From positions 1,860,001 through 1,924,000 of the forward strand of contig NZ_CP095412.1 of NCBI RefSeq assembly GCF_023016265.1: a DNA stretch of 64,000 nt, in the 5' to 3' direction. Below, in pieces: positions 1 to 64,000 of this stretch. The notes under the pieces are model-generated. The model was given only the letters and a program-made list of their open reading frames with translations, was not told the DNA's origin and ran no database searches. The position numbers were made by a program, and so were the translations under genes. Within the stretch, counting starts at the first letter, position 1, and each line of letters starts with the position of its first letter. The DNA comes from Blastococcus sp. PRF04-17 (GTDB lineage Bacteria; Actinomycetota; Actinomycetes; Mycobacteriales; Geodermatophilaceae).

Positions 1-1
1 C

Positions 2-778
2 GAGAGCGAGCTGGACAAGTTCACCGGCCTCGAGGACAGGGTGGAGCTGCTGCTGCGGCTCGGCTACCGCAGTGCGGCGGCGCTCATCGACCTGTCCTAC
101 AAGTTCGGCGCCGAGCCCGACGAGGCCATCGATCTCGTCCGTGCCGCGCACCGCAGGGGCCTGTCGGTCAGGGGCCTGTCGTTCCACCCGGGCAGCCAGC
201 TCCGCAGCGTGGCGCCGGTGGTCGAGGACATCCGGCACGCGGCGATGCTGCTGGACTGCCTGGCCGCCGTGGGCTTCCACCTCGAGGTCCTGGACATCGG
301 CGGCGGCCTGCCGGTGCCCTACGACGGCGACGTGCCGCACGTCGAGCGCTTCGTCGCCGCGATCGCGGAGGAGATCCGGCCGCTGACGGCGCGCGGGATC
401 CGGGTCATCTCCGAGCCGGGAAGGTTCGTCGCCGCGCCGTCGATGCTCGCGGTGGCCAGCGTCGTCGGGGTGAACCGGCGCGGCGGCGTGCCCTGGTACT
501 ACCTGGACGACGGCCTGTACGGGAGCTTCTCCAACGTCCTGAGCGACCACGTCCACCCGACCGTCTACGCCTACCGGACCCTCGGGGAGGCGGTCGACGG
601 CGTCCCGAGCGTGCTGGCCGGGCCGACCTGCGACAGCACGGACGTGATCACCACCGCAGCGTTGCTCCCGCCCCTGGAGCCGGGTGACCTCGTGGTGGCG
701 CCCTGCATGGGGGCCTACACCAGCGTGACGGCGTGCGAGTTCAACGGGCTCCCGAAGGCGACGGTCGTCGTGGTGTGA
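2..778 (+). CDS. Type III PLP-dependent decarboxylase (ornithine decarboxylase-like), 5' end outside window
   Basis: The frame is open from the first bases of the window, so the N-terminal part with the PLP-binding lysine is missing. What remains is the C-terminal half of the alanine-racemase-like barrel plus the beta domain. The motifs of fold type III ornithine/lysine decarboxylases are visible: SFHPGSQ, the phosphate-binding LDIGGGLP loop, EPGRF, YYLDDGLYGSF and the active-site cysteine motif GPTCDSTD near the C-terminus. Such enzymes decarboxylate ornithine to putrescine, or lysine to cadaverine; the substrate cannot be read from this fragment. The next gene is convergent and ends 10 bases away. 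Confidence 0.88.
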   Translation, partial: ESELDKFTGLEDRVELLLRLGYRSAAALIDLSYKFGAEPDEAIDLVRAAHRRGLSVRGLSFHPGSQLRSVAPVVEDIRHAAMLLDCLAAVGFHLEVLDIGGGLPVPYDGDVPHVERFVAAIAEEIRPLTARGIRVISEPGRFVAAPSMLAVASVVGVNRRGGVPWYYLDDGLYGSFSNVLSDHVHPTVYAYRTLGEAVDGVPSVLAGPTCDSTDVITTAALLPPLEPGDLVVAPCMGAYTSVTACEFNGLPKATVVVV

Positions 779-788
779 GCCCGCCCCG

Positions 789-1706
789 TCAGAGGAGGGC
801 GCGGAGGTCGAGCTCTGCCGACGACTCGTCCGGGTCGTCGTCGTCGACCACGGCCAGCAGGTGCACCTCGCCGTCCCCGACGTCGCGCAGCGCCAGGCCC
901 TCGACCTTGCGCACCGCGGCGTCCACCTCCGGGATAGGCGCGACGGCGAGCACGTCGGCGTCGTCGAGCAGCGCCAGTGCGGTGGCCACGACGGGACCGT
1001 CGTCCACGGCGTTCGGGGTGTCCTCGGCCGCGGCACTGAGCAGCACGCGGCCGTCGGGCAGCGCGATCGCGTCCGTCACCGCCAGGCCGACGCCGGCCAC
1101 CTCGCCGAGGTCGTAGCTCAGCGGCCGCCCGACCGGGATCTCCTTCGTCCGCCCGCGCCCCAGCACCGCGGCGACGAGCCCGTCCAGCGGGACGTCGACG
1201 CTGGCCGAGCGGACGCCGGCGGCCAGGTTGCCGCGGTTGAACCACCGCACCGTGTCGCCGTGCCGGCTCGCGCCCTCGAGGTTCAGCTGGTCCATCGGCA
1301 GGCCGAGCGTTCGGGCGACCGCGTCGTAGAGCGCCCCGAGCTCGCCGGCGCGCGCCACGGGCCTGCCGTCCTCCAGGGTCACGAGCACCCCGCGCATCCG
1401 TCGCGGTGAAGAACCGGAGCCCAGCAGCAGAACGGCCGGAGCGCCGTCGACCTCGGCCGGGCAGGCCACCTCGAGGTCGGGCTTGAGGCGCTTGGTGCCC
1501 GCAGCCTCGGAGAACCGGTCCAGCCCGTCCACCGGCGGGAGCACCCGGACGGCGGTCACCGAGTCGGCGCGACGATAGGCGGCGGACGTGGCGTCGTCCT
1601 GGGCGATCAGCCACCCGTCCCCGAGCGGAGCGATGCCCGAGGCCGCGGTGACCGGCGTCCCGTCGTCGAACCGCAGTGCCCGGACGCCGTCCACGAAGAC
1701 CTGCAC
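789..1706 (-). CDS. Conserved hypothetical protein, beta-propeller-like
   Basis: A protein of about 305 residues with no family I can name with confidence. It has repeated strand-rich blocks (for example GDGWLIAQDD, GDTVRWFNRGN, LPDGRVLLSAAA, GDGEVHLLAVVDDDD) typical of a soluble beta-propeller, and no signal peptide or membrane segment. The GTG at 1706 is chosen because a purine-rich AAGGGGGAG lies just upstream; a longer frame reaches 1919 but would run antisense through the small gene at 1770-1985. DUF6929-type proteins have a similar look, but this is only a suggestion. Confidence 0.6.
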   Translation of the reverse strand: MQVFVDGVRALRFDDGTPVTAASGIAPLGDGWLIAQDDATSAAYRRADSVTAVRVLPPVDGLDRFSEAAGTKRLKPDLEVACPAEVDGAPAVLLLGSGSSPRRMRGVLVTLEDGRPVARAGELGALYDAVARTLGLPMDQLNLEGASRHGDTVRWFNRGNLAAGVRSASVDVPLDGLVAAVLGRGRTKEIPVGRPLSYDLGEVAGVGLAVTDAIALPDGRVLLSAAAEDTPNAVDDGPVVATALALLDDADVLAVAPIPEVDAAVRKVEGLALRDVGDGEVHLLAVVDDDDPDESSAELDLRALL

Positions 1707-1769
1707 CGGCTCCCCCTTCCGGGTCAGACCGGTTGCGCCGCGCTGTCGCGGATGCGTCCACCGGCCGAC

Positions 1770-1985
1770 ATGGAGGACATGATCGTCCCCAGCGCCGATG
1801 TGCGTCCTGCCGGCCCGCGCCACCTCGCCGCCGACGACGGGAGCGTCTCCATCGCCACGCCGGAGGACCTCGCCCGCACCGGGCGGCACGCGGAGCCCGA
1901 GTGGACCCGCGAGCTGCACGACCCGAGGCGCGACGAGGTCGACCCGTTCGCCTGGCTGGGCTTCACCGACCCCGTCGGCGCCTGA
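1770..1985 (+). CDS. Small acidic hypothetical protein
   Basis: A 71-residue soluble acidic frame (MEDMIVPSADV at the start, EVDPFAWLGFTDPVG at the end) between two minus-strand genes. It has no recognisable domain, signal or membrane helix. Composition is protein-like (few Cys, balanced Asp/Glu/Arg), and it ends six bases before the rdgB stop codon on the other strand. No clear ribosome-binding site precedes it; starts at 1752 or 1779 are also possible. It could be a chance frame. Confidence 0.4.
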   Translation: MEDMIVPSADVRPAGPRHLAADDGSVSIATPEDLARTGRHAEPEWTRELHDPRRDEVDPFAWLGFTDPVGA

Positions 1986-1991
1986 CCGCCC

Positions 1992-2600
1992 TCAGCGCGC
2001 GCCGAGCACCTCGGCCAGCACCGGCACCAGCGCGGCGAACGCCTGGCCCCGGTGGCTGCGCGCGTCCTTCTCCGCCGGGTCGAGCTCGGCCGAGGTGACC
2101 GACAGCCCGTCCGGCACGAACACGGGGTCGTAGCCGAACCCGTTCGTGCCGCGCTTGTCGCCGATCACGCGCCCCCGCCACTGCCGTTCCAGCACCCGTT
2201 CCGTGCCGTCGGGGGTGACCAGCGCGGCGGCGCAGACGAACGCCGCCCCGCGCCGCTCATCAGGCACGTCGGCCAGCTGGCCGAGCAGCAGCGCGGTGTT
2301 CGCGTCGTCGTCCCCGTGCCGGCCCGACCACCGGGCAGACAGGACCCCGGGCATCCCGTTGAGGGCGTCCACCGCCAGCCCCGAGTCGTCGGCGACCGCC
2401 GGCAGCCCGGTGTACCGCACCGCCTCCCGCGCCTTGAGCAGCGCGTTCTCCTCGAAGGTCGCGCCGGTCTCCGGCGCCTCGGGGTACTCGTCGACGTCCG
2501 CGAGCCCGACCACCTCGACCCCGGGGACGGCGGTCTCGAGCAGGCGACGCAGCTCGGCCAGCTTGCCCGCGTTGCGGGTGGCCAGCAGGAGCCTGGTCAT
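1992..2600 (-). CDS. rdgB: Non-canonical purine NTP pyrophosphatase (RdgB/HAM1)
   Basis: A 202-residue protein that cleaves XTP, dITP and ITP to the monophosphate and pyrophosphate, keeping deaminated purines out of nucleic acids. The family start [13 protein letters not shown], the acidic active-site segment [18 protein letters not shown], the SARWSG motif and [12 protein letters not shown] near the end are all present, and the length is normal. Its ATG overlaps the rph stop codon by four bases (ATGA), so the pair rph-rdgB is probably translated in a coupled way, as in other actinobacteria including the Rv1340-Rv1341 locus. Confidence 0.95.
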
Positions 2601-3319
2601 CGGGCGAGTGCCTCCTGCTGCAGCCGGGTGAGCTCGCCGCAGCCCTGGACGGCGAGGTCGAGCAGGGCGTCGAGGGCCTTCCGGTCGAAGACCTCGCCCT
2701 CGGCCGTGCCCTGCACCTCCACGAAACTGCCGTCGCCGGTGCAGACGACGTTCATGTCGGTGCCGGCCCGCACGTCCTCCTCGTAGGCGAGGTCGAGCCG
2801 CGGCTCGCCGTCGATGACGCCGACGCTGACCGCGGCCACGGACTGCACGATCGCGGTCGGCCGGGACAGCTTCTTCCGCTCCCCCAGCCAGGTCACGGCG
2901 TCGGCGAGGGCGACGTAGGCGCCGGTGATGGCGGCGGTGCGGGTACCGCCGTCGGCCTGCAGGACGTCGCAGTCGATGGCGATGCTGTTCTCACCGAGCG
3001 CGGCCAGGTCGATGGACGCGCGCAGCGACCGGCCGATCAGCCGGCTGATCTCGTGGGTTCGCCCGCCGATGCGGCCCTTGACCGACTCGCGGTCACCGCG
3101 GGTGTGCGTGGCGCGCGGCAGCATGGCGTACTCGGCGGTCACCCAGCCCAGGCCCGAGCCCTTGCGCCAGCGGGGCACACCCTCGGTGACGCTCGCGGCG
3201 CAGAGCACGCGCGTGCGGCCGAACTCGACGAGCACCGAGCCCTCCGCGTGGTCGAGCCACCTGCGGGTGATGGTGACGGGACGGAGCTGGTCGGCCGTGC
3301 GGCCGTCGGGGCGAGACAC
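2597..3319 (-). CDS. rph: Ribonuclease PH
   Basis: A 240-residue phosphorolytic 3'-5' exoribonuclease that trims tRNA 3' ends. The start [19 protein letters not shown] is diagnostic. [31 protein letters not shown] and the phosphate-binding [11 protein letters not shown] segment are in place, followed by [17 protein letters not shown] with the catalytic acidic residues. Length is normal. It is the first gene of a two-gene unit with rdgB. Its 5' end faces the YjbQ-family gene on the plus strand, leaving a gap of about 80 bases for divergent promoters. Confidence 0.96.
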
Positions 3320-3398
3320 GTCGCGACCCTACGGGCCGCAGCCGCGACGGGCCCCGGCCGCCCGGTGGGCGATCACCTCGAACCGCTTAGATCCCTTC

Positions 3399-3803
3399 AT
3401 GCGATCGGAACTGCGTGCCGTGCGCACCGGCGGCGTCCCCTCCGTGGTCGACCTGACCGACGAGTGCGCCGACTTCGTCCGGCAGGAGAACGACGGCCTG
3501 CTGCACGTGTTCGTGCCGCACGCGACCGCGGGCATCGCCATCCTGGAGACGGGCTCCGGCAGCGACGACGACCTGCTCGCCCAGCTCGACGAGCTGCTCC
3601 CCCGCGACGACCGCTGGCGGCACCGGCACGGCAGCCCCGGCCACGGCCGCGACCACGTGCTGCCGGCGTTCCTCCCTCCGCACGCCAGCGTCCCCGTGCT
3701 CGAGGGCCGGATGCAGCTGGGCACCTGGCAGCGCATCTGCCTGGTCGACACCAACATCGACAACCACTCCCGGCACGTCCGGTTCTCGTTCCTCGCCGGC
3801 TGA
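3399..3803 (+). CDS. YjbQ/UPF0047 family protein (secondary thiamine-phosphate synthase enzyme family)
   Basis: A 134-residue single-domain protein. The family pattern is clear: LHVFVPHATAGIAI near residue 37, a middle HRHGSPGHGRDHVLPAFLPP segment, LGTWQRICLVDTN and a short arginine-rich end. E. coli YjbQ shows weak thiamine-phosphate synthase activity in vitro, and the histidine cluster implies metal binding, but the physiological role is unknown. The ATG at 3399 is used because upstream in-frame sequence runs antisense into rph. Confidence 0.85.
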   Translation: MRSELRAVRTGGVPSVVDLTDECADFVRQENDGLLHVFVPHATAGIAILETGSGSDDDLLAQLDELLPRDDRWRHRHGSPGHGRDHVLPAFLPPHASVPVLEGRMQLGTWQRICLVDTNIDNHSRHVRFSFLAG

Positions 3804-3811
3804 CGCCCCCC

Positions 3812-3830
3812 TGCCCCCGCGTCGGGGGCA
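3812..3830 (+). terminator. Short G/C hairpin after the YjbQ-family gene
   Basis: A perfect 8-bp stem (TGCCCCCG paired with CGGGGGCA) with a 3-base loop lies nine bases after the stop codon and before the peroxiredoxin gene. There is no T-run, so it may be an attenuator or a weak terminator. Confidence 0.4.
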
Positions 3831-3848
3831 CACGGCAGGATGCCGGAC

Positions 3849-4337
3849 ATGAGCTCCGCCGAGGTCGCACCCGTCCGCCTGTCCCCCGGCGACCCGGCGC
3901 CGGACTTCACGCTGCCCGACGCCGACGGCACGCCGGTGTCGCTGTCGTCCTACCGCGGCCGCCGGGTGATCGTGTACTGCTACCCGGCCGCCCTCACGCC
4001 CGGCTGCACGACGCAGGCGGTCGACTTCACCGCGGCCGCGGGCGACCTCGCCGAGGCCGGGCTCGACATCATCGGCATCTCCCCCGACGAGCCCGAGAAG
4101 CTGCAGCGGTTCCGCGAGCAGGAGGGCCTCGGCATCACACTGGTCTCCGACCCGGACAAGCAGGTCCTGCAGGCCTACGGCGCGTTCGGGCCCAAGAAGC
4201 TCTATGGCAAGGAAGTCGTCGGCGTCATCCGGTCGACCTTCGTGGTCGACGCCGAGGGCCGGATCGAGAAGGCCGCCTACAACGTCAAGGCGACCGGCCA
4301 CGTGGCGAAGCTGCGTCGGGACCTCGGCCTCGACTGA
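3849..4337 (+). CDS. bcp: Thiol peroxidase, BCP/PrxQ-type peroxiredoxin without the nearby resolving cysteine
   Basis: A 162-residue AhpC/TSA-fold peroxiredoxin reducing hydrogen peroxide and organic peroxides. GDPAPDFTLPDADG begins the fold and the peroxidatic cysteine is C53 in LTPGCTTQAVDF. In most PrxQ proteins a resolving cysteine follows five residues later; here that position is valine (V58), so the protein should work as a 1-Cys type or resolve through another thiol (C44 is the only other cysteine I see). The ATG at 3849 has AGGA eight bases upstream; an ATG at 3840 would add three residues. Confidence 0.9.
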   Translation: MSSAEVAPVRLSPGDPAPDFTLPDADGTPVSLSSYRGRRVIVYCYPAALTPGCTTQAVDFTAAAGDLAEAGLDIIGISPDEPEKLQRFREQEGLGITLVSDPDKQVLQAYGAFGPKKLYGKEVVGVIRSTFVVDAEGRIEKAAYNVKATGHVAKLRRDLGLD

Positions 4338-4343
4338 CCCCGA

Positions 4344-4829
4344 TCAGGCCCGCCACGTCCCGGGCCGCGGCTGGCACTCCGGCCCGCACGGGTAGTCCTC
4401 GTCCCACGGGAACGTGCCGTCGGCATGGCACCACGTCAGCTGGTAGGCCGGGACCGAGTACTCCGGCGGGCGGCCGTAGAACCGATTCGCGCCGAGGAGG
4501 ATCTCGCCGGGGTTGGGCACCTCCTCGACGACGAGTCGCCCCTCCCACTCCGGCCAGGCCAGCAGCTCGCCGGGCAGGAGGTTGCGGCCACCGGTGACGT
4601 CCGCGGCCACCCTGCCGAGGATCCCGTGGGCGCTGTCATGCCCCACCCCGACGACGACGCACTCGGGATGCCCGAGACCGAACAGGCCGATGGTGTAACC
4701 GAACGCAGGTTCCCCCGGCTCGTCCCCGGCGTCGACGTACTGCACCGCGAAGCGATGCGTGCGGATGAGGCGGGCGAGGTGGGCGTCCTCCTGGTCGAGC
4801 CAGGCTGTCGTCTGCGGGTCCTGCGTCAT
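4344..4829 (-). CDS. DUF4262 domain protein
   Basis: A 161-residue soluble protein matching the DUF4262 pattern: an N-terminal helix, [33 protein letters not shown], then [16 protein letters not shown] and a C-terminal [16 protein letters not shown] segment. The family is widespread in actinobacteria and proteobacteria and has no established function. It is convergent with the peroxiredoxin gene, six bases between ends, and stands alone on its strand. Confidence 0.82.
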
Positions 4830-4912
4830 GCGCAGCAGCGTGCGCCCGGGCACCGACACAACGGCCGACCCGGCATCGGTCTGTGGACGGGCGACCGGCC
4901 TGGGGACGGCGG

Positions 4913-5886
4913 TCAGCTGCCGCCGGCGTCCTTCTCCCCAGCCCGCTTGCGCCGCTTCCCCTCGTGCATCGCCGCCACCCGGGCGATCGGGATGGTGTGT
5001 CCCTGCGCGACGAGTTCGGCAGGGAGGACCTGGGGCTCCGGCAGCTCGTCCGCCCACTCGGTCACGAAGCGGGCGGCGGTGACGGTGAAATCGGCCGGGC
5101 CGACCTCGTCCAGGTGGTCCCAGCCGATCGGGGCCGACACCGGCAGCCCCGGCCGGATCCGCGGGCTGTAGGCGGCCACGATGGTGGCCTGGCCCGAGCG
5201 GGTGGAGTCGACGAAGACCCGGCCGTGGCGGTCCTCCCTGATGTAGGCCGTCGTGGCGAGCTCCGGGTCGAGCAGCTCGGTGCGGGCGGCCAGGGCCCGC
5301 GTCGCGGCGGCGACGTCCTCGAACGGCGAGCCGGTCACGGGCGCCACGACGTGCACCCCTTTGGAGCCGCTGGTCTTCACCGCGCCCACGAGGCCCGAGT
5401 CCGCCAGGGCCCGGCGCACCAGCCGGGCGGCCCGGACGACCATCGCGAAGTCCGCACCCTCCGGCGGGTCCAGGTCGAGCACCAGACCGGTGGGCTCGGC
5501 GTCCCCGACGTGGAAGAAGGGGACGTGGAACTCGACGGCCCGCTGGTTGGCCAGCCACAGCAGGGTCCGCCGGTCGTCGCAGAGCACCTGCTGGATCTCC
5601 CGGTGCGAACCCTCCGACCACACCGGCACGGTGCGCACCCAGTCCGGGGCACCTTTCGACACGTTGCGCTGCATGAACGGATCGGACCCCGGACGCACCC
5701 GCTTGATCGACAGCGGCCGGCCGCCAGCAGCGGCACGATGCGGTCGGCGACCCGGTCCAGGTAGTCGACGAGGTCGCGCTTGGTCACCCCGAGGCCGTCG
5801 CCCAGCGGCGAGTCGAGGCTGGTCAGCCGGACGCCGTCGCGCTCCTCCTCCGCCGCCTTCCCCTTCGACGACATCGCCGTCCTCAT
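4913..5886 (-). pseudogene. LigD-type polymerase/primase domain protein, interrupted by a one-base frameshift
   Basis: Stand-alone homologue of the polymerase domain of LigD, which fills and extends ends in Ku-dependent non-homologous end joining. The first about 55 residues (from the ATG at 5886 or 5874) read in one frame up to [11 protein letters not shown]; the rest ([12 protein letters not shown], then VLDLDPPEG with the metal-binding aspartates, [14 protein letters not shown] and TARFVTEW) continues in another. One added base in the GGCCGGCC run at about 5714-5724 would restore a protein of about 324 residues. The start overlaps the stop of the upstream hydrolase gene as ATGA. No ligase or Ku gene is in the window. 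The shift may be a sequencing error. Confidence 0.85.
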
Positions 5887-6623
5887 ATTTCGTAGGTGGC
5901 GCCGCTGTGGACCAGCTCGGTCTCCGGGAACACGGCGCTGGCGTCGGCGAGCTGCGCGATCTCGTCCACCCACGCGGGGATGTGGGTGAGCAGCAGCCGG
6001 CCGACGCCGGCGGCTGCCGCGTGCTCGCCGGCCTCGCGGCCGGTGAGGTGCAGGCCGTCGGGCAGGCCCGGGCCCGGCGGGTGGGCCGCCTCGGCCAGCA
6101 GCACGTCGGCGCCCCGGGCGAGCTCGACCACGCCCTCGCACGGGCCGGTGTCACCCGTGTAGACCAGCGACCGCCCCCCGGCGGCGAGCCGGATGGCGTA
6201 GCACTCGATCGGATGCGCGGTGCGGGCCAGCGTCACCTCGAACGGGCCAAGGGTGAACGAGCCGGGGCCCACCGGCACGAAGTCGAAGACGTCGGTGATG
6301 CCGTCGCCGTCGTCGGAGTAGGCCAGCGACAGCCGCCGCTCGGCCGCGACCGGCGCGTAGAGCGGGACGTGCGTGCCCGACGACCGGCCGGAGTAGCGAT
6401 GCCAGACGACGAACGGCGCGACGTCGAGACAGTGGTCGGCGTGCAGGTGGGAGAGGAACACCGCGTCGATGCCGGCCGGGTCGGCGACCGACTGCAGGGG
6501 GCCGAACGCCCCGCTGCCGAGGTCGAGCACCAGCCGGAAGCCGTCCTGCTCGACGAGGTAGCACGAGGCGGCCGACGCCGGCCCCGGCGCGCTGCCGGAG
6601 CACCCGACGACGGTCAGCCTCAC
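5883..6623 (-). CDS. Metallo-beta-lactamase fold hydrolase, candidate Rv1339-type cAMP phosphodiesterase
   Basis: A 246-residue MBL-fold enzyme. It begins [15 protein letters not shown], has the metal motif HLHADH near residue 60, a further [10 protein letters not shown] strand, YTGDTGPC with the bridging aspartate, and a final histidine in LLLTHIPAW. The GTG start overlaps the murI stop codon (GTGA), so it is translationally coupled. In M. tuberculosis the gene in the same position after murI (Rv1339) has been reported to hydrolyse cAMP; carrying that over here is an inference from synteny and fold. An RNase Z/AtsA-like role is the main alternative. Confidence 0.85.
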
Positions 6624-7450
6624 GCGGCACCCGCCGTCTCGGCGCGGAGCACCGACCCCACCTCCGGGCCGAGGAAGCGCCGGCCGAGCCGGGCGAACGG
6701 CTCGGGGTCGCCGGTGGCCAGGAAGCGGTGCTCGGGCGGCGGTGCGTCCTCGTCGCGCAGCAGCTCGGCACGGGTGAGGACGCGGTAGACGTCCTTGGCG
6801 GTCTCCTCGGCGCTCGACACGAGCGTCACGTCCTCGCCCATGACCAGCGAGATCACGCCGGTGAGCAGCGGGTAGTGGGTGCACCCGAGGACGACGGTGT
6901 CGACACCGGCCGCCAGCAGCGGATCGAGGTAGGACTGCGCGAGGCCCAGCAGCTGCCGCCCGCTGGTCACCCCGCGCTCCACGAAGTCGACGAAGCTCGG
7001 GCAGGCCGCGCTGGTGACCCTGATCTGCGGAGCGGCGGCGAAGGCGTCCTCGTAGGCGCCGCTGGTGATGGTGGCCTGCGTGCCGATGACACCCACCCTG
7101 CCGTTGCGCGTGGCGGAGGTGGCCCGGCGGACGGCGGGGAGCACGACCTCGACCACGGGGACGTCGTAGCGTTCCCGCGCGTCGCGCAGCGAGGCGGCGC
7201 TGGCCGAGTTGCACGCGACGACGAGCATCTTGACGCCGCCGGCGACCAGGTCGTCCATCACGGCGAGGGAGTGCCGGCGGACCTCGGCGATCGGGAGCGG
7301 GCCGTACGGGCCGTTCGCGGTGTCGCCGATGTAGCGGATCGCCTCGCGCGGCAACTGGTCGAGCACGGCTCGGGCGACGGTGAGGCCACCGACGCCGGAG
7401 TCGAAGATGCCGATCGGCGCGTCTGCTCCGCGCCCCCCGCTGCTCGTCAT
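6620..7450 (-). CDS. murI: Glutamate racemase
   Basis: A 276-residue cofactor-independent racemase making D-glutamate for peptidoglycan. It carries the typical start [26 protein letters not shown], the first catalytic cysteine C80 in VACNSA and the second C190 in VLGCTHYP. It lies between cysM and the MBL hydrolase, as in mycobacteria, except that the mycobacterial rhomboid gene between cysM and murI is absent here. The ATG at 7450 follows a 78-base gap containing an inverted repeat. Confidence 0.96.
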
Positions 7451-7470
7451 ATCGCAGGTGAGGCTAGCGG

Positions 7471-7519
7471 CCCTCTGCAGGGTCCCGCCGCGAGCGTGCG
7501 AGCGGTGGGGGGCAGAGGG
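7471..7519 (-). terminator. Inverted repeat between cysM and murI
   Basis: CCCTCTGC at 7471-7478 pairs with GCAGAGGG at 7512-7519, and a shorter CCGC/GCGG pair lies inside the loop. It sits just after the cysM stop codon and could be a weak terminator or a processing site splitting the sulfur genes from murI. There is no T-run. Confidence 0.35.
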
Positions 7520-7527
7520 TCCTTTAT

Positions 7528-8773
<1,246 letters not shown>

Positions 8774-8893
8774 GGCGTGCGGTTCTCCTCGTGAAGGGGT
8801 GTCGAGAGCATGCATCGGCGCGCGTCGTCCGACGCTTGAGTGCTGGAACACCGCCCGGCCGCCCGGGATTCCGACGGCGAGCGGCGAGGGGCG

Positions 8894-9367
8894 TCAGTCG
8901 TAGACGACCGTCGTGGGGCTGTGGCCGAAGAGGTAGGACTCGACGACCTCGACGTCCTCCTCGCTCACCTCGCCGTCCACGATCCGGAAGCTGCGGAACT
9001 CGACGTCGTCGCCGGCCAGGCCGGTCTCGTTCCCGTGGGAGCGGGTCGACACCAGGACGTAGTGGGCGTTCGGCTCCGAGGCGTAGGAGATGTCGGTGCG
9101 CGACGGATAGGCCTCGGTGGCCGTGTGCGAGTGGTAGATGACGACCGGCTCCTCGTCGCGGTCGTCCATGTCCCGGTACAGCTTGAGCAGGTCGGCCGAG
9201 TCGAACTCGTAGAACGTCGGCGATCGCGCGGCGTTCAGCATCGGGATGAACCGCTCGGGCCGATCGCTGCCCTCCGGGCCGGCGACGACGCCACAGGCCT
9301 CGTCCGGGTGGTCCTCCCGGGCGTGGGCCACGATGGCGTCGTAGGTCGCGCGGTCGATGCGCAGCAC
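8894..9367 (-). CDS. mec: Mec, JAMM/M67 metallopeptidase releasing cysteine from CysO
   Basis: A 157-residue zinc peptidase of the JAB1/MPN/Mov34 family. The JAMM motif is complete: E23 in PDEACG, H79 and H81 in YHSH, and D92 ten residues on in SRTD. In M. tuberculosis the homologue cleaves the last residue from the CysO-cysteine adduct, giving free cysteine and CysO. It is the first gene of the mec-cysO-cysM set. The 65-base gap to the divergent membrane gene at 9433 should hold its promoter. Confidence 0.93.
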   Translation of the reverse strand: MLRIDRATYDAIVAHAREDHPDEACGVVAGPEGSDRPERFIPMLNAARSPTFYEFDSADLLKLYRDMDDRDEEPVVIYHSHTATEAYPSRTDISYASEPNAHYVLVSTRSHGNETGLAGDDVEFRSFRIVDGEVSEEDVEVVESYLFGHSPTTVVYD

Positions 9368-9432
9368 GCGGCAAGTCTAGGCGGGCGGAGGCGACGTCCG
9401 ACCGGGGAGGCCCAACCGATAGCGTCGGTGCC

Positions 9433-9828
9433 GTGCTGGTGACGCTGCTCGTGGCTGCCGGGGTGGTGCTGCTGCCGCTGCCGGCGCTGGCCATGGGCAG
9501 CCGCGGGCTGTTCAAGCAGCCCGGTTACAGCCCCGACGAACCGGCGGACCGCGCGTCGCACATCCTGATCGTCGCGTTGCGCGGGCTGGTCCTCCTCCTG
9601 GTGTTCGCGCTGTCGGCCGTCGTCCTGGTCTCGACCATCGGCGCGGCGATCCAGGACGTCGAGCTGCACGGCATGGTCTACGTGCTGTTCGGCCTCGACG
9701 TGCTGCTCGCGCTGCTGATCGTGGTCAGCTTCGGCCGCCGCGACCGGCGACCAGTGCGTCGACGAGCGACCCCTGCAGGGCGGTCAGCCAGTAGTAGACG
9801 GCCAGCTGCTGGTCCTCCTCACCGGTGA
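9433..9828 (+). CDS. Small integral membrane protein, 3' end overlapping the convergent DUF2017 gene
   Basis: A 131-residue protein with three hydrophobic segments, about residues 2-20, 44-67 and 78-97, joined by a soluble loop (FKQPGYSPDEPADRASH). It ends in an arginine-rich tail that starts where the gene runs into the antisense DUF2017 gene, an overlap of about 100 bases. The tail therefore looks like read-through into antisense sequence, and only the first about 100 residues are likely conserved. No family was recognised. The start is the GTG at 9433. Confidence 0.65.
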   Translation: MLVTLLVAAGVVLLPLPALAMGSRGLFKQPGYSPDEPADRASHILIVALRGLVLLLVFALSAVVLVSTIGAAIQDVELHGMVYVLFGLDVLLALLIVVSFGRRDRRPVRRRATPAGRSASSRRPAAGPPHR

Positions 9829-10225
9829 CCTCGTCCGGCGGCTCGGTGTCCTCGGTGATCTCCAGCCGGGTGCCCATCGCCAGGCGCAGGTCGTTCGTGG
9901 TGCGCAGCCACGCCGCCGCCTGGTCCCGGTCGAGGCGGACCTCTCCTCCGCCCGAGGGCAGGGACGCGCGCACCGTCGCCAGGTCGTCGGCCTTGCCGCT
10001 GCGCAGCGAGGCCTCCGTCAGCTCGCGGTAGTCGGCGGCGAGCTCGGGGTCACCGCGGTGGCCCACCGGCAGGAGCCTGGCCATCACGGGGTCGCCGCCG
10101 ACGTCGTCGGCGTCCGCGTCGAGCAACTGCTCCAGTTGGTCGAGCAGCAACCCCACGACCCCGGCCTCGGCCGGGTCCAGCCGGGCGACGAGGTCGCCGC
10201 CACGGACGGCCGTGAAGGGCCTCAC
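9725..10225 (-). CDS. DUF2017 family protein
   Basis: A 166-residue soluble protein. It begins [30 protein letters not shown] (shown by its first residues) and ends in a helical segment with [16 protein letters not shown], the pattern of DUF2017 proteins that sit directly after clpS in actinobacteria (Rv1332 in M. tuberculosis). The function is unknown; a ClpS/Clp-related role is guessed from the constant pairing. The GTG start overlaps the clpS stop as GTGA. Confidence 0.85.
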
Positions 10226-10518
10226 GAGTCCCGCTGGTAGCTGGCCCACAGCCCGTAGGCGTGCAGCCGGCTCGTGTCGTGCTCCATGCGCTCCCGTGGA
10301 CCGGAACTCACGATCGCCTTGCCCTCGTGGTGCACCTGCAGCATGAGCTTGGTGGCGGTGGGCTCGTCGTAGCCGAAGAGCTCCTGGAGCACGAAGGTGA
10401 CGTAGTTCATGAGGTTGACGGGGTCGTTCCAGACGACGGTCACCCACGGGCGGTCGAGGTCGCCCCGTTCCTCGTCCGTGGTCTCCGGCGTCCATGTCGG
10501 AGCAAGAGGTCCGGCCAC
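10222..10518 (-). CDS. clpS: ClpS, adaptor of the ClpAP/ClpCP protease
   Basis: A 98-residue N-end-rule adaptor that passes substrates with bulky N-terminal residues to the Clp ATPase. The core motif [21 protein letters not shown] and the following HHEGKAIV are present; aspartate and asparagine of the NDPVN motif line the substrate pocket. The first about 20 residues are a flexible tail. It is divergent from pncB, an arrangement shared with mycobacteria. Confidence 0.95.
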
Positions 10519-10577
10519 GTCTCCACCTTAGGACGCCGATCTGCCCTCGTCCCGGTGCCCGCCTACGCTTTCCGATC

Positions 10578-11897
10578 ATGGCTCCGTCTATCGGTCTGGA
10601 CACCGGGCTGACGCCTCCTCCGTCCCCCGCGCTCTTCACCGACCGGTACGAGCTGACGATGGTCGCCGCCGCGCTCGCCGACGGCACGGCCGATCGCGAC
10701 TGCGTCTTCGAGGTCTTCGCCCGGCGCCTCCCCCACGGCCGCCGCTACGGCGTCCTCGCCGGCACCGGCCGGCTGCTGGAGGCCCTGCCCCACTTCCGCT
10801 TCGGGGACGACGAGATCGCCGCCCTCCGCGAGCAGGGCATCACCGACCAGCGGCTGCTCGACTGGCTGGCCGACTTCCGGTTCACCGGCGACATCGACGG
10901 CTACGCCGAGGGCGACCTGTACTTCCCCGGCTCGCCGGTGCTGACCGTCCGTGCGTCCTTCGCGCAGGGCGTGCTGCTGGAGACCCTCGCGCTGTCGGTG
11001 CTCAACCACGACAGCGCCATCGCCTCCGCGGCGGCCCGCATGGTCGCGGCGGCCTGCGAGCGGCCGTGCATCGAGATGGGCTCGCGGCGGACGCACGAGG
11101 AGGCAGCGGTCGCTGCGGCGCGCGCCGCCTCTCTGGTCGGGTTCGGGACGACGTCGAACCTCGAGGCGGGCCGCCGCTACGGCGTCCCCACCAGTGGCAC
11201 CAGCGCGCACGCGTTCACGCTGCTGCACGACTCGGAGCGGGCGGCGTTCGAGGCGCAGGTGGCGACCCTCGGTCCGGGGACGACGCTGCTGGTCGACACC
11301 TACGACGTCGACGAGGGCATCCGGACGGCGGTGGAGGTGGCCGGCCCGGAACTCGGCGGCATCCGGCTGGACTCCGGCGACCTGCCGACACTGGCCGCGC
11401 ACGCGCGCGAACTGCTGGACTCCCTGGGCGCGACGAGGACCCGCATCGTGGTGACCAGCGATCTCGACGAGTACGCCATCTCCGGGCTGATGGCCGCGCC
11501 CGTCGACCGCTACGGCGTCGGCACGTCGCTGGTGACCGGCTCGGGGGCGCCCACGGTCGGCATGGTCTACAAGCTCGTCGAGCGCGACGGCGTGCCGGTG
11601 GCCAAGAAGTCCGAGGGCAAGCGGTCGGTGGGTGGCCGGAAGAACGCCGTCCGCCGGCACGACGAGACCGGGACAGCGACGGCGGAGGTGGTCACGAGCC
11701 GGCCGATCGAGCCGCGCGACGGCGACCGGGACCTCGTCGTCCCCTTGGTCGAGGCCGGGGAGATCCGCACGCCGCAGAGCCCGGCGGAGGCACTGGCGGC
11801 GGCGCGTGCCCACCACGAGCGGGCGCGCCGGGCGCTGCCGCCGGAGGCCTGGGCACTCTCCCGCGGGGAGCCCGCGTTGGAGACGGTGGAGGCCTGA
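10578..11897 (+). CDS. pncB: Nicotinate phosphoribosyltransferase
   Basis: A 439-residue enzyme converting nicotinate and PRPP to nicotinate mononucleotide in the Preiss-Handler salvage of NAD. FTDRYELTMVAA at the start, the catalytic histidine region SGTSAHAF, IRLDSGDL and GVGTSLVTG are typical. Length is normal for the bacterial family. The next gene is a nicotinamidase 20 bases on, so the two together turn nicotinamide into NaMN. The ATG at 10578 is used; upstream in-frame sequence runs antisense into clpS. Confidence 0.95.
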   Translation: MAPSIGLDTGLTPPPSPALFTDRYELTMVAAALADGTADRDCVFEVFARRLPHGRRYGVLAGTGRLLEALPHFRFGDDEIAALREQGITDQRLLDWLADFRFTGDIDGYAEGDLYFPGSPVLTVRASFAQGVLLETLALSVLNHDSAIASAAARMVAAACERPCIEMGSRRTHEEAAVAAARAASLVGFGTTSNLEAGRRYGVPTSGTSAHAFTLLHDSERAAFEAQVATLGPGTTLLVDTYDVDEGIRTAVEVAGPELGGIRLDSGDLPTLAAHARELLDSLGATRTRIVVTSDLDEYAISGLMAAPVDRYGVGTSLVTGSGAPTVGMVYKLVERDGVPVAKKSEGKRSVGGRKNAVRRHDETGTATAEVVTSRPIEPRDGDRDLVVPLVEAGEIRTPQSPAEALAAARAHHERARRALPPEAWALSRGEPALETVEA

Positions 11898-11917
11898 GGA
11901 CAGCGGGAGGTGGCGGG

Positions 11918-12490
11918 ATGAGTCGCGCACTGGTCGTGATCGACGTGCAGAACGACTTCTGCGAGGGCGGCAGCCTGGCGGTGGGCGGGGGTGCCGCGGT
12001 GGCCGCCGCGATCAGCGGGCACATCCGGGAGACCGCCGGCGACTACGCGCACGTGGTGGCCACGCGGGACCACCACATCGACCCGGGCCGGCACTTCGCC
12101 GAGCACCCCGACTTCCTGGACACATGGCCGGCGCACTGCGTCGTCGGCACCGACGGGGTGGAGCTGCACCCGGCGCTCGACCGCGAGGCCCTCGAGGCGA
12201 TCTTCGACAAGGGGGAGTACGCCGCGGCCTACTCCGGCTTCGAGGGTGCCGCCGACGGGGTCCCGCTGGCCGACTGGCTGCGCGCGCGGGGCGTGGACGC
12301 CGTCGACCTGGTGGGCATCGCCACCGACCACTGCGTGCGGGCGACCGCGCTGGACGCCGTCGGTCACGGTTTCCGCACCCGCGTGCTGCTGCACCTGACC
12401 GCGGGGGTCACCGACGGCACGACGGAGGCGGCGATCGAGGAGCTGAGGACGGCCGGCGTCGCGCTCGAAGGCGAGGTCCACCGGGGCTGA
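11918..12490 (+). CDS. pncA: Nicotinamidase (PncA-type, isochorismatase fold)
   Basis: A 190-residue hydrolase converting nicotinamide to nicotinate and ammonia. The catalytic triad is visible as D9 (VIDVQNDFC), K98 (FDKGEY) and C139 (ATDHCV), with metal-binding D51 and H53 in TRDHHID. The sequence DTWPAHCV is typical of nicotinamidases rather than other isochorismatases. GGGAGG precedes the ATG at a good distance, and the gene follows pncB as part of an NAD salvage operon. Confidence 0.92.
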   Translation: MSRALVVIDVQNDFCEGGSLAVGGGAAVAAAISGHIRETAGDYAHVVATRDHHIDPGRHFAEHPDFLDTWPAHCVVGTDGVELHPALDREALEAIFDKGEYAAAYSGFEGAADGVPLADWLRARGVDAVDLVGIATDHCVRATALDAVGHGFRTRVLLHLTAGVTDGTTEAAIEELRTAGVALEGEVHRG

Positions 12491-12527
12491 CGGCCCCCGT
12501 CCGCCCCCTCCTCCCTCACGGCGCAGC

Positions 12528-12559
12528 GTCCTCCCTCACCGCCGACGCCGAGGGAGGAC
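12528..12559. terminator. Hairpin between convergent pncA and serB (1 of 2)
   Basis: A perfect 10-bp inverted repeat, GTCCTCCCTC and GAGGGAGGAC, with a 12-base loop. The left-arm sequence is also present once more just upstream (TCCTCCCTCAC). It lies between two converging genes and probably acts in both directions. Confidence 0.6.
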
Positions 12560-12560
12560 A

Positions 12561-12589
12561 CGCGACGATCAGGTGACCTGATCGTCGCG
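12561..12589. terminator. 29-base palindrome between convergent pncA and serB (2 of 2)
   Basis: A perfect 14-bp inverted repeat around one central base (CGCGACGATCAGGT, G, then its complement), one base after the previous hairpin. As RNA it forms a stem of about 12 bp on either strand, so it fits a bidirectional terminator; a protein-binding palindrome is also possible. Confidence 0.6.
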
Positions 12590-12599
12590 GGGCGGTCGG

Positions 12600-13865
12600 T
12601 CACACCGCGTCGAGGACCTCGTCGCGGGTGAACCCGAGCACCTGCAGCACGGCGTCGAGGTACGGCTGGTTGAGCGCCGTGTGCGCCTGCGCCCGCACGA
12701 ACGGCTTGGCGTTGAAGGCGATGCCGAGGCCGGCGGCGTTGAGCATGTCCAGGTCGTTGGCGCCGTCACCCACGGCGACCGTCTGCTCGAGCGGGATGCC
12801 GTACTCGGCGGCGAACCGGGCCAGGGCACGAGCCTTGCCGGGGCGGTCGACGATCTCCCCCACCAGGCCGCCGGTGAGCTTGCCGTCGACGACCTCGAGG
12901 GTGTTCGCGGCGGCGAAGTCCAGGCCGAGGGTCCGCGCCAGTGGATCGGTGATCTGGGTGAAGCCGCCGCTGACGATGCCGCAGCGGAAGCCGAGCCGCT
13001 GGAGGGTCCGGATCAGCGTCCGCGCCCCGGGGGTCAGCTCCAGCGCCTCGCGCACCTCGTCGAGCACCTCGACCGGCAGCCCGGCCAGGACGCCGACCCG
13101 CGCGCGCAGCGACTCGGCGAAGTCCAGCTCGCCGTTCATGGCGGCCGCCGTGATCCGGGCGACCTCGGCCTCCCGGCCAGCCTTCGCGGCGAGCTCGTCG
13201 ATGACCTCGCCACGGACCAGCGTCGAGTCGACGTCCAGCACGATCAGCCGCTTGCTGCGCCGCGCCAGACCGGCCTGCTCGACCGCGATGTCGGCACCCG
13301 TCTCGGCCGCGACCGACGCCAGCGCGGTGCGCAGCGCAGTGGCCTCCGCGCCGACCACGGTCAGCTCGATGCTGGTGACCGGGTAGTCCGACAACCGCCG
13401 GATGGCGTCGATGTTGCCGCCGATGCCGGCGATCGCCCGCGCGGCACCGGCCACCGCGTCGGGCGGCACCGGGCGCCCCAGCACGATGACGTGGTGCGGC
13501 CGGTTCACCGGCTCCGGGAGCGGCTCCCCCACCGACGCCGACTCGACGGTCACCTCAAGCCCGGTGTCGGCGGCGACCTCCGCGGCGACCTTGCCCAGGT
13601 GGGCCAGCAGCGCCTCGCCGTCCGCCGCCGGTACGGCGTCCGTGGCCAGCGCCGCGACCACGACGCCGAGCACCAGGTGCCCGTGGACGACCACCTGCTC
13701 CACGTCGAGCACCTCGACCGCGGGGGCGCCCCCGTCGGTGGCGGCGAGCGCGGAGAACAGCCGGGCGGTGACGCCGGGCCGGTCGTCGCCCGACACCGTG
13801 AGCACCGCCTGGGCCGTCAGCAGGGGCGGTACGGCAGCAGCGCGGGGCGTCGGATCGAGCGGCAC
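12600..13865 (-). CDS. serB: Phosphoserine phosphatase SerB with N-terminal ACT domains
   Basis: A 421-residue enzyme for the last step of serine synthesis. Two ACT-like regulatory regions cover about residues 15-180 (VLTVSGDDRPGVTARLFSAL, then HVIVLGRPVPP). The HAD-type phosphatase follows: nucleophile motif VLDVDSTLVRGEV, SGGFTQI, and GDGANDLDMLNAAGLG. This is the long mycobacterial SerB2-like form. The GTG at 13865 is chosen because GGGAGG lies about eight bases before it; a longer start at 13916 overlaps a terminator hairpin. Confidence 0.93.
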   Translation of the reverse strand: MPLDPTPRAAAVPPLLTAQAVLTVSGDDRPGVTARLFSALAATDGGAPAVEVLDVEQVVVHGHLVLGVVVAALATDAVPAADGEALLAHLGKVAAEVAADTGLEVTVESASVGEPLPEPVNRPHHVIVLGRPVPPDAVAGAARAIAGIGGNIDAIRRLSDYPVTSIELTVVGAEATALRTALASVAAETGADIAVEQAGLARRSKRLIVLDVDSTLVRGEVIDELAAKAGREAEVARITAAAMNGELDFAESLRARVGVLAGLPVEVLDEVREALELTPGARTLIRTLQRLGFRCGIVSGGFTQITDPLARTLGLDFAAANTLEVVDGKLTGGLVGEIVDRPGKARALARFAAEYGIPLEQTVAVGDGANDLDMLNAAGLGIAFNAKPFVRAQAHTALNQPYLDAVLQVLGFTRDEVLDAV

Positions 13866-13900
13866 CCGGTCATCCTCCCGCACCGGCAGCGCTGAACCGC

Positions 13901-13933
13901 AGAGGCCCAGAACCACCAGGGTTCTGGGCCTCT
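13901..13933 (-). terminator. Strong hairpin downstream of ctaD
   Basis: A perfect 13-bp stem (AGAGGCCCAGAAC with its complement) and a 7-base loop. Together with the palindrome at 13939-13962 it forms a double structure between ctaD and serB, both on the minus strand. Confidence 0.7.
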
Positions 13934-13938
13934 CCGGT

Positions 13939-13962
13939 TCGACGGTCCGATCGGACCGTCGA
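13939..13962 (-). terminator. 24-base perfect palindrome directly after ctaD
   Basis: TCGACGGTCCGA followed by its exact complement, starting nine bases after the ctaD stop codon. A loop-less palindrome makes an RNA stem of about 10 bp. It could be a first terminator, or a binding site for a dimeric protein or a methylase. Confidence 0.5.
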
Positions 13963-13970
13963 TCCTGCTG

Positions 13971-15755
13971 CTACGTCGGGTCGGGGTCGTTCGGGCCCTG
14001 CCGCGGCCCGGTGCCGCCGACGAGCTCGCTGGCGTAGGGCGCGTGCCGCTTGCCCGAGTGCGCCTCGTCCTGCAGGCGCTGGAGCAGGTGCGGGTAGTGC
14101 GCCTCGAACGCCGGCCGCTCGGAGCGGATCTTCGGGATCTCGACGAAGTTGTGCCGCGGCGGCGGGGACGCGGTCGCCCACTCCAGCGAGTTGCCGTGAC
14201 CCCAGGGGTCGTCGCGCAGCGCCAGACGCCCGTACTTCCAGGACTTCGCGACGTTGTACAGGAACGGGATGGTGGCCGCCCCCAGCACGAACGAGAAGAC
14301 CGTGGAGATGGCGTGCATCGTCGTGAACGCGTCCGTCGGGAGGTAGTCCACGTAGCGGCGGGGCATGCCCTCGTTGCCCAGCCAGTGCTGGATCAGGAAC
14401 GTGCCGTGGAAGCCGATGAACGTCAGCCAGAAGTGCAGCTTGCCCAGCCGCTCGTCCATCATCCGGCCGCACATCTTCGGGAACCAGAAGTAGATGCCGG
14501 CGTAGGCGGCGAACACCACGGTGCCGAAGACGACGTAGTGGAAGTGAGCGACGACGAAGTAGCTGTCGTTGAGGTGGAAGTCCAGCGGCGGGCTGGCCAG
14601 CAGGACGCCGGTCAGGCCGCCCAGCAGGAAGGTGACCATGAAGCCGACCGACCACAGCATCGGCGTCTCGAAGGTCAGCGCGCCCCGCCACATGGTGCCG
14701 ATCCAGTTGAAGAACTTGATGCCCGTGGGAACGGCGATCAGGTAGGTCAGGAAGGCGAAGAACGGCAGTAGGACGGCGCCGGTGGCGTACATGTGGTGCG
14801 CCCACACGGCCAGGGAGAGCGCGCCGATGGCGATCGTCGCGAAGACCATGCCCTTGTAGCCGAACAGCGGCTTGCGGCTGAAGACCGGGATGACCTCGGT
14901 GATGATGCCGAAGAACGGCAGCGCGATGATGTAGACCTCGGGGTGCCCGAAGAACCAGAACAGGTGCTGCCACAGCATCGGGCCGCCGTTCTCGTCGGAG
15001 TAGATGAGCGCTCCGAGGTGGCGGTCGGCCAGCATGCCGAAGATCGCGGCGGTCAGGATCGGGAAGGCGAAGAGCACCAGGACGCTGGTGATCAGCGTGT
15101 TCCAGGTGAAGATCGGCATCCGGAACAGGGTCATGCCGGGTGCCCGCAGGCAGACGATCGTGGTGATGAAGTTGACCGCGCCGAGGATCGTGCCCAGGCC
15201 GCTGACGGCCAGGCCGGCGAACCACAGGTTGGCGCCGGCGCCCGGCGAGTGGACGCCGTTGGACAGCGGCGCGTAGGCGTACCAGCCGAAGTCGGCGGCG
15301 CCCCCCGGCGTCAGGAAGCCACCGACGGCGATCAGGCTGCCGAAGAAGAACAACCAGAACGACAGCGCGTTCATCCGCGGGAACGCCACGTCGGGCGAGC
15401 CGATCTGCAGCGGCATGATCAGGTTGGAGAACGCGAAGAACAGCGGCGTCGCGAACATCAGCAGCATCACCGTGCCGTGCATGGTGACCAGCTGGTTGTA
15501 CTGCTCCGGCGAGAGGAACTGCAGCCCCGTCTGTCCCAGCTCGCCGCGCATCAGCATCGCCATGAGGCCACCGGCGAGGAAGTACGCGAACGAGGTGACC
15601 AGGTACATCAGGCCGATGGTCTTGTGGTCGGTGGTCCGCAGGAGGTTGGACAGCCGCGAGCCCTTGGCGGCCACATGGACCGGGCTCGGCCGACTCACGA
15701 TGGGCGCCGGTGCAATCGTCACGGTTCCGGAGCTTAGACGGTCCTCAACCGGCAC
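13971..15755 (-). CDS. ctaD: Cytochrome c oxidase subunit I (aa3-type)
   Basis: A 594-residue protein with about 12 membrane helices, the catalytic subunit of the terminal oxidase. Heme and copper ligands are visible in [26 protein letters not shown] (CuB histidine and cross-linked tyrosine), HHMYATG and HFHYVVFG; the K-channel lysine is in [12 protein letters not shown]. The GTG at 15755 has a GAGGGGG site upstream; a shorter start at 15722 (VTIAPAPIV) is possible. The other oxidase subunits are not in the window; ctaG lies about 1.4 kb upstream on the same strand. Confidence 0.96.
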
Positions 15756-15765
15756 CTCGGCCCCC

Positions 15766-16620
15766 TCACCCGGCGGGTCGGTAGCTGGCCACCTGGACGG
15801 AGATCGTGACCCGGACCGGCTCCGGACGGCCGGCCAGCGACCGCGCGAGCTCGTCCTGGGCGAGGTGCCGGGCGTGCGGCCCCATCCCGACGAGGGTGGC
15901 GACCGCGCGCCGGTCCAGGAGCAGTTCCTCGCGGTGGACGGTCGTCGCGAGCGGCACCAGGTGCGGTTCGAGCGACGCCGCGAGCCGGGCGGCCTTCTCG
16001 GGATCGACCCGCAGCAGGCCGAGCGGAGCGACCAGCTCGCCGAGGTGGTCCGGCTCGGGCGTCACGACCACGAGCCGGCCCTCCGGCCGCAGCACGCGGG
16101 CGGTCTCGGGCCCGTTGCGCGGCGCGAAGACGACGAGGGCGCGATCGACCACGGCGTCGGCGAGCGGCAGCCGGGCCCACGTGTCGGCGACGACCGCTAC
16201 TGCCCGGGGATGCGCGCGAGCGGCGCGGCGTGCGGCGTACCGCGAGGAGTCGAGGACGACGCCCACCGCCGCCGGCAGCCGCTCCAGGACACCGGCCAGG
16301 TGGTGACCCGTGCCACCGCCGAGATCCAGCACCGTCCGCACCCGGGGTCCGGCCGCGACCGCGTCGGCGAGGACCCGCGTGACGCCGGCGTAGTGCCCGG
16401 CCTCGAGGAAGGCGACCCGGTCGGCGACCATCTCCGCGTCGTCGCCCGACGGCGGTCGATGACCGGGCGGCAGGAGCGTCACGTGGCCCTGCCGGGCACG
16501 GTCGAACAGGTGCCCCTCCGGGCAGCGCAGGGCCGACCCGTCGTCGGTGGCGGCCAGCGGGGCGGCGCGCACCGGGCAGGACAGCAGCGCCACCGCCCGC
16601 GGCTCCAGGGGAGGTCTCAC
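15766..16620 (-). CDS. RlmA-like 23S rRNA (guanine-N1)-methyltransferase
   Basis: A 284-residue SAM-dependent methyltransferase of the RlmA/TlrB type, which methylates G745 or G748 of 23S rRNA; some members give resistance to tylosin-like drugs. The N-terminal zinc-site region is recognisable ([12 protein letters not shown] and [20 protein letters not shown]), followed by the SAM motif [12 protein letters not shown] and VFAPRN. The usual CPxC is changed to CPVR, so only three of four zinc ligands remain. The ATG is coupled (ATGA) to the metallophosphoesterase stop. Confidence 0.85.
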
Positions 16621-17126
16621 CGTCGGGGCGGGACGGCGTGGAATACGACGTCGCGCAGCGCGCCGCTGTCCGCGACGGCTGTGACGTAGGTGCCGTGGGG
16701 CTGGCGGCGCCGATCGGTCGGTGAACCGGGGTTGATCAGCCGCAGCCCGTTCGGCGCCGTCGTGTCCCAGGGGATGTGGCTGTGGCCGAAGACCAGGACG
16801 TCGGTGTCGGGGAAGCGGCTCGCGCAGCGCTGCTCGCGCCCCTTGGCGTCCCCGGTCTCGTGGACGACGGCGAGGCGGATGCCCTCGATCTCGGCGCGGG
16901 CGACCTCCGGCAGCCGCCGGTGGAACGGCCCGTGGTCGTTGTTGCCGTACACGGCGACCAGCCGCCTGGCGCGTTCCTCGAACCGGTCCAGCAGGGCGAC
17001 GTCGACCCAGTCACCGGCGTGCACGACGACGTCGGCGGCGTCGATCGCGGCCCAGAGGCCGTCAGGTAGGTCGCGCGCCCGCTTGGGGACGTGCGTGTCG
17101 GCGGTCAACACCAGGGAAAGTGGCAC
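16617..17126 (-). CDS. YfcE-type metallophosphoesterase
   Basis: A protein of about 169 residues of the calcineurin-like phosphodiesterase superfamily. The metal motifs are in order: TADTHVPK, VVHAGDWVD, YGNNDH, the histidine of VVHETGD, and FGHSHIPWD. Small enzymes of this type hydrolyse phosphodiesters such as cyclic nucleotides or bis-pNPP in vitro; the natural substrate cannot be told. The GTG at 17126 is favoured because the motif usually starts close to the N-terminus; a GTG at 17156 would add ten residues. Confidence 0.85.
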   Translation of the reverse strand: MPLSLVLTADTHVPKRARDLPDGLWAAIDAADVVVHAGDWVDVALLDRFEERARRLVAVYGNNDHGPFHRRLPEVARAEIEGIRLAVVHETGDAKGREQRCASRFPDTDVLVFGHSHIPWDTTAPNGLRLINPGSPTDRRRQPHGTYVTAVADSGALRDVVFHAVPPRR

Positions 17127-17181
17127 GACCCGATGCTCGCAGGCCGACGAGCGCACGAGCAGCGCTGGCTGGCGCTGGACG

Positions 17182-18147
17182 TCAGCGCACCCCGTTCTGG
17201 TCGGCCAGGGCCTTGAGCCGGGCGTTGTAGGCCTCGCGCTCGGCGTCGCCGCTGCGCTCGGCGGCCCGGTCCAGGGCGCGGGCGCGGCGGTCGTCGGACG
17301 ACGCCCAGGAGAAGAAGACGACGGCCAGCACCAGCACGGTGGGCAGCTCGCCGAACGCCCAGACGATGCCGCCCGCGACGCCCTGGTCCCGCAGCGGGTC
17401 GATGCCCCACCCGGACGGCGGCTGCGCGAACGTGTCCACGACCAGCGAGCCGGCCAGCATGATCGCCACGCCGAAGAAGGCGTGGAAGGGCACCGGCAGG
17501 AAGAGCTCGAGCATCCGGCCCGGGTGCGTGAGGGTCCGGGGCCACGGATCCTGGGCGACGATCGGCCCGAAGAAGAGGAGCCCGGTCACCACGAAGTGGG
17601 CCAGCATCAACTGGTGCCCGATGGGGTTGCCCATCAGGGCGTCGAACAGCGGCGTGAAGTAGACGCCGTACAGGCTCGCGATGAACAGCGGCACGGTGAA
17701 CAGCGGGTGCGCCACGAACCGCGCGAACGGGCTGTGCAGCGCGCCCAGCAGGAGCGCCCGCGGCGCTCCAGCCGTGCCCCGGCCCCGGGGCAGCGCGCGC
17801 AGGGCCAGCGTCACCGGGGCCGCGAGGAGCAGCAGCAGCGGCGTGATGAGCGACAGGACCATGTGCTGGGTCATGTGCACGCTGAACAGCACCATGCTGT
17901 AGCCGTTCAGCCAGGTGCCGGTGACGGCGAACAGCGACAGGCAGCCCGCGATCCAGGCGAGGGTCCGCCACCACGGCCAGCGCACCCCCGAGCGGCCCAG
18001 GGCGAGGACCCCCACCAGGTAGGCGGCCAGGGCGAGGACGCCGAGCACGGGGACCACCGACCACGGGTCGAGGTGCGGCAGGAACATCCGCCCCCAGGTG
18101 GGTGGCTCGTCGGGCACCCACATGCCCGAATGGTGTCCATGGTCCAC
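17182..18147 (-). CDS. ctaG: CtaG-type cytochrome c oxidase assembly protein (caa3_CtaG family)
   Basis: A polytopic membrane protein of about 321 residues with around seven helices. HMTQHMVLSLITPLLLLLAAP, AHPLFTVPLFIASLYGVYFTPLF and LMLAHFVVTGLLFFGPIVAQDP are typical of the caa3_CtaG family, needed to insert copper into cytochrome oxidase; histidines in these helices are thought to bind the metal. It lies near ctaD on the same strand. The GTG at 18147 has GGGAG about nine bases upstream; a GTG at 18153 is too close to that site. Confidence 0.9.
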   Translation of the reverse strand: MDHGHHSGMWVPDEPPTWGRMFLPHLDPWSVVPVLGVLALAAYLVGVLALGRSGVRWPWWRTLAWIAGCLSLFAVTGTWLNGYSMVLFSVHMTQHMVLSLITPLLLLLAAPVTLALRALPRGRGTAGAPRALLLGALHSPFARFVAHPLFTVPLFIASLYGVYFTPLFDALMGNPIGHQLMLAHFVVTGLLFFGPIVAQDPWPRTLTHPGRMLELFLPVPFHAFFGVAIMLAGSLVVDTFAQPPSGWGIDPLRDQGVAGGIVWAFGELPTVLVLAVVFFSWASSDDRRARALDRAAERSGDAEREAYNARLKALADQNGVR

Positions 18148-18219
18148 GAACACACTCTCCCAGAAAGGACCCCGTCCTCCCCAACCCTCGCGAGCTCGGG
18201 CCGGGACCCGGGACGGGGC

Positions 18220-19137
18220 CTACTCGTGGACCGGCGCCTCGTGGTCGGCGTGCGTCCCGGCCTCGAGCTGGAACGTGCAGTGCGCCATGTCGAAGTGCTC
18301 GCCGAGGCATTCGCACAGCGCGTCGAGCACCCGTCCGCCGTGGCCGGCGGCCAGCGCCTCGTCGGTGACCACGACGTGGGCGGAGAGGACGGGGGCCCCG
18401 GACGTGATGGTCCACGCGTGCAGGTCGTGCACGCCGATGACGCCGTCCACCCCGAGGATGTGGCGCCGGACGGAGTCGAGGTCCACGCCCCGGGGCGCGG
18501 CCTCCAGCAGCACGTCGAGCGCCTCCCGGAGCAGGTGCCAGGCGCGCGGCAGGACGAGGCCGCCGATCGCGACGGAGGCGACGATGTCGGCCGGCGTCCA
18601 GCCGGTCGTCATGATGACGACGGCCGCCACGATCACCGCCACCGAACCCAGCGCGTCGGCGAGGACCTCGAGGTATGCCCCCCGCATGTTCAGCGAGCCG
18701 CTCTGGTCACCGTGCAGGACCCCGAGGGAGACCAGGTTCACCGCGAGGCCGACCAGGGCGATGGCGAGCATCAGCCCCGACCCGATCTCCGGCGGGTGCC
18801 CGATCCGCCGGACGGCCTCCACGAGCACGTAGCCGGCGACGGCGAGCAGGAGCACCCCGTTGGCCACCGCGGCGAGGATCTCCAGCCGCTGCCAGCCGAA
18901 GGTCCGGCGTCCGCGGGGTGCCCGCTGGGCGAGCGTGACGGCGCCGAGGGCGAGCGCGATGCCGACGGCATCGGTGGCCATGTGCCCGGCGTCGGCGAGC
19001 AGCGCCAGGGAGCCGGACACCATCGCGCCCACGACCTCGGCCGCGAGGACGGCGAGGGTCATCACTAGGACGACGAGCAGCCGTCGTCGCCGACCACCGG
19101 CACCGGCGGCCGGCGCGTGGCTGTGGCCGTGCCCCAT
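18220..19137 (-). CDS. Cation diffusion facilitator, zinc/cobalt-type efflux transporter
   Basis: A 305-residue CDF transporter that exports divalent metal in exchange for protons. It has a His-rich start (MGHGHSH), six membrane helices with the metal motif LLADAGHMATDA in helix 2 and LADALGSVAVI in helix 5, and a C-terminal cytoplasmic domain with VIGVHDLHAWTIT. The His-rich end (THADHEAPVHE) may also bind metal. Length and order match CzcD/ZitB. The ATG follows a GGGAGGG site. It lies 101 bases after the M23 gene, separated by a strong terminator. Confidence 0.93.
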   Translation of the reverse strand: MGHGHSHAPAAGAGGRRRRLLVVLVMTLAVLAAEVVGAMVSGSLALLADAGHMATDAVGIALALGAVTLAQRAPRGRRTFGWQRLEILAAVANGVLLLAVAGYVLVEAVRRIGHPPEIGSGLMLAIALVGLAVNLVSLGVLHGDQSGSLNMRGAYLEVLADALGSVAVIVAAVVIMTTGWTPADIVASVAIGGLVLPRAWHLLREALDVLLEAAPRGVDLDSVRRHILGVDGVIGVHDLHAWTITSGAPVLSAHVVVTDEALAAGHGGRVLDALCECLGEHFDMAHCTFQLEAGTHADHEAPVHE

Positions 19138-19187
19138 CGACCGCCCTCCCCTGCGCTGGACCCGACCCCGAAGTGTGCCCCACGCAG

Positions 19188-19222
19188 CGACGCCCCCCGC
19201 CCGGGTCGGGCGGGGGGCGTCG
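19188..19222 (-). terminator. Strong G/C hairpin after the M23 peptidase gene
   Basis: A perfect 15-bp stem (CGACGCCCCCCGCCC and complement) with a 5-base loop, 17 bases after the M23 stop codon and before the cation efflux gene. Confidence 0.75.
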
Positions 19223-19238
19223 TCGTCGGCGCGTCGGG

Positions 19239-20783
19239 TCAGATGGGGACGCCGCGCTCCCGGAGGTACGGGATGGGGTCGACCTTCTGCCCGTCGATGC
19301 CGCCGATGTGCACCTCGAAGTGCAGGTGCGGCCCGGTGGACTGGCCGCGGTTGCCCAGCAGCGCGATCGTCTCGCCGGCCTTCACGACCTGACCGGGCTC
19401 GACGAGGATCTGGTCCATGTGGCCGTAGACCGTGACGTCCCCGTTGGCGTGCTGGATGTACACGGCCAGGCCGAAGCCGCTGGCGGGGCCGGCCTCGAGC
19501 ACCACGCCGTCCATGGCCGCGTACTCGGGGGTGTGCATGGGCGCGGCCAGGTCGATGCCGCCGTGGAGCGTGCCCCACCGCGGACCGAACCCGCTCGTGA
19601 GCCGCGCGCCCTGCACCGGCAGGACGGCCTTGGGGCGGGCGGCCTCGGCGGCGGCCGCGGCGGCGGCCTTGTCGGCCTCGGCCTGGACGTGGGCGGCTGC
19701 GGCCTGCTCGGCGTCACGGACGTCGCGGCTGGCGGCGAGCACGCTCAGCCGGCGAGTGGCGTCGAGGGCGGTGATCTGCTCGCTCGGAGCTGCCTCGATG
19801 CCCAGCTCCTGGGCGACGCTGACCGAGTGGCTGACCGTGGACGTGGCCTGGGCGGCGGGGTCACCCGAGGCGAAGCCGCTGACGCTCAACGCGCCGACGA
19901 GCGCGGCGGCGAGGTAGAGCGAGGGACGCTTGCGGATCTGCGGCGGACGGCGGAGGAACCTCGCCCGGCGGCCCTCGGCGACCGTCGCGACGACCTCGGT
20001 CGCCTGTTCCACCTCGATGACCGGCGCGGGCGCCGGGACGACCGCGGCCTCGGCAGGACGAGCCTCGGCGGAACGCTTGTAGGGCGTCGGCCGGACGGCG
20101 GTCGTCGTGGACTCCGGCGACGTCGTCGTCTTGGCCGTCGCCGTCTTGGCCGTCGCCGTCTTGGCCGTCGTCGTCTTGGCCGTCGTCGTCTTGGCCGTCG
20201 CGGTCTTGGCCGTCGCGGTCCTCGCTGCGGTCGGCTTCGTCGTCGTCTTGGCCGTCGCGGTCTTGGCCGTCGCGGTCTTGGCCGTCGCGGTCTTGGCCGT
20301 CGCGGTCTTGGCCGTTGCGGTCCTCGCTGCGGTCGGCTTCGTCGTCGCGGGCTCGGTCGGTCCGGTGGGACGGGCGGTCGCGGCGCGGGCCGCCACCTTC
20401 GCGGCGGCGGCCTTGGCGGCACCCCCCGCCTTGGCGCTGACGGCCTTCGCCGTCGCGGCGCCCGCCGTGGCGGCCCTCGCCGAGGCAGCCTTCGTGGTCG
20501 CCGTGCCGGCGGCCTTCGCGCGAGCGGCCAGCGTGCCGGCTGCGGCAGCGGCCTTGACGCCGGCGACCCGCCGGCTACGAGCGGCGGGTACGGGCCCGCC
20601 GGTGGTCGTGGACGCGGGACCCTCGCTCTGCGCCTTCCCCCGGCGCGGCGTCGGGACCTCGTTCGGGACCTTCTTCTCGGCCGGCTTCCGCGAGCTGCCA
20701 CGGGCGCTGGTGAGGGCCGAACCGGTTCCCTTGACGGGCTCGCGTCCCTCGGCGAGAAGGTGGTCCTGGTGGAGCGAACTCAT
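19239..20783 (-). CDS. M23 (LytM-type) peptidase with long Lys/Ala/Thr repeat tail and one membrane anchor
   Basis: A 514-residue protein. Residues 1-285 are basic and low-complexity, with a histone-H1-like region at 80-220 that includes 5-residue [10 protein letters not shown] repeats. A single hydrophobic segment at about 288-305 follows [11 protein letters not shown], so the basic part should be cytoplasmic. A helical Ala-rich stretch (about 355-383) leads to the M23 domain at 387-503 with zinc ligands H407 and D411 (HGGID) and H488 (GPHLHF). Active M23 enzymes cut peptidoglycan cross-links. The ATG at 20783 has GGAAG upstream; the leader is about 160 bases. Confidence 0.9.
20124..20321 (-). 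repeat. 15-bp tandem repeat coding for [10 protein letters not shown] units
   Basis: About a dozen copies of a 15-base unit (GTCTTGGCCGTCGCG on the plus strand, with GTC/GCG/GCC variants) inside the M23 gene. The array is broken by two copies of a KPTAAR block, showing duplication of a larger unit of about 90 bases. Such arrays are expected to vary in length between strains. Confidence 0.9.
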
Positions 20784-20941
20784 GCACCTGACTTCCGTTG
20801 GCGGACAAGACACAGCGGCCCCCGGGGAGAGGAGCGGGGCCCATGTAAACATGTCGTGACCGTTTCGTGATGTGAGATCCAGGGAATAGCGGCCCTCTTC
20901 TGTGGGCTGGTTCACAAACCTTCAACCATGTATTTCTGCTC

Positions 20942-20970
20942 TCCGTAGAACGTCCATCACGCTGCGTCAA
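20942..20970 (-). promoter_or_regulatory. Candidate sigma70-type promoter of the M23 gene
   Basis: On the minus strand TTGACG (-35) and TACGGA (-10) are spaced by 17 bases, about 160 bases before the ATG. The -10 match is weak. The remaining leader shows no recognisable riboswitch; the c-di-AMP element common upstream of such peptidases was looked for and not seen. Confidence 0.35.
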
Positions 20971-21072
20971 GGGCGCGCCGCATCTCGTTGAAAGTGGCGC
21001 GATTCAGGTCACGACAGGGCAGAAGCCCTTGTGCAGGGGCCGAATCCCGGTCCGATAGAGGGAGTTCTCCGA

Positions 21073-22253
21073 ATGCGCGCAGTGACCTGGCACGGGCGAG
21101 CGGACGTCCGCGTCGACACCGTTCCCGACCCCGTCATCCACGAGCCGACCGACGTCATCATCGAAGTGACCTCGAGCGGGATCTGCGGGTCGGACCTGCA
21201 CCTGATCGAGGTGATGGCGCCGTTCATGAGCGTCGGCGACGTCATGGGCCACGAGCCGATGGGCATCGTCCGCGAGGTCGGATCCGAGGTCACGAACGTG
21301 CGGCCGGGTGACCGCGTCGTCATCCCGTTCAACATCTCCTGCGGCACCTGCTGGATGTGCTCCCAGGGTCTGCAGTCGCAGTGCGAGACCACGCAGAACC
21401 GCGACCAGGGCTTCGGCGCGTCCCTGTTCGGCTACACCAAGCTCTACGGCCAGGTGCCCGGCGGCCAGGCCGAGTACCTGCGGGTGCCCTTCGGCAACAC
21501 GCTGCCGATCAAGGTGCCGGAGGGACTGCCCGACGACCGCTTCGTCTACCTCTCCGACGTGCTGCCCACGGCCTGGCAGGCGGTGCAGTACGCCGGGGTC
21601 CCGCAGGCGAAGAGCGTCCTCGTCCTCGGGCTCGGCCCCATCGGCGACATGTGCACGAGGCTGGCCCAGCACCTCGGCGCGACCCAGGTGCTCGCCGCCG
21701 ACGTCGTCCCCGAGCGGAACGCACGGGCACGGGCGCGGGGGTCGAGGTCATCGACTCCACCAAGCAGGCAGACGTCGTCCGCGCCGTCCGTGACGCCACC
21801 GACGGGCGCGGGCCGGACGCCGTGATCGACGCCGTCGGCATGGAGGCGCACGGCTCGCCCCTCGCCAGCTTCGCCCAGAAGGCGACGGCGGTCGTCCCCG
21901 ACGCGATCATGGAGAAGGTCATGCAGGTAGCCGGCGTCGACCGTCTGGCGGCCCTGAACACCGCCATCGAGGCGGTCCGCCGCGGCGGCACCATCTCGCT
22001 CTCGGGCGTCTACGGCGGCGCGACCGACCCGCTCCCCCTCATGCGCATGTTCGACAAGCAGATCCAGCTGCGCATGGGTCAGGCCAACGTGTGGCGCTGG
22101 GTGCCCGACATCCTGCCGCTGCTGACCGAGGGCGACCCGTTCGGCGTCGACGACTTCGCGACCCACCACGTGCCGCTCGAGGAGGCCCCGCAGGCCTACA
22201 TGAACTTCCGGGAGAAGAAGGAAGGCACGGTCAAGGTCCTGCTCACGCCCTGA
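21073..22253 (+). pseudogene. Zinc-dependent alcohol dehydrogenase (formaldehyde dehydrogenase-like), one-base frameshift
   Basis: A medium-chain, zinc-dependent dehydrogenase. Catalytic-zinc residues (SGICGSDLH, GHEPMGIV), the structural-zinc cysteine group (CGTCWMCSQGLQSQC) and the NAD-binding VLVLGLGPIGDM are in the first frame. After PERNARARARG the protein continues in another frame (GVEVIDSTKQADVV, then GTISLSGVYGG). Restoring one G in the G-run at 21737-21741 gives an intact protein of about 393 residues, the size of the glutathione-independent formaldehyde dehydrogenase-like group. The 3' end overlaps the convergent oxidase gene by 11 bases. Sequencing error is a strong alternative to a real mutation. 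Confidence 0.85.
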
Positions 22254-23583
22254 CCGCCGGCACCCCCAGGACCCGGTCCAGGTACGCGTTCGACAGCGTG
22301 CCGGCCGGGTCCAGGCGGTCGCGGAGCGCGACGAACTCGGCGAACCGCGGATAGCGCCCCGCCAGCGTGGCCGCGTCCAGCCCGTGCAGCTTGCCCCAGT
22401 GCGGGCGCCCACCCACCGAACCGGCGATCGACTCCAGGGCGTCGAACCACGGGCCGGGTGCGGTGCCCGCAGGAACGTGCGCCGCCACGTAGGCCGTGTC
22501 CCGACCCGACGCGGTCGAGAGCGGGATGTCGTCGGCAGCGGCCAGCCGCACCTCGACCGGGAAGGCCGCTCGCCAGTCACTGGCCTCGTGCACCCGGCGC
22601 AGTTCGGCCAGCACCGCGGGGGCGTCGGCACGGGGCACCGCGTACTCCATCTCCTGGAACCGGACACGGCGCCGGCTGACGAACACGCGGTGCGCATGGT
22701 CGGTCCACGACCGTGCGCCCAGCGCCTTGGCCGACATCCGCGCGAGCGGCGGCACGAGCGCCGGCACCCGGCGGCCCGCCGCCACGACGCCCGCGAAGGC
22801 CGCGTTGGCGAGGATCTCGTCGTCCCAGACCGCCCGCCACCGGGGCAGCGGCGCCAGCCCCTCCTCCAGCGACACCCGGGTGTTGCACTTCAGCAGCGTC
22901 GCGTCGGTGTGGGGGAACCAGTAGAACTCGACGTGGTCGGTCGAGGTCATCAGCTCGTCGAACCCCTCGATCGCGGCGGTCAGCGTGCCGGGGCCCTCCA
23001 CCGCGCGCAGCGCGAACGCGGGCACCGCCTGCAGGGTGACCGCGGTGACCACGCCCAGCGCGCCGAGCCCGACCCGGGCGGCGCTGAAGACGTCCGGGTT
23101 CCGGTCCGGGTCGCAGGCGAGCACCTCGCCCGACGGCGTCACCAGCTGCAACGCCCGAACCTGCGTCGCCAGGCCGCCGAACCGGGCACCGGTGCCGTGG
23201 GTGCCGGTGGACAGCGCTCCGGCGACGGTCTGCCGGTCGATGTCGCCGAGGTTGATCAGGGACCACCCCTGCCGGACGAGCTCGGCGTTCAGCCGGTGCA
23301 GCGGGGTTCCCGCACCGACGGTCACCCGGCCCTCGCCGTCCACCTCGCCGACCCCGACCAGGCCGTCGCACACCAGCTGGACGTCCTCGGGCACCGCAAC
23401 CGCGCTGAAGGAGTGACCGCTCCCGACCGGCCGGACCCGCCGCTCCGCACCCGTGGCCGCGGCGAGGACGGCGGCGACCTCACCGGCCGAGCGCGGGTGG
23501 ACGACGTCGGCCTCCGCCCGCTGGTTGCCGGCCCAGTTGCGCCAGCGCCTGCGGCTCGCCGACGGAGCCGGAGCGTGCGTCAC
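22243..23583 (-). CDS. FAD-linked sugar-1,4-lactone oxidase (D-arabinono/L-gulono-lactone oxidase family)
   Basis: A 446-residue flavoenzyme of the VAO family. The FAD domain is recognised from RPVGSGHSFSAVAV, the loop INLGDIDRQTVAGALSTGTHGTG, and GALGVVTAVTLQ; the C-terminal ALO domain has GRPHWGKLHGL, a motif specific for aldonolactone oxidases. It oxidises aldonolactones with oxygen, forming hydrogen peroxide; the exact sugar is not known. The start GTG at 23583 follows GGGAGG. It is divergent from the aldolase-like gene at 23688. Confidence 0.9.
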   Translation of the reverse strand: MTHAPAPSASRRRWRNWAGNQRAEADVVHPRSAGEVAAVLAAATGAERRVRPVGSGHSFSAVAVPEDVQLVCDGLVGVGEVDGEGRVTVGAGTPLHRLNAELVRQGWSLINLGDIDRQTVAGALSTGTHGTGARFGGLATQVRALQLVTPSGEVLACDPDRNPDVFSAARVGLGALGVVTAVTLQAVPAFALRAVEGPGTLTAAIEGFDELMTSTDHVEFYWFPHTDATLLKCNTRVSLEEGLAPLPRWRAVWDDEILANAAFAGVVAAGRRVPALVPPLARMSAKALGARSWTDHAHRVFVSRRRVRFQEMEYAVPRADAPAVLAELRRVHEASDWRAAFPVEVRLAAADDIPLSTASGRDTAYVAAHVPAGTAPGPWFDALESIAGSVGGRPHWGKLHGLDAATLAGRYPRFAEFVALRDRLDPAGTLSNAYLDRVLGVPAVRA

Positions 23584-23687
23584 CCATGCCTCCCTCGTCG
23601 GTGGTGGAACTCTGCAGGGCGGCGACTGCGCAGGTCAACGGTCCGCTCGCTTGACCGCACCCCTCCCGCCCGGCACGCTCCGCAGCG

Positions 23688-24904
23688 ATGAGCGCGTCCC
23701 ATCCCGACTCGCAGCGGGCCCGCCTCGACGCCGCGACCGCGCACCTCGACCCCCGCTGGCGGTCCTCGACCTCGACGCACTCGACGCCAACGCCGACGAC
23801 CTCGTCCGCCGCGCCGGCGGCAAGCCCCTGCGGGTGGCCAGCAAGTCGGTGCGGAACCGGGCGGTGCTGCGGCGGGTCCTCGGCCGGCCCGGCTTCGCCG
23901 GCGTGCTCGCCTACTCGCTGGCCGAGGCGCTGTGGCTCAGCGGCGGCGCGGACCCGGTCGCCACCGACGTCGTCCTGGGCTATCCGACGGTCGACCGGTC
24001 GGCGCTGCGCCGGCTGGCCGGGGACGCGGCGGCCGCGTCCAGGGTGACGCTGATGGTCGACTCGGTCGACCAGCTGGACCTCGTCGACGCCGTCGTCCCA
24101 CCGTCGGCGCGGCCCGCGCTGCGGGTGGCCCTCGACGTCGATGCGTCCCTGCGCGCGGCCGGCGGACGCGTGCACCTCGGGGTGCGCCGTTCGCCGGTGC
24201 ACTCGGTGGACGACGCGACCGCGCTGGCGCGCGCCGTGGCCGGGCGGCGCGGCTTCGCCCTCGTCGGTCTGATGGCCTACGAGGCGCAGATCGCCGGCGT
24301 GCAGGACCAGCCACCGGGCCGTCGGCTGCGGGGGGCCGCGGTCCGGCGCATGCAGGCGGTCTCGGGCCGGGAGCTCGCCGGCCGCCGCCAAGCCATCGTG
24401 TCGGCCGTGTCGTCGGTGGCCCCGCTGGAGTTCGTCAACGGAGGCGGAACGGGCAGCGTGGAGCGCACCGCCGCCGAGGACGCGGTGACCGAGATCGCGG
24501 CCGGCTCGGGCCTCTACGGACCGGCGCTGTTCGACGGGTACCGCGCGTTCACGCCCCGCCCGGCCACGTTCTTCGCCGTCCCCGTGACCCGGCTGCCCGC
24601 CCGGGGCACCGTCACCGTCGCCGGGGGCGGCTGGATCGCCTCGGGAGCGCCCGGCCCCGACCGGCTGCCGGTGGCCACGTACCCGACGGGGTTGCGGTGG
24701 CTCCCGGCCGAGGGCGCCGGCGAGGTCCAGACACCCCTGCGCGGTCCCGGGGCGGCCGGCCTGCGGATCGGGGACCGCGTCTGGTTCCGCCACGCCAAGG
24801 CCGGTGAGATCTGCGAGCACGTCGACGTCCTGCACGGCATCGCCGGCGAAGCCGTGGCCGAGGTGCTGCCCACCTACCGCGGCGAGGGCCGCGCCTTCGG
24901 CTAG
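23688..24904 (+). pseudogene. D-threonine aldolase/alanine racemase-fold amino acid deaminase, one-base frameshift
   Basis: A PLP enzyme with an alanine-racemase-like barrel. The first 22 residues (MSASHPDSQRARLDAATAHL and on) are in one frame; from PLAVLDLDALDANADDLV onwards the rest is in another. One added C in the C-run at 23750-23754 joins them into a protein of about 405 residues. The PLP lysine is in GKPLRVASKSVR; FVNGGGTGS binds phosphate; a metal-binding end HAKAGEICEHVD is as in D-threonine aldolases. The stop TAG shares the four bases CTAG with the stop of the convergent ABC-F gene. Confidence 0.85.
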
Positions 24905-26520
24905 CGCGCGCGGGCCACCCGGGTCTCGTCGAACACCGGCTCGGCCGACTCGTAGACCCGGCCATCGGCCCCGAACACCAGGAACCGGTCGAAGGAGCGG
25001 GCGAACCAGCGGTCGTGGGTCACCGCCAGCACGGTGCCGTCGAACGCCGCCAGCGCCTCCTCCAGTGCCTCGGCCGACAGCACGTCGAGGTTGTCGGTCG
25101 GCTCGTCGAGCAGGAGCAGCGTCGCGCCGGACAGCTCGAGCAGCAGGATCTGGAACCGTGCCTGCTGCCCACCCGACAGCGTCCGGAAGGGCTGATCGGC
25201 CTGGTCGGTCAGCCCGTACCGGCGCAGCGCCGCCATGGCCCGTCCGCGGTCCACCCCCGGCCGGCCGGGCTCGCCGTGCCACAGCAGGTCGACCGGCGTG
25301 CGGTCCTGCCACTCGGGATGGGCGTGGGTCTGCGCGAAGAACCCGGGGACGACGCGGGCGCCGAGCCGCCAGTCGCCGGCGTGCGCCACCTGCTCCCCCG
25401 CCAGCAACCGCAGGAAGTGCGACTTGCCCGCGCCGTTCGCGCCGAGCACGCCGACGCGATCGCCGTACCAGACCTCGAGGTCGAACGGCTGCATCAGCCC
25501 CGAGAGCTCCAGTTGCTCGGCCGTCACCGCGCGCACACCGGTGCGCCCGCCGCGCAGCCGCATCGCCACCTTCTGCTCGGGCGGGCGGTCGGGCGGTGGG
25601 CCCTCGGCCTCGAACTTCGTCAGCCGGGTCTGCATGGCGCGGTAGCGGGAGGCCATGTCCGCTGAGTTCGCCGCCTGCTGCTGCAGTGTGCGGACCAGCT
25701 CGACCAGCCGCTCGTGCTCCTCGTCCCAGCGCCGGCGCAGCTCGGCCATCCGGTCGTGCCGGGCGGTGCGCGCCTCGGCGTACGTCGCGAACCCGCCGCC
25801 GTGCACCCACGCCGTCCCGCCCTCGACGGTGACCACGCGGTCGGCGACGCGGGCCAGCAGCTCCCGGTCGTGGCTGACGAACAGCACCGTCTTGCGGGTC
25901 TCCAGCAGCCGCTGCTCGAGCCAGCGCTTGCCGGGCACGTCGAGGTAGTTGTCCGGCTCGTCGAGGAGCAGCACCTGGTCGGGCCCGCGGAGCAGCGCCT
26001 CCAGCGCCAGCCGCTTCTGCTCCCCTCCGCTGAGGGTCGACAGCTCCCGGTACTTGCACCGGTCGTAGGGCACGCCCAGCGCGGCGACGGTGACCGTGTC
26101 CCACGTGACCTCGGCCTCGTACCCGCCCACGTCGCCCCACCGCGCGAGCGCGTGCGCGTAGGCCATCTGCCCCCGCTCGTCGTCGATCTCCATGAGGGCG
26201 AGCTCGGCGGCGTCGACCGCCTCCCACGCCTCGCGGACGGCGGGCGGTGACAGATCGACGAGGAACCGCTGCACCGTCGTGTCGTCGCGCACGGCCCCGA
26301 CGAACTGCCGCATGACGCCGAGCCCGCCGGTGCGGGCGACCGTGCCGGCCTCGGGGACGAGGTCGCCCGCGATGATCCGCAGGAGCGTCGTCTTGCCCGC
26401 GCCGTTCTCGCCGACGACCGCCGCCCGGAAGCCGTCACCGACGCGGAAGGACACGTCGGCGAGCAGCACCCGGCCGTCCGGGAGCGTGTGCCGGACAGCG
26501 CTGACGTCGACGTACCCCAC
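24901..26520 (-). CDS. ABC-F family ATPase (ribosome-acting)
   Basis: A 539-residue protein with two ATPase domains and no membrane helix, the ABC-F plan. First domain: Walker A GENGAGKTT, signature LSGGEQKR, Walker B LLLDEPDNYLDV. A charged linker helix (about residues 240-310, HDRMAELRRRWDEEHERLV) follows, then a second domain with GANGAGKS, LSGGQQAR and LLLDEPTDNLDV. ABC-F proteins act on the ribosome, either relieving stalling or giving antibiotic resistance; which applies here cannot be decided. The DEPDNYLD variant of the first Walker B is typical of one actinobacterial subgroup. Confidence 0.92.
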   Translation of the reverse strand: MGYVDVSAVRHTLPDGRVLLADVSFRVGDGFRAAVVGENGAGKTTLLRIIAGDLVPEAGTVARTGGLGVMRQFVGAVRDDTTVQRFLVDLSPPAVREAWEAVDAAELALMEIDDERGQMAYAHALARWGDVGGYEAEVTWDTVTVAALGVPYDRCKYRELSTLSGGEQKRLALEALLRGPDQVLLLDEPDNYLDVPGKRWLEQRLLETRKTVLFVSHDRELLARVADRVVTVEGGTAWVHGGGFATYAEARTARHDRMAELRRRWDEEHERLVELVRTLQQQAANSADMASRYRAMQTRLTKFEAEGPPPDRPPEQKVAMRLRGGRTGVRAVTAEQLELSGLMQPFDLEVWYGDRVGVLGANGAGKSHFLRLLAGEQVAHAGDWRLGARVVPGFFAQTHAHPEWQDRTPVDLLWHGEPGRPGVDRGRAMAALRRYGLTDQADQPFRTLSGGQQARFQILLLELSGATLLLLDEPTDNLDVLSAEALEEALAAFDGTVLAVTHDRWFARSFDRFLVFGADGRVYESAEPVFDETRVARAR

Positions 26521-26574
26521 CGGGACATCCTCCCGGTCGCGGCAATCCGATTTCGGCGGCTCTCCGGGTCCGGA

Positions 26575-26784
26575 TCAGTCCAGCGCCACCCGCAGGCGCT
26601 GCCGGGCGAGGCGTTCGACGAGTTCGGGCAGTGCGTCGGCCGGGGAGCCGCGCAGCTCCTCCCGGCAGGTGCGGACCGTGAGCAGGATCGAGCGATGCCC
26701 CAGCTCCGGGAACTCCTGGGAGAGCCGGGCGTAGGCCGAGCGGACGGAGGGATCGGAGACGGTCAGCGGCACTGCCAACGTCAT
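26575..26784 (-). CDS. Three-helix-bundle dimerization-domain small protein
   Basis: A 69-residue soluble protein. The pattern SVRSAYARLSQEFPEL, then VRTCREELRG and LPELVERLARQRL matches the short actinobacterial three-helix bundle domain found alone or next to regulators; function unknown. The ATG follows a purine-poor leader. It is on the same strand as the ABC-F gene, 54 bases upstream of it, and may share its transcript. The 190 bases before it hold no gene I can support. Confidence 0.6.
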   Translation of the reverse strand: MTLAVPLTVSDPSVRSAYARLSQEFPELGHRSILLTVRTCREELRGSPADALPELVERLARQRLRVALD

Positions 26785-26975
26785 GGACGGTCCTCAGGGC
26801 GATGGCCGCGCGAGCGGCGGTGGTGGGACACCCCGTCACGGCCGCCTCAGTGGCCACCGTGGTTGCTGCTGTGCCGGGACACCGTCACGTGCGGCGCGCG
26901 CCGTTTCCAGGGACCAAGGTCCCACCCACAGTTCAGGCGTGGCGTGTCGTGACCGCGCCACGCCGGAGGCCGGGC

Positions 26976-27404
26976 TCAGCCCGCGGAGTAGTAACCGTTG
27001 TCGCCGGCCGCCGTGGCGGCGACCGCGTCCCGTACGACGGCGCTCAACTCGTCGGCGTCCACCACGTCGAGGGACGGGAAGCGGATGCAGCTCTTGCCGC
27101 AGGACACCTTGCCGAGGCGCTGGGCCCGCTGCTCGGCGAGGTAGCTCCCGTCGACGACGGCGCAGACGTAGAGGGAGAGGTGCCGCTTCTGCGCGGCGAG
27201 CGCGATGAGCGGCCACATCGTCGCCTGCCTGGCCGACTTCGGCTTGTAGGGCATGAGCCCGTACCCGAGCATCGCCGTCGAGCCCATGGGGACCAGCTGC
27301 CGGTCGATGCCCGGGGCGGCCGCCATGACCAGCTCGTCGACGCGGCACAGCTCCTCCGAGCGGGGCCCCGCCCGGTCGAACCAGTTCTCGATCTCGTCGG
27401 ACAT
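26976..27404 (-). CDS. DUF1801 domain protein
   Basis: A 142-residue soluble protein of the DUF1801 (YdhG-like) fold. The N-terminal IENWFDRAGPRSEELCRVDELV is atypical, but the body MGSTAMLGYGLMPYK, HLSLYVCAV and VSCGKSCIRFPSLDVVDADELSAVV matches the family well. Members are sometimes annotated as iron chaperones on weak grounds; I give no function. It ends in a GDNGYYSAG tail, and the next gene upstream on the same strand is a 40-residue membrane peptide gene 11 bases away. Confidence 0.82.
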   Translation of the reverse strand: MSDEIENWFDRAGPRSEELCRVDELVMAAAPGIDRQLVPMGSTAMLGYGLMPYKPKSARQATMWPLIALAAQKRHLSLYVCAVVDGSYLAEQRAQRLGKVSCGKSCIRFPSLDVVDADELSAVVRDAVAATAAGDNGYYSAG

Positions 27405-27415
27405 GCGCGGGGAAG

Positions 27416-27538
27416 TCAGCTGAGCATGATCGAGATGAGCGTCGCCGCCGCAGCGGCCAGCATCCCGAACACGATCACCATCGCCAGCATGCGCCGGCGC
27501 CGCTCCGCGCGGGACCGGTTCCCGCCCATCCTCGTCAT
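27416..27538 (-). CDS. 40-residue single-span membrane peptide
   Basis: A short frame with a basic N-terminus (MTRMGGNRSRAERRRRM) and one hydrophobic helix to the end (LAMVIVFGMLAAAAATLISI). The topology would be N-in with a positively charged cytoplasmic tail. Its ATG overlaps the stop of the upstream methyltransferase as ATGA, and the gene is followed 11 bases on by the DUF1801 gene, so it is likely a real middle member of an operon. GGAGG lies 12 bases upstream, rather far. Confidence 0.55.
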   Translation of the reverse strand: MTRMGGNRSRAERRRRMLAMVIVFGMLAAAAATLISIMLS

Positions 27539-28146
27539 GGCGGCACGTTACCTCCGGCGCCCTCGTCCAGGGCCCTCCGTCGTCCCCACAGGAGGGTGTC
27601 CAGCGCGGTCCCCGCCGGGGTCTCCCGGCGCACCTGCTCCAGGCGGTCGACGTCGAGCAGCTCCGCGACGGGTGCCAGCCGGTCGACCGAGTGCAGGATC
27701 GCCGGCTCCTGCGGGCCGCCGACGCCGTCGGCGATGTTGGCCAGGTCGTGCCCCAGCACCAGCAGCCGGCCGCCCGGCCGGAGCCACGAGACCGCCCGGG
27801 TGAGCACGGCGGCGCCGTCCTCGACCGGCAGGTGCAGGTAGGCGACGAGGACCAGGTCCAGACTCGCGGGTGTCGTCGTCCAGGTCAGGACGTCGGCGGT
27901 CACCCACGTGACGGCGCCGGCGCCGGGTTGCCGTCGGCCGCGGTCCAGCCCCACCGCGGAGAAGTCGACCGCGGTGACCCGCCAGCCCCGGCCGGCCAGC
28001 CACAAGGCGTGCCGCCCCTCCCCTGCCGCGAGGTCGACGGCGTCGCCCGGTGGTACTTCCTCGAGCAGCTCGGCCACCAACGCGTTCGGCGCCGACGACC
28101 ACTGCTGCGCCTCGGCGTAGCGCTCGTCCCAGTCCGCTGCCCGCAC
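27535..28146 (-). CDS. Class I SAM-dependent methyltransferase (TehB/UbiE-like)
   Basis: A protein of about 203 residues. It starts VRAADWDERYAEAQQW and has the SAM-binding motif VDLAAGEGRHALWLA, an acidic strand end VTAVDFSAVGLDRG, the TADVLTW adenine-binding strand and the post-motif LRPGGRLLVLGHD. This is the layout of small tellurite-resistance/UbiE-like methyltransferases; the substrate is unknown. No clear ribosome-binding site precedes the GTG at 28146. It is the first gene of a three-gene unit and is divergent from the membrane gene at 28213. Confidence 0.85.
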   Translation of the reverse strand: MRAADWDERYAEAQQWSSAPNALVAELLEEVPPGDAVDLAAGEGRHALWLAGRGWRVTAVDFSAVGLDRGRRQPGAGAVTWVTADVLTWTTTPASLDLVLVAYLHLPVEDGAAVLTRAVSWLRPGGRLLVLGHDLANIADGVGGPQEPAILHSVDRLAPVAELLDVDRLEQVRRETPAGTALDTLLWGRRRALDEGAGGNVPP

Positions 28147-28212
28147 GGGACGAGCATGCCGAGCCCGGTCCGGAGTGGCCAGTGACCTCGGGCAACGGTC
28201 AGGGTGGTCGGC

Positions 28213-28974
28213 ATGGCCGCCGTCATCTCCCTGGTCGTCGTCGTCACCCTGGGCCTGCTCATCACCCGCATCGCCACGGTGGCGCTGACGATGACCGGGA
28301 TGACGCTGCAGCACGCCCGGTTCCAGGCGCGGTCGGCGTTCACCGGGACGGGTTTCACGACGTCGGCGGCGGAGGCGGTGGTGGGACACCCCGCGCGGCG
28401 CCGCATCGTCATGGTCCTGATGCTGGTCAGCGGTGCCGGGGCGGTCTCGGTGCTGGGAACCCTGATCCTGAGCTTCGCCGGGGTCGACTCCACCGGCGGC
28501 GGCCTCCAGCGAGCGGCCGTCATCGTGGTCTCCTTGGGCACCCTGCTGTGGCTGGCGCGCAACCGCGTGGTCGACCGGGGCCCTCCGGCGGGTCATCGAA
28601 CGGATGCTGCGCCGGTTCACCGACCTGGACGTCCGCGACTACGCCGCCCTGCTCCACCTGCGGGGCCGGTGGCGGGTGGTCCAGCTGCCGGTCGCGGACG
28701 ACGACTGGATCGCCTCCCAGCCGCTGGGCGGCTGCGGCTGCCGGAGGAGGGCGTCGCGGTGCTCGGGGTGGAGCGGGACGACGACACCTGGATCGGCGCC
28801 CCGAGCGAGGACCTGCACCTGCGCCCTGGCGACATCGTCGTGCTGTACGGGCGCGAGGCCATGCTCGAGGACATCGCGGCGCGGCTCCACGGCGAGGAGG
28901 GGGAGGCGGCCAGCGAACGGGCCAGGGCCTGGCACGCCGCCACCCCGCCGTCCGAGCGGCTGCCGCGGCCCTGA
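28213..28974 (+). pseudogene. Membrane protein with C-terminal TrkA-C domain, two compensating one-base frameshifts
   Basis: The N-terminal part has three hydrophobic segments (about residues 1-20, 58-84 and 92-112). It resembles small potassium-channel-linked proteins, with FTGTGFTTSAAEAVVGHP and then VVLYGREAMLEDIAARL in a TrkA-C (RCK C-terminal) domain. Between 28581 and about 28730 the expected sequence (LRRVIERMLRRF, VRDYAALLHLRG, VADDDWIASQPL) reads in the +1 frame. It needs one G removed in the run at 28577-28580 and one base added near 28726-28737. The reading frame stays open as deposited, so a caller would report an intact but partly nonsense protein. Confidence 0.75.
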
Positions 28975-29015
28975 CCTGCCCGGGAACGTCGTACCGGGCT
29001 GGCACCGTGAGCCCT

Positions 29016-30080
29016 GTGACGACGAGCCTGCGCGACCTCGGCCTGCTGCGGCTGGCGGCCCTCCGGCTGGTCGGGCCGGGCGAGCCGACGGCGGCCGACG
29101 CCGTGCGGGTGCTCGGTGCCGTCCAGGCGCAGGACTATCCCGGGGCGCTCACCTCGGTGGCGCTGCGCACCGCGTCGCGGCTGCGCAAGGACGTCGTGGC
29201 CGCGCTCGACAGCGGTGCGGTGGTCCGCTCCTGGCCGATGCGCGGCACCCTGCACTTCGTCGCCGCCGAGGACCTGCGCTGGTTCCTCGACACGGTCGGC
29301 GTCCGCATGGTCAGCACGGTCAGCAGGCGGTGGGCCGACCTGGGGCTGGACGAGGCGCACGCCGAACGGGCCCGCGAGCTCGTCGACGCGGCGCTGAGCA
29401 CTCGCGGCCGGCTGTCGCGGGCCGAACTCCTGGCGGCGATCGCCGACGGCGGGGTCGAGGTCACCGGCCAACGGGGCGCCCACCTCATCGGCTACCTGGC
29501 CCTGACCGGCACCACGTGCCTCGGCCCGACCGACGGCGAGCGCGAGCAGCTGTTCGTGCGGTTGGTGGACTGGGTGCCCGACCGGCGGCTCGAGCGGGAG
29601 CAGGCGCTGGCCGAACTGGCGCTGCGCTTCTTCACCGGGCACGGGCCGGCCACCGTCCCGGACCTCGTCCGGTGGGCGGGCAGCACCGTGCGCGACGTGC
29701 GGACGGGCCTGGCCGCCGTCCGCGACCGGCTGGAGTCGGTGACCGTCGAGGGCACCGAGTACCTGATGGATCCGGCGACACCCGGTCGGCTCGCCGCGGC
29801 CCGCGCCGAGGCCGAGGGCCTGCTGCTCCTGCCCGGGTTCGACGAGTTCGTGCTGGGTTACGGCGACCGCACCGCCGTCCTCCCGGCCGAGTTCGCCGAG
29901 CGCATCGTGCCGGGCAACAACGGGATGTTCCGGCCCACGGTCGTGCACGGCGGCCAGGTGGTCGCGACATGGCGGTGGACCGGCCGCGGCGCGACGCGGG
30001 CGGTCGCCGTCGAGCCCTTCCGCGAGCTCCCCGACGACGCTGCCGCAGCGATCCCCGGCCTGGCCGCGCAGCTGCCGTAG
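29016..30080 (+). CDS. Winged-helix DNA-binding protein, AlkZ/YcaQ family (HTH_42)
   Basis: A 354-residue protein. The QxQ motif (VLGAVQAQDYPG), equivalent to the catalytic glutamines of AlkZ DNA glycosylase, lies near residue 34. RSWPMRGTLHFV, tandem winged-helix segments, and the C-terminal LLLLPGFDEFVLGYGDR with PGNNGMFRPTVV are typical. AlkZ in Streptomyces unhooks azinomycin-type interstrand cross-links and AlkX/YcaQ related lesions; a DNA repair role is plausible here. An earlier in-frame GTG at 29007 is possible. Confidence 0.88.
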   Translation: MTTSLRDLGLLRLAALRLVGPGEPTAADAVRVLGAVQAQDYPGALTSVALRTASRLRKDVVAALDSGAVVRSWPMRGTLHFVAAEDLRWFLDTVGVRMVSTVSRRWADLGLDEAHAERARELVDAALSTRGRLSRAELLAAIADGGVEVTGQRGAHLIGYLALTGTTCLGPTDGEREQLFVRLVDWVPDRRLEREQALAELALRFFTGHGPATVPDLVRWAGSTVRDVRTGLAAVRDRLESVTVEGTEYLMDPATPGRLAAARAEAEGLLLLPGFDEFVLGYGDRTAVLPAEFAERIVPGNNGMFRPTVVHGGQVVATWRWTGRGATRAVAVEPFRELPDDAAAAIPGLAAQLP

Positions 30081-30135
30081 TCGCTCCATCCCCAGGCTTG
30101 TTCCCGCTGGTCATCGCGTCGCTGATGCCGTATTA

Positions 30136-30151
30136 TCGAACGCATGTTCGA
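30136..30151 (+). promoter_or_regulatory. LexA-type SOS box overlapping the start codon of the DUF222/HNH gene
   Basis: TCGAACGCATGTTCGA is a perfect copy of the mycobacterial SOS consensus TCGAAC-N4-GTTCGA. The start codon ATG at 30144 lies inside the spacer and right arm, so LexA bound here would block initiation at the gene itself. Confidence 0.85.
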
Positions 30152-31960
30152 CGATGCGCTCCTCGATCCGGGTGACCGGCTCTCGGTCCTCGAGACGGGG
30201 CTGCGCGGCTGGCTGGGAACCCACCACCCGCAGCAGCTCACGACCGTCGAACGACTGGCCGGCCCGACGTTCGAGGTCACCACCGGCACCGGCCGGCACG
30301 GCCGGGGCAGCCTGCGCGAGGAGATCGCCGACGAGGACGGTGGAGAGCGCCGCCTGGGCGAGTTCCGGGGGCTGCTGGAGACCGGTGCCCGGCATCTGGC
30401 CGCGGCCGCGGCACGCCATCGGGAGCAGGGCCGTCAGGCCGCTCTGGAGTTCCGGGCGCTGACCGCCTTCGCCAGGCACCGTCCGGCGTCGATCGACCGG
30501 GCCGACGAGGAAATCGGGGCGGCGGCGGCCGCGTCCCGGGCAGCGCGGCCCGAGGTGCTGACCGAGGTGAGCGAGTGGGCCGTGGACGAGGTGATGGCCG
30601 AGTACGGCCTGTCCTCCCGGGCCGCCACCGCCCGACTGCAGCTGGCGGTCACCCTTGCCGAGCAGCTGCCGGCCACCCTCGACGCCCTGGAGGCCGGGGT
30701 CATCTCCCGGCCGCACGCGGCGATGCTCGCCGACGAGCTCGGCGTGCTGACCGATCCAGCCACCCGCGAGCGAGTGGAGGCCGACCTGCTGGCCCGGGCT
30801 GCGGGCAGGTCGGTTCCCTCCCTGCGCGACGCGGCCCGCCGGGCGGTGCTGCGCGCGGATGCCGCCGCCGCGGCCGGCCGGCTGGCCAAGGCGATCCGCG
30901 CACGGCACGTGCGCGTGCATCCCGGCCATGACGGGGAGGGCAGCCTCACCGTCGGTGGCCTGCCGCTGCCGGTGGTGCTGGCCTGCCGCAAGGCGCTGGA
31001 GGGCTACGCCGAGGCCTGCAGGACTCCCGACGACCAGCGGACCAAGGACCAGCGGATGGCCGACTGCCTGGTCGACCTGCTCCTGCGCCCCGACGCCGCC
31101 CACTCCCCGGTGCAGCTCGACCTCACCGTCGTCGCCGGCGTGGGCACCCTGACCGGCGGTGACGAACCCGGGGAGGTCGACGGCCACCCCGTCCCCGCCG
31201 CAGTGGTCCGCGAACTCCTGCACGCCTTCGGACTGGGTGCCGGTACCGACCCGCGGCGCAGCGAGCGCCCCCGGACGCGCCCGGTCAGGGCGAGGCCGCG
31301 GCGAACGCGAGCGGCGACGCACCTGCCGGGGCCGCTGCCGCGAGCCCCACCGCGCCGGCGCCGGTCAGTCCCTCAGCCACCGAGAAGGTGCCTGGCTGGC
31401 TGTCCGAGCTGCTCGACCTCCGTCAGGTGGCCGGCACCGCGCTCACCCACCTACCGACGATCGCGGTGGTCGAGGAGATCACCGGGCAGCTGCTCGCCCT
31501 CACCAACACCGCGCAGCTGCGGTCCGGCCGAGCGCTCGGCCCACCAGGCGCCACCAACGGCTACTCGCCCTCGGTCCCGCTGCAGAAGTTCGTCCGCGCC
31601 CGCGACCGGCGCTGCCGCTTCCCGGGCTGTCGCACCGCCGCCGCCCGCTGCGACCTCGACCACAACCAGCCCTGGCCGCTCGGCCCCACCAGCGCCGACA
31701 ACCTCTGCTGCCTGTGCCGCCACCACCACCGACTCAGCCACCAGGCACCGGGCTGGGCCATGCGCCGCCTCCCCGACGGCGGTCTGGAATGGACCACCCC
31801 CGGCGGGCAGATCCTCACCACCTACCCGCCGCCCTTCGGCACCGACGACCTCCCGCCACCACGACCACGACCACCGTCCCGGCCGCGCACCCTGCGAGAA
31901 CGCATCCTCGGCCGGCCTTACACCGCCGAAGACCGACGCAGCGACCCCGCCCCCTTCTGA
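30144..31960 (+). pseudogene. DUF222 and HNH endonuclease-like protein (13E12-repeat family), one-base frameshift
   Basis: The N-terminal DUF222 domain covers about residues 60-370, with LTEVSEWAVDEVMAEYGLSSR, GVISRPHAAMLADEL and CRKALEGYAEACR. The C-terminal HNH part (FVRARDRRCRFPGC, RCDLDHNQPWPLGPTS, CRHHHRLSHQAPGW) lies in another frame after an Ala/Pro-rich linker. One added base at 31251-31258 would give a single protein of about 606 residues. The family is multi-copy in actinobacteria and 13E12 members are SOS-induced in M. tuberculosis; the perfect SOS box at the start agrees. Confidence 0.88.
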
Positions 31961-32017
31961 CGACGACTCACCCCCGCGCGACCCGGTCTCGCGGATCGCT
32001 GCGCCGGCGGCCGAGGC

Positions 32018-32620
32018 TCAGTCGCAGGGCGGCGGCCGCAGCTCCTCGTCGGCCACGAGGCGCACCTCGTGGCCGGCGTCGTCGGTGAACAGCGCCTCGT
32101 CGCCGGTCAGCAAGGTGAGCGTGCCGGCCTGGTAGGGGTCGTCCCAACCGGCGGGTGGGCCGGCCGGTTCCTCGACCAGCGGCGGGTCGGCAGCGAACCA
32201 GGTACCACCGACGTCGGCGCCGAGCACCCCGCAGTGGGTGTACAGCTCGAACGGCACGGGGACGCCGACCTCGGGACCTCCGGCCTCGGGTGCCGACATC
32301 GCGGTGGCCCCGGAATCCTCCCCGGCGTCCTCCGCGCGCTGCTCCTCGCCGGCGCCGGCGGCGCTCTCGGCTCCGCCCGCTCCCCCGGCGTCCGCCACCG
32401 ACGCCGCCGAGTCACCGGTGGGTGTCGAGGCGGGCCAGACGGTGACGCCGAGGGTCACCACCGAGGCGACGGCGGCGGCGACGAGCAGCGGGGCGCGCCA
32501 GCGCCGGACCGCCGCCGACGGGGGGCGCACCTGTGGCAGCGGGGCGTCGGCGTCGTCCTCGACCAGGTCGGCGTAGGCGGCCAGCGACGCCCGCAGCCGC
32601 GCTTCGAGGTCGGCGCTCAC
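32018..32620 (-). CDS. Single-span membrane protein coupled to a sigma factor, candidate anti-sigma factor
   Basis: A 200-residue protein: a soluble N-terminus of about 42 residues (MSADLEARLRASLAAYADLV), one membrane helix at about 43-64, then an Ala/Gly/Glu-rich acidic linker and a C-terminal domain ending ELRPPPCD with cysteines near the end. The ATG overlaps the stop of the SigE-family gene (ATGA), the usual position of anti-sigma factors. No zinc-binding HxxxCxxC is present, so if it controls the sigma factor it belongs to another type. The outer domain is not recognised. Confidence 0.75.
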   Translation of the reverse strand: MSADLEARLRASLAAYADLVEDDADAPLPQVRPPSAAVRRWRAPLLVAAAVASVVTLGVTVWPASTPTGDSAASVADAGGAGGAESAAGAGEEQRAEDAGEDSGATAMSAPEAGGPEVGVPVPFELYTHCGVLGADVGGTWFAADPPLVEEPAGPPAGWDDPYQAGTLTLLTGDEALFTDDAGHEVRLVADEELRPPPCD

Positions 32621-33147
32621 GACCGCCCTCCCAACTCGGTCTCCAGGGCGGCCAGCGCACGGGAGGCGCTCGACTTCACCGTGCCGCGGGCCACGCCCAG
32701 GACCGAGGCGATCTCCGCTTCGCTCAGGCCGGACCAGTAGCGGAGCACCAGCACCTCCCGTTGCCGCGACGGCAGGCGGCGCATCGCCTCGACCACCTCG
32801 CGATGTTCCTCGGACAGCAGCACCGCGAGGTCGGCCGGCGGCCCCTCCTCGGGCTCGGCGACGCGCAGGTGCCGCCGGGCCACGCCGCGTCGCCGCAGCT
32901 GTGAGCGGGCCCCGTTCACCACCGACGTCCGGAGGTAGCCGGCCGCGGCCGCCGGGTCGACGGCGTGCCAGCGGCGCTGCAGGCCGAGGAAGGCGTCCTG
33001 CACGACGTCCTCGGCGACGGTCCGGTCGTCGACGAGCAGGACGGCCAGCCGCAGCAACGGCAGGCGCTGGGACCGGTACAGGTCCACGAGCGCCGGATCC
33101 CAGGCGGCATCGGCGGTGACCCCCTCCACCGCCACCGCCTCTCCCAT
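32617..33147 (-). CDS. RNA polymerase sigma factor, SigE family (ECF-like sigma70)
   Basis: A protein of about 176 residues. Region 2 is VDLYRSQRLPLLRLAVLLV and AEDVVQDAFLGLQRRW; region 4 is MRRLPSRQREVLVLRYWSGLSEAEIASVLGVARGTVKSSASRAL. This is the actinobacterial SigE-type group that lacks regions 1 and 3. It directs RNA polymerase to a stress or envelope regulon not defined here. The ATG at 33147 has no good binding site; a GTG at 33168 follows a GAGG and would add seven residues. It is followed by a coupled membrane protein. Confidence 0.88.
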   Translation of the reverse strand: MGEAVAVEGVTADAAWDPALVDLYRSQRLPLLRLAVLLVDDRTVAEDVVQDAFLGLQRRWHAVDPAAAAGYLRTSVVNGARSQLRRRGVARRHLRVAEPEEGPPADLAVLLSEEHREVVEAMRRLPSRQREVLVLRYWSGLSEAEIASVLGVARGTVKSSASRALAALETELGGRS

Positions 33148-33245
33148 GGTCAGCACTCGCGCGTCCACCTCACCTCGGCTCACTGGACAGACGCCGAGGC
33201 CCGCACCGAGGTTGTCAGGGACGAGCCGGAATTTCGAGGAGGTGG

Positions 33246-33691
33246 TCAGCCGCGCCGCTCGAACAGGAAGATCGGGATCTCGCGGTCGGTCTTCTTCTGG
33301 TAGTCGGCGTAGTTCGGGAACGCGGCCACCGACCGCTCCCACCACACGGCTCGCTCCTCGCCCGAGATCTCGCGGGCCACGCCGTCCCACGGCTCGGGGC
33401 CGTCCTGGAGGGTCACCTGGTCCGGGTGGGCGCGCAGGTTGCTGACCCACGCGGGGTCCGTCGGAGCACCGCCCTGCGAGCCGACCATGGCGTACACGCC
33501 GTCGTGCTCCACCCGCATGAGCCCGAGCTTGCGGACGTTCCCCGTCTTCGCACCCCGGGTGCTGACGATGACGATCGGCAGCCCCGTGTCGCGGAGGGTG
33601 TTGGCCTCGCGCCCCCGGTCGCCTCGTAGCGCTCCACCTGGTCGCGGACCCACTGTGCGGAGCTGGGCTCGTACTTCCCCTCCAACGGCAT
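33246..33691 (-). pseudogene. Deazaflavin (F420)-dependent nitroreductase family protein, one-base frameshift
   Basis: A Ddn-family protein of about 148 residues when repaired. MPLEGKYEPSSAQWVRDQVE and RYEATGG read in one frame; REANTLRDTGLPIVIVSTRGAKTG, VYAMVGSQGGAPTDPAWVSNL, then YADYQKKTDREIPIFLFE in another. A single base missing in the GGGGGCGCG run at about 33609-33616 explains the break. Such proteins bind F420 in a split-barrel fold and reduce quinones or nitro compounds. Sequencing error is possible. Confidence 0.82.
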
Positions 33692-33701
33692 GGGCCCGAA
33701 C

Positions 33702-34955
33702 TTAGGCGCGCGGCCGCCTGGCCGCCCGGGGAGGCGAGTGGTCGATCGTGTGCGGCACGAAGTAGCTCAGGTTGTCGGTGATGAGGCCGTCGCTCTCCCG
33801 GATGCCCAGGCCTGCCGGCTCGCCGTCGATCACCCAGGCGCCGAGCACGGGGTGGTGCGAGCCGTCGACCCCCGGGAAGTCGGGCAGCGGCGCGAACTCC
33901 TGCAGGACGTAGCCCTCGACGCCGTACCGGCCGGGCAGCTCGGCGAGCACCTCGCCGTCGGCGACGATCGCGACGTTGGCCCCCTCCCTCCCCCACAGCG
34001 GCTTGCGCACGTAGCTGCGCCAGGAGGTGGGCGCGTCCTCGGCGAAGTAGGCCGGCAGCAGGAACTCGCCGAGCACCGGGTCGCTGCCGAAGAGTTGCCA
34101 CAGGACGGGCAGCAGCGCCTTGGTGCTCCACAGCATCTTGTAGACCGGCTCGACCCACGTCGTGCCACCCGGGCGGGCGGCATCGGCGAGCACGGCGGGG
34201 CCGAACTCGTCCTCGATCAGCCATTCCCAGGGGTAGAGCTTGAAGACGACGTCGAGGTGCCGACCCTGCGGGTCGTAGAACCGCCCGTCGCCGTCGTCGA
34301 GCACGATGTCCTCGACGACGAGCTCGATCGCCTCGTACCCCGCCTGGACGACGGTGTCCATGAGGTAGGCGACCGTCATGCGGTCCTCGCCGGAGGTCTC
34401 CTCGCTGGTCCAGGCCAGGTGCACGCGGGGGCGGACGCCGGTGCGACGCTGCCACTTGAGCAGGTTGCGCTGCCAGGCGGCGACGAGCTTGTCGTGCAGG
34501 GCGTTCCACTGGTCGGTGCCCTGACCGGTGAACAGGTGCCAGTTCCACTGGGTGACCGCCGACTCGACCAGGCCCGTCGGGGTGTCCGCGTTGAACTCGA
34601 GCAGCTTGGGCGGCCCCTCGCCGTCGTAGCGCAGGTCGAACCGGCCGTAGATGCTGGGCGGCTCGGCCTCCCATGTCCGGCGGATCTGCGGTCGGGCCAT
34701 CGGCGGGATCCGCAGCTGGTCGAACAGGTCGTTGTCCACGATGTGGTCGCCGGCGGCCACGCACATCTCGAACAGCTGGGCGACCGCCCCCTCCAGGCGC
34801 TGCACCTCGGCCATCGAGAAGTCGTAGAACGGGCCCTCGCGCCAGTAGCTGCGCACCTCGCCGCCGGGCAGGTGGGTCCGGTTGTAGACCAGCCCCTGGG
34901 CCTCGATCTCTGCCTCCCAGCCGGGCCGGACGACGCCGCTCTCGATCCGCCTCAC
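33702..34955 (-). CDS. Glutathionylspermidine synthase-like ATP-grasp protein (YgiC/YjfC type)
   Basis: A 417-residue ATP-grasp enzyme resembling the synthetase half of glutathionylspermidine synthase. RFDLRYDGEGPPKLLEFNADTPTGLVE (given by its first and last parts), AYLMDTVVQAGYEA, FKLYPWEWLIEDEFG, RSYVRKPLWGREGANVAIV and the final VLGAWVIDGEPAGLGIRESDGLITDN (in parts) are family signatures. In actinobacteria, which lack glutathione, it probably ligates some other amine and acid. It forms a pair with the lipoprotein gene just upstream, as E. coli ygiC does with ygiB. Confidence 0.87.
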   Translation of the reverse strand: MRRIESGVVRPGWEAEIEAQGLVYNRTHLPGGEVRSYWREGPFYDFSMAEVQRLEGAVAQLFEMCVAAGDHIVDNDLFDQLRIPPMARPQIRRTWEAEPPSIYGRFDLRYDGEGPPKLLEFNADTPTGLVESAVTQWNWHLFTGQGTDQWNALHDKLVAAWQRNLLKWQRRTGVRPRVHLAWTSEETSGEDRMTVAYLMDTVVQAGYEAIELVVEDIVLDDGDGRFYDPQGRHLDVVFKLYPWEWLIEDEFGPAVLADAARPGGTTWVEPVYKMLWSTKALLPVLWQLFGSDPVLGEFLLPAYFAEDAPTSWRSYVRKPLWGREGANVAIVADGEVLAELPGRYGVEGYVLQEFAPLPDFPGVDGSHHPVLGAWVIDGEPAGLGIRESDGLITDNLSYFVPHTIDHSPPRAARRPRA

Positions 34956-34968
34956 GGCGACATCACCG

Positions 34969-35025
34969 CGAGATCTGCACTCTCGTGGTCATCGAGCGCT
35001 GATGGCCACCAGAGTGCAGATCTCG
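34969..35025. repeat. 24-bp near-perfect inverted repeat upstream of the GspS-like gene
   Basis: The left arm 34969-34992 (CGAGATCTGCACTCTCGTGG and four more bases) pairs with 35002-35025, with two mismatches in 24 and a 9-base loop. It fills most of the gap between the lipoprotein gene and the synthetase-like gene. It is longer than ordinary terminators and may be a dispersed intergenic palindrome. Confidence 0.7.
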
Positions 35026-35040
35026 TGCGGGAGGAACCAC

Positions 35041-35448
35041 TCAGCTGCCCGCTCCGGTGCCCGCGCGGTTGCCGATGCCGCTGCCGATACCGCCGGCTAC
35101 CCGCGTGCCCGGGCTCACCGTGCCGTTCGCCGGCAGGCCGGCGCTGCGCCGCGCCTGCGTGTCGGTCGGGTTGATCCGGGTGCCGCCGCTGGGCAGCACC
35201 GTGCCCACCGGCAGGCCGCGGCCGAAGCCGCCGAGGTACAGGAAGAAGAGGCCGGCGCCCGGGCCGCGGTAGTCGTCGTCGCAGTAGTCCTCGTCGACGA
35301 TCTCGCCGTTCTCGTCGGTGCAGTAGGCGACCTGCTCGGCCTCCTCCTCCGCGCCCGCGGCGCACCCGGCCATGAAGCCGGTCGCGGCCGTGGTGAGCAC
35401 GGTCGTCGTCAGGGCGGCACGGATGCGGTTGGAGACCGCCACGACCAC
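35041..35448 (-). CDS. Acidic lipoprotein paired with the GspS-like gene
   Basis: A protein of about 135 residues with a signal peptide and lipobox (TTAATGFMAGCAAG), so it is probably anchored outside the membrane. A Cys- and Asp-rich segment (YCTDENGEIVDEDYCDDDY) is followed by a Gly/Thr-rich tail. Position and style resemble E. coli YgiB, the DUF1190 lipoprotein partner of YgiC, but sequence similarity is not obvious. The start is taken as the GTG at 35448 after GGAGGGAGA; a GTG at 35442 is possible. Confidence 0.7.
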   Translation of the reverse strand: MVVAVSNRIRAALTTTVLTTAATGFMAGCAAGAEEEAEQVAYCTDENGEIVDEDYCDDDYRGPGAGLFFLYLGGFGRGLPVGTVLPSGGTRINPTDTQARRSAGLPANGTVSPGTRVAGGIGSGIGNRAGTGAGS

Positions 35449-35569
35449 TCTCCCTCCATCGGTTGCCGCCGACAGTAGGACGTCGCGGCGTCCCCGTGCG
35501 CACTCCCGCCCCGCCCGGTGCGGGCCCGGGTCTGGGACAGTCCTGCAGCCGAACTCCGGGAGGCCCCCC

Positions 35570-36244
35570 ATGAACAGTTCTCCGCAGCAGGCCCGTCGTC
35601 CCCAGGTGGTGGTGCGCGGCGAGGCCGCCGTGCTGGTCGACCCCGAGGTCGCCGACGTCGGCGTCACCGTGCGCAGCCGTGCCCGCGACCGCCAGACGGC
35701 TCTGGAGCGCTGCACCGCCCGGCAGGCCGAGGTGTCCGCCGTCGTCGCCGGCCTCGGCGCGGCCGTGGAGCGCTCGGAGACCACCGCGGTCTCGGTCCAC
35801 GTCGAGGTGCGGGACCGGCGGGCCCCCGGCGAGCCCGTGGCCTCGGTGCACACCCAGCTCACGCTCGGCCGGATCGACGTCGTCGGCGAGCTGGTCGTCG
35901 CGCTGGGCCGGCTCGACGACGTCGCGGTGTCCGGTCCCGGCTGGCGGCTGCGCCCGGACAGCCCGGCGCTCGAACGCGCGCGGCTGGACGCGGTGCGCGA
36001 CGCGGTCCGACGGGCCCGGCAGTACGCGGCGGCGTTCGGGGCCGAGCTGACCGAGCTGCTGGAGGTGGACGACACGGGGCACTCCGGCTACGGGCTCCGA
36101 GTCGCGGGCGCGATGGACTCGATGGCACGGTTCGAGAGCAGCGATCTCCAGCTCGACCTCACGCCCGCCCGGCAGGAGGTGCACGGCGCGGTGGAGGTCC
36201 GCTTCGCGATGTCCGAACCGGATCGGGAGGTCTTCGGCGCATGA
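35570..36244 (+). CDS. SIMPL domain protein (DUF541)
   Basis: A 224-residue soluble protein. The start PQVVVRGEAAVLVDPEVADVGVTV, a middle VHTQLTLGRIDVVGELVVALGRL and LERARLDAVRDAVRRARQYAAAFG match the SIMPL/DUF541 family (named after the mouse signalling protein). Bacterial members such as BP26 form ring-like oligomers at the envelope, but no signal peptide is seen here. CGGGAGG lies just before the ATG. It is coupled by ATGA to the peptidase gene that follows. Confidence 0.87.
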   Translation: MNSSPQQARRPQVVVRGEAAVLVDPEVADVGVTVRSRARDRQTALERCTARQAEVSAVVAGLGAAVERSETTAVSVHVEVRDRRAPGEPVASVHTQLTLGRIDVVGELVVALGRLDDVAVSGPGWRLRPDSPALERARLDAVRDAVRRARQYAAAFGAELTELLEVDDTGHSGYGLRVAGAMDSMARFESSDLQLDLTPARQEVHGAVEVRFAMSEPDREVFGA

Positions 36245-37158
36245 GATACCGCGAGAGCGGCCGGCTCGACACGTCCGGCATCTCCGACCGGCGCGGTCGG
36301 GGTGGGATGGGCGGCGGCCGCGGGATCGCGGTGGGCGGCGGCGGGCTCGGCCTGGTGGGCCTGCTCATCGTCGTCGTCCTCCAGCTGGCCGGCGGGGGCG
36401 ACGGCGGCACCGGTGCCGCGCTCGGCGGCCTGGCCGGGCTCGGCCAGGGCGAGCAGACCGACAACACCGCCCTCGAGCAGCGCTGCCGGACCGGCGCGGA
36501 CGCCAACGACTCGGTCGAGTGCGCGGTGGTCGCCGACGTGGAGTCCATCCAGGACTTCTGGACGTCGGTGCTCGGCAGCGACTACGTGCCGACCGACACC
36601 AACTTCTTCTCCGGATCCGTGCAGACCGCGTGCGGCGGGGCCACCAGCGGTTCCGGACCCTTCTACTGCCCCGCGGACCAGCAGGTCTACATCGACCTCA
36701 GCTTCTTCGACCAGCTGCAGACGCAGTTCGGGGCTCAGGGCGGTCTCTTCGTCAACGCCTACGTCATCGCGCACGAGTACGGGCACCACGTGCAGAACCT
36801 GCTCGGCACCAACCGGCAGGTCAGGCCCGGCGACAGCGGGCCCGGGAGCGGCACCGTGCGGCTCGAGCTGCAGGCCGACTGCTACGCCGGCGCGTGGGCC
36901 AACCATGCCGAGACGGTGCCCGACGACTCGGGAGCGCCGTTGATCGAGGAGATCACGCAGGAGGACATCGACCGGGCGCTGGACGCCGCGGCTCGGATCG
37001 GCGACGACTTCATCCAGCGCAACCTCGGCAGTGGCACCGTCGACCAGGACGCCTTCACCCACGGCTCGTCGGCGCAGCGGCAGAAGTGGTTCATGACCGG
37101 CTACGAGACCGGTGACCCGCGGCAGTGCGACACGTTCGCCACCGACGACCTGGGCTGA
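36241..37158 (+). CDS. Neutral zinc metallopeptidase, YpfJ family
   Basis: A 305-residue membrane-anchored metallopeptidase. A short basic N-terminus and Gly-rich stretch precede one membrane helix (about 31-50). The zinc motif is HEYGHH at residues 178-183, with a third ligand in LELQADCYAGAW about 33 residues later. Conserved TACGGATSGSGPFYCP and the ending SAQRQKWFMTGYETGDPRQCDTF (in parts) are family signatures. The substrate is unknown. The start overlaps the SIMPL gene stop as ATGA. Confidence 0.9.
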   Translation: MRYRESGRLDTSGISDRRGRGGMGGGRGIAVGGGGLGLVGLLIVVVLQLAGGGDGGTGAALGGLAGLGQGEQTDNTALEQRCRTGADANDSVECAVVADVESIQDFWTSVLGSDYVPTDTNFFSGSVQTACGGATSGSGPFYCPADQQVYIDLSFFDQLQTQFGAQGGLFVNAYVIAHEYGHHVQNLLGTNRQVRPGDSGPGSGTVRLELQADCYAGAWANHAETVPDDSGAPLIEEITQEDIDRALDAAARIGDDFIQRNLGSGTVDQDAFTHGSSAQRQKWFMTGYETGDPRQCDTFATDDLG

Positions 37159-37160
37159 AC

Positions 37161-37940
37161 ATGGGTGAACCTCTCGCGGTCACCCGCGACGGCGCCGTCG
37201 CCGTCCTGACCATCGACCGCCCCGAGAAGCGCAACGCGATGACCGCGGGCATGTGGGCCGCACTGCCGGAGGTGTTGGCCCCGCTGGCCGACGACCGCGC
37301 GGTCCGGGCACTGGTCGTCACCGGGCGCGGACCGAGCTTCTGCGCCGGCGCCGACATCTCCGACCTGCTCGGCGGCGGCGACCCCGACGATCCGATGGCC
37401 GACGTCCGTCGGGACAACCTGGCGGCCCAGGCCGCGCTGCGCGACTTCCCGAAGCCGACCGTGGCCATGATCCGCGGCCACTGCATCGGCGGCGGTGTCG
37501 AGATCGCCGCGAGCTGCGACCTGCGGTTCACCGACCCGACCGGCGTCTTCGGCGTGACGCCGGCCAAGGTCGGCATCGTCTACACGCCTCGGTCGACCAA
37601 GGCGCTGGTCGACCTGGTCGGCCCCGCCATGACCAAGTACCTGCTGTTCAGCGGTGAATTCATCGACGCCCCGACCGCCCTGCGCGTCGGACTGGTGGAC
37701 CGGCTGGTGCCGACCGCCGACCTCGAGGACGAGGTGCGCCGCTTCACCGACGTCCTCACCAGCCGGTCGGCGCTGTCCCAGCGGGCCACCAAGGAGGTCG
37801 TCGCCGCTCTCACCGAGGGCCGGGACGGCGAGGACGACGTGGCCCCCTGGTACCGGGCCACCATCGCCGAGGGCGAGCTGGCCGAAGGGGTCGCCGCGTT
37901 CAGGCAACGGCGGTCACCGCTGTTCCCCTGGTCCGGATAG
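37161..37940 (+). CDS. Enoyl-CoA hydratase/isomerase family protein
   Basis: A 259-residue crotonase-fold protein. Oxyanion-hole segments are visible: RPEKRNAMTAGM, FCAGADISDLLGG and IRGHCIGGGVEIAASCDLRF, followed by KVGIVYTPRSTKAL. The glutamates of a typical hydratase are not both in their usual places (VYTPRS at the catalytic loop), so an isomerase or other crotonase activity is possible. It starts two bases after the peptidase stop codon, suggesting one transcript with the SIMPL and peptidase genes. Confidence 0.88.
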   Translation: MGEPLAVTRDGAVAVLTIDRPEKRNAMTAGMWAALPEVLAPLADDRAVRALVVTGRGPSFCAGADISDLLGGGDPDDPMADVRRDNLAAQAALRDFPKPTVAMIRGHCIGGGVEIAASCDLRFTDPTGVFGVTPAKVGIVYTPRSTKALVDLVGPAMTKYLLFSGEFIDAPTALRVGLVDRLVPTADLEDEVRRFTDVLTSRSALSQRATKEVVAALTEGRDGEDDVAPWYRATIAEGELAEGVAAFRQRRSPLFPWSG

Positions 37941-37945
37941 GAACC

Positions 37946-37970
37946 GTTTCGGTATCGATCATGGGGGTAC
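37946..37970 (+). promoter_or_regulatory. SigF/SigB-type stress promoter candidate
   Basis: GTTT at 37946-37949 and GGGTAC at 37965-37970 are separated by 15 bases, matching the actinobacterial general-stress consensus GTTT-N15-GGGTA. It begins six bases after the enoyl-CoA hydratase stop and about 240 bases before the DUF3618 operon. The stretch in between (37971-38210) has no gene I can support and would be a long leader. Confidence 0.5.
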
Positions 37971-38210
37971 CAGTGGTCCGCGGTGCTCCCCCGGGAGACT
38001 CCGCCCGTCATGGCTCCCCCCATGCCGTGGCGGTCTCCTCGAACACCCGAGCCGCACGGACGCGCCGGGTGGACCCACCGCAGCTCCCAGCGCCACCGGG
38101 CAGCGCCCGTTCTCCGCACGTGAACACGGCCTCGAGGCCTGGCGTCATGTGTGGCGGAACGGCCATGGGGTAGCGCCACATCCGACCAAGAACCATGCCG
38201 AGGAGGACCG

Positions 38211-39044
38211 ATGACGCACAGCATCGACGCCCCACTCCCGCCCCCATCCTCGGGGTCGGGTTCCATGTCCGGTACGACCGGGACCACGTCCGGCACGTCC
38301 ACGACCACGATGGACAAGGCCAAGGAGACCAAGGACGTCGCCGTCGACGAGGCCAAGAACGTCGGCCAGACGGCCGCGCAGGCCGGCAGCCAGGTCGCCT
38401 CGACCGCTGCCGAGCAGGCCAAGGAGGTCGCGCAGGAGACCCAGCGTCAGGCCAAGGACCTGCTCGACCAGGGCCGCACCCAGGTCAAGGAACAGGTCGT
38501 CTCCCAGCAGCAGAAGGCCGGCCAGGGCCTGTCGTCCATCGCCTCCGAGCTGCGCGCACTCGCCGACGGCACCAGCGAGGGTGCCCCCGGCCCCGCCCGT
38601 GACCTGCTCCAGCAGGCGTCGGGCATGGTCGAGGACTTCGCGAACAAGCTGCAGAACCGCGAGCCGGCCGAGCTGCTCGACGAGATCCGCAGCTTCGCCC
38701 GCCGCAAGCCGGGCATGTTCCTGCTCGGTGCCGCGGCCGCCGGTGTGCTCGCCGGCCGCCTCACCCGCGGCGTCCAGGCCGCGCACAGCACCAGTGGCTC
38801 CGGCACCTCGTCGTCCGGCCCGGGCACGAGCGGCTACAACTACGTCGACCCCGCGCCGACGTACTCCGGCTACGCCGGCACGACGGGCACGTCGGTCAGC
38901 ACCCCCGTCAGCACCCCTGGTGCGGCCAGCACTCCGCTCCCGCCGCCGCCGTACGGCACCGTGCCGCCCGCCGGCAGCGCCGTGCCGCCGAACGCCGGCA
39001 CCGGCTGGGACGACCCGACGCGCCGTCCGGGCGGGGTGGGCTGA
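38211..39044 (+). CDS. LEA-like/amphipathic-helix membrane-associated protein
   Basis: A 277-residue protein. The Ser/Thr/Gly-rich start is followed by an Ala/Lys/Gln/Glu helical region (about 35-110, TKDVAVDEAKNVGQTAAQAG) resembling LEA-like 11-residue repeats, a helical part with LLDEIRSFARRKPGMFLLGAAAAGVLAG (in parts) ending in one hydrophobic helix, and a Pro/Gly/Thr-rich tail. It heads a three-gene unit with a holin-like and a DUF3618 protein. GAGGAGG precedes the ATG. An envelope-stress or desiccation role is an inference. Confidence 0.82.
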   Translation: MTHSIDAPLPPPSSGSGSMSGTTGTTSGTSTTTMDKAKETKDVAVDEAKNVGQTAAQAGSQVASTAAEQAKEVAQETQRQAKDLLDQGRTQVKEQVVSQQQKAGQGLSSIASELRALADGTSEGAPGPARDLLQQASGMVEDFANKLQNREPAELLDEIRSFARRKPGMFLLGAAAAGVLAGRLTRGVQAAHSTSGSGTSSSGPGTSGYNYVDPAPTYSGYAGTTGTSVSTPVSTPGAASTPLPPPPYGTVPPAGSAVPPNAGTGWDDPTRRPGGVG

Positions 39045-39047
39045 GCC

Positions 39048-39566
39048 ATGAGCTCCCCCTACTCCGGCGCCACTCCGGTGGGGACCCCGCAGGGCTACGC
39101 CGACCCCGCCGCCTCGGCGGGCCAGCAGAACTACGCGGCCGAGTACAGCGGCAACATGGCCGCCCCGACCACCGAGGAGGGCCGTCCCGACGTCGAAGGC
39201 GTCTCGGTCGGCCAGCTCATCGGTGAGGTCGCGAAGGACATGTCCACCCTGATGCGCCAGGAGCTCGAGCTGGCGAAGGTGGAGCTGAAGGCCGAGGCGA
39301 AGAAGGCCGGCACCGGGGCGGGCCTGTTCGGCGCCGCCGGGTTCGCCGGCTACATGATGATCGTGTTCCTGTCCGTGGCCCTGTGGTGGGCGTTGTCCCA
39401 CCTCGTCGGCCACAGCTGGTCCGCGCTGATCGTCGCCGTTCTCTGGGGCGTCATCGCCGCCGTGACCGGCCTGATGGGCAAGAAGAAGTTCCAGCAGGTC
39501 AATCCCAAGCCCGAGCGCACCGTCGAGACCCTCCAGCAGGTCCCCGGCGCCCTGAAGCCCAACTGA
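39048..39566 (+). CDS. Phage holin family (DUF1469/Phage_holin_3_6) membrane protein
   Basis: A 172-residue protein. After a disordered first 50 residues comes VSVGQLIGEVAKDMSTLMRQELELAKVELKAE (in parts), an amphipathic helix typical of the family, and then two membrane helices (about 96-120 and 124-143). Despite the name this is a chromosomal family of actinobacteria and not evidence of a phage. It starts three bases after the preceding stop codon and shares its operon with the DUF3618 protein. Confidence 0.87.
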   Translation: MSSPYSGATPVGTPQGYADPAASAGQQNYAAEYSGNMAAPTTEEGRPDVEGVSVGQLIGEVAKDMSTLMRQELELAKVELKAEAKKAGTGAGLFGAAGFAGYMMIVFLSVALWWALSHLVGHSWSALIVAVLWGVIAAVTGLMGKKKFQQVNPKPERTVETLQQVPGALKPN

Positions 39567-39588
39567 CGACCAGACTCGAGGAGTACCG

Positions 39589-40260
39589 ATGACCAGCAGT
39601 GACCCGGACGTCATCCGGCGGCAGATCGAGGACACGCGGCGCGAGCTCAGCTACGACGTCGACGCCCTCAACGAGAAGGTGAACCCCGCTCGCGTCGTCG
39701 ACCGGCGGGTGACCGCCGCCAAGGGCAGGATGAGCAACCTCAAGGAGAAGGTCATGGGCAGCGCCCAGGACACCAGCGCCCAGGCGCAGGGCATGGCCTC
39801 CAACGCGGCCGGCTCCGTGCAGAACGCCGCGTCGAACGCTGCTGACACGGTGCAGAACGCGGCGTCCAGCGCCGTGGGCACCGTGCAGCAGGCACCGGAC
39901 ATGGCGATCCGCCAGACGCAGGGCAACCCCTTGGCCGCCGGGCTCATCGCCTTCGGTGTCGGCTGGCTCGTCTCGAGCCTCCTGCCGGCGTCGGAGAAGG
40001 AGAAGCAGCTGGCGCAGCAGGCCGAGTCGGCCGTCAAGGAGCACAAGGACGCGCTCCTCGAGCCGGCGAAGCAGGCGGCCCAGGAGGTCGCCGACCAGCT
40101 CAAGCCCGCCGCCCAGGAGGCCGTGGAGTCGGTCAAGTCGACCGCTCAGGACGCCGCCGCGACCGTCAAGGACGAGGGCCAGACCGCCGTCCAGGACGTG
40201 CAGGGCCAGGCACAGCAGTCCAAGGAGACGGTGCAGAGCAAGGCACCGACCGGGTCCTGA
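39589..40260 (+). CDS. DUF3618 domain protein with LEA-like tail
   Basis: A 223-residue protein. The N-terminal DUF3618 motif is DPDVIRRQIEDTRRELSYDVDALNEKVNP (in parts). A helical Ala/Gln-rich region with repeats of the type AGSVQNAASNAADTVQNAAS follows, then a single membrane helix near residue 120-136, and a C-terminal Lys/Glu/Ala/Gln region like LEA proteins (SVKSTAQDAAATVKDEGQTA). Members accompany holin-like proteins in many soil actinobacteria. A strong terminator follows. Confidence 0.87.
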   Translation: MTSSDPDVIRRQIEDTRRELSYDVDALNEKVNPARVVDRRVTAAKGRMSNLKEKVMGSAQDTSAQAQGMASNAAGSVQNAASNAADTVQNAASSAVGTVQQAPDMAIRQTQGNPLAAGLIAFGVGWLVSSLLPASEKEKQLAQQAESAVKEHKDALLEPAKQAAQEVADQLKPAAQEAVESVKSTAQDAAATVKDEGQTAVQDVQGQAQQSKETVQSKAPTGS

Positions 40261-40291
40261 CCCGAGGGGTCGACCCGACCCGTGCTCCGAG

Positions 40292-40326
40292 ACTGCGCCC
40301 CGCCGGGTTCTCCGGCGGGGCGCAGT
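40292..40326 (+). terminator. Strong intrinsic-type hairpin ending the DUF3618 operon
   Basis: A perfect 15-bp stem (ACTGCGCCCCGCCGG and complement) with the loop GTTCT, 31 bases after the stop codon of the last gene. Confidence 0.8.
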
Positions 40327-40456
40327 GCTGTCCGGGGGTGTCACCTGTTGGGGTGAGGAGCCCTCCGACTGGCTGCAGGCAGCTCCTGACCAGGCCGTTG
40401 TCCTCAGAGACGACGTGCCCCGGACCTCCCGGGGCCGCTGAGGACGGGAGCTCGGC

Positions 40457-40873
40457 GTGGACGAGGCACCGCCCGCCGCCGCGGGGACCCCTGACCGGGT
40501 CCGGGTGCTCGTGGCCGACGACGAGGACGACATCCGCGCCCTCGTCGGTCTCGCCGTGGGCAAGGCCGGTTGCACCGTCGTCGCCTCGGTCGCCGACGGG
40601 ACGGCCGCCCTGGCCACCGCGCGCGCCGAGCAGCCCGACCTCGCCGTCCTCGACGTCTCGATGCCCGGCGCCACCGGCCTCGAGGTGTGCGCAGCCCTGC
40701 GGGAGGACCCGGCGACCGCAGGCATCCGCATCCTGCTGCTCTCCGCCGGCGCCTCCCGGGACGACGTCGCCCGCGGTCTGGCCGCCGGCGCCGACGCCTA
40801 CCTCGCCAAGCCTTTCCAGATCGCCGCGCTGGTGCACCAGGTCAAGGCGCTGACCACCAGGCAGCCCGCATGA
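40457..40873 (+). CDS. Single-domain response regulator
   Basis: A 138-residue CheY-like receiver. Acidic pocket ADDEDD, phosphoacceptor D66 in VLDVSMPG, LLSAG and the lysine in AYLAKPF are present; there is no output domain. GGACGGGAG lies six bases before the GTG. Its stop overlaps the start of the histidine kinase as ATGA, so it is very likely the partner, or a phosphate sink, of that kinase. Confidence 0.92.
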   Translation: MDEAPPAAAGTPDRVRVLVADDEDDIRALVGLAVGKAGCTVVASVADGTAALATARAEQPDLAVLDVSMPGATGLEVCAALREDPATAGIRILLLSAGASRDDVARGLAAGADAYLAKPFQIAALVHQVKALTTRQPA

Positions 40874-42600
40874 CGGTCGCCGACGCCGCCGTCCTCGGCC
40901 GCCCGGCACCCCGCGTCGGCCTGCGGGGTCCGGCCTCGGCGGGGCCGCTGCTCGAGCGCTCCCTGCCGTCCGCCGCCATGTTCGCGGCCGCCGCCGTCCT
41001 GGTCGCGGCCGGCGCACTGCCGGTCGTCGACGGCGAACTCGTGCTCGCCGGCCTGGCGACCGCGTTCCTCGCCACGCTCGTGGCACGGCTGGTGGTCCGG
41101 CCCACCGGGGACGGCGGCCTCGTGGTGCCGATCGCGCACCTCGGCGCCGTGGGCCTGCTGTCGGCCGGCACCGGTTCCCCGGCGGTGCTGTTCCTGCTCC
41201 TGGGCCCGGTGCTGGCCCTCGTGGCCGCCCCCGGCCGCCGCGGCGTCGTCCTGGCCGCCGCGGGCACGGCGGCGGTGCTGCTGCTGCCCACGGCCCTGAC
41301 CTCGGCCGCCACCGTCCCGCCGGCGGGCGCACTGCTGCTCGGCCCGCTCGCGGTCGGGCTCGGCGGGCTCGCGGTGCACGAGGCGACCCGCAGGCTCGGC
41401 ATCCAGGCGGCCGAGATCGTCCGGCTGGAGGGCCAGCGGGAAGCGCTGCTCACCCAGGTGCAGACCCGCGCGGACGAACTCGACGTCGCCACCCGCATGC
41501 TGGCCGCGCGTGCGCAGACCATGACCAGCGTCATCGACGCCGTGACCGAGCAGTCGATCATCGGCACCGACGTCGACGGCGTCATCCGCGTCTGGAACCC
41601 CGGCGCCGAGAAGATGCTCGGCCTCCGCCGCCCCGACGTCGTCCGCAAGCGCTCGATCGTGGAGTTCCACCTGCCCGAGGAGCTCGACGCCGCCGCCACG
41701 GACGCCGGGTCGGGGACCGGCCTCGACGCGCTGGTGCACGCCGCGCAGGAGCACGGCAGCGACGTCCGCGACTGGACCTACGTGGCCGCCGACGGCGAGG
41801 AGCGCACCGTCTCGGTCGCCGTGACCCCACGGACCGACGACCGCGGCGTGCACGCCGGCTGGAACTTCGTCGGCACCGACATGACCGAGGCCCGGGCCAC
41901 CGAACGCATGAAGGACCAGTTCGTGAGCCTGATCAGCCACGAGCTCCGGACGCCGCTGACCTCGATCCTCGGGTACCTGGAGCTGGTCCTGGACGACGAG
42001 GAGCAGCCGCTCACCGACGAGCAGCGCAGCTACCTCACGACCGTCGAGCGCAACGCCGACCGGCTGCTGCGGCTGGTGGGCGACCTGCTGTTCACCGCGC
42101 AGGTGGACGCGGGGCGCTTCACGCTCGAGCCGCACGACGTCGACCTCGCCGGCGTGGTGCGCGCCGCGGAGGAGACGGCCCGGGTCACCGCCGCGACGGC
42201 CGGGGTCGAGGTGATCGTCGACCTGCCGGAGGATCCGCTCGTCGTCCCCGGGGACGCCGTCCGGCTCGGCCAGGCGTGCGACAACCTGGTGTCCAACGCC
42301 GTCAAGTTCACGCCGGCCGGTGGGCGCGTGACGCTGTCGCTGCGGGCCGCCTGGCGCGACGGCGCCCCCGTCGCCGAGCTGGCGGTCAGCGACACGGGCA
42401 TCGGGATTCCCGGCGGCGAGCAGGCGAAGCTGTTCCAGCGGTTCTTCCGCGCCTCCACCGCGCGGCGCAACGCCGTCCCTGGCGTGGGTCTCGGCCTGGC
42501 CATCACCAAGGCCATCACCACCGCCCACGGCGGCACCCTGGACGTCGTCAGCGCCGAGGGCGAGGGCACCACGTTCACCCTCACGCTCCCCCGCGCCTGA
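40870..42600 (+). CDS. PAS-containing membrane sensor histidine kinase
   Basis: A 576-residue kinase. About six membrane helices (residues 35-175) form the sensor part, followed by a short coiled coil (GQREALLTQVQTRADEL) and a PAS domain (about 225-340, with IIGTDVDGVIRVWNPGAEKML in parts). The H-box is LISHELRTPLTSI with H357. The ATPase has DNLVSNAVKFTP, DTGIGIP, FFRAS and GLGLAITKAI. It is coupled to the single-domain regulator before it. Nothing shows the signal; the neighbouring secreted-fibre genes are a plausible target. Confidence 0.92.
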   Translation: MTVADAAVLGRPAPRVGLRGPASAGPLLERSLPSAAMFAAAAVLVAAGALPVVDGELVLAGLATAFLATLVARLVVRPTGDGGLVVPIAHLGAVGLLSAGTGSPAVLFLLLGPVLALVAAPGRRGVVLAAAGTAAVLLLPTALTSAATVPPAGALLLGPLAVGLGGLAVHEATRRLGIQAAEIVRLEGQREALLTQVQTRADELDVATRMLAARAQTMTSVIDAVTEQSIIGTDVDGVIRVWNPGAEKMLGLRRPDVVRKRSIVEFHLPEELDAAATDAGSGTGLDALVHAAQEHGSDVRDWTYVAADGEERTVSVAVTPRTDDRGVHAGWNFVGTDMTEARATERMKDQFVSLISHELRTPLTSILGYLELVLDDEEQPLTDEQRSYLTTVERNADRLLRLVGDLLFTAQVDAGRFTLEPHDVDLAGVVRAAEETARVTAATAGVEVIVDLPEDPLVVPGDAVRLGQACDNLVSNAVKFTPAGGRVTLSLRAAWRDGAPVAELAVSDTGIGIPGGEQAKLFQRFFRASTARRNAVPGVGLGLAITKAITTAHGGTLDVVSAEGEGTTFTLTLPRA

Positions 42601-42620
42601 GCCCGCCCAGCATCACCGCC

Positions 42621-42676
42621 GAGATGCGCATCAGGCCGGTATCGCACCCCGCGGATACCGGCCTGAGGCGCATCTC
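42621..42676. repeat. 23-bp near-perfect inverted repeat after the histidine kinase gene
   Basis: Arms 42621-42643 and 42654-42676 (GAGATGCGCATCAGGCCGG and four more bases) match with one mismatch around a 10-base loop. It follows the kinase stop codon by 20 bases and could be a terminator, but the length and the shared outer GAGAT/ATCTC ends resemble the inverted repeat at 34969-35025. The rest of the 220-base gap holds the promoter and leader of the TasA-like gene. Confidence 0.7.
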
Positions 42677-42823
42677 GAGGTCGTAGAAGCCCCGTCTGCG
42701 CAATACGCGAACGAGGCTTGCGGATTCCTTGCGGATCGCTGGCGGGTGGCCTGCGGTTGCCGTCGGAGAGTTCTCCCTGTCGCCGGAAGGGCCGGTGACC
42801 CGCACACAGGGAGTACGGGAACC

Positions 42824-43438
42824 ATGAGCACCAAGACCACGAACAGCGCCACCGCCCGCAAGGTCGTCGGCTCGCTCGGCGTCATCGGCGCCGCTGCCGC
42901 CGTCGCCGGCATGGGCACCTTCGGTAGCTTCACCGACAGCACCACCCCGGTGAACACCACCATCGAGTCGGGCACGCTCGACATCAACCTGACCCAGCAG
43001 GGCTTCACCGTCCCGCTGACCACGGCCGGCTTCGTGCCGGGCGACTCGCTCACCCGCGCCGTGAACCTGATCAACGCCGGCAACGTCTCGCTCAGCTCGG
43101 TCACCCTCAACACGACCGTCGCCACCCCCAGCGTCCTCACCACCGACGTGACGAACGGCCTGCAGATGGCCGTCAAGTCCTGCTCGGTCCCGTGGACCCA
43201 GGGCGGCACCTCCACCGCGGCCACCTACACCTGCGGCGGCACCGAGCGCGTCCTCGCCTCCGGCCCGGCGGTCAGCAGCCTGATCCTCAACAACCCGGCC
43301 TCGCTGGCCGCGGGCGCGACGGACTACCTGACCTTCTCCATCTCGCTGCCTGCCTCGGCCGACAACACCTTCCAGGGCCGGTCCGCGGAGCTGAGCCTGA
43401 CCTTCATCGGCAGCCAGCGCACCGGCACCGCCCGCTGA
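42824..43438 (+). CDS. TasA/CalY-family secreted fibre protein (SipW-dependent type)
   Basis: A 204-residue protein. A basic start and hydrophobic signal (ARKVVGSLGVIGAAAAVAGMGTFGSFTDS) are followed directly by the family pattern TFGSFTDSTTPVNTTIESGTLDI (in parts), then a strand-rich body with PLTTAGFVPGDSLTRAVNLINAGN and LTFSISLP. This matches the TasA/camelysin domain of Bacillus biofilm fibres, whose processing needs SipW. The SipW-like peptidase gene follows 29 bases on. GGGAG precedes the ATG. Two cysteines (KSCSVPW, YTCGGT) may form a disulfide. Confidence 0.87.
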   Translation: MSTKTTNSATARKVVGSLGVIGAAAAVAGMGTFGSFTDSTTPVNTTIESGTLDINLTQQGFTVPLTTAGFVPGDSLTRAVNLINAGNVSLSSVTLNTTVATPSVLTTDVTNGLQMAVKSCSVPWTQGGTSTAATYTCGGTERVLASGPAVSSLILNNPASLAAGATDYLTFSISLPASADNTFQGRSAELSLTFIGSQRTGTAR

Positions 43439-43467
43439 TCACGGCCTGACGACTCGGAGATCTCGTC

Positions 43468-44106
43468 ATGACCACCGTCCTCCCTGTCCGCCCGGGGGCA
43501 GCCACCGAGCTGCCCCCGGGAGCGGACGAGCGCTCCTCCGCCGGCCGCCGGGCCGGCCGGGCCGCCCAGCTCCTGGGCCGCCTCGTGGTTCGCGCAGTCC
43601 CGTGGCTGGTCCGCGGAGCCATGGTGGCCGCCGTCCTGATCTTCGCCGTCCTGGCCCTCGGGCCGCACCTGCTCGGCTACCGCACGATGACCATGCTGAC
43701 CGCGAGCATGGCTCCGGAGATCGACCCGGGTGACGTCACCGTCGTCACGCCGATCTCGGTCTCCGAGGTCACCGAGGGCATGGTGATCGCCTACCACAAG
43801 CCCATCGACGACCGCAGCCTCGTCACCCACCGGGTCGTCTCGGTGGAGAAGACGAACGGAACCGTCACCGTCCAGACCAAGGGCGACGCGAACGACGCGA
43901 TCGACCCGTGGACGGCGACGCTCGAGGGAGACACCGCCTACGAGGTGCGTGCCGTGATCCCCGAGCTGGGCCACCTGATCCAGGCCCTGCGGGCCCCGGT
44001 CGTCACCGAGGTCCTGCTCTACGGCGCCCCGACCCTCCTGGTCGGCTGGGTCCTCCTGACCATCTGGCGCCCCACCCCCACCGAGGACGACGAGGAGCAG
44101 TCATGA
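43468..44106 (+). CDS. SipW-type signal peptidase I (ER/archaeal-like, Ser/His)
   Basis: A 212-residue membrane peptidase. A first helix at about 48-66 is followed by the nucleophile S80 in MLTASMAPEIDPGD; the second catalytic position is H121 in LVTHRVV instead of lysine, the mark of SipW and ER-type signal peptidases. TKGDANDAIDPW is the conserved box E. A second helix closes the protein (about 178-202). Its likely substrates are the TasA-like protein before it and possibly the secreted protein after it, which is coupled by ATGA. Confidence 0.92.
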   Translation: MTTVLPVRPGAATELPPGADERSSAGRRAGRAAQLLGRLVVRAVPWLVRGAMVAAVLIFAVLALGPHLLGYRTMTMLTASMAPEIDPGDVTVVTPISVSEVTEGMVIAYHKPIDDRSLVTHRVVSVEKTNGTVTVQTKGDANDAIDPWTATLEGDTAYEVRAVIPELGHLIQALRAPVVTEVLLYGAPTLLVGWVLLTIWRPTPTEDDEEQS

Positions 44107-44531
44107 CCACCGTCCGCCGTGCCCTCCTCCTGCTGGGCCTCGTGACCGCCGTCGTGCTGGGGCCCCTCGGGCCCGCCGCCGCCCCGGCCGGCGCCGCGCT
44201 GGCCGACTCGGCATCGGTGACGACGACGATCTCCACCGCGACCGTCGCCCCGGTGACCAACCTGGTCGGGAACCTCGTCTGCAGCACGCCGTCGACGATG
44301 TCGGCGACGTGGACGCGCAGCACCTCGGCCCGGGTCAGCGGCTACACCGTGAAGGTGCACTTCAGCGACGGCTTCGTCCAGAGCGTCGAGCTGCCCGCGA
44401 CGGCGACCAGCTGGAGCGCCACGATCGACAAGTACTACGTCACGGCCTACTCCATCCAGTACTCGGTCACCACCAAGACCGATTACGGCTGGACCACCGA
44501 GAGCGCGAAGACGTCCAGTTTCCGGTGCTGA
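44103..44531 (+). CDS. Small secreted beta-sandwich protein (fibronectin III-like)
   Basis: A 142-residue protein with a clear signal peptide (residues 1-32, MTTVRRALLLLGLVTAVVLG and Ala-rich cleavage region). The mature part has APVTNLVGNLVCSTPSTMSATWTRS (in parts), VSGYTVKVHFSDG and SYSVTTKTDYGWTTES-like strands, a fibronectin type III pattern, with cysteines near both ends that could form a disulfide. It is coupled (ATGA) to the SipW gene, so it probably belongs to the same surface structure as a minor subunit or anchor. No named family. Confidence 0.78.
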   Translation: MTTVRRALLLLGLVTAVVLGPLGPAAAPAGAALADSASVTTTISTATVAPVTNLVGNLVCSTPSTMSATWTRSTSARVSGYTVKVHFSDGFVQSVELPATATSWSATIDKYYVTAYSIQYSVTTKTDYGWTTESAKTSSFRC

Positions 44532-44605
44532 CCGGGCGCACCCCGCGCCTGCCGCCGCACACCTCACCGCTCGCACACCACGATCCGAACGAAGGAGGCC
44601 CGACA

Positions 44606-44719
44606 GTGAGCACCAGCATCCGCCGCGTCCTGACCGTCCTCGGCCTCACCCGCGTCGTCGTCCTCCCCGCCGGCGCCCGCAGCGCGCCGGTCGAACGAGC
44701 GGCGGTGGCGTCGTGCTGA
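44606..44719 (+). CDS. Possible 37-residue peptide with signal-like start
   Basis: A short frame with an excellent GAAGGAGG site before its GTG. It begins STSIRRVLTVLGL, like the signal peptide of the preceding secreted protein, and then runs into a basic, cysteine-terminated tail (ARSAPVERAAVASC). Its stop codon overlaps the start of the REC-Hpt gene. It may be a leader peptide coupling translation, a real micropeptide, or the remnant of a duplicated secreted gene. Confidence 0.4.
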   Translation: MSTSIRRVLTVLGLTRVVVLPAGARSAPVERAAVASC

Positions 44720-45389
44720 CCGCCCTGGTCGTCGACGACGAGCCCGACGCCCGCCGCCGCGTGGCCGGCCTCCTCCGCCTCGGCGGATGGCAGGTCAGCG
44801 AGGCCCCCGACGCCGAGGACGCGCTCCGCCAGGCCGCCGCCACCGACTTCGACCTCGTCGTCACCGACGTCTCGATGCCCGTGATGCAGGGGCCGGCGAT
44901 GCTCCGCCGGATGCGGCACGACGGCTCCCGCGCCCGCTTCCTGGTGGTCACCTCCGACCCGACGGACGACGTGCGGGCCCAGTCGGTCGCCGCAGGTGCC
45001 ATGGCGTGCCTCGCGAAGCCGGTCGAGGCCAGCATCCTTCTCGACTTCCTGCGCAGCCGGACCACGGGGCCGGCTGCGCAGGGCACTCTTGCCGCCGTCC
45101 CGGACCTGGTCGAGGACGACGATCCGGACCTGGACGACGAGCTGATGGGCGGCTCCAGGCGATGTACGCCGACGCGCTGCCGGCGCGGTTGTCGGCCATC
45201 GCGGCCGGCACCCGCCTCGGCGACGCCCCGGCCGTCGTGTCGGCCGCGCACACGCTGGCCGGCACCAGCGGACAGCTCGGGCATCCCGAGGTGGCCTCCA
45301 TCTGCCGGGAGATCGCCGCGGACGCCCGCCGAGGCGTCATGGCGCACGCCCGCGTCGTCCAGCTCCAGGAGCTCGCCCTCGCGGTCTGA
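44713..45389 (+). pseudogene. Response regulator with C-terminal Hpt domain, one-base frameshift
   Basis: Receiver domain: VVDDEPDARRR, phosphoacceptor aspartate in VVTDVSMP, LVVTSD and CLAKPV. After an acidic linker (VEDDDPDLDDELMGG) the protein continues in another frame as LQAMYADALPARLSAIAAG, then the Hpt motif SAAHTLAGTSGQLGHPEV with a phosphorylatable histidine. One base missing at about 45147-45155 explains the break; the repaired protein has about 225 residues. REC-Hpt proteins pass phosphate between kinases and regulators. It is followed by a paralogue. Confidence 0.82.
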
Positions 45390-45430
45390 GCGCTCGCCCC
45401 ACCACCACGACACCCGGACGGAGGACCGCC

Positions 45431-46155
45431 ATGCAGCACAACCACGACGACCGGCCCACCGTCACGCCGCCGCTCCCGGTCGCGCTGGTGGTGGACGACT
45501 CGTTCGCCGCCCGCGCCCGGATCGCCCAGCTGCTGCTGCTCGGCGGCTGGCGCGTCCAGCAGGCGGTCGGCATGGACGACGCCCTGCGGCTGGCCGCGCT
45601 GATCGGGCCCGAGCTCGTCGTGACCGACATGGTGATGCGCCGCGGGCACGGGGCCACCCTCATGCGGCGGCTGCGCGAGCAGGGCTGCACGGCCCGCTTC
45701 CTGGTCGTGACCGCCCGTCGCACCCAGCAGGTCAGGGCGTTGGCCGCCTCCTCCGGTGCACTGGCCTGCCTGGGCAAGCCGGTGGACCCGCGACTGTTCG
45801 TCGACGTGATGCGCGGGCTCTCAGCGACCCTCGCGCCGCGGCGGCCGCCGAGCCGGAGACCGCCGCGCCCGTTGCCGAGTCCGGCGCGCGCACGACCGAG
45901 ATGTACCTGAGCGCCCTCCCCCACTGGCTCGCCACGATCGCGACCGGCGCCCAGCAGGGCGACGCGGCCGGGGTGGCCGTGGCCGCGGAGGCGCTGGCCT
46001 CGGCCAGCGAGCGGATGGGTCAGGCCGAGATCGCGTTCCTCGCGTCGACCGTGGCGCACGACGCGCGGCGCGGCACCGTGACGCACACCCGCCTGGTCAA
46101 GCTCGTGGAGCTGTGCGCGCGGATCGATCAGAAGGGCCGCACCGTCGCGGTCTGA
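45431..46155 (+). pseudogene. Response regulator with degenerate Hpt domain, paralogue of the previous gene, one-base frameshift
   Basis: Receiver domain with VVDDSFAARAR, VVTDMVMRRG, FLVVTARR and CLGKPVDP. After ATLAP the frame must shift (one base missing at about 45836-45842) to AAAAEPETAAPVAESG and a helical Hpt-like domain, ALPHWLATIATGAQQGDA and VAAEALASASERMGQAEI. Aligned with the previous gene, glutamate replaces the phosphorylatable histidine, so this domain cannot carry phosphate and may act as a phosphomimic or a docking module. Clear tandem duplication of the preceding gene. Confidence 0.8.
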
Positions 46156-46238
46156 CCGCCCCGCCGCACGCCGTGCCTGCTGGAACGGCCGCCCGTCAGC
46201 GGCCCGCGCCGCGGCGTGGGGGGAAGGGTGGTCCTCTG

Positions 46239-46946
46239 TCAGGCGGCGACGAGCCGGTAGCCCACCCCGCGCACGGTGCGGATCTCGGGTGAGCTGAGGC
46301 CCGCGGCGAGCAGCTTGCGACGCAGGTTCGACATGTGCGCCTCGACCAGCCGGAGGTTGCCCTCCCAGTCGGTCTGCCAGACCTCGCGGAGCAGCGTCTC
46401 GCGCTGCAGGACGCGGCCCGGCCGGGAGGCCAGCGCGGCCAGCAGGTCGAACTCGGTGCGGGTCAGGTCGACGACGGCGCCGTCCACCCGGACCTCGCGG
46501 CTCTCCTCGTCGACCTCGAGCTCGTTGAGCCGGCGGACCGACTCCTCGGCAGCGGCGGCGGGCTCGGGAGCCGCACCCTGGCGGGGGAAGCGCAGCATGG
46601 CCTGCACCCGTGCCACGAGCTCGCGCGGCGAGAACGGCTTGGCCATGTACCCGTCGGCGCCGACGGCCAGGCCGATCAGCAGATCGACCTCCTCGGCGCG
46701 GGCGGTCAGCATGAGGACGTAGCACTGCGTCTCGGCACGGATCTGCCGGCAGACCTCGGTGCCGTCGGCGTCCGGCAGACCCAGGTCGAGCACGATGAGG
46801 TCCGGCGCGTCGCGACGCACCTCCTCCAGGCAGGCCTGCCCGGAGACGGCTTCGCGGACGTCGAACCCGGCCCGCCGGAGCACGGTGGAGACGAGCTCGC
46901 GGATCTCGTCGGTGTCCTCCACCACGAGCACGGACTGTGCGGGCAC
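46239..46946 (-). CDS. OmpR-family DNA-binding response regulator
   Basis: A 235-residue regulator. Receiver: VVEDTDEIREL, phosphoacceptor D54 in IVLDLGLPDADG, LMLTAR and YMAKPFSP. A linker of about 20 Ala/Glu-rich residues leads to a winged helix with LTRTEFDLLAALASRPGRV, HMSNLRRKL and RTVRGVGYRL. The GTG start has GGAGAGG upstream. No kinase gene is adjacent on this strand; the PAS kinase at 40870 or the REC-Hpt proteins may feed it. Confidence 0.93.
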   Translation of the reverse strand: MPAQSVLVVEDTDEIRELVSTVLRRAGFDVREAVSGQACLEEVRRDAPDLIVLDLGLPDADGTEVCRQIRAETQCYVLMLTARAEEVDLLIGLAVGADGYMAKPFSPRELVARVQAMLRFPRQGAAPEPAAAAEESVRRLNELEVDEESREVRVDGAVVDLTRTEFDLLAALASRPGRVLQRETLLREVWQTDWEGNLRLVEAHMSNLRRKLLAAGLSSPEIRTVRGVGYRLVAA

Positions 46947-47060
46947 GACCTCTCCTCCTCGCCTTCGCTGGTGCGGCGCGGCGGACAGGGTCCACCGTTC
47001 ACCTGACCGGGTGATCGGCAGGGCGCAGCCGCAGCTTGAGCCGAGCGGCGCGGCGGGGTC

Positions 47061-47588
47061 TCACCCGTCCGGGTGAACGGCCCGCAGCTCGAGGGCCAGC
47101 GAGTCGATCGGCGGCGTGCGGCCGGACCGGACGGCGGTGAGCGCGAACCCTCGGTCGCCGGCCAGGCGCCGCACGGCGTCGGTGACCGCCCCCTCGGTGT
47201 CCTGGCTCATCAGCGAGCAGGCGACGAGCACGCGGCCGCCGGGTGCGAGGACCCTTCGTACGACGTCCCACTCCGGCGCCGGAGGGGTCCAGAAGGCGCG
47301 CACGTTGACCGAGCAGACCAGGTCGAAGGCGCCGTCGGGCAGATCGGCGTCGACGAGGCCGGACGCGAACAGCCGCACCCGGCCCGCGTCGACGGCGGCC
47401 CGGTTGCGGCGGGTGGCCGCCGCGACCATCGTGGCCGACCGGTCCACCGCGGTGAGGGTCCCGGCGGTCAGCCGCTCCGCCAGCAGGGACACGAGCACCC
47501 CGTGGCCGCAGCCGACCTCCAGGACGCGCGCGGTCGGTGCCGGATCGGCGACCTCGGCGGTCCACACCAGCCGTGACGACGCGGCCAT
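47061..47588 (-). CDS. Class I SAM-dependent methyltransferase
   Basis: A 175-residue methyltransferase. RVLEVGCGHGVLVSLLAERL is the SAM-binding motif I, LTAVDRSATMV motif II, GAFDLVCSVNVRAFW motif IV and LAPGGRVLVACSL motif VI. The small size and the PPAPEWDVVRRV segment suggest a small-molecule substrate, which is unknown. It lies four bases downstream of the PEP-mutase-like gene on the same strand and is probably co-transcribed with it. Confidence 0.88.
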   Translation of the reverse strand: MAASSRLVWTAEVADPAPTARVLEVGCGHGVLVSLLAERLTAGTLTAVDRSATMVAAATRRNRAAVDAGRVRLFASGLVDADLPDGAFDLVCSVNVRAFWTPPAPEWDVVRRVLAPGGRVLVACSLMSQDTEGAVTDAVRRLAGDRGFALTAVRSGRTPPIDSLALELRAVHPDG

Positions 47589-47592
47589 CGGC

Positions 47593-48375
47593 CTAGTTGA
47601 GGTCGCGGGTGTTCTCCGGCAGCGAGCCGCCGCCCACGACGGCGGCCACCGCGTCCTGCAGGGCGGTCAGGGCGACCCGCTGGGTGTACGGGCCGGTGGA
47701 CACCCGGGCGACGCCGAGCTCCTCGAGCTCCCGCACGGGCAGGGAGCGCCGCGGAACGCTGATGACGCTGAGCCGTTGCGGGCCCAGCGCCCCAACCAGC
47801 GCCGCGATCTCGTCGCGGCGGACCACGCCCGGCACGAAGACGACCGGGGCGCCGGCCGCCAGGAACGCCCGACCGCGCCGGATCGCCTCCTCGACCAGCC
47901 GGCCGCGGTCGGCGTCCGCCGGGGCGTGGAGGAAGGCGTCGGTGCGCGCGTTGAGCACGAAGTCGATGCCGGCGTCGCGCCCGGCCGCGACCACCGCCTC
48001 GACGGCGGCCACGGCCTCGTCGAGGGGCCTCATCCCGTCCTCGAGGTTGCCCCCGACGGCGCCCGCCTCGATGACCCGCCGCGCGGTCCCGCCCGGATCG
48101 CCGTACCCGGCCTCGAAGTCCATGGTCACCGGCAGCTCCACCGCCTCGACGATGCGAGCGACCATGTCCAGGTGCAGGTCGAGCGGGATGCGCTCGCCGT
48201 CCTCGTAGCCGAAGGTGGCGGCGATCGAGTGGCTCGCCGTCGCCAGGGCGCGCACGCCGTCGGTCGCCGCCACGACGCGGGCGGAGACGACGTCCCAGAC
48301 ATTGGTCAGGACCAGGATCTCCGGTGCCGTGTGCAGGTCGAGCAGCGTGCGGGCGCGAGACGCCGGATCGGGCAT
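47593..48375 (-). CDS. Isocitrate lyase/PEP mutase superfamily protein
   Basis: A 260-residue TIM-barrel enzyme. VLTNVWDVVSARVV, ATASHSIAATFGYEDGE, VTMDFEAGYGD (Mg-binding aspartates), GAVGGNLEDG and FVLNARTDAFL match the actinobacterial group annotated as oxaloacetate decarboxylase or carboxyphosphonoenolpyruvate mutase-like. The KKCGH motif of true isocitrate lyase is absent, and the reaction is undetermined. The ATG at 48375 is preferred; a GTG at 48396 adds seven residues. Its 5' end faces the iron-regulated bfd promoter. Confidence 0.87.
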   Translation of the reverse strand: MPDPASRARTLLDLHTAPEILVLTNVWDVVSARVVAATDGVRALATASHSIAATFGYEDGERIPLDLHLDMVARIVEAVELPVTMDFEAGYGDPGGTARRVIEAGAVGGNLEDGMRPLDEAVAAVEAVVAAGRDAGIDFVLNARTDAFLHAPADADRGRLVEEAIRRGRAFLAAGAPVVFVPGVVRRDEIAALVGALGPQRLSVISVPRRSLPVRELEELGVARVSTGPYTQRVALTALQDAVAAVVGGGSLPENTRDLN

Positions 48376-48429
48376 GCGAGGCAACCTATCCGGCACGCGG
48401 CGCTGACCTCGACACTTGACGAACCCGAC

Positions 48430-48448
48430 TTAGGTCAGGCTAACCTGC
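48430..48448 (+). promoter_or_regulatory. IdeR/DtxR iron box upstream of bfd-bfr
   Basis: TTAGGTCAGGCTAACCTGC matches 16 of 19 positions of the IdeR consensus TTAGGTTAGGCTAACCTAA. It lies 66 bases before the bfd start. In actinobacteria IdeR both represses uptake genes and activates ferritin genes, so the sign of control here is open. Confidence 0.85.
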
Positions 48449-48513
48449 ATCCGGCGCCCAGGGTCGACCCTCTGGGAGGGGACCCTGCTCGCGCGACCGG
48501 TGAGGCGGCTGGA

Positions 48514-48744
48514 ATGTACGTGTGCCACTGCAACGTGGTGACCGACCGCGACATCCTCGAGTCCATCGCCAACGGCGCCCGATGCGTCGCCGACGTCGCC
48601 CGCGACACCGGAGCCGGCCGCACCTGCGGGAACTGCATCTCCTCGCTGCGCGAGCTCGTGTGCCAGCATTGCCCGGTCCGTGCCGAGCGCCGTGCTGAGA
48701 CTGCGGCCGAGCCAGAACTGGGAGTCGCTGGTGCAGCCCGTTAG
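48514..48744 (+). CDS. bfd: Bacterioferritin-associated ferredoxin (Bfd, BFD-like [2Fe-2S])
   Basis: A 76-residue protein. The four cluster cysteines are in MYVCHCNVVTD and GRTCGNCISSL, with a further CQHC pair after them that is unusual. Bfd passes electrons into bacterioferritin so that stored iron is released. The bacterioferritin gene starts inside the last codons of this gene (14-base overlap), so the two are translated together. The leader holds an IdeR box. Confidence 0.92.
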   Translation: MYVCHCNVVTDRDILESIANGARCVADVARDTGAGRTCGNCISSLRELVCQHCPVRAERRAETAAEPELGVAGAAR

Positions 48745-49213
48745 CCCCCGCGTGGTCGAACTGCTCAACGATGCTCTGACCTTCGAGCTGACCGTCACCA
48801 ACACGTACTTTCTGAACGCCCGCATGCTCGACGCCTGGGGTCTGCCCAAGCTCGGCAAGGTCTTCTACGACCTGTCCATCGACGAGATGCGCGACGCCGA
48901 CGACCTGATCCAGCGCGTGCTGCTCTTCGACGGTCACCCGAACGTCCAGCGGCTGGGCGCGATCCGGGTCGGCGAGACGGCCGAGGAGATGCTGGTCCTC
49001 GCGCTCGACAGCGAGAAGGCCGCGGTCGCGCAGTTCAACGCGTCGGCGCAGGAGTGCCACGACCTCGGCGACCACGGCACCGCCGCGGTGTTCGAGGAGA
49101 TGGTCCGCGACGAGGAGAAGCACGCCGACTGGTTCGAGGCCCAGCTCGCGGCCATCGAGCGGGTCGGGTCGCCCCAGTACCTCGCCGCGCAGATCTCCAC
49201 CGAGACGCCCTGA
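48731..49213 (+). CDS. bfr: Bacterioferritin, with His-to-Asp change at the ferroxidase site
   Basis: A 160-residue ferritin-like four-helix protein, iron storage cage subunit. Ferroxidase ligands E19, E52, E95, E128 and H131 are in place, and the heme-ligating methionine is M53 (SIDEMRDAD). The usual histidine three residues after E51 of E. coli Bfr is aspartate here (D55), so one iron ligand is altered. The start is the GTG at 48731, with GGGAG seven bases upstream. A perfect terminator follows three bases after the stop. Confidence 0.92.
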   Translation: MQPVSPRVVELLNDALTFELTVTNTYFLNARMLDAWGLPKLGKVFYDLSIDEMRDADDLIQRVLLFDGHPNVQRLGAIRVGETAEEMLVLALDSEKAAVAQFNASAQECHDLGDHGTAAVFEEMVRDEEKHADWFEAQLAAIERVGSPQYLAAQISTETP

Positions 49214-49215
49214 CC

Positions 49216-49257
49216 GGCGGACGGACCCCGGTGCCGCAGCACCGGGGTCCGTCCGCC
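49216..49257. terminator. 19-bp bidirectional terminator between bfr and the siderophore-binding gene
   Basis: Perfect inverted repeat GGCGGACGGACCCCGGTGC and complement, with the 4-base loop CGCA. It fills the whole gap between two convergent genes. Confidence 0.85.
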
Positions 49258-49259
49258 CG

Positions 49260-50207
49260 TCAGCCCAGCCGGTCGCCGAGGTCCTCGAGGATCAGCGTCG
49301 CGGCGGTGAGCCCGATGCCGGTGTAGAAGACGTCGTCCTCGACGGCGAGCGCGCGGCCGTCCCGGACGGCACCGAGCCGCGGCCACAACGGTCCGCCCAG
49401 GACGGCCGCCTCGCCGGAGTCCCGCGCCTCGCCGTACGACGAGTACAGGACGATTTCCGCGTCGGCCCGGGTGAGCTCCTCCGCGCTCAGCTCGGCGAAC
49501 GTCGGCACCTCGGCGGTGGGCAGCTCCAGCTGGTCCAGGCCGATGTCGGCGAGCACGGTGCCGATGAACGACTCCGGCGTGTACACACGGATCGCGCCCT
49601 CGACGAACCGCACCGCGCTCACCGTCGTGCCGGAGGGCTCGCCGATCGCCTCACCGAGGTCGGCCGCGGCCGTCTCGTACTCGTCGAGAGCCGCCTGCGC
49701 CTCGTCCTCGCGGCCGAGTGCCTCGGCGGCCAGCGCGACGTTCTCCTTCCAGACCGCACCCACCCGCTCGGCGAACACCGTCGGCGCGATCTGCGACAGC
49801 TCGTCGTAGAGCTCCTGGTGCCGCACCTTGTTCGACAGGATCAGGTCGGGCTCGAGCGCCGCGATGGCCTCCAGGTTCGGTTCGCCGATCGTGCCCACGC
49901 GTTCGACGTCGGCTGCGCCCTCCGCCAGGTAGCTGAGGAAGCCGGACGACACGTCGGTGGTGACGGCGCCGACCGGCGTCACGCCCAGCGAGAGCGCCGA
50001 GTCCAGTTCCCCCGTGTCGAGGACGACGACGCGCTCGGGCCGCTGCGCGATCTCGGTCTCCCCCATCGCGTGCTGCACGGTGCGGGGGAAGGCGGCGTCC
50101 TCGGCCGCGGTCGAAGTGGTCCCCGGGTCGGACTCGGCGGCGCTGGCGCAGGCCGGGAGCGCGAGGACGGCGACGAGGGCGAGCGCGCCGCGGGTGTGGG
50201 AGGTCAA
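49260..50207 (-). CDS. Iron-siderophore ABC transporter substrate-binding lipoprotein
   Basis: A 315-residue FecB/FepB-like binding protein. It has a signal peptide with lipobox LALPACAS and the family motifs PERVVVLDTGELDSALSLGV (in parts), NLEAIAALEPDLILSN, and the C-terminal LEDLGDRLG. The TTG start is supported by AAGGAG five bases before it; no ATG or GTG fits as well. No permease genes are next to it. It is divergent from the siderophore-interacting protein gene with an IdeR box between them, so both should be derepressed under iron shortage. Confidence 0.92.
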   Translation of the reverse strand: MTSHTRGALALVAVLALPACASAAESDPGTTSTAAEDAAFPRTVQHAMGETEIAQRPERVVVLDTGELDSALSLGVTPVGAVTTDVSSGFLSYLAEGAADVERVGTIGEPNLEAIAALEPDLILSNKVRHQELYDELSQIAPTVFAERVGAVWKENVALAAEALGREDEAQAALDEYETAAADLGEAIGEPSGTTVSAVRFVEGAIRVYTPESFIGTVLADIGLDQLELPTAEVPTFAELSAEELTRADAEIVLYSSYGEARDSGEAAVLGGPLWPRLGAVRDGRALAVEDDVFYTGIGLTAATLILEDLGDRLG

Positions 50208-50290
50208 GCCGGCTCCTTCTCGAGGTCGCCGCGCGTCGGTGGGGCGGCGACTGGATCTGCGACGCGGCCCTGTGCGAGACTGACCGCGAG

Positions 50291-50309
50291 CCAGGTGAGG
50301 CTAACCTAA
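50291..50309. promoter_or_regulatory. IdeR/DtxR iron box in the divergent siderophore promoter
   Basis: CCAGGTGAGGCTAACCTAA matches 16 of 19 positions of the IdeR consensus. It lies 46 bases before the siderophore-interacting protein gene and 84 bases before the binding lipoprotein gene on the other strand. Confidence 0.88.
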
Positions 50310-50354
50310 GTAGGGCCGTCGGCGACCGCCGGCCACCGACCGGGAAGAGGACGC

Positions 50355-51305
50355 ATGACCGTCGAGGCGCTGCAGATCCCGGTCTACCGGCCGTTCGCCG
50401 CCCGGGTCTGGCGGCTGCAGCGGCTGAGCCCGAGCTTCCTGCGCGTGACGTTCACCGGGTCCGACCTCGATCAGTGCGCGCCGAACGGCTTCGACCAGCG
50501 GATCAAGGTGCTGCTGCCGGTCCCCGGCCACGGCCTGGCCGACTGCCCCACCGGCGGTGACTGGTACGGCGAGTGGCGGGCCCTGCCCGACGAGCGCCGG
50601 CAGCCGATGCGCACCTACACGGTCCGCCACTGGCGGCCCGGGCCGGGCGGAACGGGCACTGCCGAGCTGGACGTCGACTTCGTGCTGCACGGCTCGACCG
50701 GTCCGGCGTCGGCCTGGGCCGAGCGCGCCGCGGTCGGCGACGAGGTGGCGCTGGTCGCCCCGAACGCGCACTTCCCCGGCCCCACGGGCGGCTTCGAGTG
50801 GCGTCCGCCGGCCGGCGCCTCGTGCCTGCTGCTCGCCGGGGACGAGACCGCCGTCCCCGCCATCTGCGCCATCGCCGAATCGCTGTCCCCGGGTCAGCGG
50901 GCGCGCATCCTGCTCGAGGTGCCGACCGCCGCCGACGTCCTCCCGCTGACGGTGGCCGACGGCGTCGAGGTCACGTGGCTGCCGCGCTGGCCGGCCGACG
51001 CCGCCGTCCCGGCGCCGCACGGGCAGCTGCTCACCGCCGCCGTCGTGGCCGCGGTGCGGGACCTGCCCGCCGCCCGGATCCCCGCTCCGGTCACGCCGCT
51101 GGACGACAGCGACATCGACGTCGACACGGGGATCCTCTGGGAGGTACCGGAGGACGGCGTCGGCTCGTCGGGCCGCTACGCCTGGCTCGCCGGCGAGGCC
51201 GGCATGGTCAAGGGCCTGCGCCGGCACCTGGTCCAGGAGGCGGGCTACGACCGGATGTCGGTCGCGTTCATGGGCTACTGGCGCCGGGGCCGCGTCAGCG
51301 ACTGA
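50355..51305 (+). CDS. Siderophore-interacting protein (FAD-dependent ferric-siderophore reductase)
   Basis: A 316-residue cytoplasmic flavoprotein that frees iron from ferric siderophores. FAD-binding MRTYTVRHWRP and DVDFVLHG, NAD-domain LLLAGDETAVPAICAI and GEAGMVKGLRRHLVQEAG, then the family ending MGYWRRGRVSD. The ATG at 50355 has a GGAAGAGG site upstream. It is controlled by the IdeR box it shares with the binding lipoprotein. Confidence 0.94.
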   Translation: MTVEALQIPVYRPFAARVWRLQRLSPSFLRVTFTGSDLDQCAPNGFDQRIKVLLPVPGHGLADCPTGGDWYGEWRALPDERRQPMRTYTVRHWRPGPGGTGTAELDVDFVLHGSTGPASAWAERAAVGDEVALVAPNAHFPGPTGGFEWRPPAGASCLLLAGDETAVPAICAIAESLSPGQRARILLEVPTAADVLPLTVADGVEVTWLPRWPADAAVPAPHGQLLTAAVVAAVRDLPAARIPAPVTPLDDSDIDVDTGILWEVPEDGVGSSGRYAWLAGEAGMVKGLRRHLVQEAGYDRMSVAFMGYWRRGRVSD

Positions 51306-51315
51306 CCGACTCCGT

Positions 51316-51342
51316 TTGACACCCTGTCACCGACCGGTGTCA
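51316..51342 (+). promoter_or_regulatory. Operator-like palindromes at a TTGACA box
   Basis: TTGACA (51316-51321) overlaps the palindrome TGACA-CCC-TGTCA (51317-51329); a second inverted pair TGACACC and GGTGTCA spans 51317-51342. It ends ten bases before the small membrane gene. A dimeric repressor or MerR-type activator could bind here; no -10 box is obvious. Confidence 0.4.
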
Positions 51343-51351
51343 CATGGAGCG

Positions 51352-51555
51352 ATGACCGCCGATGACGTCCTGGCCATGGACGGACTCAGCATCATCGGCA
51401 CCGTGGGGTTCTTCGTCCCCGCCGCGGTGCTGATCGCCCTGGTCGTCGGCGCCGTCGTGCGCGACCGGCGGCTGTCGGCGCAGCAGGAGGCCGCCGACGC
51501 CGAGCGCGCCGCCTTCGAGCGCGAGGCGATCAACGATCCCCCTCGAGCTGACTGA
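51352..51555 (+). CDS. Small single-span membrane protein
   Basis: A 67-residue protein: short N-terminus, one hydrophobic helix (about residues 14-36, IIGTVGFFVPAAVLIALVVG), then a charged helical tail (RDRRLSAQQEAADAERAAFE) on the cytoplasmic side. No family known to me. The 3' end overlaps the convergent MerR gene by 26 bases. The binding site is weak (GGAG very close to the ATG), but the palindromic promoter region before it supports a real gene. Confidence 0.55.
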   Translation: MTADDVLAMDGLSIIGTVGFFVPAAVLIALVVGAVVRDRRLSAQQEAADAERAAFEREAINDPPRAD

Positions 51556-52297
51556 GCGCCTGCTCCAGCGCCGCCTCCACCGCCGCGGCCATCTCGGACC
51601 GGAACGCCGCCAGCACCGCCTGCGCCGCGACCGGCTGCAACCGCGCGACGGTGTCCCGCACGCGCTCGAGCTGCTCCGGGGGCGCACCGGCGTCGACGAA
51701 CGCCTTCCACCCGGTCTGCACGAACATGCGGACGTAGGTCTGGGCGATCTCCCGGACGTGCTCGTTCACCGTGGTCTGGGCGTCGATGAGGTCGTCCGGG
51801 GGAACGCCGAGCCCCACCACCTGGAGGCCGGCGGTGAGCAGTGCCGGGTCCAGCACGCGCAGGGTTCCGTCGCCGCGGCGTTCGAGGATGCCCAGCTCGG
51901 CCAGCCGGTCGACCAGCCGCGAGTCCTCCGGCACGCCCGCCCGCGCCGCCAGCTCGGCACCGGTCGTCTCCTCCGGCTCGGGCGGCAGCCAGGGCGCCAG
52001 CAGCGCACGGTGCAGGGCCAGCGTCGCCGAGCTGGCCGTGGCCGGCGCCGAGTCGAGGGTGCGCTCGATCATCGCCAGCGAGTAGCCCTCGGCCAGCATC
52101 TCGCGGACCAGCAGCAGCCGGGCGATGTGCTCCCGGCCGTAGTAGCCGGTGCGGCCCACCATGCGCGGTGGCGGCAGCAGACCGCGTGCCGAGTACGCGC
52201 GGACGTTGCGCACGGTGACGCCGACGCGCGCCGCCAGCTCGTCGACCGTCAACTCCCGGTCGTCGCCCGACTGCTCCCCCACGGTGGCCACGGACAC
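51530..52297 (-). CDS. MerR-family transcriptional regulator
   Basis: A 255-residue regulator. The N-terminal MerR helix-turn-helix is LTVDELAARVGVTVRNVRAYSARGLLPPP and YYGREHIARLLLVREMLAEGYSLAMIERTL (in parts). The long C-terminal domain (about 150 residues, with helical segments such as TVNEHVREIAQTYVRMFVQTGWKAF in parts) has no metal-binding cysteines, so it is not a CueR/ZntR-type sensor. It is divergent from the membrane protein gene at 52402 and probably controls it and itself. Confidence 0.88.
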   Translation of the reverse strand: MSVATVGEQSGDDRELTVDELAARVGVTVRNVRAYSARGLLPPPRMVGRTGYYGREHIARLLLVREMLAEGYSLAMIERTLDSAPATASSATLALHRALLAPWLPPEPEETTGAELAARAGVPEDSRLVDRLAELGILERRGDGTLRVLDPALLTAGLQVVGLGVPPDDLIDAQTTVNEHVREIAQTYVRMFVQTGWKAFVDAGAPPEQLERVRDTVARLQPVAAQAVLAAFRSEMAAAVEAALEQALSQLEGDR

Positions 52298-52303
52298 ATC
52301 GTC

Positions 52304-52363
52304 GTCACCGTGACCCCCGGATAAACAGATCGTTCTATGTATCAGTTGGTGATGTCACCGTGA
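52304..52363. promoter_or_regulatory. Direct repeat of GTCACCGTGA in the MerR/membrane-gene divergent promoter
   Basis: GTCACCGTGA occurs at 52304-52313 and again at 52354-52363, 50 bases apart (about five helical turns). The interval is the most A/T-rich part of this region (ATAAACAGATCGTTCTATG). The site is a good candidate for regulator binding with looping. Confidence 0.5.
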
Positions 52364-52401
52364 TGGGTGTTCCATAGCCGTCATGGCCAAGAGGGGGTCT
52401 C

Positions 52402-54243
52402 GTGCTGCTCGCTGCTGACAACCGTCCCGCCGGGGGCGCCGCGATCGGTGAGGTCATCCTCGCCACGGCCCTCGGGCTCGGCCTGACCGCGCTGCTGCTG
52501 GGGCTGGTCTTCCTGCACCGCACCCGCAGGTCGACGGTCCTGACCCGCATCGGCACCCGGCTGGGCACGGCCACCCGGGTCCCCGCCTGGGTGGCGTTGC
52601 CGACGGTCCTGACCACTGTCTCGCTGCTCGTCGCCCTCCTGGGCATGCTCTGGGACATCGCCCTGCACATCGGCGTCGGCCGCGACGAGGGCCCGTTGGC
52701 CAACCCGGCGCACTTCCTCATCCTCTTCGGCCTCTTCGGGGTCTTCGCCGGCGGCGTGCTGGCCTGCGCCATGCCGCTGGACGAGAAGCCCGGCCCCGCG
52801 GCCATCCGCTTCCTCGAGGGCTGGCACGTGCCGGTCGGCGGCATCCTGCTCACCGCCGCCGGGTTCTACGCGCTGCTGGGCTTCCCCCTGGACGACGTCT
52901 GGCACCGGATGTTCGGCCAGGACGTCACGCTGTGGGGGCCCACGCACCTGATGCTCATCGGCGGCGCGGGGCTGTCGATCATCGGACTGCTGGTGCTCGA
53001 GCAGGAAGGCCACGGCGGCCTGTCCACCGACGACGGCGACCGCAAGGTGGGCTCCATCGCGCGCTTCGTCCGGCAGGCCATGGCGATGGGTGGCCTGCTG
53101 CTCGGCATGTCGGTGTTCCAGGGCGAGTACGACTTCGACGTCCCCCAGTTCCGGTTGGTGCTGGAGCCGTTCATGATCGCCGGCGCCGCGGGCATCGCCC
53201 TGGTCGCCGCCCGGCTGTTCATGGGCCGCGGCGGCGCGCTCGCCGCCGCCGCGTTCTTCCTGGTGGTGCGCGGCGGGATCGCGCTGATCGTCGGACCGGC
53301 CTTCGGCGAGATCCTCCCGACGTTCCCCCTGTACCTCGGCTCGGCGATCGTGGTCGAGCTGCTCGCCCTGTCGGTGCCGCTGGTCCGCCGCCCGCTGGTG
53401 TTCGGGGCCGTGGCCGGCGCCGGCATCGGCACGCTCGGCCACGCCACGGAATGGGGCTGGACGCAGTTCACCCAGACCCTGTCGTGGAACAGCGACATCC
53501 TGGTCGAGGGCACGCTCATGGCCATCGGGGGTGGCGTGGCCGGCGGCCTGCTCGGCGCCCTGCTCGCCTCCGGCCTGCGCCGCCGGCTCCCCCGCCCGGC
53601 GGTGGCGCGCACCGTCCTCGTCGGCTGCCTCGCGCTGATCGCCGTCTGCGTCACCAACGGCCTGCTGGCCACCGTGCCGGAGGACGTCGACGCCACCTTC
53701 GCCATCGAGGACGTCCAGGACGACCCGCGGACGGCTAACATCAGCGTGCAGCTCGACCCGGCGGACGTTGTCGACGATCCGGCGTGGGTGCAGATCACCT
53801 CGTGGCAGGGCGACGGCCTGGTCGTGAACGCCCTCGAGCAGACCGGTGAGGGCGCCTACCGCACGACCGAGCCGATCCCGATCCACGGCACGTGGAAGGC
53901 GCTGCTGCGCGTGCACGACGGCCGCACCCTCACCGCGTTCGCGATCTACCTGCCGGAGGACGCCGCCCTCGGCGAGGACGAGATCCCGGCCGAGGACGGG
54001 ATGACCCGCCCGGCGATCCCCGAGATCGACATCCTCCAGCGCGAGCTCAAGAACTCCGGCGGCGGGGTGTGGACGGTGGCCAACCTGGTCGTGCTGTTCT
54101 GCACGCTCGCCCTGATCGCCGCGATCTCGTGGGGCGTCGGCCGCTACTCCCGCCGGGCCAGCGTCCGCGAGCCCTATCCGGACGCGCCGGCGGACCCGCC
54201 GGTGGAGGACACCCGGACGGCGAGCGGCCTCGGCCAGGCCTGA
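52402..54243 (+). CDS. Polytopic membrane protein with histidine motifs and C-terminal outer domain
   Basis: A 613-residue protein with about ten membrane helices in the first 440 residues, an outer domain at about 445-565 (WVQITSWQGDGLVVNALEQ, GTWKALLRVHDGRTLTAF) resembling YtkA/FixH-type modules, and a last helix at about 568-590. Two similar motifs lie in the membrane part: D85-x3-H89 with D95 and P102-x-H104, and D165-x2-H168 with D174 and P180-x-H182. These suggest a buried metal site. It heads a three-gene unit with a cupredoxin-like lipoprotein. The GTG follows AAGAGGGGG. Function unknown. Confidence 0.8.
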   Translation: MLLAADNRPAGGAAIGEVILATALGLGLTALLLGLVFLHRTRRSTVLTRIGTRLGTATRVPAWVALPTVLTTVSLLVALLGMLWDIALHIGVGRDEGPLANPAHFLILFGLFGVFAGGVLACAMPLDEKPGPAAIRFLEGWHVPVGGILLTAAGFYALLGFPLDDVWHRMFGQDVTLWGPTHLMLIGGAGLSIIGLLVLEQEGHGGLSTDDGDRKVGSIARFVRQAMAMGGLLLGMSVFQGEYDFDVPQFRLVLEPFMIAGAAGIALVAARLFMGRGGALAAAAFFLVVRGGIALIVGPAFGEILPTFPLYLGSAIVVELLALSVPLVRRPLVFGAVAGAGIGTLGHATEWGWTQFTQTLSWNSDILVEGTLMAIGGGVAGGLLGALLASGLRRRLPRPAVARTVLVGCLALIAVCVTNGLLATVPEDVDATFAIEDVQDDPRTANISVQLDPADVVDDPAWVQITSWQGDGLVVNALEQTGEGAYRTTEPIPIHGTWKALLRVHDGRTLTAFAIYLPEDAALGEDEIPAEDGMTRPAIPEIDILQRELKNSGGGVWTVANLVVLFCTLALIAAISWGVGRYSRRASVREPYPDAPADPPVEDTRTASGLGQA

Positions 54244-54275
54244 CCTCCCGTCCCCGAGAACCCGGAGTACCGCAC

Positions 54276-54722
54276 GTGCGTTTCCCCTCCCCGTTGCTGC
54301 TCGCTGCCCTGCTCGCCGTCGTCGTCGGTGCGACGGGGTGTGCCGGCACCGACGCCGCCGAGACGTCGTCCGCCCCCTCGTCGTCCTCCTCGACCGCCTC
54401 CTCGACCGCCTCGGCACCGTCGACGTCCGCCGCGCCGAGCAGCGCGGCGGCGTCCGACGGCTCGCAGCGCATCGAGGTCCAGGTCGCCGGCGGCCGGGTC
54501 AGCGGCGACAGCGGGCGGGTGCCGGTCGCCCTCGGCGCGCCCGTGACACTCGTCATCACCAGCGACGTCGCCGACGAGGCGCACGTCCACGGCTACGACC
54601 TCCTCGCCGAGCTCGCGCCCGGCCGGCCGGCGGAGCTGTCGTTCGACGCCACGATCCCCGGGGTGTTCGAGGTCGAACTGCACGACGCCGGGACGGTGCT
54701 GCTCACGCTGCAGGTTCAGTGA
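54276..54722 (+). CDS. Cupredoxin-like lipoprotein
   Basis: A 148-residue lipoprotein: signal peptide with lipobox VVGATGCAG, a Ser/Thr/Ala linker (about residues 28-65), then a small beta-sandwich (RIEVQVAGGRVSGDSGRVPV, VTLVITSDVADEAHVHGYDL, PAELSFDATIPGVFEVELHD). The HVHGYD segment and fold match cupredoxin-type or CopC-like domains, but a full copper site (Cys-His-His-Met) is not visible; at most the two histidines of HVH would bind. It is coupled by GTGA to the next membrane gene. Confidence 0.8.
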   Translation: MRFPSPLLLAALLAVVVGATGCAGTDAAETSSAPSSSSSTASSTASAPSTSAAPSSAAASDGSQRIEVQVAGGRVSGDSGRVPVALGAPVTLVITSDVADEAHVHGYDLLAELAPGRPAELSFDATIPGVFEVELHDAGTVLLTLQVQ

Positions 54723-56023
54723 CGCCGCTGGCCCACGGGGTGGGGTCGCGCACCGACCTGCCCATCCCGCTCGGCCTGGCGCTGTACGGCGCCGGGGCCG
54801 CCATCCTGATCAGCTTCGCGGTCCTGCTGCTCTTCTGGCGCACCCCCAGGCTGGGCGGCAGCTCGTCGGGCCGCCCGTTGCCGGACGCCGTCCAGCGGCT
54901 GGCCGACAGGTCCCTCGTGCGGGGCGCACTGCAGGCGCTCGCTCTCGCCGCCGCCGTGCTCGTCATCGCGGTCGCGCTCGCCGGGCCGGCCGAGACCGAC
55001 CGGAACCTGGCGCCGTGGGCCCTGTACGTCACCTTCTGGGTCGGCCTGGTGCCGGCCAGTCTGCTGCTCGGGCCGGTGTGGCGGGTGGCCAACCCATTGC
55101 GGCTGCTGCACCGCGGGCTCGCCGTCGTCCTCCCCCGACCACGCGGCGCCGACCGGTTACCCCGGCTGGGTCTGTGGCCGGCCGCGGTCTCGCTGGCGGT
55201 GTTCCTGTGGCTCGAGCTCGTCTACCCGGGGCGGGCGGAACCGGCGACCGTCGCCGTGTTCCTCATCGGCTACGCCGTCGTCCAACTGGCGCTCGCGGCG
55301 TGGTTCGGCGAGGAGTGGTTCGCCCGCGGCGACGGGTTCGAGGTCTACTCGGCGCTGATCGCGCGGCTGTCCCCGTGGGGACGACGGGACGACGGCCGGC
55401 TGGTGCTGCGCAGCCCGCTCGCCAACGCGAGCGCCGCGCCGCGGGAGCGCGGGCTCGCCGCGGTGGTCGTGGTGCTGCTCGGCTCCACCGCCTTCGACGG
55501 CCTGTCGCGGACGGTGTTCTGGCAGACCGGTCCCGGCGCGGCGAACGACACGCTGTCGGGCACCCTCGGGCTCGCCGCCTCGATCGCGCTGGTGGCCGTG
55601 CTGTACGTGTCCGGGGCACGGCTGTCGGGCCGCATGGCGGGGCAGCCCGGCGACGTCCAGCCGCGGCGGTACGCCGGCACCGTCATCCCCATCGCGCTCG
55701 GCTACACCGTGGCGCACTACTTCAGCCTGCTCGTGCTCGACGGCCAGAAGACGTGGATCCTCGCCAGCAATCCGTTCGGAGTCCCCGGCGTCGATCTCTT
55801 CGGCACCTACGGCAACCGGGTCGACCTGACCGCGGTCAGCACCGATGCGATCGCGCTGGTCCAGGTCGGGGCCGTCGTCCTGGGACACGTCCTGGGGGTC
55901 ACGCTCGCGCACGAACGGGCACTGCTCTCGGCCCGGCGGGCCCGCGCGTCCGACCAGCTCCCCCTGGTGGTGGTCATGGTGCTGTTCACCGTCGGCGGTC
56001 TGGGGCTGCTGTTCGGCTTCTGA
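54719..56023 (+). CDS. Polytopic membrane protein of unknown function, third gene of the MerR-linked module
   Basis: A 434-residue protein with about ten to eleven membrane helices and little outside the membrane. Recognisable features are WALYVTFWVGLVPASLLLGPVWRVANPLRLLHRG (in parts), the ALAAWFGEEWFARGDGFEVYSALIARLSPWG loop (in parts) and GYTVAHYFSLLVLDGQ with a histidine in a helix. I cannot place it in a named family. The GTG start overlaps the cupredoxin-like gene stop, so the two products are made together. It may form a complex with the polytopic protein at 52402. Confidence 0.78.
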   Translation: MTPLAHGVGSRTDLPIPLGLALYGAGAAILISFAVLLLFWRTPRLGGSSSGRPLPDAVQRLADRSLVRGALQALALAAAVLVIAVALAGPAETDRNLAPWALYVTFWVGLVPASLLLGPVWRVANPLRLLHRGLAVVLPRPRGADRLPRLGLWPAAVSLAVFLWLELVYPGRAEPATVAVFLIGYAVVQLALAAWFGEEWFARGDGFEVYSALIARLSPWGRRDDGRLVLRSPLANASAAPRERGLAAVVVVLLGSTAFDGLSRTVFWQTGPGAANDTLSGTLGLAASIALVAVLYVSGARLSGRMAGQPGDVQPRRYAGTVIPIALGYTVAHYFSLLVLDGQKTWILASNPFGVPGVDLFGTYGNRVDLTAVSTDAIALVQVGAVVLGHVLGVTLAHERALLSARRARASDQLPLVVVMVLFTVGGLGLLFGF

Positions 56024-56173
56024 CCTGCCCGGCCAGCAGCGGCCACCGGGTCATACGGACGGGTGACGGCGGCCGGTCTCGGCTACAGATCCCGCGCGGG
56101 GCTACCGATGGGAACAGTGCCTTGACCGGCGCCATCGGGGTCCGCTGCCCCGCCGAGCGGAAGGACCGCTCAC

Positions 56174-56518
56174 GTGATCGCTGTGACCTGCCGCAACGGT
56201 GAGCACTTCTCCCTCGACCCGGGGACGATCGCGCGCGTCGAGACCGACCCCGATACCGTCGTCCATCTCGTCGACGGCACGAAGTACGTCGTGGACCTCA
56301 CCTTCGACCAGCTCCTGCGCGTCGTCTCCGAGCACCGCGCCACGCTGCTCGTCGCGCAGAAGCGCCTGGCCGGCGGTGTCGCCGAGATCGCCGAGCACGC
56401 GACGCACGTCCGGCAGTCGACCATGCGGGTGGAGCGACGGCAGTACCGCAGGGACGGCGACGAGCCGCACGGCAGCCCGGCCGACCGGGCAGTGCCTCCG
56501 CACGACGCCGAGGCCTGA
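56174..56518 (+). CDS. Flagellar FlbD-family protein, orphan
   Basis: A 114-residue protein. The first 65 residues match FlbD (MIAVTCRNGEHFSLDPGTI, VETDPDTVVHLVDGTKYVV), a short protein normally encoded between flagellar hook and motor genes. Here no other flagellar gene is in view, and the C-terminal 50 residues are a charged, probably disordered extension. The start is a GTG. The next gene is convergent, six bases away. Whether it takes part in motility cannot be told. Confidence 0.8.
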   Translation: MIAVTCRNGEHFSLDPGTIARVETDPDTVVHLVDGTKYVVDLTFDQLLRVVSEHRATLLVAQKRLAGGVAEIAEHATHVRQSTMRVERRQYRRDGDEPHGSPADRAVPPHDAEA

Positions 56519-56524
56519 CCCCGC

Positions 56525-57969
56525 TCAGTCGTCGTCCCCGTCGCCCTCGTCGTCGTCGCCGTTCCCCTCGCCACCGTTCCCGCGGCCCTCCCCGCCGTTG
56601 CCACGACCCGGCTCGCCGTTCCCGTTGCCGTTCCCGTTGCCGTTCCCGTTGCCGTTGCCGTTGCCGTTGCCCTGCGGCTCGGGCTCCGGCGCGACGGCGT
56701 ACGACAGGGTGACCAGGGTGTCGGGCTCGAGCTCCCCCTCCGGCGTCACCGCGGTGACCAGACCGGGCGCCGGCTCGGCGAGGACCACCGGGGCCAGTTC
56801 GACCCGCAGCCCGCGGGCGAGCAGATCGGCCTGCACCTGCTCGACCGGCAGCCCCACCAGGTCCGCCGCCACCACGTCCACGGTCGGCGGCGGTTGTGGG
56901 CTGGAGGTCGTCGGCGCGGCGGAGGTGCCGCCGTCGTCCGGCGGCGTGGGGTTGCCGCGCAGCAGGCCGACGACGACCGCGACGAGGACCAGGGCGGCCA
57001 GCGCGCCCAGCAGCAGCGGCACGGGCAGCCGCCGTCGGGTGCGGGACGCGGCAGGCGGAGCGGCCGGCGCACCCCCGTGAGGACGGGCACCGGCAGCACC
57101 GCGGTACCAGTGCCCCCGACCCGGCCGATGGGGGCGGTCGCCCCGCCGTCGGTCGTCTCGTCGACGGCCGCGCGCAGCGCCGCGCCGTCCGGGAACCGCA
57201 GGGCGGGGTCCTTGGCCATCGCCTGCTCGACCAGCCGCCGGATCCCGGCGGGCACCTCGGCGGGCAGGGGCAGCGGCTCCTCCTGGATCTGCTTGAGGGC
57301 GATCTGCACCGAGCTCTCGCCGTCGAAGGCCCGCCGGCCGGCGAGGCACTCGTAGGCCACGGCGCCGAGGGAGTAGACGTCGCTGGCGGGCGTGGCCTTG
57401 CCGCCGGCGGCCTGCTCCGGCGACAGGTAGTGCGCCGTGCCGATGACCTGGCCCGTGCCGGTCAGCGGCACGCTCGAGGCCGACCACGCGATTCCGAAGT
57501 CGGTGAGCTTGACGACACCGTCGGTGCCCACGAGCACGTTGCCCGGTTTCACGTCGCGATGGATCACCCCGGCGGCGTGCGCCGCGGCCAGGGCCGCCGA
57601 CGTCTGGCGCAGCAGGTCCAGCGTGCGGGCGGGGCTCAGCCGGCCCTCGCGCTGCAGCACCTCCGACAGCGTCTCGCCCTCGACGAGCTCCATGACGAGG
57701 TAGGCGAGCTGCTCGCCGTCCTCCTCCAGCTCGCCGTAGTCGAAGACCGAGGCGATGTTCGGGTGGTGCAGCGCCGCCGTGTGCTGCGCCTCGGCCCGGA
57801 ACCGGGCACGGAAGGTCGGGTCCCCGGTGAACTCGCTGCGCAGGACCTTCACGGCGACCGGGCGTTCGAGCAGGGTGTCGCGCGCCCGCCACACCCGGCC
57901 CATGCCGCCACTGGCCAGCGGGAGGAGCAGCTCGTAGCGACTGCCGAGCAGGCGGCCTCGCGGCTCCAC
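56525..57969 (-). pseudogene. Ser/Thr protein kinase with one PASTA domain and Gly-Asn tail, one-base frameshift
   Basis: The kinase domain is complete in the first frame: GSRYELLLPLASGGMGRVW (P-loop), AVKVL, GVIHRDVKPGNVLV, TDFGIAW, GTAHYLSPEQ. After VLPVPVLTG the protein changes frame to GAPAAPPAASRTRRRLPVPL, one membrane helix, a PASTA domain (TVDVVAADLVGLPVEQVQADL) and a (GN)n/acidic tail. One G added at 57072-57076 (shown as C on the plus strand) restores about 481 residues. PASTA kinases sense peptidoglycan fragments. The GTG at 57969 follows GGAGG; an ATG at 58062 is also possible. Confidence 0.85.
56617..56671 (-). repeat. Hexanucleotide repeat coding for Gly-Asn
   Basis: About nine copies of a 6-base unit (CCGTTG or CCGTTC on the plus strand) inside the kinase gene, giving a (GN)n stretch. 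It is followed by GRGNGGEGRGNGGEG-type repeats and an acidic end. Length variation between strains is likely. Confidence 0.85.
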
Positions 57970-58079
57970 TGTCCCTCCGAGTCCCTCGGTGACGGCCACG
58001 GTCGTGGCCCGACCCCCTGAGGTTGCCAGAAGTGGTCCGCCGGAACCCTCGCCGGCCGCCATCCCCCCTGTTCGGGTGG

Positions 58080-58601
58080 TCAGCGCCCGGGCAGGCGGGC
58101 CACGAGCTCCTCGACGACGGCCTCCGGCGTGCCGTCCCCGGAGACGGTCGTCCCGGGCTCCTCCTCCGCCAGCGGCTCGAGCAGCGCCAGCTGGCTGTCC
58201 AGGAGGGACGCGGGCATGTAGTGACCGGTACGCCGGCCCAGCCGGTCGCGCAGCACCTCGCGGTCGACCGAGACGTGCGCGAACCAGACCGAGGGGTGCC
58301 CGTCCCGCAGGACGTCGCGGTAGGTCCGCTTCAGCGCCGAGCACGTGACGACGACGGAACGCCCGGCCGCCTCCCGCTCCCCGATCCAGTCCGCGAGGCT
58401 CCGCAACCACGGCTCCCGGTCGCCGTCGTCCAGCGGGATGCCGGCCCGCATCTTCGCCACGTTCTCCGGGGGATGGAACTCGTCTCCCTCGGCGAACTCC
58501 CAGCCCAGGCGGGCCACGAGTCCCTCGGCCAGGGTCGTCTTCCCCGAACCGGAGACGCCCATGACCACGACGGTCGTCGACGGTTCCGCTGCTGTGGTCA
58601 C
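58080..58601 (-). CDS. Gluconokinase (GntK type)
   Basis: A 173-residue kinase phosphorylating gluconate to 6-phosphogluconate. Walker A MGVSGSGKTTLAEGLVARL, EGDEFHPPENVAKMRAGIPLDDGDREPWL (in parts), CSALKRTYRDVLR and WFAHVSVDREVLRDRL are typical of the family. The GTG at 58601 places the P-loop near the N-terminus; a TTG or GTG at 58622 is possible. No gluconate permease is nearby. It is divergent from the CBS gene. Confidence 0.93.
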   Translation of the reverse strand: MTTAAEPSTTVVVMGVSGSGKTTLAEGLVARLGWEFAEGDEFHPPENVAKMRAGIPLDDGDREPWLRSLADWIGEREAAGRSVVVTCSALKRTYRDVLRDGHPSVWFAHVSVDREVLRDRLGRRTGHYMPASLLDSQLALLEPLAEEEPGTTVSGDGTPEAVVEELVARLPGR

Positions 58602-58689
58602 GTCAGCGACCGTAGGCCGCAACCGGTGCTACCGACACAATGGCCCCCCGACGGGGCACCGTGCCCGGCCCGTCCGACGAGGAGAGCTC

Positions 58690-59130
58690 ATGACCGCAGG
58701 CAGGCACGCATCCCCCGACCCCGCCCCGGGCGACGAGCCGACGGTCGGTTCGCTCATGCGGTCGCCGGCCGTCACGGTGGAGGCCGACGCGCACGTCGCG
58801 TCGGCCGCCTACCTCATGAAGCACTCGGGCGCCGGGGCGCTGGTCGTCACCGCCGACGACCTCGGCGTGGTCCCGATCGCCGTCCTCACCGACGTCGAGG
58901 TCAGTCACGCGGTCGCCGACGGCCAGGATCCGAACGAGACCCGGATCAACCAGCTCCGGCTGCCCCGGCCGGTCGCCATCCACCCGGGCACGTCCGTCAC
59001 CGAGGCCGCCGAGCAGATGCTCGGGATGTCGCTGCAGCACCTGCCGGTGGTGGACGACGGCCGGCTGGTCGGGGTCGTGGGCGTCACGGAGGTCTGCCGC
59101 GCGCTGCTGACCCGGGGCCGCTCCGTGTAG
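58690..59130 (+). CDS. Two-CBS-domain protein
   Basis: A 146-residue protein consisting of a CBS pair: VGSLMRSPAVTVEADAHVASAAYLMKHSGAGALVV (in parts) with VPIAVLTDVEVSHAV, then LPRPVAIHPGTSVTEAAEQML with HLPVVDDGRLVGVVGVTEV. CBS pairs bind adenine nucleotides and usually serve as energy sensors. GGAG lies just before the ATG. It is convergent with the cyclase gene. Its partner is unknown. Confidence 0.9.
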   Translation: MTAGRHASPDPAPGDEPTVGSLMRSPAVTVEADAHVASAAYLMKHSGAGALVVTADDLGVVPIAVLTDVEVSHAVADGQDPNETRINQLRLPRPVAIHPGTSVTEAAEQMLGMSLQHLPVVDDGRLVGVVGVTEVCRALLTRGRSV

Positions 59131-59142
59131 TCCCGGGGTGGG

Positions 59143-60474
59143 TCAGCCCGACACGGCCGAGACCGGCCAGGTGCCGGGGACGCCGCGCAACGCCCGGATG
59201 CCGCGGTCGTCGAAGCGCAGGCCCGATCCCACCACCAGGTCCTTGACGGTGCCGGAGACGAGCACCTCTCCCGGCGCGGCCTCGGCCATGATGCGCGAGC
59301 CGATGTGCACGGCGAGCCCGGAGATCCCGCCGCCGGCCTCCCGCTCCACCTCGCCCGCGTGCACGCCGGCCCGGATCTCCAGCCCGAGCCCGCGGGCGGC
59401 CTCGCGGACGGCCAGGGCGCAGCGGATCGCCCGTACCGGTCCGGTGAACGTGGCGAACAACCCGTCGCCGGCGACGTCGACCTCGGTGCCGCCGTACCGG
59501 GACAGCTCGCGCCGCGCCGCGGCGAGGAGGCTTGCCCGGGTGGCCGCCCATGCGACGTCTCCGATTCTGGCGAGCAAGGCGGTGGATCCCACGACGTCCA
59601 CGAACAGGACGGTGGCGAGCACCCGGTCGGGGACACCGGGCGCCGGACGGGAGCCGGTCAGGAACTCCTCGATCTCGGCGAGCGGTTGGTCGATGTCGCC
59701 CACGAAGAACAGGTGGTCGTCGCCGTCGAGCTCGACGAACCTGGCCCCGGGGATGTGGTCGGCCAGGTAGCGGCCGATCTCGATGGAGATGAGGCGGTCA
59801 CCGCGCCGCTGCAGCACCAGGGTCGGCACGTGGATGGCGCTCAGGATGTCCCGGACGTCGGCGTCCGGGTAGAGCGAGAACAGTCGCCGCGCCATGCCGG
59901 GGCTGGCCCCCATGCGCTGCAGCCCGCCCCACCACTCGCGGAGCGCCGGATCGCGGGCGCGGCTGGGTGCCCAGGCCTTCAGCGCGCGCCCCTCGCCCCA
60001 GGACTCCACCAGGCCGTCGAACAGATGCATCATGGCTGCCTCGTCGGCGCCGTACGGATAGCCCTCCGCGCGGGTCAGGCGCGGTGCGGCGCCGTAGAGC
60101 ACGACTGCCCGTGTCCGCTCGGGGTGCTGGGCGGCGAAGAGCATCGTCATCGCGCCACCCTCGGAGATCCCGAGCAGCGCCGGGCGCTCGAACCCGGCGG
60201 CGTCCATCACCGCGCGCAGGTCGTCGACCCGCTCCTCGAGGGTCGCGGGCCCGGCCACCGGGTCGGACAGGCCCGTGCCCCGCTTGTCGAAGATGAGCAA
60301 CCGGCTGAACGAGGCCACCCTCTCGAGGAACCGGCGGAGATCGGGTTGCTCCCACGCCCAGTCGAGGTGGGAGACGAATCCCGGGGTCATCACGACCTCG
60401 AGCGGGCCGGACCCCACGACCTGGTAGGCGATCGCGAGGTCGCCGCTGCGGGCGTACCGCGTGCGGGGCCTCAC
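59143..60474 (-). CDS. Alpha/beta hydrolase-adenylate cyclase fusion (Rv1900c/LipJ-like plan)
   Basis: A 443-residue protein. Residues 1-265: alpha/beta hydrolase with LLIFDKRGTGLSDP, nucleophile elbow LLGISEGGAM, and the final histidine in GDDHLFFVGD. Residues about 275-443: class III cyclase with metal aspartates in LFVDVVGSTALL and VAGDGLFATF, and VHIGSRIMAEAAPGEVLVS. The purine-specifying lysine before AGDG is aspartate, so substrate choice or activity is uncertain. The GTG overlaps the stop of the cNMP-binding kinase gene, making it the last gene of a coupled operon. Confidence 0.88.
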   Translation of the reverse strand: MRPRTRYARSGDLAIAYQVVGSGPLEVVMTPGFVSHLDWAWEQPDLRRFLERVASFSRLLIFDKRGTGLSDPVAGPATLEERVDDLRAVMDAAGFERPALLGISEGGAMTMLFAAQHPERTRAVVLYGAAPRLTRAEGYPYGADEAAMMHLFDGLVESWGEGRALKAWAPSRARDPALREWWGGLQRMGASPGMARRLFSLYPDADVRDILSAIHVPTLVLQRRGDRLISIEIGRYLADHIPGARFVELDGDDHLFFVGDIDQPLAEIEEFLTGSRPAPGVPDRVLATVLFVDVVGSTALLARIGDVAWAATRASLLAAARRELSRYGGTEVDVAGDGLFATFTGPVRAIRCALAVREAARGLGLEIRAGVHAGEVEREAGGGISGLAVHIGSRIMAEAAPGEVLVSGTVKDLVVGSGLRFDDRGIRALRGVPGTWPVSAVSG

Positions 60475-61808
60475 CGGCGTCGCGGCAGCTCGACGCGGGC
60501 GCGCGTGACGCCGTCGGCGGAGGTGAGGGCCAGCCTTCCCTTGTGCCGCTGCGTGACCACCGCGAGCGCGGTCGCCAGCCCGAGGCCGGTGCCCTGGCCG
60601 ACGGGCTTGGTGGTGAAGAACGCGTCGAAGACCCGGTCGAGCACCTCCGGCGGCACGGTCGGCCCGGTGTTCTCGACGTCCACGACGACGGAGTCCTCGG
60701 TCCCGCGCGTCCGCACGGTGACCACGCCCTCGTCCCCGACCGCCGCCAGCGCGTTGTCGAGCAGGTTGGTCCAGACGGTGGCGAGGTCGGCGGCCCACCC
60801 CTCGACCGTCTGCGGGTCGGGGTCGAGGTCGCGCTCGATCCGCACGCCGGCCGGCACCTTGTGCCGCAGGAGCACGAGCGCCTGCTCGAGGCCGGCGTGG
60901 ACGTCGACCTGCGTGAGGGACTGGTCGGCGGCGTAGGCCAGGGGGCGGACGCCGGACACGATGCGCGACAGGTACTCCGCCCCGGCCGAGACCTCGTCGA
61001 GGATCGCCCGGATCTCCCCGGCCCGGGCGAGCTCCCGCACCGCCGCACCGCGACGGTCGGCCGGGAGCCCCTGCAGGGCACGACCGAGCTCCGCCGGGTC
61101 CACGCCGTGCCGGGCCAGCTCGGCGGCCGCGCGCGCGGCCCCCGGCACGTCCGCGAGCACGCGGGCGATGGCGTCCTCGGCGTCCATCCGGGCCAGTGGG
61201 TCCTCGGGTGCGTCTCGGTCCCCGAGGAGCGTGTGCAGCGGCCCGGCCTGCCCTTCCCCACCCAGCAGCGCCCGGAGCCGGGCAGCTCCGCGCTGGACGG
61301 CGGACGCCGGGTTGTTGACCTCGTGCAGCAGCCCGGCGGCCAGCGCGCCGAGGGCGGCCATGCGCTCGTGCTGGCGGACCAGGCCCTCCTCGCGGTCGAG
61401 CCGGCGCGTGGTGGCGACCAGCAGCGCACGGGCGGACCGGGGATGGCTCAGCAGCCGGTCCAGCGCGTCGGCAGCGATGCGCTGCACCCGCGCGGGACCG
61501 CGTGCCCGGACCGTCGCCGACCGGGGTCGGCCGTGCACGATGCCCAGCTCGCCGATGAGGTCGCCCGGGCCGCACACGTTGAGCAGCAGCGGCGTACCGC
61601 CGGAGTCGCGGGTGACCTCCAGCTCCCCCTCGGTCACGACGTACATGGCGTCCGGGGGCGAGCCCTCGGTCAGGAGCTCCTCGCCGGGCGCCAGCGACAC
61701 CGAGCGGCTGGTGGCGGCGAGGTCGGCCACGTCGTCGTCCGGCAGCTCCGCGAAGAGCCGGGAGCGGCGGAGGGCGCCGCTGACCTCCGGCTCCGGGGTC
61801 GTGGTCAC
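60471..61808 (-). CDS. Histidine kinase with N-terminal cyclic-nucleotide-binding domain
   Basis: A 445-residue soluble kinase. Residues 12-130 are a cNMP-binding domain (GEELLTEGSPPDAMYVVTEG, phosphate cassette GELGIVHGRPRSATV with the conserved Glu and Arg). The H-box is ALAAGLLHEVNNPASAV; the ATPase has NLLDNALAAV, VENTGP, FFTTKPVGQGTGLGL. No membrane segment. The GTG overlaps the stop of the REC-reductase gene before it and its own stop overlaps the cyclase gene, so all three are coupled. It probably phosphorylates the receiver fused to the reductase. Confidence 0.9.
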   Translation of the reverse strand: MTTTPEPEVSGALRRSRLFAELPDDDVADLAATSRSVSLAPGEELLTEGSPPDAMYVVTEGELEVTRDSGGTPLLLNVCGPGDLIGELGIVHGRPRSATVRARGPARVQRIAADALDRLLSHPRSARALLVATTRRLDREEGLVRQHERMAALGALAAGLLHEVNNPASAVQRGAARLRALLGGEGQAGPLHTLLGDRDAPEDPLARMDAEDAIARVLADVPGAARAAAELARHGVDPAELGRALQGLPADRRGAAVRELARAGEIRAILDEVSAGAEYLSRIVSGVRPLAYAADQSLTQVDVHAGLEQALVLLRHKVPAGVRIERDLDPDPQTVEGWAADLATVWTNLLDNALAAVGDEGVVTVRTRGTEDSVVVDVENTGPTVPPEVLDRVFDAFFTTKPVGQGTGLGLATALAVVTQRHKGRLALTSADGVTRARVELPRRR

Positions 61809-63445
61809 CGGCCGGCGAGCCGCTCGTGGGCGAACCGCACCGCCATCGCGCCCTCCCCCACGGCCGAGGCGATCCGCTTGACCGAGCCGTGCCGGACGTC
61901 GCCGGCGGCGAACACCCCTGGCACGGAGGTCTCCAGGGGCAGCGGCGGAACGGCCAGCGGCCAGTCGGGTGGCGGCAGCCCCAGGTCGTTCCCGGTCAGC
62001 ACGAAGCCGCGGTCGTCCCGGCGCACGACGCCGTCCAGCCAGCTGGTCCGCGGTGCCTGCCCCACGAACACGAAGAGTGCGTCGGCGGGGACCTCCCGCT
62101 CGTCGGTGCCGGTCCGCAGCCGGAGCCGCTCCAGGCGGCGGGAGCCCATGGCTCCGGCGACCTCGGTCCGGTACTCGACGGTGATCGTCTCGGCTGCCTC
62201 GATCCGGTCGATGAGGTACTTCGACATCGTGCTGACCAGGTCCCCGGAACGGACCAGCAGGGTCACGTCCGCGGCGAACTGCGAGAGGAACAGGGCGGCC
62301 TGCCCGGCCGAGTTGCCGCCCCCGACCACGAACACCCGCCCGCCGGCGTGGTCGACGCCCTCGGCCCGGCCGGCGCCGTAGTACACGCCGACCCCGGTCA
62401 GCTCGGCGGCGCCGGGCACGTCGAGGGTCCGGTAGTTCACCCCGGAGGCGATCAGCAGGGTGGATGCGCTCACCTCGGTGCCGTCGGTCAGGCGGACGAC
62501 GGTGTACGGGTCCTCCCGGCGCAGGCCCGCCACCTCGGCGGGGACCAGGATCTCCGCGCCGAACCGGATGGCCTGCTCGCGGGCCCGCAGCGTGAGGTCC
62601 GCGCCGCTGAGCCCGACGGGGAAGCCCAGGTAGTTCTCGATGCGGCTGGTCGTGCCGGCCTGACCGCCCGGTGCGTTGCACTCGAGCACCAGCGTCGACA
62701 GCCCCTCCGAGGCGCCGTAGACGCCCGCGGCCAGGCCGGCGGGACCCGCGCCGGCCACCACGAGGTCGTAGGCGGACCGCTCGGCCCGCACCTGCAGTCC
62801 GATGCGCTCGGCGACGGTGTGCAGGTCGGGCCGGACGAGCACCTCGCCGTCGTCGGTGACCATGACGGGCAGGGCGCCGGCGTCGGTCCGGGCCGCGTCC
62901 AGCAGCAGCCGGGCCTGGGGGTCGGACTCCAGCTCCAGCCAGCGGTACGGGACCAGGTTGCGGGCCAGGAACTCGCGCAGCTCGTGGGTGCTCGCCGACC
63001 AGCGGTCGCCGATCACGCGCAGGTTGGCCGACGGCGCCGGGCGCCGCCAGGTCTCCAGCAGGTCGTCGAGCACCGGGTAGAGCCGCTCCTCCGGCGGGTC
63101 CCAGGGCTTGAGCAGGTAGTGCTGGACCTCGGCGTCGTTGATCGCCCGGATCGCCGCGTCGGTGTCGGCGTAGGCGGTGAGCAGCACGCGGCGGGCGTCG
63201 GGGTAGAGCTCGCGCGACGCGGCGAGGAACTCGGTGCCGGTCATCCCCGGCATCCGCTGGTCGACCAGGAGCAGCGCCACGTTCTCGTCGCGCAGCCGGA
63301 GCCGCCGGAGCACGTCGAGCGCCTGGTCACCGGAGGACGCCGCGACGACCTGGTAGCGCTCGGCGTAGCGGTCGCGCAGGTCGCGTTCGACGGCGGCCAG
63401 CACCGGCCCGTCGTCGTCCACGGCGAGCAGAACCGGTCGGCTCAT
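61805..63445 (-). CDS. Response regulator fused to a thioredoxin-reductase-like FAD enzyme
   Basis: A 546-residue fusion. Residues 1-130 are a receiver (LAVDDDGPVLAAV, phosphoacceptor in LLLVDQRMPGMTG, LLTAYAD, YLLKPWDPP). About 140-225 is a thioredoxin-like segment without a CxxC. From about 230 comes the FAD/NADPH domain (DLVVAGAGPAGLAAGVYGASEG, ENYLGFPVGLSG, VFVVGGGNSAGQAALFL, VPGVFAAGDVRHG). The reductase CxxC is replaced by an ECNAPGGQAG region, so ordinary disulfide chemistry is doubtful. First gene of the three-gene operon. Confidence 0.92.
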   Translation of the reverse strand: MSRPVLLAVDDDGPVLAAVERDLRDRYAERYQVVAASSGDQALDVLRRLRLRDENVALLLVDQRMPGMTGTEFLAASRELYPDARRVLLTAYADTDAAIRAINDAEVQHYLLKPWDPPEERLYPVLDDLLETWRRPAPSANLRVIGDRWSASTHELREFLARNLVPYRWLELESDPQARLLLDAARTDAGALPVMVTDDGEVLVRPDLHTVAERIGLQVRAERSAYDLVVAGAGPAGLAAGVYGASEGLSTLVLECNAPGGQAGTTSRIENYLGFPVGLSGADLTLRAREQAIRFGAEILVPAEVAGLRREDPYTVVRLTDGTEVSASTLLIASGVNYRTLDVPGAAELTGVGVYYGAGRAEGVDHAGGRVFVVGGGNSAGQAALFLSQFAADVTLLVRSGDLVSTMSKYLIDRIEAAETITVEYRTEVAGAMGSRRLERLRLRTGTDEREVPADALFVFVGQAPRTSWLDGVVRRDDRGFVLTGNDLGLPPPDWPLAVPPLPLETSVPGVFAAGDVRHGSVKRIASAVGEGAMAVRFAHERLAGR

Positions 63446-63547
63446 CGATCTCCCCCAGCGTGTCGGCGGTGCGGACCGGGCCAGGCAGGTGCGGACCGTA
63501 CCGCCGTCGGCGACCCCCGCAACAGCTCCCCGGCCGCCGCGCCCTGG

Positions 63548-64000
63548 TCAGCCCGGGTGCGAGGTCACCGCCCGGGTGTCCCGACGGGCCTCCAGCGCCG
63601 CGCGCAGGACCGCCCGGGCCAGGGCGACCGTCGAGTCGCCGTCGACCGAGCCGTTCTGCAGCAGGGCGAGGACGGCGGTGTCGCGCGGGCCGTCGCCACC
63701 GGCGGTCGCCCGCACCGCCTCGCTGACGGCGGACAGCGCCCGCGCGAGGGACGGCGACGGATCGGCGACGCCCAGTTCCCGGCGCCACGGCGCTCCGGGG
63801 GCGGCGTCCTCGACCAGCTGGTCGACCAGTTCGGGCGAGTGCTCCATCGCCTCGGCCAGCGAGTCGGCCCACGCGGTGACGATGGTGAGGTCGGTCGCCG
63901 GCAGCGCCGAGCCGGCCGCGGTCCGCTCGGCGCCGGCGTGCGGGACGACCTCGCGCGCCGCCGTCACGGGGTGGACGCCGGCGACCACCAGGCCCGGCGC
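63548..64000 (-). CDS. Unrecognised soluble protein, 5' end possibly outside window
   Basis: The frame is open to the window edge, with an internal GTG at 63988, so about 146-150 residues are visible. It is helical and acidic (TIVTAWADSLAEAMEHSPEL, DPSPSLARALSAVSEAVRA, TVALARAVLRAALEARRD) and has no membrane helix or motif I can place. It is upstream of the REC-reductase operon on the same strand, with a gap of about 100 bases that holds two direct copies of GGTGCGGACCG. Confidence 0.6.
   Translation of the reverse strand, partial: APGLVVAGVHPVTAAREVVPHAGAERTAAGSALPATDLTIVTAWADSLAEAMEHSPELVDQLVEDAAPGAPWRRELGVADPSPSLARALSAVSEAVRATAGGDGPRDTAVLALLQNGSVDGDSTVALARAVLRAALEARRDTRAVTSHPG

Follow-up and report, generated by a model that had tools for sequence, protein, structure and literature searches.

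The three-gene locus of Blastococcus sp. PRF04-17 listed in Table 1 is, on balance, best explained as a cyclic-nucleotide-gated two-component module. According to this reading, cAMP, possibly cGMP, would be made by a class III cyclase, the hydrolase-cyclase HC in the window and other enzymes of the class in relatives; the cyclic nucleotide would bind the intact cassette of the histidine kinase HK and shift its autokinase/phosphatase balance; phosphate would be exchanged between HK and the receiver (REC) of the flavoprotein RTR; and REC would then control the flavoprotein part of RTR, whose motifs indicate FAD and NAD(P)H binding and which has lost both thiol sites. RTR would then pass electrons to a partner, or act as a protein-protein switch under the control of NAD(P)H and phosphorylation, rather than reduce thioredoxin. 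The domains, residues, overlaps, co-occurrence, and linkage on which the module is based are observed, and from them we infer nucleotide binding, phosphotransfer, signal direction, and output. A preliminary description had placed three genes at 59143-63445 on the minus strand; its coordinates, order, and strand are right, and the genes are joined by two GTGA overlaps.

Table 1. Features of the locus; positions refer to the window, that is, the whole 64,000 nt stretch of DNA analysed.
Feature	Position	Strand	Details
Window source	NZ_CP095412.1, 1,860,001 to 1,924,000		Blastococcus sp. PRF04-17, family Geodermatophilaceae; 64,000 nt
RTR	63445..61805	-	546 aa, ATG; REC - cysteine-less mycoredoxin-like domain - TrxR-like FAD/NAD(P)H flavoprotein
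REC domain	63071..63445	-	about residues 1-125 of RTR
RTR middle domain	62780..63034	-	residues 138-222 (approximate bounds); glutaredoxin/mycoredoxin-like
TrxR-like flavoprotein domain	61808..62773	-	RTR residues 225-546
RTR/HK overlap	61805..61808	-	4 nt, GTGA
HK	61808..60471	-	445 aa, GTG; soluble cNMP-binding histidine kinase
Phosphate-binding cassette of HK	61503..61568	-	residues 81-102, PGDLIGELGIVHGRPRSATVRA, intact; motif as defined in the excerpted text of PMC2246266
HK/HC overlap	60471..60474	-	4 nt, GTGA
HC	60474..59143	-	443 aa, GTG; alpha/beta hydrolase - class III cyclase, Rv1900c/LipJ-like
Cyclase domain of HC	59152..59637	-	about residues 280-441
CBS-domain gene	58657..59130	+	immediately 3' of HK in same-genus G004, G008

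The evidence that carries this reading is a correlation between the integrity of the kinase pocket and the presence of a neighbouring cyclase. RTR-HK pairs are common in the class to which the window belongs; the phosphate-binding cassette is decayed in most HKs examined and intact in the clade of the window HK. Loci were picked by similarity to HK or RTR, not by cyclase; analysed with 4 kb of context, 18/21 intact-pocket loci vs. 0/57 decayed-pocket loci carry a class III cyclase frame no further than 4 kb from the pair. The window's own family alone gives a linked cyclase at 14/14 intact-pocket vs. 0/15 decayed-pocket loci (14 with full context); on the assumption of an even spread, chance would yield about 0.13 cyclase-linked loci for 14 family loci, and 14 are observed. 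The Fisher value for pocket vs. cyclase (6e-15) is not phylogenetically independent, the pocket state changing only twice on the RTR tree, and an independent-pairs comparison has just 1-2 pairs available and no power. At one locus (G437), the sole PF00211 match in 4.6 Mb sits 1.7 kb from RTR; PF00211 has zero matches genome-wide in 3 of the 26 genomes with a decayed pair. When grouped at 60% domain identity, the linked cyclases at 19 loci form 12 groups, of which the window's family has 4, and partners have therefore been exchanged at one conserved pair. No cyclase was found within 4 kb at three intact-pocket loci (L211, L214, L215), or in G004, where the locus is split over two contigs, and an altered-cassette kinase (L218) beside which no RTR was found has cyclases at 277 and 3424 nt. 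Clustering of all neighbour frames gave mixed groups, shadow frames among them.

We conclude that the cyclase product likely acts on HK. The same step had been proposed in the preliminary description, where it formed part of a "closed circuit"; the step gains support from the correlation above and from the distribution of HC orthologues described below, but the circuit as a whole is borne out only in part, and this analysis gave no sign of RTR feedback on the cyclase. Tentatively, the cyclase may belong to a two-way loop that includes RTR. An unlikely alternative makes the cyclase an output: HK and RTR would control it, with RTR responding to phosphorylation and to the state of NAD(P)H/flavin and acting on the adjacent cyclase, and with cAMP reaching HK only as feedback or working via CRP. 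Consistent with this alternative, in two genomes of another family (G191, G231) the gene of a second RTR type runs through a GTGA overlap into that of a membrane cyclase, with no HK found beside them, and in G254 and G266 HC precedes RTR; on its own, however, the alternative leaves the relation between HK pocket integrity and cyclase linkage unexplained. The RTR-cyclase overlap in the other family and the neighbouring HC of G254 and G266 also speak for the main reading.

The distribution of HC itself bears on whether the cyclase belongs to the module at all. Of 112 family genomes, 8 have a close HC orthologue (at least 69% identity), and all eight are among the 16 genomes with a close HK orthologue (8/16 vs. 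0/96). It counts against the circuit that HC adjoins the pair only in the window genome and, next to RTR in a different order, HC-RTR-HK, in G254 and G266; it is unlinked to the pair in G012, G272, G311, and G316 and lies at a contig end in G268. The HK/HC overlap occurs in the window genome only among the loci examined. Because the CBS gene directly follows HK in the same-genus genomes G004 and G008, with no HC between, we take this gene to mark the site of HC gain or loss. It could be argued that HC is a passenger, inserted by chance downstream of an RTR-HK pair that works alone, as the arrangement in G004 and G008 and the 1.3 Mb that separate HC from the pair in G012 might suggest; the confinement of close HC orthologues to genomes with a close HK orthologue, and the adjacency of HC to RTR in two further genomes in another order, make this highly unlikely. 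A related candidate, HC as a private accident (G004, G008, and G012 having no HC beside HK), was rejected: a family-wide search placed other cyclases at 14/14 full-context clade loci and, in two cases, HC ahead of RTR. A lack of conserved co-occurrence, named in the preliminary description as a refutation, applies to the exact gene order in the nearest relatives but not to the module, which co-occurs strongly with the cyclase partner exchanged. A contig-level genome scan with HC gave one distant match.

HC was correctly described as an alpha/beta hydrolase-class III cyclase: Abhydrolase_1 and Guanylate_cyc (PF00211) both score above the Pfam cut-off, the latter barely (23.6 vs. 21.9 bits). Among solved structures, the best match to HC is the Rv1900c cyclase domain (1YBT, E 3.3e-42), and by alignment to 1YBT HC keeps both metal Asp residues (FVDVVGST, AGDG) and the catalytic Arg (AVHIGSR), motifs common to all 8 HC orthologues and confirmed by direct reading in L145. 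At the positions of the canonical substrate Lys and transition-state Asn, HC has Asp and His, where Rv1900c has Asn and His; this departure of HC from the canonical residues weighs against the module. The NCBIfam LipJ profile (NF058673) spans HC residues 3-440 and scores 416.9 bits, below its cut-off of 800. The excerpted text of PMC4886424 accounts for part of the canonical Lys/Asn assignment and indicates that His at the Asn position is compatible with activity in Rv1900c. HC thus resembles Rv1900c/LipJ (1YBT, 1YBU) in its two-domain order, in His for the usual Asn, and in the retained metal Asp residues and Arg; it differs in reading VDVAGDG for VNTAGDG, in overlapping a kinase gene, and in its LipJ score.

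HK, as first described, is a soluble kinase with a cNMP domain, with cNMP_binding and HATPase_c above the Pfam cut-off. Its cassette follows the GE[L/M]...R.A pattern of a cAMP-type CNB domain, with Arg96 equivalent to Arg209 of PKA, and is predicted to bind cAMP. The phospho-acceptor His, N box, and G2 box (HEVNNPA, NLLDNA, GTGLGL) are kept. In the window, as in G004 and G008, the G1 box reads VENTGPTVP, with Asn where decayed-pocket kinases have Asp, another point against the module. On account of this Asn, HK might be regulatory only, a pseudokinase or phosphatase, so that cyclic nucleotide would gate RTR dephosphorylation. We consider this quite unlikely: the H, N, and G2 boxes are intact, and since the position switches between D and N inside the window's own clade, with Asp in L198-L202 and L206, the Asn looks tolerated. 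Phosphotransfer between HK and RTR is highly likely, the kinase-to-REC step being supported indirectly by conservation of the pair, whose junction is GTGA in 12/13 other family clade loci, and by the REC acidic pair, phospho-Asp, Thr, and Lys typical of a receiver, kept in 15/15 clade rows. An apparent RTR-HK fusion in G269 (L205, a single 995-aa frame) was rejected: the reading frame changes close to where RTR ends.

RTR had been described as a REC fused to a thioredoxin-reductase-like flavoenzyme with tunable redox activity. The REC and the TrxR-like flavoprotein stand (Response_reg and Pyr_redox_2 above the Pfam cut-off), but the CxxC is absent and a third domain had been overlooked. Rossmann motifs for both FAD and NAD(P)H are present (GAGPAGLAAG, GGGNSAGQAA, GDVR). 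The TrxR CxxC site reads GVYYGAGRAEG (VYYGAG), and no CxxC occupies it in any of the 86/86 rows showing that site. In one exception row, L122, a CxxC is located further on, not at the TrxR site. The middle domain has lost both active cysteines (WSASTH vs. WCGYCL in Rv3198.1), Cys being found at this site in none of 87/87 aligned rows. With both thiol sites missing, a thioredoxin-type output and a role as thiol reductase are disfavoured. The top NCBIfam profile of RTR, TIGR01292 (E 3.9e-62), could be taken to mean that RTR is nonetheless a true reductase of thioredoxin type whose activity phosphorylation tunes; the score of 209.7 against a cut-off of 343.45 and the empty thiol sites make this improbable in the extreme. 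The flavoprotein is probably a non-thiol NAD(P)H device.

Among the matches listed, we recognised no description of a cyclase / CNB-kinase / REC-flavoprotein module in open-licence literature. In the excerpted text of PMC2246266 (Kannan et al. 2007), the CNB-HisK family likewise has CNB ahead of the HisK ATPase, with cassette GELSLLTGGPRSATVRA vs. GELGIVHGRPRSATVRA in HK, but neither partner gene nor cyclase link is given there; the Bact_Pyrredox proteins of the same excerpt also pair a pyridine-nucleotide flavoprotein with a domain for cyclic nucleotides, but by direct fusion with tandem CNB domains, as opposed to two proteins and a presumed phosphate transfer here. "Mycobacterium-like" REC-thioredoxin reductase response regulators share with RTR a REC fused to a TrxR-like domain, and the excerpt of PMC5847659 that covers them makes no mention of a missing CxxC, a mycoredoxin-like domain, a cNMP kinase, or a cyclase. 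Cyanobacterial DDOR/FFTR, also divergent NADPH-thioredoxin reductase relatives, keep CxxC and lack the NADPH site according to the excerpted PMC9025218; RTR is the reverse.

More tentatively, the locus may represent a recurrent actinobacterial module: class III cyclases of nearly any architecture would signal through a CNB histidine kinase to a thiol-less REC-flavoprotein, controlling an NAD(P)H-flavin device, and a missing cyclase partner would mean a decayed kinase pocket. The analysis also draws attention to a widespread "thioredoxin reductase" response regulator from whose sequence the thiol sites required by such an enzyme are absent. Actinobacterial cyclic-nucleotide targets have mostly been sought among CRP-type regulators; we propose a histidine kinase as such a target, and, as a sequence rule, that an intact cassette would denote a responsive kinase and a decayed cassette an unresponsive one. 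The window genome has a second pair (L067) with a decayed-pocket kinase at L067:10744-12183, and its two kinases thus provide matched test and control proteins in one genome.

The preliminary description had placed three minus-strand genes in the window, a REC and thioredoxin-reductase-like (TrxR-like) fusion (RTR, 546 aa), a soluble histidine kinase with a cNMP-binding (CNB) domain (HK) and an alpha/beta hydrolase-class III cyclase (HC), each joined to the next by a GTGA overlap. Both arrangement and overlaps are confirmed in the host genome (4.59 Mb, single contig): RTR ends CGG TGA, within which HK begins GTG ACC, and HK ends CGG TGA, within which HC begins GTG AGG. HC scores narrowly above the Pfam Guanylate_cyc (PF00211) cut-off (23.6 vs 21.9), and its cyclase domain, residues 280-438, aligns full length with that of Rv1900c (E 3.3e-42), an already described hydrolase-cyclase.

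The CNB domain of the window HK has a canonical cAMP phosphate-binding cassette (pocket), GELGIVHGRPRSATVRA. A Ser follows the Arg, as in E. coli CRP, and does not by itself settle cAMP vs cGMP. HK keeps its H, N and G2 boxes. In the G1 box, Asn replaces Asp in the window, G004, G008, G012 and several other genomes, but loci L198-L202 and L206 of the same intact-pocket group (window clade) have Asp. The cassette printed in PMC2246266 for the described CNB-HisK family is GELSLLTGGPRSATVRA, the counterpart of GELGIVHGRPRSATVRA here.

The RTR-HK pair is widespread, most often with a decayed pocket. RTR matches occur in 99 of 197 genomes of the class at E <= 1e-80, part of them spanning only about residues 139-544, without REC. 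The window genome (G000) itself carries a second RTR-HK pair, 54% and 37% identical to the first, with a decayed cassette region reading SGAVQFYFGDRLEQRYPATV and no cyclase nearby, which makes it a natural control for the window pair. Of the 61 HKs in an initial alignment, only the 4 of the window clade had an intact cassette; the other 57 did not. The CNB scores of ten HKs are consistent with this: 60-87 bits for five intact HKs vs 26-42 bits for five decayed ones; because four of those five decayed HKs still pass the CNB cut-off, the CNB fold persists in them. Three phylum-level loci (L217, L219, L222) have an RTR followed by three successive CNB-type kinases, the cassette altered differently in each.

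An intact HK pocket goes with a neighbouring cyclase gene. Of 112 family genomes, 16 have a close HK match (E <= 1e-65), with the pocket intact in 15 and truncated at a contig end in G268; at E <= 1e-58 the phylum set gives matches in 16 of 396 genomes, counting that of the window. Flanks were searched with a once-iterated profile derived from three window-genome cyclases, counting each RTR-HK locus with at least 4 kb of context on both sides once and taking cyclase frames from stop to stop. In the surveyed genomes, which are a sample, a cyclase frame lies within 4 kb at 18 of 21 intact loci (17 of 20 without the window) vs 0 of 57 decayed loci; counted from rows, the same contrast within the family is 14/14 vs 0/15. 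Rows lacking context, RTR or cassette were left out: among intact loci L068, L208 (cyclases at 444 and 3176 nt) and L210, and among loci decayed or without a pocket call L075, L077, L079, L112, L207, L218 (no RTR; cyclases at 277 and 3424 nt), L220 and L223. Ten of the linked cyclase frames were checked against Pfam, and every one exceeds the PF00211 cut-off. At two split loci, no cyclase was found across 8.7 kb downstream and 12 kb upstream (G004) or beyond HK (G268, where HC lies at the extreme end of another contig).

The linkage is not explained by cyclase-rich genomes. Fourteen family genomes have 2 to 7 PF00211 matches apiece, for which an even spread predicts a match within 4 kb at about 0.13 of 14 loci, and in G437 the sole match of the genome adjoins RTR. 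By their coordinates, no PF00211 match lies within 4 kb of the decayed pairs in 26 genomes searched, three of which have no match at all. Two changes of the pocket trait suffice on an RTR tree of 83 rows, so p-values overstate independence; the stronger argument is that, beside a single conserved pair, the cyclase has repeatedly changed in both type and location.

Cyclase partners are exchanged at the RTR-HK pair: the linked cyclases of 19 loci fall into 12 groups at 60% domain identity. Within the family, with distances measured between open frames, AAA-type cyclases lie convergent with HK, 8-39 nt away, in six genomes, and a second kind, in frames of 377-887 aa, lies convergent at 332-477 nt in five. 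An AAA-TPR-type cyclase stands 4.1 kb (G000) or 2.2 kb (G008) upstream of RTR, with an unassigned gene intervening in each, and downstream of HK in G272. At the G008 locus (L069) the unassigned 677-aa protein has no NCBIfam match at E 1e-20. A frame in G437 matches HC weakly (106 bits) and does not match the cyclase profile; it is perhaps a lone hydrolase.

Coordinates of the genes and loci discussed
Feature	Coordinates	Strand	Position or context
RTR, window	61805..63445	minus
HK, window	60471..61808	minus
HC, window	59143..60474	minus
CBS gene, window	58657..59130	plus	beside HC
Second RTR-HK pair, G000	G000:C1:519089-522159 (L067:9089-12183)
AAA-TPR-type class III cyclase, G000	G000:C1:1928523-1929068		upstream of RTR; just past window end
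AAA-TPR-type class III cyclase, G008	L069:14274-17849		upstream of RTR
Weak HC match, G437	L209:11373-12470		downstream of RTR-HK
HC-like gene, G310	G310:C152:5807-7057
RTR and HK in one frame, G269	L205:8036-11020		through a frame change near RTR end

HC is one such partner, downstream of the pair in the window and upstream of RTR in G254 and G266. Its orthologues (at least 69% identity) occur in 8 of 112 family genomes, spanning three genera; all 8 belong to the 16 genomes that also have a close orthologue of HK (Fisher 2.7e-8, kinship ignored). HC adjoins the pair in G000, G254 and G266 and lies away from it in G012, G272, G311 and G316. Because the CBS gene directly follows HK in G008 and G004, at the place of HC in the window, the presence of HC at this site reflects a gain or loss specific to the lineage. 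Across the class, 24 of 197 genomes carry an HC-like gene. The window genome aside, 11 of these also have an RTR match, and judging by contigs and coordinates the HC-like gene adjoins RTR in none of them, although most are drafts, in which separate contigs do not fully exclude adjacency. The HC-like gene of G310, about 50% identical, is a probable pseudogene interrupted by two in-frame TGA codons.

REC residues of RTR are intact in 15/15 window-clade rows, and the flavoprotein half retains its FAD and NAD(P)H motifs. Residues 138-222 form an additional domain, missed by the preliminary description, that has no Pfam match when the whole protein is searched. Searched as an 11-sequence profile, this domain matches mycoredoxin Rv3198.1 at E 1.1e-6; singly, 5 of the 11 match Pfam Glutaredoxin (best E 1.4e-4), the window member not being among the matches listed. 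VYYGAG occupies the TrxR CxxC site in the window, CxxC is absent from that site in all 86 rows where it is visible, and none of 87 aligned rows has a Cys at the middle-domain active site. Judged by its residues, RTR is therefore not a thioredoxin reductase; it may transfer electrons or act as a switch. L122 has one CxxC some residues beyond the site. The position of window His366 holds a single Cys in 60 of 72 rows outside the window clade and 0 of 15 inside; Cys256 is present in 15/15 window-clade rows and 0/72 others.

A second RTR type also lies beside a cyclase. In G191 and G231 it is followed, with a GTGA overlap, by a membrane class III cyclase related to that second kind of partner, with 44% identity over 432 aa to L070 and 55% over 425 aa to L209, and no HK match lies beside it; coordinates indicate the same spacing in G117. 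Twelve RTR loci lacking an HK match were inspected, and 3 of them (L159, L235, L236) have a cyclase within about 1 kb. This link is partial and the sample biased, because two of the three were fetched for a cyclase already known there and the flanks of the 12 are short.

CNB-HisK (PMC2246266) and REC-TrxR (PMC5847659) are already described. The literature searched does not present these two and a hydrolase-cyclase as a single module, nor does it mention the pocket-cyclase rule or the missing thiol sites. We file the module as a predicted two-component system with cyclic-nucleotide input and flavoprotein output, in which the signal would run from the cyclase to HK or from RTR to the cyclase.
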